Below, piece by piece: positions 1-42,170 of a DNA stretch of 42,170 bases (the first letter of the stretch is position 1; the number at the start of each line of letters is the position of its first letter). This stretch comes from an uncultured Saprospiraceae bacterium (GTDB lineage: Bacteria > Bacteroidota > Bacteroidia > Chitinophagales > Saprospiraceae): positions 1 to 42,170 of the forward strand of contig CALDUE010000148.1 of NCBI GenBank assembly GCA_937923485.1, read 5' to 3'. The position numbers were made by a program, and so were the translations under genes. Under the pieces are notes generated by a model. It ran no database searches. It saw nothing but the letters and a program-made list of their open reading frames with translations, and was not told where the DNA came from.

Positions 1-855
1 GGAGGACCAACCAATGATTACTCAGCCAATGATTTGATCACCACTACAATCTGCCCTGATGTACCAACCGACGCAGTTACAGTAACTTTCACTGCTTTTG
101 ATACTGAGGCAGGCTTTGATGATTTGACCGTGTACGATGGAGACGATACTTCAGCTCCAAATCTTGGGACATTTGACGGCACAGGGATTCCTGGACCGTT
201 CACTTCAACTGCCGCGAGTGGTTGCTTAACCTTTGTTTTCGATTCAGATGGATCAGTTCAACGTGCAGGTTGGGAAGCTGACGTAACGTGCGCCCCAGCA
301 TCTGTGCCTCTACCTGTCGAACTTGCAAGCTTCAACGCTTATGCAGCCGATAATGGGAACATTGTCGAATGGACAGCAGCTACTGAAATTGATTTCTACA
401 TGTACACCGTAGAACGTGCAACTAACCCTACTAGCTTTAGCGCATTAGCAGAAGTTGCTCCTAAAGGAACCGCTTACTCAGAAGCTGTATACACCTCTCA
501 GGACCTTAATCCATCTGCGACCACGTACTATCGTCTTCGCATGGAAGACCTCGATGGTACTATTGAGTATTCTGATGTAGCAGCGGTGAATCGTGACGAC
601 ATTAAAGGAGGAGGAGTACGTGTATTCCCGAATCCAGCCCGCGACCAAGTAACTATTGACGTTGAACTTGGAATTGCTGACAACGGTACAGTAGGTGTTG
701 TACTTACTGACCTTGCTGGCCGTGAACTACGCGCTTGGAACTTAACCGCAGGCGAGCGTACAAACGTTTCACTCAGCGGAATCCCTGCTGGCATCTACAA
801 CCTCAGCTCTGTTTCTGCAACAGGATTTGCAACTCAACGTCTCGTTATCGACTAG
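1..855 (+). CDS. Secreted CUB-domain protein with T9SS sorting tail (5' truncated)
   Basis: The frame is open from the first base, so the gene starts before the window; only the last 284 residues are seen. The first 95 or so residues look like a CUB-type beta-sandwich: paired cysteines (ICPD, SGCLTF, VTC), FDDLTVYDGDD and a GWEADV end. Next comes the PLPVELASF linker and a fibronectin-like stretch (VEWTAATE, YYRLRMEDLDG) that is common just before T9SS tails. The end is a type A sorting domain with RVFPNPARDQ, LTDLAGREL and IPAGIYNL. The family is exported by the Sec pathway, then moved across the outer membrane by the type IX system, which removes the tail. The catalytic or binding part, if any, lies upstream and cannot be judged. 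A strong terminator follows. Confidence 0.85.
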   Translation, partial: GGPTNDYSANDLITTTICPDVPTDAVTVTFTAFDTEAGFDDLTVYDGDDTSAPNLGTFDGTGIPGPFTSTAASGCLTFVFDSDGSVQRAGWEADVTCAPASVPLPVELASFNAYAADNGNIVEWTAATEIDFYMYTVERATNPTSFSALAEVAPKGTAYSEAVYTSQDLNPSATTYYRLRMEDLDGTIEYSDVAAVNRDDIKGGGVRVFPNPARDQVTIDVELGIADNGTVGVVLTDLAGRELRAWNLTAGERTNVSLSGIPAGIYNLSSVSATGFATQRLVID

Positions 856-892
856 TCGCATTTGACTTCCTCTATACCAGAGATAATACGTA

Positions 893-931
893 GAAGCCCC
901 TGTCGAGCAATCGAGAGGGGCTTCCTTTTTT
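893..931 (+). terminator. Rho-independent terminator of the CUB/T9SS gene
   Basis: A nine-base-pair stem, GAAGCCCCT with AGGGGCTTC, encloses a 14-base loop and is followed by a run of six T. It begins 38 bases after the stop codon at 855 and separates two convergent reading frames. Confidence 0.85.
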
Positions 932-950
932 ATTTCTAATGGTGCTAAAT

Positions 951-1319
951 CTATTTCAGCTCAACCTGTCGCGTTTCGCTTGTCGCACCCGCAATAGTTC
1001 GAATGAAATAGATTCCCTTCGGCATTGAGACCGTTTGAAATTGCGCTCCCTCATCTTGATTTACTTGTTCGACAACAACTCTTACTATTAGATCAATAAA
1101 TTGAATCGTAGCCTTTAAATCAAGCTGTACATTTAAGACATCGGTGCTTGGATTTGGAAAGGCACTTATTTCTAGAGCTTGCGCCAAAACCTGCTCCACA
1201 AAGACCAACTCACTGGTCTCCGTCGAACCGTCAAGGGCTACCGAAACAAGTCTGTAATAGGCGAAAAAGCTGCTATTTACGTCACTAAACCAAGTCAGGT
1301 ACTCCTGATTTTCAATAAC
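951..1319 (-). pseudogene. Orphan T9SS C-terminal sorting domain (gene remnant)
   Basis: This 122-codon frame has no credible start. The only initiator-like codon is a TTG at 1208, inside the domain. Its translation matches the end of a T9SS cargo protein: a fibronectin-like end (FFAYYRLVSVALDG), then ISAFPNPSTDVLNVQ, a hydrophobic core and MPKGIYFIRT before VELK-stop. It sits directly behind, and in the same frame as, the stop codon of the outer-membrane barrel gene at 1320. The best reading is the 3' remnant of a secreted-protein gene that lost its 5' part. Readthrough of the TAA to make a barrel-T9SS fusion is possible but less likely, because the barrel already ends in a normal aromatic residue. 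Confidence 0.65.
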
Positions 1320-2234
1320 TTACCATCCATATTTCAATCCTAAGCCGATAGTAAAGTACTCCCAATTTCGAAGTCCTTGGCTTACGTCCAGCGTGTAGGC
1401 CAATCGGCCATTGGTTCTGACGCCTCCTCTGATGACCATTGGCTGGTCGAGCTCTTGCATCCAACCAGAATAACCTGCCCATTCTACGAATGAATTGACT
1501 TTGGCAAAGCGTTGTGCTAAGCCGACCGAGTAGGTATAGGCATCGTTTTGAGTGGCCTCAGCACCGAAGAGTTGCCAAACGAAGAAGCCACCAGATGCAT
1601 AGGGTCTTAGGACTATGTCGCCTTTCGGCAAAACAAAATCTTTACCAAAGGAGCCTTCAAAAGCATAGCCAGGTGTGTCGGTATTCCGCAGGCCCTCAAG
1701 GTCAGTCCCACTAGCAGTTTTGACGCGAATAGCTACGGTGAAATCGGGGAATTTTGCATGTCCTTTGATCAATTGAAAAAGCCCATCCACAGTAACATCA
1801 CCATGTGCTACCCCATCGAGGTCTTCGCGGAGCACGTTCCTACTTAGGGCCAACTCTTCTGATAAGGAGTAGCGTTCAACAAGTACATATCGAATACGCA
1901 GCGAAGCACGATCACCAAAAGGATACCTAAGTTCTAAGGCTAGGTCAGTAGTCCTGTCACCGGGAGCCGTGTGATAGTTTCCACCGATGCGAAAGCTGGC
2001 AACAGAGTCTACTTCACCTCGGATACTTTGCATCACTGGAAGGGCATTGGGTCCCATATTACCTGGGGAAAGATCTAGGTGATCTCGCCAATCTGTTCCG
2101 GAGACAAAATTATTTCGTGCCGCCCATGCGCTGAAAGCTTCCGGACTTACTTTTTGGCCATAGGTTTTGGCGAAAGCTAAACTAAAAATTAAGCAGCAGA
2201 GCAAAATATGAAGACGTTTCAGAAGTCCGCTCAT
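1320..2234 (-). CDS. Outer-membrane beta-barrel protein, function unknown
   Basis: The 304-residue product starts with a classical signal peptide (about residues 1-26, ending AKTYG-Q). It then has alternating hydrophobic/polar strands typical of a small beta-barrel, ending in ...GLGLKYGW with a C-terminal aromatic as BAM-inserted proteins have. No specific family was recognised. The ATG overlaps the stop of the upstream fadB/J-like gene as ATGA, so the two are translationally coupled and probably co-transcribed. Two copies of the iterated 14-base motif lie inside it: one in the signal peptide (2164-2177), the other at 1621-1634. An orphan T9SS tail follows in frame after the stop. Confidence 0.75.
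   Translation of the reverse strand: MSGLLKRLHILLCCLIFSLAFAKTYGQKVSPEAFSAWAARNNFVSGTDWRDHLDLSPGNMGPNALPVMQSIRGEVDSVASFRIGGNYHTAPGDRTTDLALELRYPFGDRASLRIRYVLVERYSLSEELALSRNVLREDLDGVAHGDVTVDGLFQLIKGHAKFPDFTVAIRVKTASGTDLEGLRNTDTPGYAFEGSFGKDFVLPKGDIVLRPYASGGFFVWQLFGAEATQNDAYTYSVGLAQRFAKVNSFVEWAGYSGWMQELDQPMVIRGGVRTNGRLAYTLDVSQGLRNWEYFTIGLGLKYGW
1621..1634 (+). repeat. Iterated 14-base motif, CCTTTCGGCAAAAC form
   Basis: Exact CCTTTCGGCAAAAC on the plus strand, antisense within the outer-membrane barrel gene, where it is read as VLPKG. Confidence 0.8.
2164..2177 (-). repeat. Iterated 14-base motif, GCTTTCGCCAAAAC form
   Basis: Exact GCTTTCGCCAAAAC on the minus strand, sense in the signal-peptide coding part of the barrel gene, read as AFAKT. 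Confidence 0.85.
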
Positions 2235-4360
2235 GCTAATTGCTTCAGCTTTTTCTTGGTCTCTATAATATTCTTCAAGGCATTAGCAACACTAAATCTT
2301 GGACCCTCTTGGGCTTTCAAAACGTCCGTCCGTGCTAAAAAATCTTCCGCAGGATATTGCTTTGCAAAGTTAATTACGCCTCCATAATTCGAAGGGAAAC
2401 CCCAACCGTAAATCGATCCAAGGTTTGCTTCGGAAACGAGCGAAATCACTCCTTCCTGCAAACACCAGCCAGCCTCGAGCACTTGTGAAAACAGCAATCT
2501 CTCCTCCAGCAGCGTACGATCAAATTCGACTTTTGTAACCTTAAATCTATCTGCTAAACCGCTCCATAAGGTGGGCTGATCGGTATCATAGTCATAAAAA
2601 CCTTTGCCTTTCGTTCGTCCAGCTCTACCCTCTTCCAACATGTAGCTAAGTACCTCTACGGCAGGGTGTTGCACGTATTTTTTACCGTAATGGTCGGCAG
2701 CTTGCTGTTCGTAGCTCATCACAATTTGCAATGAAATTCGGTCTGCGAGCATGAGCGGTCCTGAAGGCATACCTAGCTGTTGCCCAAGGTTCTCTATGAG
2801 TGAAGGAGGATACCCTTCCAGCAACATGGTGATGCCTTCGAGGATGTAGGTATTTTGCACGCGGGCAACATAAAAGCCCCAATCATCCTTCACGAGAATA
2901 GGGACTTTCTTAATGGAGCGAACAAAGTCGAATGCTCGAGCAATGGTCTCGTCTGAGGTCTTTTCGCCTCGCACAATTTCAACCAAGGGAACACTCTGCG
3001 CCGGAGGGAAAAAGTGCAAACCAACAAATTGAGAAGGCTGGTAGGAAGCTTTCGCGAGTTTAGAGATCGGAATAGAAATCGTGTTAGACGCTAGCAGCGC
3101 ATATTCATCGATGTGCGGTCCTACTTCGCGGATGACTTTACTTTTTACGTTCTCACTTTCAAAGACAGCTTCAATCACGAGATCACAATGCTCGAAGTCT
3201 TTGAAAGATTCCGAAAAAGAAATGCGCTCTACCAGTTGATCGGCTTCTTTTCTGCTAAGAGTTCCTCTTGCTACTTCTTGCTCTACTTCGACGGCTATGA
3301 GCTCCTTCCCTTTTAAGGCGATAGCTCGACTCACGTCTTTGATGATTACGCCTAGTCCAGCACGCGAACACGCATAACCAATACCTGAGCCCATTTGACC
3401 TGCACCAACAATTCCTATTGTGCGAACCCTAAACTTCCCAAAGCCTTTTGGTCGATTAGCTCCCGCGTTTAGCTCTCGCCGCTCGAACCAAAACGCGTTG
3501 ATCATATTGTAAGCAGTCGAGTCTGACAGCAGCTCGGTGTATTTACGGGATTCAAGATGTAAGCCCGTATCGAAGTCCACCTTGCTGCCTTCAGAAAGCG
3601 TACTAAGTATAGCCGCGTAAGCAGGAAAATGTGTTTTATGATTTTTGGCAAGTGCAGCAGCTTGTCCAACAATGTATTGACGCACTTTTTTATCACGTGC
3701 TGTTCCTCCTGGGATGCTGGCTCCCCTATCCCAAGCACGGCTTCCTTCAGGGGTTGAAAGGATGTATTTACGGGCGGCATCTAGCATACACTGCTCGTTT
3801 TCTGCTAGCTCGTCGATTAGCCCTTGCGCCATGGCTTCAGATGGGGCAAAGCTTTGTCCGCTGGTGAGTAATGGGTAAGCTCGTTCAATTCCAAGTAGCC
3901 ACATTAAGCGCATACATGCGCCTGCACCAGGCATGAGGCCGAGATTTATTTCTGGTAAGCCAAACTTCGTCTTAGGATTGTCTATCGCTATTCGATAGTG
4001 ACAAGCCAATGCGAATTCGAATCCAATGCCTAAGGCCGATCCATTGAGTGCAGCGACCACTGGAACACCAGGACGTTCCAATGCTCGAAGCAATTTTTTC
4101 AGGCGCTGAGTGAGGGTAAATACTTCAGCCGGACCTTCGTTGCTTTGCAAGTATTCGAGTTCCCCGCCAGACATGAAACTACGTTTAGCGGAACGTATGA
4201 TGATGCCGCGTAGCGTGTCTTTTGTCTTCTCTTCTTCTAAATGTGAAATGACGGGCTGAAACGCATCTACAATTTTGTGATTGAGTAGATTTTCTGCGCT
4301 TCCGCGCATGTCAAGCTCAAGCGTGACGATGTGATCAGTGTCCTTGGTGAGGCGAATCAT
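2231..4360 (-). CDS. fadJ: Bifunctional enoyl-CoA hydratase / 3-hydroxyacyl-CoA dehydrogenase (FadB/FadJ-like)
   Basis: This 709-residue protein has the usual FadJ/FadB length (about 710-730). The N-terminal third is a crotonase domain with the oxyanion-hole region GSALGIGFEFALA and the catalytic-Glu segment PEINLGLMPGAG. From about residue 310 comes the NAD-binding fold (IGIVGAGQMGSGIGYACSR), then LHFFPPAQSVPLVEIVRG and the C-terminal hydroxyacyl-CoA dehydrogenase repeats (WGFYVARVQN, GRKGKGFYDY-like GRTKGKGFYDYD). Together the domains hydrate trans-2-enoyl-CoA and oxidise the L-3-hydroxyacyl-CoA in fatty acid beta-oxidation. No thiolase gene is adjacent. The stop overlaps the start of the barrel gene by four bases. 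The symbol is assigned by family resemblance; FadB and FadJ are not separable here. Confidence 0.92.
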   Translation of the reverse strand: MIRLTKDTDHIVTLELDMRGSAENLLNHKIVDAFQPVISHLEEEKTKDTLRGIIIRSAKRSFMSGGELEYLQSNEGPAEVFTLTQRLKKLLRALERPGVPVVAALNGSALGIGFEFALACHYRIAIDNPKTKFGLPEINLGLMPGAGACMRLMWLLGIERAYPLLTSGQSFAPSEAMAQGLIDELAENEQCMLDAARKYILSTPEGSRAWDRGASIPGGTARDKKVRQYIVGQAAALAKNHKTHFPAYAAILSTLSEGSKVDFDTGLHLESRKYTELLSDSTAYNMINAFWFERRELNAGANRPKGFGKFRVRTIGIVGAGQMGSGIGYACSRAGLGVIIKDVSRAIALKGKELIAVEVEQEVARGTLSRKEADQLVERISFSESFKDFEHCDLVIEAVFESENVKSKVIREVGPHIDEYALLASNTISIPISKLAKASYQPSQFVGLHFFPPAQSVPLVEIVRGEKTSDETIARAFDFVRSIKKVPILVKDDWGFYVARVQNTYILEGITMLLEGYPPSLIENLGQQLGMPSGPLMLADRISLQIVMSYEQQAADHYGKKYVQHPAVEVLSYMLEEGRAGRTKGKGFYDYDTDQPTLWSGLADRFKVTKVEFDRTLLEERLLFSQVLEAGWCLQEGVISLVSEANLGSIYGWGFPSNYGGVINFAKQYPAEDFLARTDVLKAQEGPRFSVANALKNIIETKKKLKQLA

Positions 4361-4448
4361 ATGGCGAAGCTAAGCGCAGGTTAGAGAGTTCGAGTACCTA
4401 GTTAAACTGATCTGCGTAAACTTTAGGTTCGCTGTCGCCTAACACATC

Positions 4449-7142
4449 TTAAAATTCGCCCTCTCCACCACCGCCATCGCCGCCATCATTAGAGTTGATC
4501 TTAGATCTCCGTCTTGAGGTGTTGCCCTCTAGAGATCCAAACTTGTAGCGGACGTTTATTCCAAAAGAACGGAAAAGTACTGTTGAGTTTGAACTCGAGA
4601 ATACGCCATCTCCATTCAAGACGTTAGGGAAGGATTTACTTCGAGAAAATGGCTCTATGATCCTAACGCCAACTCTCCAACGATCATCCTGTAATTTCTT
4701 TTGGGCGCCGATGCTCCAAATAGAGAAGCTTGCACGCTCGCCTTGTAGTGTTTGACGTGGAGCACGGAAAAAACCAAACGTCTCAACCACAAAGTCTTTC
4801 GGCAACTCAATAGTACCTGAGCCATTTAAGTCATACTGCCAAACGTTCCGCTCTAGTCCTTGCAAAGCCCCAGTACCACGCAACTGCACATACTCTGTGT
4901 TGAAACCTCCGCGAAGTTTTATGATGTCGCCGACTTTGTAGCTAAAGAAAACGTTTCCGCCGTATGAATTTTGTGACCCAATATTCAAGAACTCTGTGAA
5001 CTGAACATCGTTCACACGACTAATGAAAGAAGTGATTTCGTCAGTGGTCCGCTTGGTAAACAAACTTAAATTCAAGAAGCCGTTCTTAATTCGGGTGTTG
5101 CCTACAATCTCATATTGGTCTGTGAGTTCTGGCAACAACTCAGGATTACCTGTAGAGACATTACGTGCGTCACTAGCTTGCACGAATGGATTGATATAGC
5201 GCAAGTTCGGTCGACGAATTCTGCGCGTATAGCCGACGCGTACACTTGACTTCTCGTCGAGCTTATATTGGATGTTAATACTCGGTAAAAGATTCCCATA
5301 GTCATTAGTGAATGGCTCTTGCCCGGGGTCTGGTCTTTCTAAAGAACCGTTGATTTGGGTGTGCTCATAGCGAAGACCCGTGATTGCACTTAATTTTTCT
5401 GAAAGGGTTGTGCGCATGGATACATAACCAGCGTATATGTCTTGATTGTAATCGAAAACATTAGACCTGTCTAAATCGAGTACAAATTCATCGCTAGGAT
5501 CGAAACGATCTTCATAACTGAAATCACTGGTAATTGTGCGTTGAATTGCTTGAACCCCAGTTTCGAAAAATAATTTCTCATTGAGTGGACGTTGATAGTC
5601 TACTTGTCCAATCAGTTCGAAATCGCCACCTCTGTTCAATCCTATTTCATCGTTTACTGGAGGATCACCTTCGGTAATGTTGGTAAGCACTTCGTAATCG
5701 GAGTTGCGAATACTTCCGCCGACTTGCAAAGCCACATTCAGCTCGTGGTCTTCTCCCTCAAATTTACGCTTGTAATCTGTCGTGAAATCAAAATTCACCC
5801 CAGGCGATCTGCTGTCGCGATCGAGCGTATAAATCTCTGAGTCGCCGTTATCTGGGTTATTGTAAAAACTACTTTGAAAGAGGTCAGACTTACTGTTTCT
5901 ACCACGGACCCGTATAGAGGTTGTAAAGCTGTTATATGCGTTCACGTCATAAAAGGCACCGATATTGGCGTTGAGGCTCTCTCTGTTCGAATCTCCTGCT
6001 GAGGATTGATCTAACACGGCAAGATTACCCGTTGCAAGTGTGTCAATCCTAAGAAGCGAAGTAGTGGTTGGTCTCTTCCAATTAAATCTACTGCCAATAC
6101 CTCCATTGATTCCGAATCGTCCTTTTGTATAGTTAATATTTGCGCCAAAATTATTAGAACGCGTTCCAATACTTGTATTCACACTTCCTGTGAGCCCTTT
6201 AAGTCCTCCACGTTTGGTGATGATATTAATGATACCAGCTGTGCCTTCCCCTTGGTATCGGGCGCCAGGACTAGTTATCACCTCAACCTTTTCGATTTCA
6301 TCTGAAGGCATTGCTTGTAGCGCTTCTCCAACAGAACCTGCAAACATGGTCGATGGGCGGCCATTGATGAGGATCTGAACTTGATCACTACCACGTAGCG
6401 ATACGTTTCCGTCAAGGTCTACCGACAGCAGTGGTACTCGCCGAAGTACATCGGCACCGTCGCCACCCTGATTTACGACGTCTTGACTTGCATTGTATAC
6501 AATCTTATCAATTCGATTTTCGACAAGCTCTGCCTCACCAACAACAACTGCCTCTTGAAGCAGGGCTGCCGAAGGAAGAAGCGTTATTCGCTCTAAGGCG
6601 CGATCAGGTTGCTTCCCCGTAAGGACGATATTGTCAATGCGAATCTTGTCATAGCCAATGAAACTGGCTTCGATAGCATAAGAGCCAAGCTTTACTTCTT
6701 CAAATCGAAAGTTTCCATCCAAATCTGTAATTGTTCCATCCACTTGTGTTTCTTCCGTAATCGGTGCAGGCCTTCCTCCTCCTCCGGATGCAAAACGAGC
6801 CTGCGCGGCTTCGAGTTCTTCAGCTGATGGTTCTCGCCCCAGGCGCTCAGTCATACGAGCCTTCATCATTTTTAGTCGCGTACTGTCCGATTGAGCTCCC
6901 GCACCTCGAGGGCCTCCTCCTGGCCGACTAGGTCTATTGGATTCAGCAGTAGGCAGTTGCTTTAAGACAAGCGTGGCAAATTCAATGGGCGCTCCAGTTG
7001 CATCATCAATGATTTTGCCCGTAATCGTACCTGTAATTGCAGGTCCACCCCCACCTCGACTCCCTCCTGGACGCTGTGCACTTCCTTCTATAGAAAATAA
7101 TATAAAAAAGACTAGAAGGCTTAGCTGAATTAACTTGAACAT
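4449..7142 (-). CDS. TonB-dependent receptor-like outer-membrane protein with carboxypeptidase-regulatory N-domain
   Basis: The 897-residue product has a signal peptide (residues 1-22), a CarboxypepD_reg-like beta-sandwich (ITGTITGKIIDDATGAPIEF ... DGTITDLDGNFRFEEVKLG), a plug domain (DVVNQGGDGADVLRRVPLL, LRGSDQVQILINGRPSTM, IEKVEVITSPGARYQGEGTA) and a long barrel ending in EGEF. This is the large Bacteroidota class of outer membrane beta-barrel family receptors; the ligand cannot be told. The regulatory domain is interrupted at about residues 68-125 by a Gly/Pro/Arg-rich insert with a charged helix (MMKARMTERLGREPSAEEL), and the C-terminus has a disordered NDGGDGGGGEGEF tail. It is divergent from the Crp/Fnr gene and separated by 88 bases from the upstream end of the fad gene. 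Confidence 0.88.
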   Translation of the reverse strand: MFKLIQLSLLVFFILFSIEGSAQRPGGSRGGGGPAITGTITGKIIDDATGAPIEFATLVLKQLPTAESNRPSRPGGGPRGAGAQSDSTRLKMMKARMTERLGREPSAEELEAAQARFASGGGGRPAPITEETQVDGTITDLDGNFRFEEVKLGSYAIEASFIGYDKIRIDNIVLTGKQPDRALERITLLPSAALLQEAVVVGEAELVENRIDKIVYNASQDVVNQGGDGADVLRRVPLLSVDLDGNVSLRGSDQVQILINGRPSTMFAGSVGEALQAMPSDEIEKVEVITSPGARYQGEGTAGIINIITKRGGLKGLTGSVNTSIGTRSNNFGANINYTKGRFGINGGIGSRFNWKRPTTTSLLRIDTLATGNLAVLDQSSAGDSNRESLNANIGAFYDVNAYNSFTTSIRVRGRNSKSDLFQSSFYNNPDNGDSEIYTLDRDSRSPGVNFDFTTDYKRKFEGEDHELNVALQVGGSIRNSDYEVLTNITEGDPPVNDEIGLNRGGDFELIGQVDYQRPLNEKLFFETGVQAIQRTITSDFSYEDRFDPSDEFVLDLDRSNVFDYNQDIYAGYVSMRTTLSEKLSAITGLRYEHTQINGSLERPDPGQEPFTNDYGNLLPSINIQYKLDEKSSVRVGYTRRIRRPNLRYINPFVQASDARNVSTGNPELLPELTDQYEIVGNTRIKNGFLNLSLFTKRTTDEITSFISRVNDVQFTEFLNIGSQNSYGGNVFFSYKVGDIIKLRGGFNTEYVQLRGTGALQGLERNVWQYDLNGSGTIELPKDFVVETFGFFRAPRQTLQGERASFSIWSIGAQKKLQDDRWRVGVRIIEPFSRSKSFPNVLNGDGVFSSSNSTVLFRSFGINVRYKFGSLEGNTSRRRSKINSNDGGDGGGGEGEF

Positions 7143-7167
7143 TTGAGGCTGTTTGAGGGGCTACTTG

Positions 7168-7175
7168 CAAAACTA
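7168..7175 (-). promoter_or_regulatory. Possible -7 element (TAGTTTTG) for the receptor gene
   Basis: The minus strand reads TAGTTTTG about 26 bases upstream of the receptor ATG, matching the Bacteroidota -7 consensus TAnnTTTG. No matching -33 TTTG at the normal distance was found, so this is weak. Confidence 0.3.
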
Positions 7176-7386
7176 GTCCATTCAGTTAGACGAGATACAG
7201 GTAGCTAAAGTTTAATGTGTTTGACTGTAAAATTCCTTGCAAATCACATATTTCATGCTTAAAGCCAAAACCACCTGCTTTCATGTCCTAAAATATAGGT
7301 AGCGTTTACCCTTCTTAGTGCAATACACGCTAAAACCCAACCAGCGGGCTTACTTTCGTTCCACACCCCCCCTCTCCGCTACGTTT

Positions 7387-7962
7387 ATGGAAAAACTCAT
7401 ATTTCTCGACCGCCTATCAGACCTCACACCAATCAGTGAAGCCTGTCGATTAGCCTTGACGCGATTGACAAGTGTTCGCACCGCCCAAGAAGATCAGACA
7501 CTCAACCAAGATCAACAATCCTTACTCTTAATCATCTCTGGGATTGCTAGGGTTTTCGTGAAAACGGATGATGGGAAAGACGTGACTCAGTACTTCGTCA
7601 GAGCCGAAGATTTTGTGCTACCTAATGTAGATTCCCCTCGCAACTTGTTTGAGTACGTGGAGGCCATCACAGAGGTGACCTACGTCCAGCTGCCGTTCAG
7701 TGATTTCGAACGCATGATGACCAATTACCCTGAGTTGACCACTTTCCTCGGGGCGCATCTAAATGATCTTGCGTTGCGTGTTAAGGAAAGAAACCAACGT
7801 CGAGCAAGGAAAGAGCCAGCAGATACTTACGCGAGCTTTTTACAGACCTACCCAGGTCTTGAATTACAAGTTCCTACAGCTCATCTCGCCAGCTATCTTG
7901 GGCTAAGCACCTCGGAGTTTATGCGAGCGCGCCAGAAATACAAGGCACGCGGAATTATGTAG
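7387..7962 (+). CDS. Crp/Fnr-family transcriptional regulator
   Basis: From the ATG at 7387 the protein is 191 residues, the usual size for Bacteroidota Crp/Fnr proteins. The N-terminal two-thirds is a cyclic-nucleotide-binding-type beta-roll (LLLIISGIARVFVKTDDGKDVTQYFV, EYVEAITEVTYVQLP). A long helix (NDLALRVKERNQRRARKEP) leads to a compact winged-helix end with VPTAHLASYLGLSTSEFMRA as the recognition helix region. An upstream GTG at 7318 would add 23 poorly conserved-looking residues and is less likely. It is divergent from the TonB-type receptor and may regulate it. The effector is unknown; many family members in this phylum lack the cAMP-binding residues. Confidence 0.85.
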   Translation: MEKLIFLDRLSDLTPISEACRLALTRLTSVRTAQEDQTLNQDQQSLLLIISGIARVFVKTDDGKDVTQYFVRAEDFVLPNVDSPRNLFEYVEAITEVTYVQLPFSDFERMMTNYPELTTFLGAHLNDLALRVKERNQRRARKEPADTYASFLQTYPGLELQVPTAHLASYLGLSTSEFMRARQKYKARGIM

Positions 7963-7977
7963 TCTTAAAATTGAGAT

Positions 7978-9645
7978 TTAAAAACTGGCCCTTCCCAAGG
8001 TCTCCTTATTGACCTTTACCAGGTGGAAATTCCCTCTTCTCGAAGTGAGTGTTTCGTAATCTGGTTGGTTGCCAGTTCGAAGATTTGAAAACAGCCATTG
8101 AGCTGTACCTTCTTCGAAGGCCTCGACCGGCTGCCCCATTGACATAATGTAATCGACGTTGTTGCCCAACCATTCAGCCCCAGAAATTTCAATAGATGCT
8201 GGATGCCGCTCAAGTCCAGTCGAGAGCGCTAAGAATGGATTTTTACCATCTTTCCAGAGCAAAGGAAAATAACCAACGTAGGCTTCGTAATTATCTAGTA
8301 GCACCACATTGCGTCTACAATCTAGATTACCTGCGTAGTGGTGAAGCACTGGTTTTAGCGAAAGCTCTTGTCCTTTGACCACACCTGTTGCAGTAGCAGA
8401 AACGGGTAGAACTGCCGTTCCCTTCGGGATCTCATTGGTGAATTCGCGAAATTCATCAAGGAGGTCGACGATAGCTGGCAAGGCTTGGGTTCGCTGATAA
8501 TTGAGTCCACTCGTGGCCAGTACTGCGAGTAGGACTAGCCCATATCCCAGTCGACGAGTGAATAAGACCCTTTTTATGGAGTGCAAAGAGAAGGCATGCG
8601 CCGAACACCAAAGTGCCCAGACAAACAAAAATGGAAGTAAGCGTTGATGGATTAGTGCCCCCCCTGCGAAGTAGTCTGGAGAAAATACGATAGCTCCTAA
8701 GAGCACACCCGCACCAACGGCAGCCAGCGAAAAGGAACGTTGGTCTTTCCAAAGCAGGAACACCCCCCAGAGGGTCATCGCGACGGTGGCAAACATCGCA
8801 ATTTTAGCATAGGGGATCTCTTCCAAAGCGAACAATGCCAAATCGTTGTGATAATATGCTAGGCCCAACAATCGCCAAGGAGATGCTCCGCGAAAGGTGC
8901 TAATCTCTGAGTGAGTTGCGATGTAAGCAACTAGTAACAATAGCGGTAAGCCAAACCATAGCGCAAATGACTTGAAAAAGAAAGCCCAATCGCCTCGTAG
9001 CGGATACAAATATTTAGATAGTAAGTCGCGACGAAGCAGTTCTCTCAAAGAGAATGTTCCCATAAAAAATAGGAATGCAATGGGGTGACAAAAGTAGGTG
9101 AAGAGTCCCCAAGCGATCACGGCAAAGGAGCGCATAGATCGCATTCTGGAAGTGTGGGTGAGTCCTACTATAACACCTACCATACCGATGAGGTAGTTCA
9201 CAAATCCAAGTTGCCAAATGGCACCAAACAAGAAGATGAGTGACAATAAGGCCGCGGCAGTTTTCCAAGGCCAGGCGGATTGTTTAGACTCAGCGTCTAC
9301 CTGTAGGACTAATGCTGATTTCGCGCTTAAAAAGGCGTATCCGTTTCCAAGTATGAGCAAGATTACAAAGACCTTTTCTGCGACATACAGGGGTACAGCT
9401 TTCGCCAAAACCCACAGTATGCCGTGTCCAACCCAGTTGGGCTCTGGAAAGGTGTTCATCTGAAACCACTGGTGATAAAATGATCCGGAATTGGCGCGCA
9501 TTTCCTCTAACACACATGCGTTGTAGCCATGCACGTATTGGTCTGCGGCAAACAGATATTCATAGGCTAAGAAAGGGTAGGCCAAAAGCGTTGCTACGCT
9601 GAGGTAGACAAGCCAGGGGAATAGTGAATAGGATTGTTTGGCCAA
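7978..9645 (-). CDS. Polytopic inner-membrane protein, function unknown
   Basis: The 555-residue protein has about ten to twelve hydrophobic segments, from LFPWLVYLSVATLLAYPF near the N-terminus to LVLLAVLATSGLNY near residue 390. A soluble, probably periplasmic C-terminal domain of about 160 residues follows (VLLDNYEAYVGYFPLLW, GAEWLGNNVDYIMSMG). That plan recalls GT-C-type glycosyltransferase relatives (YfhO/dolichol-mannosyltransferase-like), but no diagnostic catalytic motif is clear. No ATG fits the N-terminus: the frame is closed by a stop at 9658-9660, and the TTG at 9643-9645 is the best start. Its end is only 15 bases from the convergent Crp/Fnr stop, and its start region faces the HAD gene. 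Confidence 0.75.
   Translation of the reverse strand: MAKQSYSLFPWLVYLSVATLLAYPFLAYEYLFAADQYVHGYNACVLEEMRANSGSFYHQWFQMNTFPEPNWVGHGILWVLAKAVPLYVAEKVFVILLILGNGYAFLSAKSALVLQVDAESKQSAWPWKTAAALLSLIFLFGAIWQLGFVNYLIGMVGVIVGLTHTSRMRSMRSFAVIAWGLFTYFCHPIAFLFFMGTFSLRELLRRDLLSKYLYPLRGDWAFFFKSFALWFGLPLLLLVAYIATHSEISTFRGASPWRLLGLAYYHNDLALFALEEIPYAKIAMFATVAMTLWGVFLLWKDQRSFSLAAVGAGVLLGAIVFSPDYFAGGALIHQRLLPFLFVWALWCSAHAFSLHSIKRVLFTRRLGYGLVLLAVLATSGLNYQRTQALPAIVDLLDEFREFTNEIPKGTAVLPVSATATGVVKGQELSLKPVLHHYAGNLDCRRNVVLLDNYEAYVGYFPLLWKDGKNPFLALSTGLERHPASIEISGAEWLGNNVDYIMSMGQPVEAFEEGTAQWLFSNLRTGNQPDYETLTSRRGNFHLVKVNKETLGRASF
8352..8365 (-). repeat. Iterated 14-base motif, GCTTTCGCTAAAAC form
   Basis: Exact GCTTTCGCTAAAAC on the minus strand, sense in the polytopic membrane gene, read in frame as LSLKP. 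Confidence 0.85.
9398..9411 (+). repeat. Iterated 14-base motif, GCTTTCGCCAAAAC form
   Basis: Exact GCTTTCGCCAAAAC on the plus strand, antisense in the membrane-protein gene, read as VLAKA. Confidence 0.85.
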
Positions 9646-9769
9646 AATGTTATCCGACTACGGAGAAATCTAAGGTTAGTAACCTCCAAAGGTAGGCTGT
9701 AAGGTGAAGTGGCGTTGGGAGTACCCAATTTGGATTGTTCTAGTTTTGCTGGAGATTCTTTTGCTTACA

Positions 9770-9783
9770 GCTTTCGCCAAAAC
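9770..9783 (+). repeat. Iterated 14-base motif, GCTTTCGCCAAAAC form, upstream of HAD start
   Basis: Exact GCTTTCGCCAAAAC ending seven bases before the ATG at 9791. The flanking ACA before it and CC/CA after it are shared with the copy at 9398. Confidence 0.85.
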
Positions 9784-9790
9784 CAATCCC

Positions 9791-10486
9791 ATGCTCGATG
9801 CCTCCCGCGTTCAACTTGTAGCTTTCGATGCCGATGATACTTTATGGGGCAACGAGATGTTTTTCCGAGATGCAGAAGTGGAGATCGCTACCCTACTCTC
9901 AGCGTACGAAGTGCAACACGAGATATTAAAGGAGATGTATGCGATGGAAATGCAGAACCTGCCCACCTATGGCTATGGGATTAAAGGTTTTGCCTTGAGC
10001 ATGATTGAAGTGGCGATGAAAGTCTCGGCGGGAGAAGTAGATCAACAGATTGTCAGTCATATTCTATCTATCGCAAAGCGTATGCTCAATGCGCCGATTG
10101 AATTGCTACCTGGCGTGCTCGACACTCTAAAGGCTTTGCAAGGTCGCTACAGGTTAATTGTGATCACAAAGGGAGATCTCCTCGATCAAGAACGCAAACT
10201 TGAACGAAGTGGGCTGCTCGACTATTTCCATCATACCGAAGTGGTGAGCGACAAAAAACCCGACAACTATACACGTGTTTTTAATCGGCTTAATACACCT
10301 ACTGAGAACATCTTGATGATCGGGAATTCACTCAAATCGGACATCTTACCGGTGCTTGAAGTTGGTGCTCAAGCGGTTCATGTTCCTTACCATACCACAT
10401 GGGAACATGAAAAAGCTGTGGCGGAAGATCATCATAGTTATGTGGAGTTGGATCGTATTGACGGATTGTTGGATTTGTTGAGGTAG
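9791..10486 (+). CDS. HAD-superfamily hydrolase (phosphatase)
   Basis: All four HAD motifs are visible: motif I VAFDADDTLWGNE (nucleophile Asp plus DxD acid), motif II Thr in VITKGD, motif III Lys in VVSDKKPDNY, and motif IV MIGNSLKSDILP. The helical cap between motifs I and II matches the YjjG/nucleotidase-type subfamily. The substrate is unknown; small phosphomonoesters are typical for the family. An in-frame GTG at 9704 would add 29 residues with a hydrophobic segment. I prefer the ATG at 9791, because motif I then begins about 12 residues in, as is usual for soluble HAD enzymes. The gene is convergent with gntP across a repeat-filled spacer. Confidence 0.85.
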   Translation: MLDASRVQLVAFDADDTLWGNEMFFRDAEVEIATLLSAYEVQHEILKEMYAMEMQNLPTYGYGIKGFALSMIEVAMKVSAGEVDQQIVSHILSIAKRMLNAPIELLPGVLDTLKALQGRYRLIVITKGDLLDQERKLERSGLLDYFHHTEVVSDKKPDNYTRVFNRLNTPTENILMIGNSLKSDILPVLEVGAQAVHVPYHTTWEHEKAVAEDHHSYVELDRIDGLLDLLR

Positions 10487-10815
10487 AAACGCGGGGTTAG
10501 ATGGTTACTTCGCAGTGTGGTTTTATCGCAGAGTTGTCTGCTCACACAGACGCGCAGAGGCCTGAGATCGCAGAGCCCCGCTCAGCGCGTGGGTCCACGT
10601 GTTACACACGGGACAAGACGCAATAATCGCAAGGTGGTTTTTATCGCAAGGCATGGCTGCGGCATTTCGCAAAGGGCAAGGATCGCAAGGCCAGACGCGC
10701 AAATCGTGATGTGGTTTTTATCGCAGAGTTGTCTGCTCACGCAGACGCGCAGAGAGCAGAGACCGCAGAGCGAAACGCACATTCAAGAAAATTCTAGAAG
10801 AAGCGCCGCAGGCCC
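10487..10815. repeat. Repeat-filled spacer between convergent HAD and gntP genes
   Basis: Two near-identical copies of a roughly 43-base unit lie here, at 10517-10559 and 10711-10754, both beginning GTGGTTTT(T)ATCGCAGAG. They differ by one extra T and one A/G change. A third partial copy starts at 10634 (GTGGTTTTTATCGCAAGG). The rest is rich in short GCAGAG / CGCAAGG words and contains GCGCGTGGGTCC (10587-10598), which is shared with the spacer at 28.5 kb. A 164-codon plus-strand frame crosses it but is made of these repeats and is not a gene. Confidence 0.75.
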
Positions 10816-12270
10816 TCAACGCATCGGAAATACAGTACTCAGCAAAATCGTCATCGCAAAAGCGGCAATCCCTAAAATTGCGAAGAGTGGTGTCCACGTG
10901 CGTAACGTTTCCTTTTCTGTAAGGCCGCCCATCTTGGCAAAAATCCAGAAGCCCGAATCATTCATCCACGAGCCGACAAGACTGCCACAACCTACCGCGA
11001 GAGCCAGATAGACGGGGGCGAAGGACAAGGTCTCTAAATTGACAACCGCGGCCACCATACCACTGCCAACGATCATGGCTACCGTACTCGAACCTTGGGC
11101 AATTTTCAGCATCGAAGCAACGGCGAAGGCTCCAAGAAGAACCGTAAAACTTGCCGCTGTACTCAGGTCAATACTTTCGGCAATCACGTTGGCTATACCG
11201 GTTGCTTTGAGTGCCGCACCAAATGCTCCACCGGCGGCTGTAATCAAAATGATGACGCCTGCACCAAGCAAGGAATCTTCTACTTCCGTCGACAGACCTT
11301 TGAAGGTCATGTCCTTGGTTTTGTAGAGCATCATTAAGCCAATGAGTGCGGAAATAAAAAGTGCAATGCTCGGATTACCCAAAAAAGTAAGTACTAAAAA
11401 CCAGGCGGGCTTTACAGCATCTCCGAGGATAACGCCAGAAGCTTCGCGGGTACCGATGAGTAAAATCGGGATGATGATCGGAGCAAGCGCCAAGAGCAAA
11501 TTCATTTGAGGTCCGCTCACAGTTGCGGCTTCTTCCTCCAAATCTTCTCCAGGCATAGCCTTCATGATTAGTGGCGTTTTGAGGTCTAGCCACTTTGCCG
11601 CTTGATAGGTAATGATGCAGCCGGGAATAGCAATCAACAATCCAAATCCTAAGGCTTGAGCAATACTTACCCCAAAAGCATCGGCTACGAGCAAAGGTCC
11701 TGGAGTGGGTGGAACGAGTGCGTGTGCAGCAGCGGCTCCACCTGCAAGTGCCATGAGACATAAGGCGTATCCTGCCCCCGTGCGCTTGTGAAGTTTTCGC
11801 GCAAGCGGGACCAACAAATAGAAAACCGTATCAAAAAACACTGGGATGGCGAGGAAAAATCCTCCGCCCATCAATCCTACGGGGGCTCGCTTTTCTCCAA
11901 GTAGCGAGACATTCGCACCGACGATGCGATCTGCCGCTCCCGAGGCGAGCAAGCATTTTCCGATTACCGCAGCAAGGGCAATGACGACTCCAATTTTACC
12001 TGCGGTTTCTCCAAAGCTCAGTAGTACAGGAGCAACCGAATTCGATAAGCCGACGGTCAGGACGCTTACCATCAATGCCGCAATTAAGAGTGCCAAAAAC
12101 GCATGGACACGCATAAAAAGCATGAGGCCGAGTACCAAGATCACGCCCACCAGGACAGCAACTGGAGCAGATACAACAGCTACCGTATTCGTTGATTGAG
12201 CTAGAAGTGAAAAGGGTAAAAGGAGTCCCAATGTAAGGAGCACATTGCCGAGACGCTTTGGCTTGATCAT
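10816..12270 (-). CDS. gntP: GntP-family gluconate:H+ symporter
   Basis: The 484-residue protein has about twelve or more hydrophobic segments and typical GntP-family features: an N-terminal LLIAALMVSVLTVGLS region, FDTVFYLLVPLARKLHKRTG, the conserved ALVPPTPGPLLVADAFG, and a C-terminal SSTVAMIVGSGM and WMNDSGFWIFAKMGGLTEKE. The family imports gluconate or related sugar acids with protons across the inner membrane. The first 27 residues resemble a signal-like extension (LPFSLLAQ), which is unusual for this family. A gluconokinase gene lies 22 kb away at 34.6 kb, giving a plausible uptake-phosphorylation pair, but the two are not in one operon. Confidence 0.9.
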   Translation of the reverse strand: MIKPKRLGNVLLTLGLLLPFSLLAQSTNTVAVVSAPVAVLVGVILVLGLMLFMRVHAFLALLIAALMVSVLTVGLSNSVAPVLLSFGETAGKIGVVIALAAVIGKCLLASGAADRIVGANVSLLGEKRAPVGLMGGGFFLAIPVFFDTVFYLLVPLARKLHKRTGAGYALCLMALAGGAAAAHALVPPTPGPLLVADAFGVSIAQALGFGLLIAIPGCIITYQAAKWLDLKTPLIMKAMPGEDLEEEAATVSGPQMNLLLALAPIIIPILLIGTREASGVILGDAVKPAWFLVLTFLGNPSIALFISALIGLMMLYKTKDMTFKGLSTEVEDSLLGAGVIILITAAGGAFGAALKATGIANVIAESIDLSTAASFTVLLGAFAVASMLKIAQGSSTVAMIVGSGMVAAVVNLETLSFAPVYLALAVGCGSLVGSWMNDSGFWIFAKMGGLTEKETLRTWTPLFAILGIAAFAMTILLSTVFPMR

Positions 12271-12337
12271 GGCGAAAAGTTAAGCCGATGATTCGACTTC
12301 GCCTCAAACAAGACTTTAATTAAACCTCAAGTCGAAA

Positions 12338-14158
12338 TTATGCCTCGACCTTTCGACAATTTGCTTGTGCTGGCTCAGGGCTAAGCATTGGGAAAGACAG
12401 AATGAAAGTTGTGCCAACACCAAAAGTTGATTCAACTCGAATTGAGCCTCCGAGCTTTTTCATGATGCGTTGGCAAAGTGCAAGACCTATACCGTTGCCT
12501 TCAAATTTTTCTCTCAAATTCAGTCGCTCGAAGACGCCAAATACTTTAGCTAAATTCTCCTCTGCGATGCCTATGCCGTTGTCCTTCACATGGATTTCGT
12601 AAGAACTGTCTACAGCTTTCGCGAAAACATGAACTTCAGGTATTACATCATCGCGCTTAAATTTAAGCGCGTTAGAAACTAGATTTTGAAGTAGTTGCTG
12701 CGTCCATGTTGGAGTGGCGATTACTTCTGGAAGATCGTCGATGATGAGCGTAGCTCCCTCCTCTTCTAGACGAGCATTTACCGTCTGTTTTACAGTGGCA
12801 GCAACCTGATTCAAGCTAACAATCTCGGTTGTAATCTGATCAGTTCCAACTTCTGCAAACCGTAGCAAGTCAGTAACAAGTGTCGTTCCACGCGAAGCAG
12901 CATCATTGATATACTTGATGTATTCTCTACCGTTGTCATCAAGCTTGTCTGCGTACCTGCGATCAATCAATTTCGCAAAATTGGACATGGTACGTAACGG
13001 CTCCTTAAGATCATGGCTTGCTGCGTGTGCGAAGGTGCGTAATTCTCTATTTGCTTCTTCGACTGCGAGCTGTGTTCTATTCTGAACCGTCACATCGCGC
13101 ATCACACTCACTCTGATATTATCTTCTCCAGGAATACGGAACGTATAAATTTCGAAGTCGATGATGGCTCCATATCGCGAAACGTGTCGCCATGGATACC
13201 GCAGGTCTTCTCCTGCATCCAACTTTTCTTTGATCACAACGCGATGTTCTGTGGTTAAGGTTCCGTCGGCCTGATGAGCTGGACTAATTTGTACCGGTCC
13301 GCTGGTAAACATTTGTTCCTTGGTGTACCCTAGGACTTTACAGAAAGTGCTGTTGATTTCGATCGGTTTATCCTTATTACCATCATAAATCACGATTCCG
13401 TCAAATGCATTGTCAAACAACTTACGATAGCGATTTTCAGATCTAGTAAGGTGGACAAGTGTTTTTTGGTGAGCGTTGGCCTCTCTTTCTAAGTTTCGCT
13501 TTTGATTCTGTATGGCAAGTGTCAAAGCCTTTTGCTGCGCTAGACCATTTTGCCAGCGATCTCCGTATCTTTTTATTGAAACCTCAATGGCATGTCCCAT
13601 ACCCATTGTGATAGCAAGAATAAATAATGACCGGACCAGTCCAAGGAGAAGTATTCCGTGTGGTACTTGGACAAGGGATTCTTCAGGCTGCCCTGCAAAG
13701 GCAATTGAGAAGAGTGCAAGGATGGTCGCCGCAAGCATCGCCATCCTGCTTTTCCTTTCGGCAAAACACATCCACCACGTGATCGGATAAAGGCAAAACA
13801 GGTAAGCTCCGCCTGTAGCAAATCCGTTAGGTTTTGCGAGAATTGGATAATTTAAAGCCCACACAAGTAAAAAACCACCACCGATAAAAAGACGCAGTGC
13901 AAATTTCTTGAAACCTAATAGGGATAGGCCGTACGTCGCTCCACACACGGACACTAAAATGAAAGATAACGCGCTTACGTGTATCCCTATTGAGGTAGAA
14001 ATCACAATGTAGGTTGCCGCAAAGATGGTCGTCGTTGGCAGAAGGAAACGTATTGCCCCTTCTCTAAAAAAGCTGGTGAATTCTTCAGTTCCAGCAGAGG
14101 GCTCCATGAACCGGAGCCTTCTTTTTTTTCCTGAGACATTTATTTCATTAGAAACCAT
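12338..14158 (-). CDS. Membrane sensor histidine kinase with PAS domain
   Basis: The 606-residue protein has six to seven hydrophobic segments in residues 35-190. A coiled coil (about 205-240) and one PAS domain (about 241-360: LFDNAFDGIVIYDG, FCKVLGYTKEQMF, RDVTVQNRTQ) follow. Next is the HisKA domain with phospho-acceptor His382 in SHDLKEPLR, and an HATPase domain with N-box QNLVSNALKF, G1 DNGIGIAEENL, F-box VFGVFERL and G2 GNGIGLALC. The input signal is unknown, no response regulator is adjacent, and no receiver domain is fused, so the partner lies elsewhere. The gene ends 67 bases from the gntP start on the same strand. Two iterated motifs fall inside it. Confidence 0.9.
   Translation of the reverse strand: MVSNEINVSGKKRRLRFMEPSAGTEEFTSFFREGAIRFLLPTTTIFAATYIVISTSIGIHVSALSFILVSVCGATYGLSLLGFKKFALRLFIGGGFLLVWALNYPILAKPNGFATGGAYLFCLYPITWWMCFAERKSRMAMLAATILALFSIAFAGQPEESLVQVPHGILLLGLVRSLFILAITMGMGHAIEVSIKRYGDRWQNGLAQQKALTLAIQNQKRNLEREANAHQKTLVHLTRSENRYRKLFDNAFDGIVIYDGNKDKPIEINSTFCKVLGYTKEQMFTSGPVQISPAHQADGTLTTEHRVVIKEKLDAGEDLRYPWRHVSRYGAIIDFEIYTFRIPGEDNIRVSVMRDVTVQNRTQLAVEEANRELRTFAHAASHDLKEPLRTMSNFAKLIDRRYADKLDDNGREYIKYINDAASRGTTLVTDLLRFAEVGTDQITTEIVSLNQVAATVKQTVNARLEEEGATLIIDDLPEVIATPTWTQQLLQNLVSNALKFKRDDVIPEVHVFAKAVDSSYEIHVKDNGIGIAEENLAKVFGVFERLNLREKFEGNGIGLALCQRIMKKLGGSIRVESTFGVGTTFILSFPMLSPEPAQANCRKVEA
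12615..12628 (+). repeat. Iterated 14-base motif, GCTTTCGCGAAAAC form
   Basis: Exact GCTTTCGCGAAAAC, antisense in the histidine kinase gene, read as VFAKA. Confidence 0.85.
13754..13767 (+). repeat. Iterated 14-base motif, CCTTTCGGCAAAAC form
   Basis: Exact CCTTTCGGCAAAAC, antisense in the histidine kinase gene, read as FAERK. Confidence 0.8.
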
Positions 14159-14277
14159 CGACTTATATGTAATAAAAATCAGGCCACAAGCTTGATTTCG
14201 AGATAGAATACTTGTATTGGTGTATTCTCAGTGGCTGAAGTACTGAGAAAACAGGTATTTCATGTTGGTTTAGGGCA

Positions 14278-14307
14278 AAAAAAATTCCCCGACGTAGTGT
14301 CGGGGAA
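14278..14307 (-). terminator. Orphan minus-strand terminator hairpin
   Basis: A perfect nine-base stem, TTCCCCGAC with GTCGGGGAA, encloses a five-base loop. On the minus strand it is followed by a run of eight T. No minus-strand gene lies upstream of it, so it ends an unannotated transcript. Confidence 0.7.
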
Positions 14308-14430
14308 CGGTAAAACAAAAACTATGAACAAACACTCGTTTTAAGAGGGCCAAGAGCCGCCGTGCAGCAATTGGCCGTCGAACACATTAGATCAATCTCT
14401 ATGCCAAATAAATTAGCTATGAGGTGTATA
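14278..14430 (-). ncRNA. Candidate small RNA ending at the orphan terminator
   Basis: The 378-base gap between the kinase and EamA genes (14159-14536) holds no credible ORF. On the minus strand, the stretch before the terminator contains an inverted repeat, GGCCAA with TTGGCC (about 14352-14380), around a GC-rich core. A structured stretch that ends in an intrinsic terminator fits a small RNA of roughly 100-150 bases. The 5' end is a guess, and no clear promoter consensus was found. Confidence 0.35.
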
Positions 14431-14536
14431 CAAATGTGCTACATTTATATAATTGCAAGATCCGTGCCAGACATGGTGGTTTATTGAATATGTTTTGAGT
14501 TACAGCTTTCGTGCATCTTCGCCCTGAAGTTGAACT

Positions 14537-15376
14537 ATGAATCCTCGCGCGGCTGTGTACATGTTGATAAGCTCGATGGCCTTTGCCGTCATGTATTTGC
14601 TAGCAAAGCAGCTGTCGCATTATGGAGGCTATCAGCTTACCTTTTTTAGAGCGCTGGGTACATGGGTACTCGCACTGTGCTACCTCTTGTACAAAGGCAT
14701 ATCACCTATAGGGAATCGTCCCAAGTTGCTAATCGCCCGTGGTCTCACTGGTGGAGGTTCCTTACTGCTGTTCTTTTTGGCCATCGAGCATGTTCCGATA
14801 ACTGCGGCCGTCACCATCCGATATCTCATGCCGCTTTTCGGAATCGTCTTCGCGATGTGGTTCCTCAAAGAGCGAGTAAAACCCATTCAGTGGTTGTTCT
14901 TTCTAATGGCTTTTATTGGAGTCATGCTTCTGAAAGGCTTTGATGGACGCTTCGGCGGATATGGACTGGGCCTTATCCTTGTATCAGCTGTTCTAGGCGG
15001 AATGACGCTCTTTATCGTACGATACATTGGCAAGACGGAGCATCCGCTCGTTATCGTGACTTACTTCACAGGTACAGCAGGCCTGCTAGGAATTTTGGGA
15101 ATGCTTTTTACAGAAGGCGCATATCACACTCCTGCACAAGAAGACATTATTCCATTTATAGCTATCGGCTTGGTGGGATTCGTCGGTCAAGTCTTTATGA
15201 CTATCGCAATGCAAATTGAAGTGGCGAGTAAGGTGATGCCTCTTAAATATTTAGAAGCCGTGTTCCTGTTGGGCTTGTCCTTCTTCTTTCTACATGAGAC
15301 CTATGGACTTTACGCACTCTTAGGTATGCTCCTTATTTTGACGGGTAACATTTTGAATGTGTTCACCAAGAAGTGA
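14537..15376 (+). CDS. EamA/DMT-superfamily permease
   Basis: The 279-residue protein has about ten hydrophobic segments arranged as two EamA repeats of about 135 residues. The first starts at AAVYMLISSMAFAVMYLLAK and has FFRALGTWVLALCYLLY; the second starts near FGGYGLGLILVSAVLGGMTL and ends KVMPLKYLEAVFLLGLSFFF. Length and topology are normal for drug/metabolite transporters, which export amino acids, metabolites or drugs. The substrate cannot be predicted. It is transcribed alone and convergent with the fRMsr-like gene. Confidence 0.88.
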   Translation: MNPRAAVYMLISSMAFAVMYLLAKQLSHYGGYQLTFFRALGTWVLALCYLLYKGISPIGNRPKLLIARGLTGGGSLLLFFLAIEHVPITAAVTIRYLMPLFGIVFAMWFLKERVKPIQWLFFLMAFIGVMLLKGFDGRFGGYGLGLILVSAVLGGMTLFIVRYIGKTEHPLVIVTYFTGTAGLLGILGMLFTEGAYHTPAQEDIIPFIAIGLVGFVGQVFMTIAMQIEVASKVMPLKYLEAVFLLGLSFFFLHETYGLYALLGMLLILTGNILNVFTKK

Positions 15377-15507
15377 GGATCGGAGGACTTTGTTGCAGGC
15401 TGAAGCCTGCTGGACCAAATCGCGACGTAGAGACAATGGCGTAGGATGACCCCAGCAAAACAAGACCACGACGCAAGGACAACGCTGCAGGCTGCAGAGC
15501 CAAATCG
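15377..15507. repeat. Palindromic GCAGGCT elements between convergent genes
   Basis: A perfect hairpin, GCAGGCT-GA-AGCCTGC, lies at 15395-15410, followed by the word CCAAATCG. A degenerate second copy (CTGCAGGCTGCAGAGCCAAATCG region, about 15485-15507) repeats the same order. A related GCAGGCTTCAGCC sits in the convergent spacer at 33.1 kb. The position suggests a bidirectional terminator or a dispersed palindrome. Confidence 0.65.
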
Positions 15508-16065
15508 TTAGCCGAAGACCTCGAGGAGTAGAGCTTCTAGTTCCACCTGATCAATCTCATCGAAGCTGGCCACCTCTGTACTATCAATATCAAGCACCGC
15601 GATGAGCTCACGTCCAACAGTGTTGCCTTCTCCCCCACTTGCAGCTCCGCTAGACGTAAAACAAGGGACAACGATCTCTGAAACTGAGTTTGGATCACAG
15701 GCGATATGGTCAGTTCCTTGTGCTAAGGCATGCACGTCTTTTTCTATAATGGTCTCTCCTGAAGCTGCAACTCTGCCACAAACACCACGACCTAGATCGA
15801 TCGTTAAACAACCGAGCGTTCCTTGATATGGCCCGACTTTGAGCATCCCGTCTTTGAGATCATAAAACCCAGCCCAGTATGCATAGGGTAAATACATTTT
15901 TATGAGACAGGCTAGCGTCGTCTGCTTAACAACGCGATCTGTTACTCCCGCAAGGGTAGCCTGAGCAGCTGCCCGGAGCTCTACATAAGCTGCACGCTTA
16001 AGTGTTGGGCTAAGGTTGCGAGATGGAGAAACAAATGAAGTTGCGAAAGATGTGGTCTGGGTCAT
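15508..16065 (-). CDS. GAF-domain free methionine-(R)-sulfoxide reductase
   Basis: The product reads WAGFYDLKDG, VGPYQGTLGCL, GRGVCGRVAASGETIIEKDVH, HIACDPNSVSEIVVP and LIAVLDIDS, the signature of fRMsr (YebR/MsrC-like) proteins. The three cysteines known to matter in the family are present at about residues 86, 96 and 123. The enzyme reduces free Met-(R)-sulfoxide in the cytoplasm. I start it at the ATG at 16065 (185 residues); the longer frame to 16203 adds low-complexity residues and overlaps the RND permease. The loop before the last strand has an extra SSGAASGGEGNTVG insert. The gene lies 103 bases downstream of the RND operon on the same strand and might be co-transcribed. Confidence 0.88.
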   Translation of the reverse strand: MTQTTSFATSFVSPSRNLSPTLKRAAYVELRAAAQATLAGVTDRVVKQTTLACLIKMYLPYAYWAGFYDLKDGMLKVGPYQGTLGCLTIDLGRGVCGRVAASGETIIEKDVHALAQGTDHIACDPNSVSEIVVPCFTSSGAASGGEGNTVGRELIAVLDIDSTEVASFDEIDQVELEALLLEVFG

Positions 16066-16168
16066 GAGCGATGATGTTGGTCTACAATGTGCAGGGGGAC
16101 GCTTGTTTAAGTTGTTTGAAAGCGGGACGCGGAGAACTGTGAGCAGTGGTGGCGAAAGAGAAAGATTA

Positions 16169-19100
16169 TTACGAGACCAAGCTTTTCTCCAACGTTTCAC
16201 CACCGTGAAGCGATGCTTCTGGTTTGTCTTTCCCCGTCAAACGTTTGACAAAAAGTTCGAATTTGTAGAAAAGGAGGAACATCACAGGAACAACGATTAG
16301 GGTCAGGAAGGTTGCAAAGCTTAGTCCGTAAACCACCGTCCACGCCATTGGACCCCAGAATGCAGTATTGTCACCTCCCAAGAAGTATTGAGGGTCGAGA
16401 TCACTTACTAGCGTGAAAAAGTTGATGTTCAGTCCAATCGCAAGTGGTATCAAACCTAGAACAGTCGTAATCGCCGTAAGCAGTACTGGGCGCAAACGAG
16501 TCTTTCCTGCAAATTTTACGGCATTCACGATTTCAGAAGTAGGCAGTCGCTCTTCATCGGAAACGTTAAACAACTTCCGTTGCTCTTTAATCTTAAGGTT
16601 GATATAGTCCATCAATACGATAGCATTATTTACAACCACCCCTGCAAGAGAAATGACACCGATAGAGGACATTGCGAAAGAGAACGTTTGGCCAGTAAAG
16701 ACATAGCCAAGTAGTACTCCAATTAAAGAGAAGAGGATACTTAGTCCAATGATGATTGGAGCAGAGAGTGAATTAAACTGTGCTACGAGGATGATCAAAA
16801 TTGCAAAGACTGCCAAGAGGAAGGCATTGGCCAAGAAAGCGATATCCTTCGCCTGTTGCTCTTGTTCACCAGTGAACTCATAGGTAATTCCTTCAGGCAT
16901 TTTATAGGCTGCCATCAATTGCTTCAAGTCATCGTTAATTTGGTTTGCATTTGCGCCTTCTGTCACATTTGAATAGATAGTAATGACACGCTTCAAATCC
17001 TTCCGCTTTATCGACGTATAGGTACTCGAATAGTCCGTACTTGATACAGCGTTGATTGGTACTTGCGCAATACGACCATTGGCTGGATTTCTAAACGTGA
17101 TTGGCTGATTGAGAAGCGCGGTAATGTTATCTCGGTAGATCGTGTCTAATCGTACGAAAATTGGATACTCATCTTCTCCTACTTTGAATTGACTCACTTC
17201 ATTACCATAAACACTGGTGCGCAAAGCCGTAGCAATATCGTAGGTGCTGATGCCATAGCGGCGCGCCGCATCACGATCTACATTGACGATAAGCTCTGGT
17301 TTACCCAGCTGAACGTCGGTCTGCAGTTCCTCTATACCACGGATATCTTCCGCATTAAAGTAGTTGATAACGTCTTGCGCGAGTGGTATCAATTGATCAA
17401 TATCATCTCCACGAATTTCTAAGTTGATGGCTTTCCCTGTTGGCGGACCGTCGGCGTTTTTATCGACAACAATCTGTACACCAGGGTACTCCCCTACTGC
17501 TTCTCGGATGTCAGCCATCGCATCGCGCGTAGAAAGTTCTCCTCGATCTGCACTTGGAACGAAGGCTACGGAGATACGCGCTTTATTAGGAGAGAAACCA
17601 GGCTCTGGCGGACCTGATGGATCGGCTGTATTTTCTCCTATTTGAGCGAGAACGTTCTCGACAATGCCTCCGTATGGTTTGAGCGCAGCTTGAAGTTTGC
17701 CTTCGATTTGACTCACAAGTCTGTCACTCGCTCTAATGTCGGATCCTAGTGGAAGGTCAACGAAAATGTTGACATATAATGGATCGGCTGTAGGGAAGAA
17801 TTCGGTCGGAGGAGGATTCGCGCCAAAGAGAATGAACGAACCTATCAGAGCTACGACTGTGCCACTAAACACCACATACGCATACTTCAATGCCCAACCT
17901 ACAAAGCCATCATAGACGCGCTCCAACCATGGAAGGAAAGTATTTTGAAAGCCAAAACTTAGAGGTCGTAAAATCCAGAAATAACCAAGATTGATAAGTA
18001 GCGCAATTGCCGCCAAGTTTCGACCAATCATAAATGGTCGCCCAGGCCCTGCAGCATAGGCTTCAGCACCTACTCCACCTTCGGCTCCTGCACTGACGAA
18101 GTGAAAGACGACGGCTAAGATCAAGAAGATGGCACTAACAATAAGGTTGTTGCGAACCTTTTTACGCCTCGCTTCCTTGGACTGTGCTGCTTCATCAACG
18201 CTCATGAAGGTTGCCGTAAACACTGGATTAATCACCAAAGCCACAAAGAGACTTGAAGTCAATACAATGATCAAAGTGATCGGCATGTATTTGAAGAATT
18301 CTCCTACCAGCCCTGGCCAAAAAGCAAGTGGAACGAAAGCAGCGAGCGTTGTCAGCGTCGATACGATAATCGGCACGGCGACCTCACCAGTACCAAGCCT
18401 GGCTGCCTCTCCTGAGGAGTAACCCTCTTGCATGTAACGATAGATGTTCTCAATGACCACAATACCATTATCGACTAGAAGTCCGAGGGCCAGAATGAGG
18501 CTAAAGAGTACCACGACGTTCATGGTCGTCCCCGTAATATCCAAAACCAATACGCCAAGAAGAATTGAAAGTGGAATGGCTAATCCTACGAAACTCGCAT
18601 TTTTTAGTCCTAGGAAAAAGAGCAGTACAAGTACCACGAGTATTACCCCTGAAATGATTGAGTTTTCGAGATTACTCACCTGTTCTCGGGTAGCTACACT
18701 CAAGTCGTTGAACAGCGAAACTTCGAGTGATTCGGGGAGCACTTTTTTCGCTTCAGCAATTTCCTCTTTTATTTTATCGGAAGCAGAAAGCAAATTTTGT
18801 CCCTGGCGCTTAATCACGTTGAGACTAATTACGGGAAGACCATCAACTCTGGAAATAGATGTCGGATCCTCGAATCCGTAGGTTGCTTTACCTATGTCTC
18901 GAAGGTAAATTGATCGTTGATTTTCAGCCTTAACGATAAGGTTTTCAAGCTCTCTGACATTCTCAAATTCACCTACCACTCGGATACCTCGGCGGAAATC
19001 GTTCGTCACAACCTCTCCTCCAGACACCGTTAGGTTTTCTGATTGGATGGCTTGAGCAACGTCTGTAAAGCTGACCTGCAGACTTTGCATCTTGGGCAAG

Positions 19101-19714
19101 TCAAGGTCTATTCGGACCTGTCTTTCTTGAGCACCTTGTACTTCTGCACGAGCGATTTCATCGATGCCTTCTATTGCTTCTTCAAGGACCTCAGCATAAT
19201 CTAGCAGCACGTCGTTGGGGAAGTCTCCCGCTACATTGACGGTTACGATTGGTATCTCAGCGAAGTTGATGTCCTGAACCAATGGATCCGAGGGCAGGTC
19301 ATTTGGTAGCTCACTCTTTGCTTTATCTACGGCATCCTTAATTCTACGCTTGGCTTCTGTGATGTCTTCATCTGAACCGAATTCTGCAATTACCACAGAG
19401 AAATCCTGCACACTTGAACTCGTAATGTTATCGATTCCAGTCACTCCTTGGAGTTCGCGTTCGATAGGTCGAGTTACGAGGTTTTCAATCTCTTCGGCTG
19501 AGTTGCCAGGATAAGGCGTATTAATGAAAATCGTTGGTAGACTTACCTCTGGAAATTGCTCCTTTGGGATAGTGCTGTATGCACCCAAACCAAAGATCAT
19601 GATCATCAACGTCAAAAGGAAAACACTAGTACCGTTACTAACGGCTACCTCTGTAATCCCAAACCGGCGTTTCGGTTCTTCTGGTTGCTGAGTGGGTTGG
19701 TTAATATCTGCCAT
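16169..19714 (-). CDS. RND-family efflux permease (AcrB/HAE1-like)
   Basis: The 1181-residue protein has the RND plan: a TM1 start (VFLLTLMIMIFGLGAYSTIP), a periplasmic pore domain (PGNSAEEIENLVTRPIERELQ), TM2-6 with the relay region LALGLLVDNGIVVIENIYR, then a second half repeating this ending in GVVVNNAIVLMDYINL. It is longer than AcrB (about 1050), with an insert around residues 505-580 holding a cytoplasmic linker and an extra hydrophobic pair (FLILAVVFHFVSAG, NLAAIALLINLGYFW). The relay reads VDN instead of VDD, as in many relatives from this phylum. It pumps substrates out with the adaptor and TolC partner encoded just upstream. No motif identifies the substrate. None of the iterated 14-base motif occurs in it. 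Confidence 0.93.
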   Translation of the reverse strand: MADINQPTQQPEEPKRRFGITEVAVSNGTSVFLLTLMIMIFGLGAYSTIPKEQFPEVSLPTIFINTPYPGNSAEEIENLVTRPIERELQGVTGIDNITSSSVQDFSVVIAEFGSDEDITEAKRRIKDAVDKAKSELPNDLPSDPLVQDINFAEIPIVTVNVAGDFPNDVLLDYAEVLEEAIEGIDEIARAEVQGAQERQVRIDLDLPKMQSLQVSFTDVAQAIQSENLTVSGGEVVTNDFRRGIRVVGEFENVRELENLIVKAENQRSIYLRDIGKATYGFEDPTSISRVDGLPVISLNVIKRQGQNLLSASDKIKEEIAEAKKVLPESLEVSLFNDLSVATREQVSNLENSIISGVILVVLVLLFFLGLKNASFVGLAIPLSILLGVLVLDITGTTMNVVVLFSLILALGLLVDNGIVVIENIYRYMQEGYSSGEAARLGTGEVAVPIIVSTLTTLAAFVPLAFWPGLVGEFFKYMPITLIIVLTSSLFVALVINPVFTATFMSVDEAAQSKEARRKKVRNNLIVSAIFLILAVVFHFVSAGAEGGVGAEAYAAGPGRPFMIGRNLAAIALLINLGYFWILRPLSFGFQNTFLPWLERVYDGFVGWALKYAYVVFSGTVVALIGSFILFGANPPPTEFFPTADPLYVNIFVDLPLGSDIRASDRLVSQIEGKLQAALKPYGGIVENVLAQIGENTADPSGPPEPGFSPNKARISVAFVPSADRGELSTRDAMADIREAVGEYPGVQIVVDKNADGPPTGKAINLEIRGDDIDQLIPLAQDVINYFNAEDIRGIEELQTDVQLGKPELIVNVDRDAARRYGISTYDIATALRTSVYGNEVSQFKVGEDEYPIFVRLDTIYRDNITALLNQPITFRNPANGRIAQVPINAVSSTDYSSTYTSIKRKDLKRVITIYSNVTEGANANQINDDLKQLMAAYKMPEGITYEFTGEQEQQAKDIAFLANAFLLAVFAILIILVAQFNSLSAPIIIGLSILFSLIGVLLGYVFTGQTFSFAMSSIGVISLAGVVVNNAIVLMDYINLKIKEQRKLFNVSDEERLPTSEIVNAVKFAGKTRLRPVLLTAITTVLGLIPLAIGLNINFFTLVSDLDPQYFLGGDNTAFWGPMAWTVVYGLSFATFLTLIVVPVMFLLFYKFELFVKRLTGKDKPEASLHGGETLEKSLVS

Positions 19715-19757
19715 GTTAAACTACTAGACGAGACGGAAAGAATAAAAAAGTAGGAGA

Positions 19758-20951
19758 CTAGTTATCGCTCATTGCGGCGACTGGTTTTTCTAGTTGAAGT
19801 GTAATTGCTTCACCGTTTGTGAGTGAACGCATACCTTCGGTCACGAGAATATCACCAGGGCTAACACCGCTCTTAAGTTCACGATTGATTGCATCGTTTT
19901 CTCCGGTTTCGACATAAGCTTTTGTCGCAGTGTAGACTCCATTTTCGCCTTCCATTGGCTTGGCGAGGTAAACGTATTCACGTCCATCAATTTCTTCAAG
20001 AATTGTCTCACTTCCCGCTACGATTACATCATCGTTTTGGTAGTCCACGAGGTATACAGAAGCGAGCATGTTAGGCTTCAATAAACGATCACGATTGTTG
20101 AGATCGAGCTCTACGCGGAAGGTCCGGTTCGCAGCGTCGATCGTTCGTCCGATATCGCTGACCTTCGCCTCTCGACTTACATCTATGTTTGGAAACTCAA
20201 CGCGAACCTTCTGACCTTTCTTCACCGAGCGCAGATAGCTTTCTGGAACATCGGCAACAACTTTAACTGTCGCCGCATCTAAGATTTGCATGAGTGGCAT
20301 TCCTGGAGCAGCAAATTCTCCTGCGTTCACCATTTTCTGTTCAACCGTTCCAGAGATAGGAGCTTTAATGGCTGACTTCGCTAGGTTGAGGTCGAGCTGT
20401 TGAAGAGAGTTTTCGAGACGGTCGACAGCATTTTTAGCTTCGAGGTATTGAAGTTCTGTGCCGATATTTTGAGCACGCAGTCTCTCTTGACGAGAGAGGA
20501 TATCCTTTGCCAGACTAAGATTAGTCGCCAACTCAGCTTTTTGGACATTGACAGATTCAAGATCTATCCGTACAACGGTCTGTCCTTTCTTCACGTACTG
20601 ACCATCCTCGACGAGCACAGACGTGACACGTCCGGGCACCTCAACGGTAACTATTGCCGTCTCGTCGCTTTCAACGACAGCTTGAAGTTCAACCTCACGT
20701 TTAAAGTCAATGGCCTCGAGCGTCTTGGCTTTGACCAGACGCGTATCCACCGCTTTGGTATCCTCACCAGCGGCACGTTCGAGTTCAGCGATCTGTGTTT
20801 TGATTTCACGGATTTCGCGCTTTTTTGCATCAAGCATCGCCAGTTGTTCTTCGCGGTCTTCAGGAACCTTGAATTCCTCTTCACCACCACAGGCCGACAA
20901 CGTTGCGAGTAGCAACGAACCGATGAGCAGTTGAGTAAGTAAAGATTTCAT
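19758..20951 (-). CDS. RND periplasmic adaptor lipoprotein (membrane fusion protein)
   Basis: The 397-residue protein begins with a lipoprotein signal peptide ending LATLSAC-GG. A short coiled-coil segment (EDREEQLAMLDAKKREIRE) comes next. The lipoyl half-motifs are VPGRVTSVLVEDGQYVKKGQ and SAIKAPISGTVEQKMVNAGE, flanking an alpha-hairpin, and a beta-barrel domain (VKKGQKVRVEFPNIDVSREA) follows. It bridges the RND permease to the outer-membrane channel. It sits between the TolC gene (73-base gap carrying one iterated motif) and the permease (43-base gap). Confidence 0.93.
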   Translation of the reverse strand: MKSLLTQLLIGSLLLATLSACGGEEEFKVPEDREEQLAMLDAKKREIREIKTQIAELERAAGEDTKAVDTRLVKAKTLEAIDFKREVELQAVVESDETAIVTVEVPGRVTSVLVEDGQYVKKGQTVVRIDLESVNVQKAELATNLSLAKDILSRQERLRAQNIGTELQYLEAKNAVDRLENSLQQLDLNLAKSAIKAPISGTVEQKMVNAGEFAAPGMPLMQILDAATVKVVADVPESYLRSVKKGQKVRVEFPNIDVSREAKVSDIGRTIDAANRTFRVELDLNNRDRLLKPNMLASVYLVDYQNDDVIVAGSETILEEIDGREYVYLAKPMEGENGVYTATKAYVETGENDAINRELKSGVSPGDILVTEGMRSLTNGEAITLQLEKPVAAMSDN

Positions 20952-20997
20952 AAAATGTAGTCTTAAGGCGGAAGGTTCCGCAGGGTTGGTAGCTTAG

Positions 20998-21011
20998 GTT
21001 TTCCCGAAAGG
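20998..21011 (-). repeat. Iterated 14-base motif, CCTTTCGGGAAAAC form, intergenic
   Basis: Exact CCTTTCGGGAAAAC on the minus strand, in the gap before the adaptor gene, about 47 bases from its ATG and in the sense direction. Confidence 0.75.
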
Positions 21012-21024
21012 GAGAAATTAAAAA

Positions 21025-22443
21025 TTAGAGTTCACCAAGAGCGTCTTCATAATCGACATAGGCTGTGGCGAGATCGTACAAAGCGCTGGTAAGTGAGTCT
21101 TGTGCTTGGTACAATTCTGATTGGGCGGAGTTGACTTCCAAGCTTGAGCCTACCCCCTCGCGAAATTTGATTTGAGCAACGCGATAGATTTCTTCGGCAA
21201 GTGCGATAGAGCTCTCTCTTAATTCGACATTGAGTCGAGCATTGCGCACAGAAGCCTCGGCGTTGACCAATGCGAGTCGGGCGCTTTGCTCAAAAGCTTC
21301 GATCTGAACACGGGTCTTCTCCGTGCGAGCTAAAGCTCTTTCCTTCTCTGCGCGCTTACTAAAGCCATCGAAAATCGGAACATTAAGGGTAACCCCTACC
21401 ACCGTAGTCGGTAAGCGAGGGCTCTCATCAGAATCAAATAAGTTGTCCCGCTGAAATTGCTGACTATGTCTACCAAAAGCGACAAGACTTGGATAATATC
21501 CAGCTTTAATGCGCTTCAAATCAATTTGATTTAAGCTGTCAGAGATTTGCAGTGTTGCATACTCAGGACGCTGACTCGGCGAAAAATTCTCCAGCCCAGT
21601 AAGCTCCTCGACCCGCGCGGTGCCCAATGCTTCTTCAAGTGTAGTACTAAGCGCCAAGGATTCACTGATTGGATATCCCATTTGGAACTTGAGTACATTC
21701 TCGCTAATCTCAATGACCTGCAGAATAGACTCGCGTTGTGCGGCGAGGTTGTTGCGTGCCAATTGCAGACGATCTACACTTAGCTTTTCAGCAAATCCCT
21801 CGTTGTATAGAACCGTCGTTTCATTTAGCGTAACCTCGAGATTATCGACGTTTTTTTGCAAGGTCTCTAAGTTTCGCTGTGCGATCAAGGTAGCGAGGTA
21901 TGCCTTTGCGACTTTACTACGCGTTTGATATTTAGTCTGGTCTACATTTTTGACAGCGAGGTTCCTGTAGAGTCTTGCCCCTTTAAGTGCAATAAAGAAG
22001 GTCGCATCAAAAAGTAATGCTGAAGCATCAACACCAGCCGTCAGGTTGTTTTTTAAGCCAAAACGTAAGGGGATAAACTCAATCGGTAGGTTTGGGTTTT
22101 GGACCACTTGACCCATATCATTTACCAACCTCTCACTGGCTAAAACGTCGAAGACACTGGGCGTAACGAAGTTTGGAAAAAGAGTCTGAGGTATCTGCGG
22201 AAAGTGCTGGTATTCAATAGAGCCATTAACCTTCGGAATACCTATTGAAGTCGTCTCTTTGATTTGAGCCTCTGCTTCTGCGAGGTCGGCTTGAACCATT
22301 CGTACCTCACCGGCGTGAATTTCAGCATACGCAAAAGCCTCCTCCATAGTGAATGACTGCTCTTGCCCGTAGGCAGTAATACAAGCAATGAACCCAAAAA
22401 GGAGTGTAAGACTTAGCGTCAGGATATGTTTTAGCGAAAGCAT
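21025..22443 (-). CDS. TolC-family outer-membrane efflux protein
   Basis: From the ATG at 22441-22443 the protein has 472 residues with a signal peptide (LKHILTLSLTLLFGFIACITAYG-Q). It has two TolC-type helical repeats: SFTMEEAFAYAEIHAGEVRMV ... KAYLATLIAQRNLETL, and PEYATLQISDSLNQIDLKR ... KFREGVGSSLEVNSAQSELYQAQDSL. It forms the trimeric outer-membrane channel of the adjacent RND pump. The longer frame to 22554 runs back into the TetR gene and is not needed. The ATG starts two bases after the TetR stop, so the genes are tightly coupled. An iterated 14-base motif overlaps the start codon (MLSLK). Confidence 0.92.
   Translation of the reverse strand: MLSLKHILTLSLTLLFGFIACITAYGQEQSFTMEEAFAYAEIHAGEVRMVQADLAEAEAQIKETTSIGIPKVNGSIEYQHFPQIPQTLFPNFVTPSVFDVLASERLVNDMGQVVQNPNLPIEFIPLRFGLKNNLTAGVDASALLFDATFFIALKGARLYRNLAVKNVDQTKYQTRSKVAKAYLATLIAQRNLETLQKNVDNLEVTLNETTVLYNEGFAEKLSVDRLQLARNNLAAQRESILQVIEISENVLKFQMGYPISESLALSTTLEEALGTARVEELTGLENFSPSQRPEYATLQISDSLNQIDLKRIKAGYYPSLVAFGRHSQQFQRDNLFDSDESPRLPTTVVGVTLNVPIFDGFSKRAEKERALARTEKTRVQIEAFEQSARLALVNAEASVRNARLNVELRESSIALAEEIYRVAQIKFREGVGSSLEVNSAQSELYQAQDSLTSALYDLATAYVDYEDALGEL
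22428..22441 (-). repeat. Iterated 14-base motif, GCTTTCGCTAAAAC form, over the tolC start codon
   Basis: Exact GCTTTCGCTAAAAC on the minus strand; its first G is the last base of the TolC ATG. Confidence 0.85.
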
Positions 22444-22445
22444 AA

Positions 22446-23093
22446 CTAGGCGTTCGTTGAACGTTCGAGATAAGTAGAGAGTAGCTCTCGGCCTGCTGGT
22501 GAGCAGACGCCGAGCAAATGATAGAGAATGAACTGGTTGGCAAGGTTGTTCCACTCCTCTTGCCCAATCTTGATGCGACTAGGATCCATCATGGCCTGTG
22601 GAGCGCTGACAAAAATTTGAGAAATCAGATCTAAATGTAAGTCTGTGCGATACAAGCCTTCCTTTTGCCCACGGCTCAGGTTATCGCGGACGTGCATGAC
22701 CACTTTCTCGTTGTGATGTCTGTCGAGACGTTCCCAACTTTTACGATAGTACTTATGCAGATCGTAGAGGCTAGCCGGATTGGATTCGCGCATGCTCTGC
22801 GTGAAGTGCTTGGCAATTTCGAGCATCGCTTCAATGGCATCGCTGGCATTTTCTCTGGCTTGCAAAAATGCCTGATCATCAGATTTCATGTCTGAATCAA
22901 TGACCATATCTATGAGCGTTTGCTTATTCCCAACCACCTCATAGAGCGTTTTCTTAGACATGCCCAGGTCTCGCGCGAGGTCATCCATGGTCACTGACTT
23001 GAAGCCATAGACCCCAAATCGTTTGCATGCTAGTTCGACGATCTCATCGCGCACTGCGTGTTGGGTGTCTTTATTAGTTGGTTTTTGACTCAT
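22446..23093 (-). CDS. TetR-family repressor of the RND operon
   Basis: The 215-residue protein has a TetR helix-turn-helix in residues 15-62 (ELACKRFGVYGFKSVTMDDL, ARDLGMSKKTLYEVVGNKQTL). The C-terminal helical ligand domain is unassigned. It is the first gene of the operon TetR-TolC-adaptor-permease and should repress it, being relieved by a pump substrate. The ligand is unknown. A 28-base inverted repeat 32 bases upstream of its start is the likely operator and would also face the divergent CrtA-like gene. Confidence 0.92.
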   Translation of the reverse strand: MSQKPTNKDTQHAVRDEIVELACKRFGVYGFKSVTMDDLARDLGMSKKTLYEVVGNKQTLIDMVIDSDMKSDDQAFLQARENASDAIEAMLEIAKHFTQSMRESNPASLYDLHKYYRKSWERLDRHHNEKVVMHVRDNLSRGQKEGLYRTDLHLDLISQIFVSAPQAMMDPSRIKIGQEEWNNLANQFILYHLLGVCSPAGRELLSTYLERSTNA

Positions 23094-23124
23094 CGGCGTC
23101 GCAAATGTATGCTGTAAATACGCT

Positions 23125-23152
23125 GGAAACTTAACTAATGTTCAAAGTTTCC
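23125..23152. promoter_or_regulatory. Palindromic operator candidate for the TetR regulator
   Basis: Perfect eight-base arms, GGAAACTT and AAGTTTCC, are separated by 12 bases in the divergent region between the TetR gene and the CrtA-like gene. Size and location fit an autoregulatory TetR operator. Confidence 0.55.
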
Positions 23153-23234
23153 AAAGTTTTCTGCGTTTTACACACCTGCCCACATGACATTCTGCTGACC
23201 CCACCTTTATCCATAGTATTGCGATCTTACGGCC

Positions 23235-23906
23235 ATGTCTCAAACCATATTATTTACCTACTTCGAGTTCGATACCCTGCGCAACAAGTGGTTCGCCTTC
23301 CAGAACATGGGTCTTGGAGTGGATAAATACGGGCTACCTGAACAGATGGAGTGGTTGCGGGTGATGGGATCTGGAAGCGGCAACGGTTTCAGTATTTGGC
23401 CCAACTGGGGAGGATATGCCTTACTCGCTGCTTTTCCAGATGAAAGGACGGCAAAAGCTGCGCTTGATTCAGGCCTCTGGAAAGCGTACACAGAGCATTC
23501 AGCTTCCGCCAAAACCTTCTTTCTACGTCCTTTGGCTTCTCACGGATTGTGGGACGGTGTCGAACCTTTTCGTACTTCGGGTAGCTACGATCGCGAATTA
23601 GAGACGGCAGTACTTACCCGAGCGCGCGTCAAAAATAAGCACGTGCCCGCCTTTTGGAAGCGGGTACATAATGTGGCGGAAAGCATTCACGAATACCCCG
23701 AGCGCCTCTTTTCTGTAGGTGTAGGAGAAATTCCCCTTATCCAACAGGTAACTCTAAGCCATTGGACATCTGGTAAGGCGATGGAGGATTACGCCTACAA
23801 GAGCAAGTACCACGGCGCAGTTGTAGGAATGGCGAGAAAGAAGGGCTGGTTTTCCGAGGAGTTGTTTTGCAGATTTTCGGTGCTTGATACGATGACGGTT
23901 GTTTAA
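23235..23906 (+). CDS. Spheroidene monooxygenase (CrtA)-like protein
   Basis: The 223-residue soluble protein resembles CrtA-family carotenoid oxygenases. It has an N-terminal antiparallel domain with GSGSGNGFSIWPNWGGYALL and FPDERTAKAALDS. The C-terminal half contains TRARVKNKHVPAFWKRV, FSVGVGEIPLIQQVTLSHW, AMEDYAYKSKYHGAVVGMAR and WFSEELFCRFSVL, matching the conserved end of the family. CrtA enzymes are heme proteins that add a 2-keto group to acyclic carotenoids; relatives in this phylum may act on other substrates. No other carotenoid gene is in the window, so the substrate is open. It is divergent from the TetR gene. Confidence 0.75.
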   Translation: MSQTILFTYFEFDTLRNKWFAFQNMGLGVDKYGLPEQMEWLRVMGSGSGNGFSIWPNWGGYALLAAFPDERTAKAALDSGLWKAYTEHSASAKTFFLRPLASHGLWDGVEPFRTSGSYDRELETAVLTRARVKNKHVPAFWKRVHNVAESIHEYPERLFSVGVGEIPLIQQVTLSHWTSGKAMEDYAYKSKYHGAVVGMARKKGWFSEELFCRFSVLDTMTVV

Positions 23907-23936
23907 TTGCTAGTTGATAATTGTCAATTGATAATG
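23905..23936. repeat. AATTG-rich dispersed repeat, copy 1
   Basis: Begins AATTGCTAGTTGATAATTG and continues TCAATTGATAATG, overlapping the CrtA-like stop codon. A close relative follows the M4 protease gene at 38439-38470. Confidence 0.55.
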
Positions 23937-24096
23937 TGCTAGCACGACTTTATCCTGCAGAAAGATCAGTTCGCAGGAGATCAACAGTGTAGCGAGGAAA
24001 GTCCTGTGTCATCGGCTACGCATGTAGTTTCCTGCGGACCAGCATTCCCGAACGACAGCGTAGCGAGTAGCGTGCACATTGCATTTTGAAATCCGC

Positions 24097-24104
24097 TACT
24101 TTTG
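24097..24104 (+). promoter_or_regulatory. Bacteroidota -7 promoter element (TACTTTTG)
   Basis: TACTTTTG matches TAnnTTTG and ends four bases before the ATG at 24109, implying a very short leader or leaderless transcript. No properly spaced -33 TTTG was found. Confidence 0.4.
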
Positions 24105-24108
24105 TAAC

Positions 24109-24771
24109 ATGCGGCTGCACCTTTTTTTACTCTTTCTTTTTGTCACGATCTATTCTGCAGTCGCGCAAAGACAGCAGCCATTTGAAGGGATTATAACGTA
24201 TGTGGTCAAGACGGAATTGAAACAACCCGACCATCCAAACAATAAGTTTTTCACTCAGAAATATGGCGACACACTCACTATTTATTATCATAAAAATGGA
24301 AGTGAACGCAGAGAATATCAAAATACTGGAGAGCTAGGACTAGATTTTTCGATTTATAACAAGATAAATAACGAAGAATATACCAAGTGGAATGGGGTAA
24401 ATTCGATATTCTACACGAGTAGTTCCGACACAATTAGTCGCTTAGACACGCTTATTGCAGCGGATACGGCATCTATTTTAAATAAAGTTTGTGCATCAAT
24501 TTATCTCGTCACCACCGATATTTTTACGGGTGACAAAAGCCGTCAGACCTTATACTACAGTGGTGATGAGTACATACCAGAACATGCGTATACAAAGCGT
24601 AAAGCTGGCCATCATGACAAACTTTTCGCCAAAAGCAAATCTCGTTTTCTTCGTTGGGATGAGGATTTTAAATATATGTACGTTACCTTTGAAGCCATCT
24701 CAGTCGAGCGAAAAAGCACAGATCCTAATTTGTTCATTGTTCCTAATGGACTAAGTAAGGTCAAAAAATAA
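24109..24771 (+). CDS. Exported hypothetical protein, GLPGLI/DUF4412-like
   Basis: From the ATG at 24109 the product has 220 residues with a signal peptide (LHLFLLFLFVTIYSAVA-Q). A mainly beta protein starts PFEGIITYVVKTEL, with IYYHKNGSERREY and LYYSGDEYIPEH. The start-of-domain pattern EGxIxY and the later strands resemble periplasmic GLPGLI or DUF4412 proteins, but the match is loose. Ten extra residues from 24079 are excluded because the signal peptide starts cleanly at 24109. A TTG-started two-helix membrane ORF follows after six bases. Confidence 0.7.
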   Translation: MRLHLFLLFLFVTIYSAVAQRQQPFEGIITYVVKTELKQPDHPNNKFFTQKYGDTLTIYYHKNGSERREYQNTGELGLDFSIYNKINNEEYTKWNGVNSIFYTSSSDTISRLDTLIAADTASILNKVCASIYLVTTDIFTGDKSRQTLYYSGDEYIPEHAYTKRKAGHHDKLFAKSKSRFLRWDEDFKYMYVTFEAISVERKSTDPNLFIVPNGLSKVKK

Positions 24772-24777
24772 ATCAGT

Positions 24778-24960
24778 TTGAAAATCAAAGGCAGCATTCA
24801 CTTCATCATCATTATCGCAAGTGTCTTATTAATATTGGGGCATTTTATTTTTCATACCTATCAGGATAAAAGCTACTGGCTTCTGCCAATAAGTATGGTT
24901 TTAGTCATTTTCGGTCAGGTGAATAGCCTGCGAAAAATCGTGAATAAGACTTTAGGCTAG
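24778..24960 (+). CDS. Small two-helix membrane protein, function unknown
   Basis: The 60-residue product starts at a TTG six bases after the previous stop. It has two hydrophobic segments: FIIIIASVLLILGHFIFH and WLLPISMVLVIFGQV. A basic end (LRKIVNKTLG) suggests both termini face the cytoplasm. The tight spacing and clean topology support it as a real coupled gene, but nothing identifies a role. Confidence 0.55.
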   Translation: MKIKGSIHFIIIIASVLLILGHFIFHTYQDKSYWLLPISMVLVIFGQVNSLRKIVNKTLG

Positions 24961-25328
24961 TCAGGTATTCCCTTCTTGCGGGTAGGAGATTTTTTCAACT
25001 GTGTTGATTTTTCATCAGCATACTGTCCTACAGTACTTTGAAAACACCTAGAAGTTTGACCCGTAACTCGTTTGTTATATGACTTACAGGCTTCGCACGC
25101 CTGTTTCGACCGCAACCTTCTGCGGCGTACTAATCAGCGCGACACGTTGCGTCAGTACATATAGGTGACGAGGTATTCGGCTGATATTCTTGTCGAAACA
25201 CAAGTGCTTTTATGGAGATATGTTGAGGTTAGAGTGCCCAAAAGTGGAAAATACCCTGTTTTTCCACTACTCTATTTGGGCTACAAATATATCGTCAATG
25301 TAGACCATCTTTAGGATGAACAATCAAA
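24961..25328. other. Long leader region upstream of the secreted glycosidase
   Basis: No ORF or RNA family was recognised in these 368 bases. The main feature is a nested inverted repeat at 25236-25281 (listed separately). The rest includes short hairpins such as ACAGGC-TTCGCAC-GCCTGT at 25085-25103. Confidence 0.5.
25236..25281. promoter_or_regulatory. Nested hairpin upstream of the glycosidase gene
   Basis: Inner arms GTGGAAAA and TTTTCCAC flank an eight-base loop, and outer arms GCCCAAA and TTTGGGC flank these, giving 15 base pairs with a one-versus-seven-base internal bulge. It ends 47 bases before the start codon, without a T-run, so it is more like an operator or leader structure than a terminator. 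Confidence 0.45.
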
Positions 25329-28300
25329 ATGGCAGAAAAAGTCATTGAATATCATCCTTTAGTAACACCCATGAACTACACCGCACTCCTGCAAAGAACA
25401 GTCGTTGTATGCCTAACGATTGGCGTCTTTGCATTCCTCCAACTGGTACCGCAAACCGCCTTGGCGCAAGTTAATTACACAGCCAACGATCAAGTAACGC
25501 CCTACACTGGACGATTCCTTCCTGGAATTAATCTACGCTATCTGCCGCCTTGGGATAATTTTGATCAAGCTGATATCGCGGCGGGTAATCCTGATGAGGG
25601 GATCATCGGTATTGGGGCTCGTAGTTCGCGGCCAGGTCTTTTTGACACGGTGCTCGACCGCTTCGGCACCGATGTAAGCAAGGATGACTTCCTTTATTTT
25701 GAAGATCGTGGAATGACCGAGCTGACCGCGATAATCGGATTTCCTTCAGATGCCAATCGCGCATGGAGTGACCGCCACTGTTCAACTACCGATAAGTGGA
25801 ATGAGCTTTTTGAAGGCATCTATGAGCCAATCTGGGATGGAGGCGCAAATGGCACACCTTACGACGATGACAACAAGTGGGCTGAGTATGTCTACAATAC
25901 GGTCGTCGAATACAAAGATGAGGTGCGCTTCTGGGAAATCTGGAATGAGCCCGGCTTGTATAAAGGAGACGACAGCCAAGTATTCTGGGGGACTCCAGAC
26001 TATCCAGGCTCTTGGTGGGTGAACGATCCTGATCCATGCGATTACTCTATCCATGCTCCCATCGAGCATTTTGTGCGTACGCTTCGTGTTGCTTACGATA
26101 TCATTAAAACAGTCGCGCCAGATGACTACGTAGTTCTTGCAGGCGTCGGCTCCCAAAGTTTTCTTGATGCTGTTTTGCGAAATACCGATGAGCCTACAGA
26201 AGGTCGTGTTACCCCTGAGTATCCAAATGGAGGAGGAGCCTACTTTGATGTTTTGGGATTCCATACCTACCCTCACCTAGATGGGTCAGTATTTTTTAGT
26301 GCTTCAGGTTTTGCCGAAAGGCACAGTGATGGCGCAGCTGATGGAATTATTAATCGTCGCCTTGGAGGATATCAGCAAGTGCTCGAAAACAGGGGGTATG
26401 ATGGTATTACCTATCCTAAAAAGGAACATATCTGTACAGAAATTAATCTTCCTCGCGAGACTTTTCGTGATCGCAACTTAGGAGGAGAAGATGTACAAAT
26501 CAACTTCATTTCGAAAGCCTTCATCGCACTCAAAATCAACAAAGTGCACCAGATGCACGTCTACCAAATCTCAGATAGCGAACCGATCGATGAGATTGAT
26601 TTCGAGTTCGAATCAATGGGCATGTACGAATATTTGCCAGATTCACAAGTCGGTAGCGCACGTATTCACGAGATCGGTAAAGCCTATAAAACAGTATCAG
26701 ATTTACTTACCGATACAGATTACGATGAGGCACGCTCACAGGCACTCAACGCTCCTGCTGGAGTACGAGCCTACGCCTTTCGGCAAAACAATGGAGACTA
26801 TACTTACGCAGTGTGGGCAGAGACTACCGAAGACCAACGAGAGTACGCACGAGCAGACTTCCAATTTCCAAGCAGTGTCGTTGGCAATGCTACTTTGACT
26901 GGCTACGAGTGGGATCATTCTTACTCAGGCAATGAAACGACCGCTCGCGCAGGTGAGACTATCCGCCTCACAGAAACGCCTGTTTTCTTCGGTGCAGACG
27001 GCGGCGTGACACCAAATAACCTTGCTCCACGCCCAACGCTCACCACAGGTGTAAGCCAAGTAACTGTTGGTGATCAATTTGACGTTCGCATAGATTGGAC
27101 AGAGGATGTAACGGGGCTTTCTCGGAGCGATTTTGCCGTCAATAACGCAACCGTGTTGACCCTTATGGGAAGTGGCGACAGCTACACAGCGACACTAGAG
27201 CCCAATGGCGCTGGTGCGATGAGCATAACGCTGCCTTCTCGCGTAGCAACAGACCTTTCAGGGCTCGACAACCTTACCAGTAACACCCTCAACCTTACAG
27301 CAGAATCTGCCGGTGGTGGCAGCAATGGTGGGTCTGGCGTTGACTTGGAATTAGCTATGCGCAGCGATGTGTCGACGGTTGATGAATATGAATTTGTCAC
27401 CTTCACCTTAACCTTAAGCAACGTTGGCAATCAAAATGCGAGCGGCATCGTCGTCTCCTTCCCGAAGCCTGCCGATTATGCTTTCACTACCGATCAAGTT
27501 GACCGTGGACGTTATTCTGATTGGACAGGAAACTGGACAGTCGGTAATGTCGCAGCCGGCGAAACCATAGAACTTGAAGTGACGCTATTTACACTCACAG
27601 AGGATCAGCGTACAGCCTTCGCGCAAGTAACTGAGGCCGACCAAGCTGATAGCGACTCTACCCCAGACAATGCGAGCAACGGTAATGCGACCGAAGATGA
27701 CGAAGCAAGTGTAGACATCAACGGTGCCGGCGGAAGCACTGGCGGTGGTGGCAATACTGGTGGTGGCGGAGGAAGCACCAGCAATGGTGTTGACCTCGAG
27801 ATTAGCCTTACGTGTGCTGACGATAGCTATGAGCAGTATGAGCGCGTCCCCTATCAAGTAACCTTGACCAATAAAGGAACAGAAACAGCAACTGATGTGA
27901 CCGTTGCTTTCCCCTTCCCAGAGGACTTCAAGCACACTTCGAACGACCCAAGTTCGGGGCGCTTTGATGTATGGCTCAATGAGTGGATCGTAGGTACCGT
28001 AGCTGCTGGTCAAACAGTTACGTTGGACCTTGTACTCTTCCCCTTAACGGATGATGCTGATGTTACTGCTTTTGTCGAAGTAGCATCACAAAGCGGAAAT
28101 AGAGATGTAGATTCTTCTCCTGGAAATGGCCGTGGCAATGTCGCTCGTGAAGACGATGAGGCGACTTTGACCTTGAGTCCAATTTCAAGTCGAGCAAGAA
28201 CGACTCAGCCTCGTGCGCTACTCGTGGTGCATGACGTGAATCCACTCAATGTTTCTGATCTCTACCGTATCACCTTCACTACACGTCTTGGTGCAACATC

Positions 28301-28475
28301 GACTGCCCAGTTGGTTGACCCACTCGGTCGACCAATGAAGAGTTTTGCCCTCAGCGGCGCCGACGGAACACACCAAGTAGAATTTTCGACTGCTGGATTG
28401 GCTAAGGGCATGTACTACCTTATGGTGACGACTGCGGGTAGAGCGCAAGCTTGGCCGGTAGGGGTTTGGAAGTAG
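25329..28475 (+). CDS. Secreted multidomain clan GH-A glycoside hydrolase with T9SS tail
   Basis: The 1048-residue protein has a signal peptide (VVVCLTIGVFAFLQLVPQTALA-Q, ending near residue 47; a second possible start is Met15). Residues 55-540 are a TIM-barrel-like glycosidase with acid/base Glu207 in FWEIWNEPG and candidate nucleophile Glu371 in ICTEINLP, the clan GH-A arrangement (GH5/GH39-like). Then come an Ig-like domain (PTLTTGVSQVTVGDQFDV) and two DUF11-type repeats, each starting GVDLE and joined by Gly/Ser linkers (GGSTGGGGNTGGGGGSTSNG). The end is a divergent T9SS domain (AQLVDPLGRPMKSF, GLAKGMYYLMVTT). It should act on polysaccharide outside the cell or at its surface. Substrate is not predictable. 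Two iterated motifs lie at 26308 and 26776. Confidence 0.85.
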   Translation: MAEKVIEYHPLVTPMNYTALLQRTVVVCLTIGVFAFLQLVPQTALAQVNYTANDQVTPYTGRFLPGINLRYLPPWDNFDQADIAAGNPDEGIIGIGARSSRPGLFDTVLDRFGTDVSKDDFLYFEDRGMTELTAIIGFPSDANRAWSDRHCSTTDKWNELFEGIYEPIWDGGANGTPYDDDNKWAEYVYNTVVEYKDEVRFWEIWNEPGLYKGDDSQVFWGTPDYPGSWWVNDPDPCDYSIHAPIEHFVRTLRVAYDIIKTVAPDDYVVLAGVGSQSFLDAVLRNTDEPTEGRVTPEYPNGGGAYFDVLGFHTYPHLDGSVFFSASGFAERHSDGAADGIINRRLGGYQQVLENRGYDGITYPKKEHICTEINLPRETFRDRNLGGEDVQINFISKAFIALKINKVHQMHVYQISDSEPIDEIDFEFESMGMYEYLPDSQVGSARIHEIGKAYKTVSDLLTDTDYDEARSQALNAPAGVRAYAFRQNNGDYTYAVWAETTEDQREYARADFQFPSSVVGNATLTGYEWDHSYSGNETTARAGETIRLTETPVFFGADGGVTPNNLAPRPTLTTGVSQVTVGDQFDVRIDWTEDVTGLSRSDFAVNNATVLTLMGSGDSYTATLEPNGAGAMSITLPSRVATDLSGLDNLTSNTLNLTAESAGGGSNGGSGVDLELAMRSDVSTVDEYEFVTFTLTLSNVGNQNASGIVVSFPKPADYAFTTDQVDRGRYSDWTGNWTVGNVAAGETIELEVTLFTLTEDQRTAFAQVTEADQADSDSTPDNASNGNATEDDEASVDINGAGGSTGGGGNTGGGGGSTSNGVDLEISLTCADDSYEQYERVPYQVTLTNKGTETATDVTVAFPFPEDFKHTSNDPSSGRFDVWLNEWIVGTVAAGQTVTLDLVLFPLTDDADVTAFVEVASQSGNRDVDSSPGNGRGNVAREDDEATLTLSPISSRARTTQPRALLVVHDVNPLNVSDLYRITFTTRLGATSTAQLVDPLGRPMKSFALSGADGTHQVEFSTAGLAKGMYYLMVTTAGRAQAWPVGVWK
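26308..26321 (-). repeat. Iterated 14-base motif, CCTTTCGGCAAAAC form
   Basis: Exact CCTTTCGGCAAAAC on the minus strand, antisense in the glycosidase gene, read as GFAER. Confidence 0.8.
26776..26789 (+). repeat. Iterated 14-base motif, CCTTTCGGCAAAAC form
   Basis: Exact CCTTTCGGCAAAAC on the plus strand, sense in the glycosidase gene, read as AFRQN: the opposite orientation to the copy 455 bases upstream. Confidence 0.8.
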
Positions 28476-28842
28476 GGGGTTGGATCTTGGATGCCCCGCG
28501 CGTAGCGCGTGGGTCCTCTTGCCATGCACGGGATCGGATCTCGGATATCGGATTTGAGATCTGGGATTTGAGATGTGGGATGCAATAGGGACGTTGACTA
28601 GATGTCGGAAGGAGTCTATTCATTTAAGTGCGCCTTTTCTCCGTGGAACTCTGCGCCCTCTGTGGTTAATTTTGGCGCTATGAAGGCCTACGCGTTTTCA
28701 AATGAGCGTCTCAGACTTTGCTCCTTTGCGTAGACCGTAGGTCGCTTTGCGGTTCAATCCACACCACCTTACGGTTCAACTCACCTCGCATTTCACCCTA
28801 TATCGCGCACTAAAATCGCACCCCCTGAAATGAACCCGAGGA
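28476..28842. repeat. Repeat-filled spacer between convergent glycosidase and ytxJ genes
   Basis: Contents in order: an element at 28493-28533 related to the one at 10575-10613 (shared GCCCCGC, AGCGCGTGGGTCC and CACGGGA); a 14-base tandem pair GGATTTGAGAT(CT/GT)G at 28550-28577; GCAATAGGGACGTT (28582-28595), related to the 13-base repeats at 38.5 kb; CTCTGCGCCCTCTGTGGTTAA (about 28649-28669), the reverse-strand form of the GCAGAG words at 10.5 kb; and a duplicated CGGTTCAA. No ORF is credible. Confidence 0.65.
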
Positions 28843-29166
28843 CTACTTCCCAGCTTCCTCCATCAGTTTCGACTGCTTGATTTCACTTCGAAACCCCATC
28901 CATGTTGGCTTGCCGTTTTTGAGTACGATAGCCTGTGGACTTAAATGCTCGATCCCCGTTTTGTCAGCAATCTCTTGCTTGAGTTCGGGGGCATACTGCA
29001 CTACGATACCGTAAATTTCTAAGTCATGCTTAGCGTTGGCTACCTGCTCCTGCGCCTTTCCTGAAAACGGGCACGTGGCGGAGTGCTTGAATATGACGAC
29101 CGGGTTCTCGTAGCTTTTCGCGATAGCTGCGTCGAGTTCTTTAGAGTTGTGGATGAGTTCGAACAT
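28843..29166 (-). CDS. ytxJ: YtxJ-like bacillithiol-system thioredoxin-fold protein
   Basis: The 107-residue protein matches the YtxJ/DUF2847 family: VVIFKHSATCPFSGKAQEQV with a CPFS active site (single resolving Cys replaced by Ser, as usual in the family), and the cis-Pro region HLSPQAIVLKNGKPTW followed by FRSEI. Such proteins are thought to be bacilliredoxin-like monothiol reductants in bacillithiol-producing bacteria, a trait known in Bacteroidota. It is divergent from the TonB receptor over a region with two palindromes. Confidence 0.85.
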   Translation of the reverse strand: MFELIHNSKELDAAIAKSYENPVVIFKHSATCPFSGKAQEQVANAKHDLEIYGIVVQYAPELKQEIADKTGIEHLSPQAIVLKNGKPTWMGFRSEIKQSKLMEEAGK

Positions 29167-29170
29167 ATCT

Positions 29171-29195
29171 TAATTAAGCTTTTTGACCTTAATTA
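29171..29195. promoter_or_regulatory. Inverted repeat TAATTAAG/CTTAATTA
   Basis: Eight-base perfect arms with a nine-base spacer start five bases upstream of the ytxJ ATG and overlap the next palindrome. Possible operator for ytxJ and/or the divergent receptor. Confidence 0.4.
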
Positions 29196-29215
29196 GTTGA
29201 CAGAAAAGTCAACTA
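29194..29215. promoter_or_regulatory. Palindromic operator candidate TAGTTGAC/GTCAACTA
   Basis: Perfect eight-base arms with a six-base AGAAAA spacer in the 76-base divergent region between ytxJ and the TonB receptor. Arm spacing suits a dimeric repressor; it does not look like a standard Fur box. Confidence 0.5.
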
Positions 29216-29242
29216 TTGCACATGATTGGCTAGGTTGCACAA

Positions 29243-31264
29243 ATGCTAAGGTACGTGTCACTTCTTGTTCCTTGTCTTCTGCTTTCGCTAAAACTGGCTG
29301 GGCAGACTGACAGCACCTCGACTCCGCAAGAATTGGTGACCGCTGTCGTAAGCGCTCAACCTGAACCCGAGCAGTCGATTACAACCCCAAGCCAAACCAT
29401 CAAGGCTAAAGTCCTACGGCGATTTGCAGCTCAAGACTTCACGCCTGGTATGAATAGAATTCCAGGAGTGCGATTTGAACAACGCACACCCGGGAGTTAT
29501 CGAATCTCTATTCGAAATACTGCTCGTCGCAGTCCATTTGGTGTACGCGATGTGCAAGTGTATTGGAACGATATTCCGCTTACTGAACCGGGCGGTGATA
29601 CGCCTTTAAATTTTATCGACCTTACCAATGTAGATGTCTCGAAAGTAACCAAAGGACCGAATAGTCTTAGGTCTGGATCACCCCTCGGAGGAACAGTTGA
29701 ATTCAAAACCTTGGCAGATGCGACCAACCAAGTCGGCGGCCAGCTCGGTGAATTCAACACGAAAGCTGGGTATGGGAGATTCACGCTTAGAGATAGCACC
29801 GCAGCAAAGCTCCAAGTGCGGGTTGCCCACCGTAGCACAAACGGACATCGTGACTGGTCTAACTTTCGCAGAACCACCGCACAAATCAGCCTCTATAACT
29901 ACGGCGGAACTGAGCCGTGGCACGGCTGGAATTACGCTCAAGAAACACATGCCCTTGCGACTCGTCTAGACTACAATCTCCCCGGAGCTTTGACACCCGA
30001 ACAATACGATGAAGACCCTTATGGATCTCGGCCCGGAAGTGTACAAAGTAGAGCCGCTATTGACTATGAAAATCTTTTCGCTGGATCCACATTTAAAGCA
30101 GAAAAAAACTTGTGGACGATACGCGGCACAGGTTATCTCACGGGCTTCAGGTTTGACAATCCCTTCAACATCAACCATAAACGAGAGACCAATTTTGGGT
30201 TTGGAGGTCGAACGGTCATACGACGAAGTCTTGTGCTCGGAAGTCAGTCCTTCTTAGCGTTTGGAGGTGAAGCGCAACAGCAATTTCGAGATTCGCGGCA
30301 GTTTGATCCAAACGGCGGCATCCCTGGAGACCTACAGTTCAATGATGAAATTAGCAGCCAACGCTTTGTAGCCTATGCTGAATTAGGTAAAACGATTGGA
30401 AACTTGGCTATAGGTCGCTATCAATTAAATGCTGGTCTCTCTGCCCAGAAGGTGAGGTATGCAGTCGATAGAAGTTTTGAAAGAGGCGGTACCAGAAGTA
30501 CAGCGAGTAGCGATTTCGATTTGTTCTTGGCGCCAAGAATTAGCCTAAGTAGAGAATTTTCTAAAGGTGCAGTTTCCGTTCTCGCTGCGAGAGGTTCGTC
30601 TAATCCAACCTTACGAGAATTCCGCACCAATGATGGTGGCTTGAACCGAGAACTTCTGCCAGAGGAAGGCATCACCTTCGAGATTTTTGGAAACTGGAAA
30701 CCTTCAAATGCTATTGAGATTCGAGCAAATGCCTACTTGGCTCGTCTGAATCAAACCATTACCACTTTCCAAGACGTAAGCGGTGTACAGCTGTTTCGAA
30801 ATGCAGGTCGCACGCGCCAACCGGGTGCTGAACTTGCTATCGATTGGCAATTGGCCGATGCCATTAATATTTCGCCCGCTTATAGCTACCAACCCTATAC
30901 GTATCGCGACTATGAAGTGGATGGGGTGAGTTTTGCCGGAAGGCCAATGCCTGGACTACCGAAACACACCGCAGATGTACTCCTTCATATAGATTTACCG
31001 AAAGGTATTTATTCAGATTTTAACTTTCGATATGAATCTGAAAATCCTCTTGATGATGCTGGTGATGTGGTCGCGGATGAATTCGTGCTATTACGTCTTC
31101 AAGTGGGCATTCATATAAAAGGATACCACGTGTTTGTCGCGGGTGACAATTTGCTCGACGAGGTCTATTCGCTTGGCAACGATATCAATCCGCAATTCGG
31201 GAATCGGTACTTTCAAGCTGCACCTCCGCGCAATGTGAATGTGGGCGCGAGCTTTGATTTTTGA
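29243..31264 (+). CDS. TonB-dependent receptor (siderophore/metal type)
   Basis: The 673-residue protein has a signal peptide (LLVPCLLLSLKLAG-Q), a short linker, a plug domain (LRRFAAQDFTPGMNRIPGV, QVYWNDIPLTEPGGDTPL, SKVTKGPNSLRSGSPLGGTV) and a 22-strand type barrel ending GNRYFQAAPPRNVNVGASFDF with a C-terminal Phe. It lacks the CarboxypepD_reg domain of the 4.4-kb receptor and is closer to siderophore or metal receptors (FecA/CirA-like). It imports a ligand across the outer membrane using TonB-ExbBD energy; the ligand is unknown. The iterated 14-base motif lies in its signal-peptide region (29281). Confidence 0.9.
   Translation: MLRYVSLLVPCLLLSLKLAGQTDSTSTPQELVTAVVSAQPEPEQSITTPSQTIKAKVLRRFAAQDFTPGMNRIPGVRFEQRTPGSYRISIRNTARRSPFGVRDVQVYWNDIPLTEPGGDTPLNFIDLTNVDVSKVTKGPNSLRSGSPLGGTVEFKTLADATNQVGGQLGEFNTKAGYGRFTLRDSTAAKLQVRVAHRSTNGHRDWSNFRRTTAQISLYNYGGTEPWHGWNYAQETHALATRLDYNLPGALTPEQYDEDPYGSRPGSVQSRAAIDYENLFAGSTFKAEKNLWTIRGTGYLTGFRFDNPFNINHKRETNFGFGGRTVIRRSLVLGSQSFLAFGGEAQQQFRDSRQFDPNGGIPGDLQFNDEISSQRFVAYAELGKTIGNLAIGRYQLNAGLSAQKVRYAVDRSFERGGTRSTASSDFDLFLAPRISLSREFSKGAVSVLAARGSSNPTLREFRTNDGGLNRELLPEEGITFEIFGNWKPSNAIEIRANAYLARLNQTITTFQDVSGVQLFRNAGRTRQPGAELAIDWQLADAINISPAYSYQPYTYRDYEVDGVSFAGRPMPGLPKHTADVLLHIDLPKGIYSDFNFRYESENPLDDAGDVVADEFVLLRLQVGIHIKGYHVFVAGDNLLDEVYSLGNDINPQFGNRYFQAAPPRNVNVGASFDF
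29281..29294 (+). repeat. Iterated 14-base motif, GCTTTCGCTAAAAC form
   Basis: Exact GCTTTCGCTAAAAC, sense within the signal-peptide codons of the TonB receptor, read as LSLKL. Confidence 0.85.
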
Positions 31265-31556
31265 TAGTTGATTTTTGATTTTCACGTATCACACAGGGTC
31301 AAGGAATCACCTTATACTCTTGACATTTTTCCTCAGGCAACCTTGTAGTCTACGCTGATCTTCTCCGCGTTTGACTCTGTGCTATTACTGTTCGACTACT
31401 TGGCAGTCGCAGGGCGGTGACTCGAAGGCATTCGAACGATTCTTACGTGGAGTTTAAAGGCATGTCGGATTGCCGCGCCAGCCATTCATTTCTCTTATCA
31501 TTTCGCATTGACGACACGAATAAGGTAACTTGACAATATTGCCTTATCTTCCCTCA
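31265..31556. other. Spacer before the esterase gene
   Basis: No ORF, RNA gene or strong hairpin was recognised. A TTTTTGATT/TTGATTTTT-rich stretch follows the receptor stop. Confidence 0.4.
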
Positions 31557-33104
31557 ATGCGCACACTTCTCTTACTTTTCATTGCCGTACAAATGGCTTG
31601 TTCATCCGCTAGCGAACCTAAGACTGAGAAAGCTCCTCTTCAACGCAGCGTCACAGGTGGCGAGGTAGTTGGTTTTAGCGAAAGCGGAGTACATAAATGG
31701 CTAGGAATTCCTTTTGCTGCGCCTCCGGTTGGAGACCTGCGTTGGAAGGCTCCGCAACCAGTCGTCGCATGGGATAGCGTGCGTAGTACGAAGGCTTTCG
31801 GGCCAGCCGCGATGCAGCATAACGTTTGGGGTGATATGATGTATCGCTCAGATGGATTCTCCGAAGATTGTCTATATCTCAACGTGTGGGCGCCCGAAGG
31901 AGGAGGCGAAGATTTGCCTGTTCTGCTCTACTTCTACGGTGGCGGATTGGTTGCTGGCGACGGATCAGAGACACGCTATGATGGTGCGAGTATGGCACGT
32001 GAAGGCATCGTTGTGGTGACTACCAATTACCGTCTTAATGTCTTTGGATTATTAGCTCATCCCGAGCTAAGCGCAGAAGCTTCGTATAAGGCAAGCGGTA
32101 ATTATGCGCACCTCGATCAGGTAGCTGCCCTTCAATGGGTGAGTGAAAACATCTCTGCTTTTGGAGGTGATGCAAAGCACATTACGATAGCTGGCGAGAG
32201 TGCAGGATCAAAATCAGTTAGTACGGTTTTGACCAGTCCGCTTTCGCGAAAACTAGTCGCAGGTGCGATTGGAGAAAGTGGTGCTGCGATCAAACCAACA
32301 ATGGCTCCTACTTCCCTAGCAGAAGCAGAGCAGGTTGGGCTTGAATTTGTGGAGCGAATTGGAGCTACTTCTTTGAAAGAATTAAGAGCGATTCCTGCTG
32401 ACAGTTTGTACGCACGCTACTTGCGTAACACGGTCCGCTTTCCTACCGTCATTGATGGTTACCTCACCGAAACGAGTGTAGACCAAGTGTATGAAGCTGG
32501 CGACGTTCCTAATGTTCCGCTATTGGTTGGTTGGAATTCGCAAGAAATGCCGGCAGCGGTTTTACTTGGTGAGGACATGACGGCCAGGAATTTTGTCGCG
32601 CAAGTAAACGAGCGTATGGCGCCTGTTGCAAAAGAGCTTTTAGCCATCATGCCGCATAACACCGACAAAGAGGCGGTGGCCTCTGCTACCCTGCTCGCAT
32701 CCGATAATTTTACGGGTTATTCAACCTGGCGCTGGAGTGATTTGCACGCCAATGAAATTAAAGCTCCAACCTTTAGATATTACTATACTCACCCACGTTT
32801 AGGTGAAGCAGGTATTGGAGCGCCGCATGCTGCGGAAATTCCATATGCATTAGGTAATCTTGATATTCATAAAACCTATGAGTGGAATGATTCTGATCGG
32901 AAAACTTCCGAAACGATGAAAGCTTATTTCGCTAACTTTATTAAGAAAGGAAATCCAAATGGTGAGGCTTTAGCTGAGTGGGACGCCGTTCCTGCCTCCG
33001 CCAAAACCCCACCCGTGATGGTTATCAATGCCCAGAGTTCAGAAACCGAAGCTGATGATCGTCGGTATCCAATTTTGCAGCGTTTATATGAAATGGAAGA
33101 ATGA
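31557..33104 (+). CDS. Type-B carboxylesterase/lipase-family lipoprotein
   Basis: From the ATG at 31557 the product has 515 residues and a lipoprotein-like signal (LLLLFIAVQMAC-SS), so it is probably anchored in an envelope membrane. The alpha/beta-hydrolase core is typical: GIPFAAPPVGDLRWKAPQP, EDCLYLNVWAP, FYGGGLVAGDG (oxyanion hole), nucleophile Ser215 in AGESAGSKSV, a Glu in GWNSQEMPAA and the catalytic His in GAPHAAEIPYALG. The family hydrolyses carboxylic esters; the substrate is not predictable. Nine extra residues from a TTG at 31530 are rejected because the signal starts at the ATG. Confidence 0.9.
   Translation: MRTLLLLFIAVQMACSSASEPKTEKAPLQRSVTGGEVVGFSESGVHKWLGIPFAAPPVGDLRWKAPQPVVAWDSVRSTKAFGPAAMQHNVWGDMMYRSDGFSEDCLYLNVWAPEGGGEDLPVLLYFYGGGLVAGDGSETRYDGASMAREGIVVVTTNYRLNVFGLLAHPELSAEASYKASGNYAHLDQVAALQWVSENISAFGGDAKHITIAGESAGSKSVSTVLTSPLSRKLVAGAIGESGAAIKPTMAPTSLAEAEQVGLEFVERIGATSLKELRAIPADSLYARYLRNTVRFPTVIDGYLTETSVDQVYEAGDVPNVPLLVGWNSQEMPAAVLLGEDMTARNFVAQVNERMAPVAKELLAIMPHNTDKEAVASATLLASDNFTGYSTWRWSDLHANEIKAPTFRYYYTHPRLGEAGIGAPHAAEIPYALGNLDIHKTYEWNDSDRKTSETMKAYFANFIKKGNPNGEALAEWDAVPASAKTPPVMVINAQSSETEADDRRYPILQRLYEMEE
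31672..31685 (-). repeat. Iterated 14-base motif, GCTTTCGCTAAAAC form
   Basis: Exact GCTTTCGCTAAAAC on the minus strand, antisense in the esterase gene, read as FSES. Confidence 0.85.
32240..32253 (+). repeat. Iterated 14-base motif, GCTTTCGCGAAAAC form
   Basis: Exact GCTTTCGCGAAAAC, sense in the esterase gene, read as PLSRKL. Confidence 0.85.
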
Positions 33105-33113
33105 GTGATACGC

Positions 33114-33181
33114 TTCGGTTCTGCAGGCTTCAGCCTTCACCCTCGGAAAGGGATGTGCAAGCTAAAGCATGCAGAACCGAA
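33114..33181. terminator. Long-stem hairpin between convergent genes
   Basis: Perfect 12-base arms, TTCGGTTCTGCA (33114-33125) and TGCAGAACCGAA (33170-33181), enclose a loop with GGCTTCAGCC. The hairpin fills the 80-base gap between the esterase and Ate1-like stops. There is no T-run, so it may work as a bidirectional or Rho-assisted end, or be a dispersed palindrome. Confidence 0.6.
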
Positions 33182-33184
33182 TGG

Positions 33185-34267
33185 CTAGCCTTCAAGATTT
33201 GCTTCTCTCACTGCCTGCCACACATGCTCTAGATCAGCAGCAGTGTATGGCTGTTGACTCTGGTGAAGAAGACGCACCGCTACCCCAGACCCGACATGCT
33301 CATAGCTCTGGTCGGGATGAGCCTTTGCAAGGAGGGCTTTCGGGAGACCTACCGATTCTGTTTCGTAAGCGTGCGTCGTACAAAGAATCGAGAAATATCT
33401 TTTGTAGTTAAAACTATAGAAGTGACAGGCCCAATACGGTCGACGATTTGCACGCGTCTCTGTGATACAAAATGGCAATTGTTCTCGACGTAGCCATTGT
33501 AAACTTTGCTGAGAAACCCCGATATAATATTTCGGTTGAAGGCGCAAAGAATAACTCATGTTGAGCTGCGAAAACAGGTCATCGTACTCCTTCATCGCCT
33601 TGCGCATGTGCGCATCGGGAAGTTCGCTCGCATCCATTTCAGCCAAGGGATACCAAAGCTGTGAAAGGTCATCAAACGCTTCAAGTGCACCGACACGACG
33701 CTTGTATTCGAAGATATCGTTGCCTGGCACGAGGTACCCCGAATAGTGATACGACAGGTCCCAAACCTTGCACTGCTCCACTTCGAGGGCGAGCGTATAC
33801 AAGCCCATCGAAAAGTGCTTGTAGGCAGGGTCAAAAAAACCGCACAAGCTCTGCACCGTCTCTGAGCCGAGGTCGAAATAAGAGAATGCTACAAGCTTAT
33901 CGTCATCAAACACACTGATCTGCCAAGTATTAAATGGCGCATCAGGATCGGCGCGCAAATAGGACGCAGCGGTATCGTGCAGGTCGTAATCCTTTTCTAG
34001 CGTGTAGGCGTGAAAGACACGTTCTTCAGCCAGTTCAGCACGCGCCTTATGAACTTCAATGGTGAAGCGTTCGCCGTTTTTACGCAGCAACTTTTTAACC
34101 CGTTTTGATGGCTTGTGGCCTTCCAGCGGTAGTCTGGTCCAAACAGTAGTCAGAAAACCCCAGGGGTAGAAATTGTAGCGACAGGTGAACATGCGCGATC
34201 CCATTCGGTACCAGCCACTGGCTAGGTATCGGTCGAGAAGTTTGCCTGTAAATCCTTTCGAAACCAT
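33185..34267 (-). CDS. Arginyl/leucyl-tRNA--protein transferase-like (Ate1-type) protein
   Basis: The 360-residue product reads YLASGWYRMGSRMFTCRYNF at its N-terminus, then LPLEGHKPSKRVKKLLRKN. A GNAT-like core has VFDDDKLVAFSYFDLG, GFFDPAYKHFSMGLYTLALE and WDLSYHYSGYLVPGNDIFEYKRR. The G-Y-x-x-P-x-x-x-x-F-x-Y-K arrangement is the hallmark of the Ate1/Bpt C-terminal domain. Family members move an amino acid from tRNA to protein N-termini, creating degrons. The extra C-terminal 100 residues are unassigned, and the usual N-terminal CxxC cluster is missing here, so the exact reaction is uncertain. Confidence 0.75.
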   Translation of the reverse strand: MVSKGFTGKLLDRYLASGWYRMGSRMFTCRYNFYPWGFLTTVWTRLPLEGHKPSKRVKKLLRKNGERFTIEVHKARAELAEERVFHAYTLEKDYDLHDTAASYLRADPDAPFNTWQISVFDDDKLVAFSYFDLGSETVQSLCGFFDPAYKHFSMGLYTLALEVEQCKVWDLSYHYSGYLVPGNDIFEYKRRVGALEAFDDLSQLWYPLAEMDASELPDAHMRKAMKEYDDLFSQLNMSYSLRLQPKYYIGVSQQSLQWLRREQLPFCITETRANRRPYWACHFYSFNYKRYFSILCTTHAYETESVGLPKALLAKAHPDQSYEHVGSGVAVRLLHQSQQPYTAADLEHVWQAVREANLEG

Positions 34268-34601
34268 GAGATCGAGAAAGTGCGATGTTAGATAAAGATA
34301 CCCTAGTTCTGTGATCGATTCAAATCGAAAAGGCTAAAGTGTTCTACGGTTGACAGGAACTTGTGTTCTCGATTTTTGATGATAGTTTTTGATTCTGTTC
34401 TTGGATCACCCAGAGGCTTCAGTAGCACTGCACTAGCTGCAACATGATACATTTGTGCTCGACGATTTCTATGACGTACGCTGTCAGTTCTTATCACTTA
34501 CGAAATATCTAGGTCGTATCAAGCATGAAGATATTAAAGAAGCTACGGCGAACAGACAGTTCTGAACCAAAAACCAAACACCACCTCAAAGGGCCTAAAA
34601 T
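34268..34601. other. Spacer upstream of the gluconokinase gene
   Basis: These 334 bases hold no recognised RNA. The only feature is a 26-codon ORF at its end (listed separately) and AT-rich GATTTTTGATGATAGTTTTT. Confidence 0.4.
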
Positions 34602-34605
34602 ATGA
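34525..34605 (+). CDS. Possible 26-residue basic leader peptide coupled to gluconokinase
   Basis: An ATG at 34525 opens a 26-codon frame (MKILKKLRRTDSS then PKTKHHLKGPKI). Its TGA overlaps the gluconokinase ATG as ATGA. The overlap suggests coupling, but so short a frame may be chance. Confidence 0.3.
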   Translation: MKILKKLRRTDSSEPKTKHHLKGPKI

Positions 34606-35198
34606 ACATCCTCACCATGGGCGTCAGCGGCAGCGGCAAAAGCACGATCGGTAAAAAAATAGCCGAACATTTTGACCTTCCTTTCATTGAAGGCGATGAC
34701 TATCATCCCGCTGCCAACGTGGCTAAAATGGAAGCGGGAAAGCCCCTAAATGATGAGGATAGGCAGCCTTGGCTCGAAGCCTTGGGTGAGGTTTTGGCGA
34801 AAGCTGAAAGCGGGGCTGAAAGCCCACGTGATAGCGGGGCCGAAAGCCCACGTGAAAACGGGGCCGAAGGCCCACGTGATAGTGGGGCCGAAAGCCCACG
34901 TGATAGCGGGGCTGAAACACAAAAAGGAGCCGTGCTGGGATCATCTGCACTCAAAGAGGCATACCGCGACACCCTTCGCAAACCGCTGAAAGGCGAGCTC
35001 CATATCATCTTTTTAGACGGAAGCCGTGAAGTCCTTTTGGATCGCTTACAGTCCCGCAAAGACCACTTTTTTCCGCCGCATTTGCTCGACTCCCAGTTGG
35101 AAACCTTAGAACCTCCCCAGGACGCAATTCGTATTGATATAGACCAATCCATTGAGGAGATTGTAGCTGAGGCTGTGGCCGCTTTGTCTGGCAATTGA
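34602..35198 (+). CDS. gntK: Gluconokinase with in-frame repeat insertion
   Basis: The 198-residue protein has the gluconokinase P-loop MGVSGSGKST, then FIEGDDYHPAANVAKMEAGKPLNDEDRQPWLEAL, the family's gluconate-binding segment. SSALKEAYRDTLRK and IIFLDGSREVLLDRLQSRKDHFFPPHLLDSQLETLE follow. It phosphorylates gluconate to 6-phosphogluconate in the cytoplasm. About 36 residues (GAESPRDS-type repeats, residues 71-106) interrupt the usual spacing between the two halves; normal family length is about 165. The insert lies in a surface region near the lid and probably does not abolish activity. GntP lies at 10.8 kb. Confidence 0.93.
   Translation: MNILTMGVSGSGKSTIGKKIAEHFDLPFIEGDDYHPAANVAKMEAGKPLNDEDRQPWLEALGEVLAKAESGAESPRDSGAESPRENGAEGPRDSGAESPRDSGAETQKGAVLGSSALKEAYRDTLRKPLKGELHIIFLDGSREVLLDRLQSRKDHFFPPHLLDSQLETLEPPQDAIRIDIDQSIEEIVAEAVAALSGN
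34791..34804 (-). repeat. Iterated 14-base motif, GCTTTCGCCAAAAC form
   Basis: Exact GCTTTCGCCAAAAC on the minus strand, in the gluconokinase gene (read VLAKA), directly in front of the 24-base repeat array. Confidence 0.85.
34812..34919 (+). repeat. 24-base tandem repeat array inside gluconokinase
   Basis: Four full units (34812, 34836, 34860, 34884) and a half unit encode GAESPRDS, GAESPREN, GAEGPRDS, GAESPRDS and GAET. Units differ at only one to four bases. Each holds CACGTG and a small hairpin such as GGGCT-GAA-AGCCC. Confidence 0.92.
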
Positions 35199-35280
35199 CA
35201 TGAAGTGCGGGCTTTTGCCAAAACGTCCTTCAACTAGACCACTGGGTTGTGTACCTTATTGCCTGAATCCCCCCCGGCTT

Positions 35281-38200
35281 ATGCGTTACCTGAATATACT
35301 GCTCATACTTCTGTTACCCATATTGATGTCAGCGCAAGTCGCAGACCCAAGTAAGAACGGGCCTGATAAACCAAGGTCTGAAGTAGCCAAATTCGACTTC
35401 CAGCACGAGGAAGGTCATATCGTTTTAAAGCCTAAGACGCAAGTAGCTGTCGCTGATTTTTTTCCAGCTTTCGCCAAAACGCTTCGCACGGATGCGCACA
35501 GTTCATGGATAGCGGGGACTGTTACGGGAGGTGCGTCACCACAAGCACTTTCACACCATAGATTTCAACAGCATTTTGATGACATTCCAGTGCTTGGAGC
35601 GACCATAGTACTGCACGCAAAACAGGGCTTGGTATCCTTTGCCACAGGAAAGAGCTATCCACGACAAGCCTTGGAGACTAGTCCTCGAATCAGTGAAAAT
35701 GAAGCCATCCGCAAAGCCATCTCTGCTTTCACGGCATGGAGCGCGCGACAGCAAGCGCATCCGCTAGAAAATGATTTTACGGGAAGACCACTGCGCGTGG
35801 AGCTTGTTTCAGACGTGCGATCTACCATAGACGAAACTCGACTCGTTTATTTGGATCGTCAATATCCGAGCTATACAGGAAGCCTTTTACTGGCTTACGA
35901 AATTGAAGTTGGACCAGGTGCGGCACGTCGGGCTGTGTATATCGACGCCCTTTCGGGAAAACTGATCACCTCCATACCCTTGGTTGCGCATGCGACTGTA
36001 CCGGGCACGGTGGAAACAGGATACTACGGTACGCAAAACGTAATGGTCGAAGAGAATGGTACCAACGGTTATCGCTTGGTGGATTCAACACGAGGTGTAG
36101 TTGTGCTCAATGATCAGGGTCGAGAGATCACAAATACAACGGTTGATTTTCCTCTGCGCTCAGGTAATAAAGGCGGAATGGCTAATGATGTGTTTTATGG
36201 CAGTTCGCGCTTTTATGATTTGCTCAAAGACAAGTTCAGCTGGCTTGGTGTAGATGGCGAAGGCGAGTTTTTCGTTTCCAGCGTTTCGGATGGAGATAGA
36301 GATTTGGTCAACGCCTTCTGGAATGGCAGCCGTGCGACCTTTGGTGGTGGAAGTTGCCACTATGATCCTTTGACTACACTAGATGTTGTTGGACATGAGT
36401 TTGCGCACGGCATCACCCAGCGCACGAGCGACTTGGTCTATTCTGGTCAATCAGGAGCGCTCAACGAAGGAATGAGTGACATATATGGAAAGGCTTTAGA
36501 ACTGTACGAACAGCCAGATCAATTCAACTGGGTATTGGGAAACCGATTTGCTGATAGCGAGTACGCAAGACCTTTCCGCTCGATGGAAGATCCAAATCTT
36601 TATAATAAACCTAAAGTAGTTGGCGGTGCATTTTGGAATGACGGCGCGGGTGTACACACAAATTCAGGTCCGCTAGGACATTGGTTCTATTTACTCATCG
36701 AAGGTGGCAGCGGCATGAATGACCTAGGTACTGCTTTTGATGTGCAGCCTGTAGGTCTCGACATTGCCTTCGATGTTGCTTTTCAACTTAACCGCGATTA
36801 CCTCACTGAGAGTTCTGGCTATCAAGATGCATTTACAAACTGCATGCTTTTGGTCGAGTCAGCCTACGGGATCAATTCTGATACCTACGAAAGTTTTGAG
36901 GAAGCGTGGAAGGCTATCGGACTGCCTGCTTCGGGAACCACAGAACCACCATCAGGTGTGGATCTTGCCGTTTTTAGCTTCAATTCTAGCGATCCTAGAT
37001 ACTGCCACCCAACAGATTCCGTAGAATTGATAGTGGTGCTCTCAAACAGAGGCGATGACGTCCTTGCAGGAACTTCCTACACTTTGACTGCGACAATTGA
37101 CAATGAGACCAGTGTAGTCACGCGGACATTTGAGGAGGATTTCCTGAGAGGAGAGCTAGACTTCCTGAATGTCTTGTTTCCAATCAACCTCGTTCCAGGT
37201 GAGTATTTGGCAACAGTAACCGTCGATATTGACAATGACATAGACTTGGATAATAACAGCGGTTCACAAACTGCTTTTTATTTACAGGCTCCTCATGTGA
37301 TTGAAATCGATGGGATCATTTTAGAGGATTTGGATTGCTTCGACGACGAGCGAGAAATCGTAGTCAATCTCCTTAATCGAGGATGTGAGACGTATGCAGG
37401 ACCTGTAGTCATCGATATTTTTGATGCGGATAGCACTATATTAAAGACCATCAATACTGGTAATAGGATTTTAACTCCGGGGGAGGGCGGTCAAATGTTT
37501 GTAACCCTAGTCATCGATTACGACGAGCTTGAAGGTGCTGTTGGCCTACGCTTTGATGTACCGAACGATCCAATTCCTGAAGACAACATCGTGAGTGCGC
37601 AGCTTGGACGACCGAGAGTATTAACCAACACTGGATTCGTCCAATTTTCCGATAGTGATGCTGAACGTTTTGTGTCTCTTGATGATTCGCGCGGGCACAT
37701 GGGGGTCGTAACAGAAAGGAATCAGGATTGGCTGGGAACTACAGGTTACTTCACCAACCCCTTTCGTTTGGCTTGCCTTGAAACAGAGACAAACTTGGAC
37801 GTCGCTTTCGACTTGAGTATCACAGAGATGTGCGTTGATTTTGAAGCAGAACCTGCTCCGAAGCTCTCGTTCGACCTGTTGCAATTCTATGGAGACGGTG
37901 ATCCTGACTTTCCAGGGCTTGCAGATTTCAGCCGTGGCATGTCGGTGTCAACGCCTACGCTTACGTCTTCTATGCCTGTGTTCCTCGACTCTAGACCCGA
38001 CGGCATCTCAAGCAATGTAGAAGTAGAGTTACCTGCGAATCATAGAGGCTTGGTACGTTTTACAATGTACAATGCTTCTGGAAGTCCGACAAACTGGCAA
38101 AATTCAGATCCACTCTTCGAGACCTATGATTATACGTTCATCAATAACATCCGTTTGGCTGGCGTGTCGAGTGTCAGAGAGCTGACCGTTGAGTATTCCA

Positions 38201-38421
38201 TTCAACCGAATCCAGCAAGAGATTACTTCACCATTCAAACTTCTAGCGAGGAAGCTCTACAGGTTCAAGTATTCAACTCGATCGGGCAATTGATGACCGA
38301 GCAGACATTGAATACTCAGTCTACCTTCGCGACGCAAGCTTGGCCAGATGGAATTTATTTAATCCAACTTTCGGACGAGAAGGGGGCAAGGAAGACGGAG
38401 CGCTTGGTGGTTGCTAGGTAG
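35281..38421 (+). CDS. Thermolysin-like M4 metalloprotease with T9SS tail
   Basis: From the ATG at 35281 (the frame's 35200 start adds residues before a clean signal peptide, LNILLILLLPILMSA-Q) the protein has 1046 residues. It has an FTP/PepSY-type propeptide (SHHRFQQHFDDIPVLGATIV, LVYLDRQYP) and an M4 catalytic domain with zinc motif HEFAH at residues 372-376, third ligand Glu396 in ALNEGMSD and the catalytic His region GVHTNSGPLGHWFYLL. Two CARDB-like domains follow (SGVDLAVFSFNSSDPRYC, and from HVIEIDGIILED), then a jelly-roll-like stretch and a type A sorting domain (YSIQPNPARDYFTIQ, GIYLIQLSD). It is a secreted, self-processing endopeptidase. Confidence 0.93.
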   Translation: MRYLNILLILLLPILMSAQVADPSKNGPDKPRSEVAKFDFQHEEGHIVLKPKTQVAVADFFPAFAKTLRTDAHSSWIAGTVTGGASPQALSHHRFQQHFDDIPVLGATIVLHAKQGLVSFATGKSYPRQALETSPRISENEAIRKAISAFTAWSARQQAHPLENDFTGRPLRVELVSDVRSTIDETRLVYLDRQYPSYTGSLLLAYEIEVGPGAARRAVYIDALSGKLITSIPLVAHATVPGTVETGYYGTQNVMVEENGTNGYRLVDSTRGVVVLNDQGREITNTTVDFPLRSGNKGGMANDVFYGSSRFYDLLKDKFSWLGVDGEGEFFVSSVSDGDRDLVNAFWNGSRATFGGGSCHYDPLTTLDVVGHEFAHGITQRTSDLVYSGQSGALNEGMSDIYGKALELYEQPDQFNWVLGNRFADSEYARPFRSMEDPNLYNKPKVVGGAFWNDGAGVHTNSGPLGHWFYLLIEGGSGMNDLGTAFDVQPVGLDIAFDVAFQLNRDYLTESSGYQDAFTNCMLLVESAYGINSDTYESFEEAWKAIGLPASGTTEPPSGVDLAVFSFNSSDPRYCHPTDSVELIVVLSNRGDDVLAGTSYTLTATIDNETSVVTRTFEEDFLRGELDFLNVLFPINLVPGEYLATVTVDIDNDIDLDNNSGSQTAFYLQAPHVIEIDGIILEDLDCFDDEREIVVNLLNRGCETYAGPVVIDIFDADSTILKTINTGNRILTPGEGGQMFVTLVIDYDELEGAVGLRFDVPNDPIPEDNIVSAQLGRPRVLTNTGFVQFSDSDAERFVSLDDSRGHMGVVTERNQDWLGTTGYFTNPFRLACLETETNLDVAFDLSITEMCVDFEAEPAPKLSFDLLQFYGDGDPDFPGLADFSRGMSVSTPTLTSSMPVFLDSRPDGISSNVEVELPANHRGLVRFTMYNASGSPTNWQNSDPLFETYDYTFINNIRLAGVSSVRELTVEYSIQPNPARDYFTIQTSSEEALQVQVFNSIGQLMTEQTLNTQSTFATQAWPDGIYLIQLSDEKGARKTERLVVAR
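35467..35480 (+). repeat. Iterated 14-base motif, GCTTTCGCCAAAAC form
   Basis: Exact GCTTTCGCCAAAAC, sense in the M4 protease gene, read as AFAKT. A variant, GCTTTTGCCAAAAC, lies 256 bases upstream at 35211. Confidence 0.85.
35949..35962 (+). repeat. Iterated 14-base motif, CCTTTCGGGAAAAC form
   Basis: Exact CCTTTCGGGAAAAC, sense in the M4 protease gene, read as LSGKL. It is the last strict copy before the end of the window. Confidence 0.75.
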
Positions 38422-38683
38422 ACCTTTAATGCGATATTAATTGCTAATTGTCAATTGTTAATTGTTAATTCATTAGGGACGCACTATAGGGACGTTCAAT
38501 AGGGACGCTCGGAGACGCCAAGATATATTTCAGGAGACCTAATAGTCTTAGCTCTTTAAGCAAAGGTCGCGACGCGTGAACCCTGAACCCTGAACCAAAC
38601 AACATCTCTACTAGCCCGAACCTTGAACCCAATAGGCGTAGTGCGTAGCACAAGCCTATTGTAGAACCTTCTACATTAGCGCA
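38422..38683. repeat. Composite repeat region after the M4 protease gene
   Basis: In order: an AATTG-rich element at 38439-38470 related to that at 23905; three 13-base tandem units beginning TAGGGACG at 38474, 38487 and 38500; TGAACCC units at 38577-38596; and an inverted repeat CAATAGGC (38630-38637) with GCCTATTG (38654-38661), just upstream of the next gene. Confidence 0.7.
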
Positions 38684-39220
38684 ATGGCCAAAGAAGTCAA
38701 GCTAATTACCAGTATCGTAGAAGAACCCGACGACCGTCTAGGCTACTCGGGGAAACTCTGCATCGATGCCGAAACAGTCGAGCAAATAGCCGCCAGTAAT
38801 GCAGGCTCAAAGCGTATCATCGTTTCGGTAGCAAACCTTATCGACTGGCATGCGGCCTTTATATCGAGCGGCAAGGGTGATTACTTCATCATCGTCAATA
38901 AGGAGCGGGTGAAAGCCTTACGCCAAAACGATATAGACTTAAGTAAAGTCGAGATCTCCTTGCTTCCTGATGAAAGCGAATATGGCATGCCTATGCCTGT
39001 TGAACTTGCAGAGTTGCTGGCGATGGATAGCGAGGCGAATACCTACTTTCACAAGCTAACCCCTGGCAAGATGCGCGCCCTTATGTACATAATCGCCAAG
39101 CCGAAGCGGGAAACTACACGCCTGAAGAAGGCTATCGGTATCCTTGAGTATTTGAAGGAAGTCCGTGGAAAATTGGATTTCAGAGAGCTGAATGAATGGC
39201 TGAAGGAGCAAAGTATTTAA
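38684..39220 (+). CDS. YdeI/OmdA-family protein with DUF1905-like domain
   Basis: The 178-residue protein has an N-terminal beta-barrel-like half (SGKLCIDAETVEQI, RIIVSVANLIDWHAAFI, DYFIIVNKERVKAL, ISLLPDESEYGMPMP) resembling DUF1905. The helical end (LTPGKMRALMYIIAKPKRETTRLKKAIGILEYLKE) matches the OmdA/YdeI C-terminal domain, which family annotation links to bacteriocin or peptide protection without a known mechanism. The start is the ATG at 38684. It stands alone after the composite repeats. Confidence 0.75.
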   Translation: MAKEVKLITSIVEEPDDRLGYSGKLCIDAETVEQIAASNAGSKRIIVSVANLIDWHAAFISSGKGDYFIIVNKERVKALRQNDIDLSKVEISLLPDESEYGMPMPVELAELLAMDSEANTYFHKLTPGKMRALMYIIAKPKRETTRLKKAIGILEYLKEVRGKLDFRELNEWLKEQSI

Positions 39221-39678
39221 ATATTTGGAATTGTGAAACAGACAAACTAACTGTCATCCCCATGGATGCTGTAAATAAGATTAATAAAGATCAAAATAAG
39301 CGGAAGAAAAAGAACCGGTAACCCACCCTGCAAATTCATCAGATAAGTTATTCGGTACATTGCATAATCTTAGAACATACTTGGACTACATCCTGAGAAT
39401 CCGTGTTCGAGAACAATCAAACCTTAACCTACGAACCACCGTATTATGAAGAACATCATCTTGACGGTTCTGCTAACGAAGTCCTCGATCTGCGTCTCTG
39501 AACTTGCTTTCGCTTAATGCGAAACTTGGAATAATGTAGAGTAAATTTAGGAGTATGAAAACGCCTAAGTCCTATTCCTATTCGCAAGTTGTACCGATCA
39601 ACAAGCTAAGAAAGGGCCACAAACGCAGCAAGATTAAGGTCCCCCTAGAGCTTAAAATACATAGCCAGCCTCGAATTA
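39221..39678. other. 458-base spacer with a signal-peptide-like remnant
   Basis: No full gene or RNA family was recognised. It contains a 23-codon frame at 39446-39517, and a 57-codon frame at 39555-39728 that overlaps the next gene and looks spurious. Confidence 0.5.
39446..39517 (+). pseudogene. Possible truncated signal-peptide ORF
   Basis: The frame reads MKNIILTVLLTKSSICVSE then LAFA and stop: a basic start, a hydrophobic stretch and an Ala-x-Ala-like end, as in a signal peptide with no mature protein. The stop sits in GCTTTCGC-TTAAT-GCGAAAC, a partial iterated motif. Evidence is slim. Confidence 0.3.
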
Positions 39679-40722
39679 ATGACCAAAAAGCAAACTACCT
39701 TACTAGTCAGAATCGCACTGTTCGTTAGCACGGTAACCTCCCTATACTTTGTACCATGGCCTATCGTCACGGCTTGGATTGTCCCCTTACCGAATACCGT
39801 TCAAGAACAAGTTGACAAGGCAACAGCCTACGGTTTTGATGGCATTGTTATATGTGTTAATAGCGAAGGAAATCAGTCCGAATTTTTCACTTCAGGCTAC
39901 AAGAACAGAGAAACCAAAATTCCAGCCGACCCTAATGCACTCTTCAAAATTGCAAGTGTAGGCAAGTTATTTAATGCCGTAGCCGTTACAAAATTAGTTG
40001 CTGATCAAAGACTTTCTTTAGATAAGACACTTGGAGAATACTTACCCGAATTAAAAGGTAGAATAGCCTATGCTGATGAAATCACCTTGCGTATGCTGGT
40101 CATGCATAGCAGCGGTATCCCAAATTATACAGACACCTATATGTATTGGGTAGCACCTAAAAAGACGCCAGATGAAAATCTAGCGTTGGTCTTGGACAAA
40201 CCTGCCAACTTCAAACCCGGTGAAGGCTACGAATATTCGAATACCAATTACCTTCTGCTCGGTAGAATAATGAACCAAGTTTTGGGACATGATTCATTTC
40301 AATATATTCAAGAAGAGATTTTGGATCGACTAAGCCTAGAGCACACATTTGGCTCCATTCATGATGTCAACCTGGATGATGTTATGAGTGGCTATTACGT
40401 GGGCTACGAAGAGGATTTAAAAACTGATGACATAGGTTCTATGCTCGCAACAGCCGGAGATCTAAGTAAATTTATTCGAGCACTTAATGATGGTTCTGTA
40501 TTTAGAAATAAAAATGAGCAAGGAATCTATTCTGAGATTTACCAATATGATCATACTGGCCTAATTCCTGGCTACCAAACCATTGCCAAATACCACAAGG
40601 ATATAGATGTAGTCGTCATTCAATTTACAAATACGGTCGACTTCGATGGATACAATTGGAGTTTATCAGAACTGATGTACAATCGGGTCGTGAAGATTTT
40701 GAGAAAAGCAAAAAATCAGTAA
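39679..40722 (+). CDS. Serine beta-lactamase-like hydrolase (class C / PBP-type fold)
   Basis: The 347-residue protein begins with an N-terminal hydrophobic segment (ALFVSTVTSLYFVPWPIV) acting as an anchor or signal. The three active-site motifs of the family are present: SxxK as SVGK in LFKIASVGKLFNAVAV, YxN as YSN in YEYSNTNYLLLG, and a third motif HTG in YDHTGLIPGYQT. Relatives include D-alanyl-D-alanine peptidases, esterases and AmpC-type enzymes; true beta-lactamase activity cannot be inferred. It is followed after 41 bases by the DUF3667 gene. Confidence 0.88.
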   Translation: MTKKQTTLLVRIALFVSTVTSLYFVPWPIVTAWIVPLPNTVQEQVDKATAYGFDGIVICVNSEGNQSEFFTSGYKNRETKIPADPNALFKIASVGKLFNAVAVTKLVADQRLSLDKTLGEYLPELKGRIAYADEITLRMLVMHSSGIPNYTDTYMYWVAPKKTPDENLALVLDKPANFKPGEGYEYSNTNYLLLGRIMNQVLGHDSFQYIQEEILDRLSLEHTFGSIHDVNLDDVMSGYYVGYEEDLKTDDIGSMLATAGDLSKFIRALNDGSVFRNKNEQGIYSEIYQYDHTGLIPGYQTIAKYHKDIDVVVIQFTNTVDFDGYNWSLSELMYNRVVKILRKAKNQ

Positions 40723-40763
40723 ATAGCAATAATTCTGAATTATTTTAACTTCATCGACTCAAG

Positions 40764-41609
40764 ATGGAGAACAGCAAAGACATCTCACCAACGCACTGCC
40801 TCAACTGTGGCACTGCTGTCCATGACAACTATTGTCAACATTGCAGCCAGCGCGTTCGTGACAATACTGATCGCTCGCTAACACAATTACTCGGTGAATT
40901 CTTAGGCAATGTCTTCTTTATCGACAATCGCTTTATGATCAGCGTATGGTACCTCTTTCGGTATCCAGGCCGCATGACGGTTGAATTCTTAGAAGGGAAG
41001 CGCAAGAAATTCATCTCGCCTGTCACCTTGTTCTTATTCGTAAACTTGATTTATTTTTTCCTTACCACTTTAACAGACTACTCCATTGTACTTTCTGACC
41101 AACTCGAAGATCAGCTTTACAGCGGCGAGTGGGTAGTAGATATGGTGAGATCCAAGATGATCTCTAAAGATCTTGACTTCCAAGCATATAGCGCAGTTTA
41201 TCAAAAAACAAGTGACACCATCTCCAAGTCTGTCATGATTATCAATGTGCCTCTAATCGCATTGTTTGTCTATCTGATGGCATTTAAGAAGCGACGATAC
41301 TATTACGATAGCCTTCTTTTTGCTTTCCATTTTTTCGCTTTATTCTTGATGATTATGACTGCTGCTGGTTGGCTAGATGAGCTGATAACAGCCATTGCGG
41401 GCCATGAGGATTCAATCCTGTCTAATGTCCTATTCTCTGTTTTTCTCTACGGACTTCCAATACTTTATGGGGGTCTTAGTATCAAAAGATTTTTGAACCT
41501 CCGCTGGTACTGGGCCATTCCTGCGGGCGTAGGAGTAATCGCTGCAGTACTCGCGGCGAACATGGTCTACCGGCTGATCATCTTCTGCTTAACGATATGG
41601 TTCACCTGA
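40764..41609 (+). CDS. DUF3667 membrane protein with zinc-ribbon N-terminus
   Basis: The 281-residue protein has a zinc ribbon (CLNCGTAVHDNYCQHCSQ, two CxxC pairs) and then the DUF3667 signature: LLGEFLGNVFFIDNRFMIS, LFRYPGRMTVEFLEGKRKKF, and ISPVTLFLFVNLIYFFLT. Four to five membrane segments follow. This family is very common in Bacteroidota, but its role is unknown. Confidence 0.88.
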   Translation: MENSKDISPTHCLNCGTAVHDNYCQHCSQRVRDNTDRSLTQLLGEFLGNVFFIDNRFMISVWYLFRYPGRMTVEFLEGKRKKFISPVTLFLFVNLIYFFLTTLTDYSIVLSDQLEDQLYSGEWVVDMVRSKMISKDLDFQAYSAVYQKTSDTISKSVMIINVPLIALFVYLMAFKKRRYYYDSLLFAFHFFALFLMIMTAAGWLDELITAIAGHEDSILSNVLFSVFLYGLPILYGGLSIKRFLNLRWYWAIPAGVGVIAAVLAANMVYRLIIFCLTIWFT

Positions 41610-41702
41610 AAATGTAGCCTTAAGCGCTTAGTAGACAGTAAGATCGGCGACGATGGGCAACTTTTTCTCGGACTTCCAAGTTGATTGTACACCGCCACGA
41701 TC

Positions 41703-41733
41703 AGCCACATCTGCTGAGCGCTTGGTTTTTTTG
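41703..41733 (+). terminator. Weak terminator candidate after the DUF3667 gene
   Basis: A five-base stem, TCAGC with GCTGA, and a following T-run (GCTTGGTTTTTTTG) lie in the spacer 41610-41766. The stem is separated from the T-run by GCGCTTGG, so it is weak. Confidence 0.25.
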
Positions 41734-41766
41734 TCTTTCATTGATTTCTCAAATACTACTGCAGCC

Positions 41767-42170
41767 ATGAAAAAATTAGGAATCCTCGTCGTCCTCTTCA
41801 CGATAGCAAGTTTGTCCTACGCACAGGCTGACAAGATGACAAATGAGAAACTCAACCTCATCATTACTGCTATTAGCACCGATGTACAAGGAGGAAACGG
41901 TAATTGGCAATTCACAATAGATTCGACCTATTTCGTTTGCCTGACGGACGAAAACCATAACCGGATGAGGATTATCTCACCAATTATGGAAGTTTCAGAT
42001 TTGACAACAGACGAAATGACGCAATGCATGGAAGCTAATTTCCACTCCATGCTAGACTCCAAATATGCTATTGGAGAGGGGCTAGTCTGGTCTGCCTTCA
42101 TCCATCCGCTGGGCGAATTGACAGAAGATCAATTCCTAAGTGCTGTATCTCAGGTTTTCTCGGGAGTGAG
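41767..42170 (+). CDS. Exported YbjN/secretion-chaperone-like protein (3' truncated by window edge)
   Basis: An ATG at 41767 opens a frame that stays open to the last base (134 residues seen). It has a signal peptide (KKLGILVVLFTIASLSYA-Q), then a mixed alpha/beta domain with ITAISTDVQGGNGNWQFTI, YFVCLTDENHNRMRIISPI, TQCMEANFHSMLDSKYAIG and LVWSAFIHPLGELTEDQF. The order of the strands and the HPLxxLTEDxF ending recall YbjN or type III secretion chaperone-like folds that are common in environmental bacteria. That is a loose resemblance; the function is unknown. Confidence 0.75.
   Translation, partial: MKKLGILVVLFTIASLSYAQADKMTNEKLNLIITAISTDVQGGNGNWQFTIDSTYFVCLTDENHNRMRIISPIMEVSDLTTDEMTQCMEANFHSMLDSKYAIGEGLVWSAFIHPLGELTEDQFLSAVSQVFSGV

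Follow-up and report, generated by a model that had tools for sequence, protein, structure and literature searches.

The DNA stretch analyzed in this work (hereafter the window) is a 42,170-nucleotide contig of an uncultured Saprospiraceae bacterium. On its plus strand lies a gene for a 198-aa gluconokinase of the GntK/IdnK type (34602-35198), whose product matched TIGR01313 in two stretches (170.5 bits; cut-off 113.75), and the relatives found in PDB likewise matched in two stretches, skipping an insert. At this place the reading frame contains an in-frame tandem array (34805-34917), composed of a 12-bp half unit TGAAAGCGGGGC (34805-34816), four full 24-bp units (34817-34840, 34841-34864, 34865-34888, and 34889-34912), and the start of a further unit (TGAAA; 34913-34917). 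TRF delimited exactly the same region (period 24, 4.7 copies, 87% matches, score 177), and the best score obtained in 1000 dinucleotide shuffles of the gluconokinase ORF was 49, so the head-to-tail copies are beyond chance. The translation, GAESPRDS-GAESPREN-GAEGPRDS-GAESPRDS-GAE, together with the TRF score, confirms the description given in the sequence-only reading, i.e., about four and a half copies of an eight-residue GAESPRDS unit. Directly 5' of the array there is a copy of an iterated motif, GTTTTNGCGNAAGC (34791-34804), recognized by its sequence, the near-copy counts, and the sample consensus. It was previously stated that this motif ends seven bases before the array; the adjacency is real, but the seven bases (TGAAAGC) are the start of the partial unit, and the array is in register from 34805, immediately after the motif end at 34804. 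Further downstream, a weak feature (35326-35363, plus strand) in the N-terminal part of the next gene, encoding an M4-type protease, possibly represents a decayed motif followed by a decayed unit: it scored 16.2 bits with the unit profile, under the reversed-control maximum of 18.3, and at the matching place the congeneric genome has the motif GTTTTGGCGCAAGC. On the minus strand, the region 33185-34267 encodes an arginyltransferase C-terminal domain protein (ATE_C above the cut-off; the arginyltransferase equivalog cut-offs were not reached).

Gluconokinase matches were found in 16 of the 60 genomes searched, i.e., the own genome (G000), its congener (G001), which together represent the genus, and 14 others. 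Three of the latter (G015, G018, and G042) were left out of the alignment; the proteins of G015 and G018 also matched in two halves, without the insert region, and the match in G042 covered residues 2-38 only. In the resulting 13-sequence alignment the insert is present in both congeners and absent from all 11 gluconokinases of other genera, which agrees with the earlier statement that the family has none; thus the array is not fixed among relatives. The GVSGSGKST P-loop and the invariant family columns are kept in the protein encoded in the window. The AlphaFold model, built from the same 13 sequences, had a mean pLDDT of 86.2 with a confident core, while residues 71-110, located between a helix (51-70) and a strand (110-113), formed a loop with block means of 43-68. 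The multiplied units in this sugar-kinase gene are probably a floppy and harmless loop, and an insert that is disordered and has no required function is, as a part of the best overall explanation, slightly favored. Among the homologs, one reading frame (L046, genome G003) fuses gluconokinase to 6-phosphogluconate dehydrogenase, and similarly long gluconokinase frames (632-659 aa) were noted in G017, G018, G025, and G052.

The motif at 34791-34804, GTTTTGGCGAAAGC, is one copy of a genome-wide iterated motif. The pattern TTTTGGCGAAAGC, with at most one mismatch, occurs 1089 times in the 3.31-Mb assembly vs. 8 times for the reversed pattern, and 14 of such copies are localized in the window (e.g., at 2165, 31673, 34792, and 35467). 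The 155 sites found in a 421-kb sample yielded the consensus GTTTTgGCGaAAGC, followed by a weak T-G-A-A, and 137 of them lie inside ORFs, which matches the expectation from a coding fraction of 91%. Among 277 sites, seven neighboring pairs were less than 60 bp apart (five inverted and two in the same direction); some inverted pairs sit between genes. In exact 13-mer form, the motif occurs 521 and 559 times in the two congeneric genomes and 226 to 360 times in single genomes of three other genera; it is less frequent elsewhere, and 97 of 298 genomes of the family lack it. The motif core is common to several Saprospiraceae genera and the flanking bases are genus-specific, which recalls the dialects of DNA uptake sequences; this is an analogy, and the motif is termed uptake-like only. 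The 3' end of the motif is d(GCGAAAGC), and GNA/GNNA loops on G-C stems are extra-stable DNA mini-hairpins, with d(GCGAAAGC) among the first described (PMC4686876). The motif hairpin folded as DNA gave only -0.6 kcal/mol (z -1.64).

The unit found in gluconokinase is not confined to this gene. In the two genomes combined, it was also detected on the AAGC side of the motif in genes encoding a thioredoxin-like protein, acetate kinase, LigA, and an M43-type protease, where a GNAT gene ends, and in two intergenic gaps (rpoB-rpoC and rpsO-pnp), the gap copies being present in both species. The LigA, protease, rpsO-pnp, and first rpoB-rpoC copies were found with a motif-containing pattern (39 matches in G000 and 36 in G001, mostly weak; 9 and 10 in the control), so they are no test of anchoring. 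Such a test was provided by a motif-free array pattern, which gave eight matches at three loci of the whole own genome (gluconokinase, thioredoxin-like, and the 3' end of the GNAT gene) and none in the control. The motif lies directly before the array at all three loci, and among 298 genomes of the family this pattern matched two. Furthermore, a unit profile (threshold 19 bits; reversed-control maximum 18.3) applied to 766 kb of G000 indicated 13 positions, each of which starts no more than 13 bp from the end of a motif or belongs to an array begun there, and it added a second rpoB-rpoC unit and an in-frame copy in acetate kinase (VLAKAPRGARGSTGSGAK). In 290 kb of G001, seven positions exceeded the threshold: three at the motif (LigA, thioredoxin), three at a decayed motif (gluconokinase), and one without it (carboxylesterase). 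Outside the profile-scanned stretches, or at their cut ends, lie the units of the protease and the rpsO-pnp gap and, in the congener, those of rpoB-rpoC and C279. Within the genomes sampled, the unit is restricted to the genus.

The exception mentioned above (L110:1294-1317) is a lone unit-like 24-mer, matching 19 of 22 defined positions, in the carboxylesterase frame and 209 bp off a motif; the G000 ortholog differs at this place. It is either a chance resemblance or a motif-remote copy. As for the opposite relationship, most motif copies have no unit, and both single-copy and multi-copy unit sites exist. In 749,511 bp of G000, 31 of the 244 motif copies without mismatch are followed by YGAA, therefore suitable targets are common.

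The unit, YGAARGYCCACGTGNNARCGGGRC, is an imperfect hairpin with the 24-bp consensus YGAA-RGYCC-A-CGT-GNNA-RCG-GGRCY, in which RGYCC-A-CGT-GNNA-RCG-GGRCY forms a stem-loop. Folded as DNA, unit 1 alone gave -5.4 kcal/mol (z -2.21), and the motif with the whole array gave -28.7 kcal/mol (z -3.71; none of 200 shuffles was as good), so the hairpin pointed out in the sequence-only reading was recovered, as was CACGTG, which can be read off all four full units. The thioredoxin array, folded in the same way, was not significantly better than shuffles (z -1.26). Pairing of the stem across 24 units reached 87.4% of cells vs. 84.5% in shuffles, and covariation reached 0.231 vs. 0.180, in both cases beyond any of 500 shuffles, and two of the five covariation measures were unexceptional (65/500 and 227/500 shuffles). 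This alignment contained 24 units, and the one used for the profile scan contained 19, the 23-bp units being left out. At columns 7-23, a C-G pair is replaced by T-A in the thioredoxin units only, which may reflect a single event.

In-frame palindromic inserts were thus found in several conserved genes (gluconokinase, thioredoxin, LigA, acetate kinase, and M43-type protease), and this raises the question of whether the repeat is a protein module, with GAESPRDS being functional in these proteins. The related peptides in gluconokinase, thioredoxin, LigA, and the M43-type protease (diverged in acetate kinase) would fit such an assumption. However, coding units are 24 bp long, whereas the period is 23 bp for the copies in the rpsO-pnp gap of the congener, and the GNAT array starts at the stop codon; a protein-level origin is therefore unlikely, given such noncoding copies. 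Moreover, the common frame follows from that of the motif, which is read as VLA(K/Q)A or VFAKA at all five coding unit loci (28 of the 137 motif copies in coding DNA use this frame); read in one of the other sense frames, a unit would start with a stop, as judged by eye. Substitutions that change the peptide (A/T, S/G) preserve the DNA stem. All this makes a protein module a very improbable explanation.

Comparison of the two species provided further data on how the copies arise and vary. In gluconokinase, the congener has three units at the place of four in the own genome, and its array adjoins a decayed motif, in which inspection by eye shows changes at 4 of the 12 defined bases. The mean identity of units is 21.5/24 within the array of the window, 18.4/24 to the congeneric array at the same place, and 20.8/24 to the LigA unit of the congener. 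The higher identity within the array than to its counterpart suggests that it was likely expanded or homogenized after the split of the species, which is in line with the recent expansion proposed earlier; exchange of units between loci is possible as well. In thioredoxin, there are four units in G000 (the last one diverged) vs. two in G001. Since arrays are present at the same place of both genes in the assembly of the congener, an assembly artefact, another explanation considered at the outset, is unlikely. A filled and an empty site were found in the M43-type protease gene, i.e., AAGCCGAA-CCCCATG in G000 and AAGCCGAA-GACCCTCGTCATAACGGGGCCGAA-CCCCATG in G001, which differ by an exact 24-bp unit bounded by GCCGAA repeats. 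In the empty allele, no nearby sequence could have supplied the unit. This pair is unpolarized, as loss of a unit from G000 by deletion between the GCCGAA repeats would leave the same pattern. In G001, the GNAT ortholog carries the motif without the unit, and no alignable downstream sequence was seen there. An ortholog of LigA was not found in G000 (assembly about 85% complete), nor one of acetate kinase in the G001 stretches searched.

Taken together, these results point, with a probability that we put at roughly 55%, to the gluconokinase array belonging to a dispersed DNA repeat that is restricted to the genus, is anchored to the iterated motif, and was expanded in tandem. According to this reading, the unit would land at the motif via short homology, expand afterwards, and be tolerated as a disordered loop. 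We infer a process of motif-to-motif copying, slippage, and selection for tolerated sites, in which the motif would provide homology upstream, while GCYGAA, found at the unit's end and behind many motif copies, would provide microhomology downstream. Template switching or short-patch recombination might accomplish the copying, and the uptake of motif-bearing DNA may assist it. Short-patch double illegitimate recombination is one candidate mechanism. Once a second copy is present, slippage could expand and homogenize the array, perhaps with the aid of hairpins, which might assist slippage or copying here. Purifying selection would then hold coding copies at 24 bp and in the hydrophilic frame (G-A/T-E-S/G-P-R), near termini or in surface loops. 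Neither a mobilizing enzyme nor a movement event was seen for the unit.

The possibility that slippage promoted by the motif created the array locally, as a plain minisatellite, was suggested by the sequence-only reading. Several observations fit it: the array abuts the motif, the species differ in copy number, the units are homogenized within the locus, and they form hairpins. It does not explain, however, why unrelated loci carry the same unit, why single-unit sites exist, or how the empty protease allele could have been filled in the absence of a local source. Since the unit is common to unrelated loci and the empty allele has no source for it, slippage accounts for multiplication (or loss) of units and not for their origin; sole origin by slippage at the gluconokinase locus was rejected on these grounds. 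Furthermore, only one of 53 TRF rows in the 421-kb sample is directly adjacent to a motif (the two next closest are 16 and 28 bp away), and the three units of the congener stand beside a decayed motif. In samples of three other motif-rich genera (G110, G181, and G155; 43 motif sites, 216,555 bp), no TRF array lay directly at a motif; the nearest, of period 9/18, was 17 bp away in G155, and other arrays were found at 51, 62, and 72 bp. Of the proposed connection between motif and array, the link itself stood, and the role of the motif as a slippage promoter was not supported as stated. Slippage as the origin of the unit is improbable and largely refuted, and it stays a likely cause of the changes in copy number.

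Two further explanations involve the hairpin. A REP-like element could have been moved by a RAYT-type Y1 tyrosine transposase preferring the motif as its target, and this is consistent with the presence of Y1_Tnp genes in both genomes (5 matches in G000 and 6 in G001) and with the unit being a short palindrome, REPs inside genes being described (PMC3733652). Nevertheless, the unit was found at none of the 10 Y1 loci examined (of 11 matches, in two incomplete assemblies), where the best scores of 13-16 out of 22 correspond to the background; its ends bear neither the GTAG nor the CGTC tag (24 units, by eye), and two Y1 loci carry another hairpin, GTCCTGCGGATT. We consider this scenario unlikely, and it is more plausible than the idea that the motif and unit form a functional DNA or RNA element under selection at every site, e.g., as a hairpin for protein binding or RNA processing. 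The latter could be argued from the conserved stem, the presence of copies between rpoB and rpoC and between rpsO and pnp in both species, and the very high stability as RNA (-63.2 kcal/mol, z -5.62). Against it stand the decayed copies, the majority of motifs without a unit, and the scattered positions (inside reading frames, behind N termini, at a stop codon), which show no obvious common regulatory place; moreover, a search of the window segment 34300-35500 against Rfam found nothing at E values up to 1, so a known RNA family for the array was rejected. Selection for such an element at every site seems improbable.

Setting the preferred reading, a motif-anchored dispersed repeat, beside known systems, the unit is RPE/REP-like in behavior, yet without a REP tag or a flanking RAYT found, and far shorter than RPEs. 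Rickettsia palindromic elements, like the unit, lie in frame in conserved genes as well as between genes, and one tested host protein, guanylate kinase, is described as remaining active (PMC2229807); they are, however, 105-146 bp long, whereas the unit is 23-24 bp, forms tandem arrays, and lies beside an iterated motif. With REP/BIME the unit shares the form of a short dispersed palindrome, sometimes clustered in tandem and sometimes intragenic (PMC3733652), and it differs from REPs with RAYTs by lacking the end tag and being absent from the Y1 loci examined. PARCEL elements are portrayed as seemingly mobile intragenic tandem repeats with DNA dyad symmetry (PMC2996958); the 25-residue amphipathic motif that they encode lies in ORFs of unassigned function, in contrast to the eight hydrophilic residues in housekeeping proteins, and the noncoding copies, found here.

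As regards the motif, DNA uptake sequences reach hundreds to thousands of copies, mostly genic, with some intergenic inverted pairs (PMC2346458). The motif resembles them in abundance and placement, and it is likewise strongly over-represented genome-wide (1089 copies vs. 8 in the control). To our knowledge, there is no described unit attached to uptake sequences. HIP1 of cyanobacteria is, similarly, short and strongly over-represented in a clade (PMC4390886), but it has another sequence and is a perfect palindrome (GCGATCGC).

In the open-licence literature searched, no description of the motif or the unit was found. The new part is the anchoring of the unit to the motif, the mechanism being inferred. 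A more general proposal, which we put forward tentatively and regard as less probable than the reading of the array itself, is that an iterated uptake-like motif could act as a genome-wide landing pad, at which a 24-bp hairpin lacking its own transposase would spread between loci by short-homology recombination, seeding new in-frame minisatellites in conserved genes. If units do move to motif sites, such motifs would be more than DNA tags, as they would supply homology for the spread of short sequences and for new loops in essential enzymes. This would bring together clade-wide iterated motifs and short intragenic repeats, which are usually studied separately, and offer a testable account of how minisatellites are born, starting with a lone unit at a motif, as in LigA and the protease, and leading to arrays like those of gluconokinase and thioredoxin.

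Other repeats were also noted in these genomes. The hairpin at two Y1 loci (L175:2100 and L176:1148, one per genome) is nearly identical in both, has a 12-bp stem (GTCCTGCGGATT...AATCCGCAGGAC), and is perhaps the own REP-like repeat of those loci. Longer tandem repeats of the own genome include L098:15593-16061 (period 117 bp, 4.0 copies) and L101:12185-12910 (period 351 bp, 2.1 copies).
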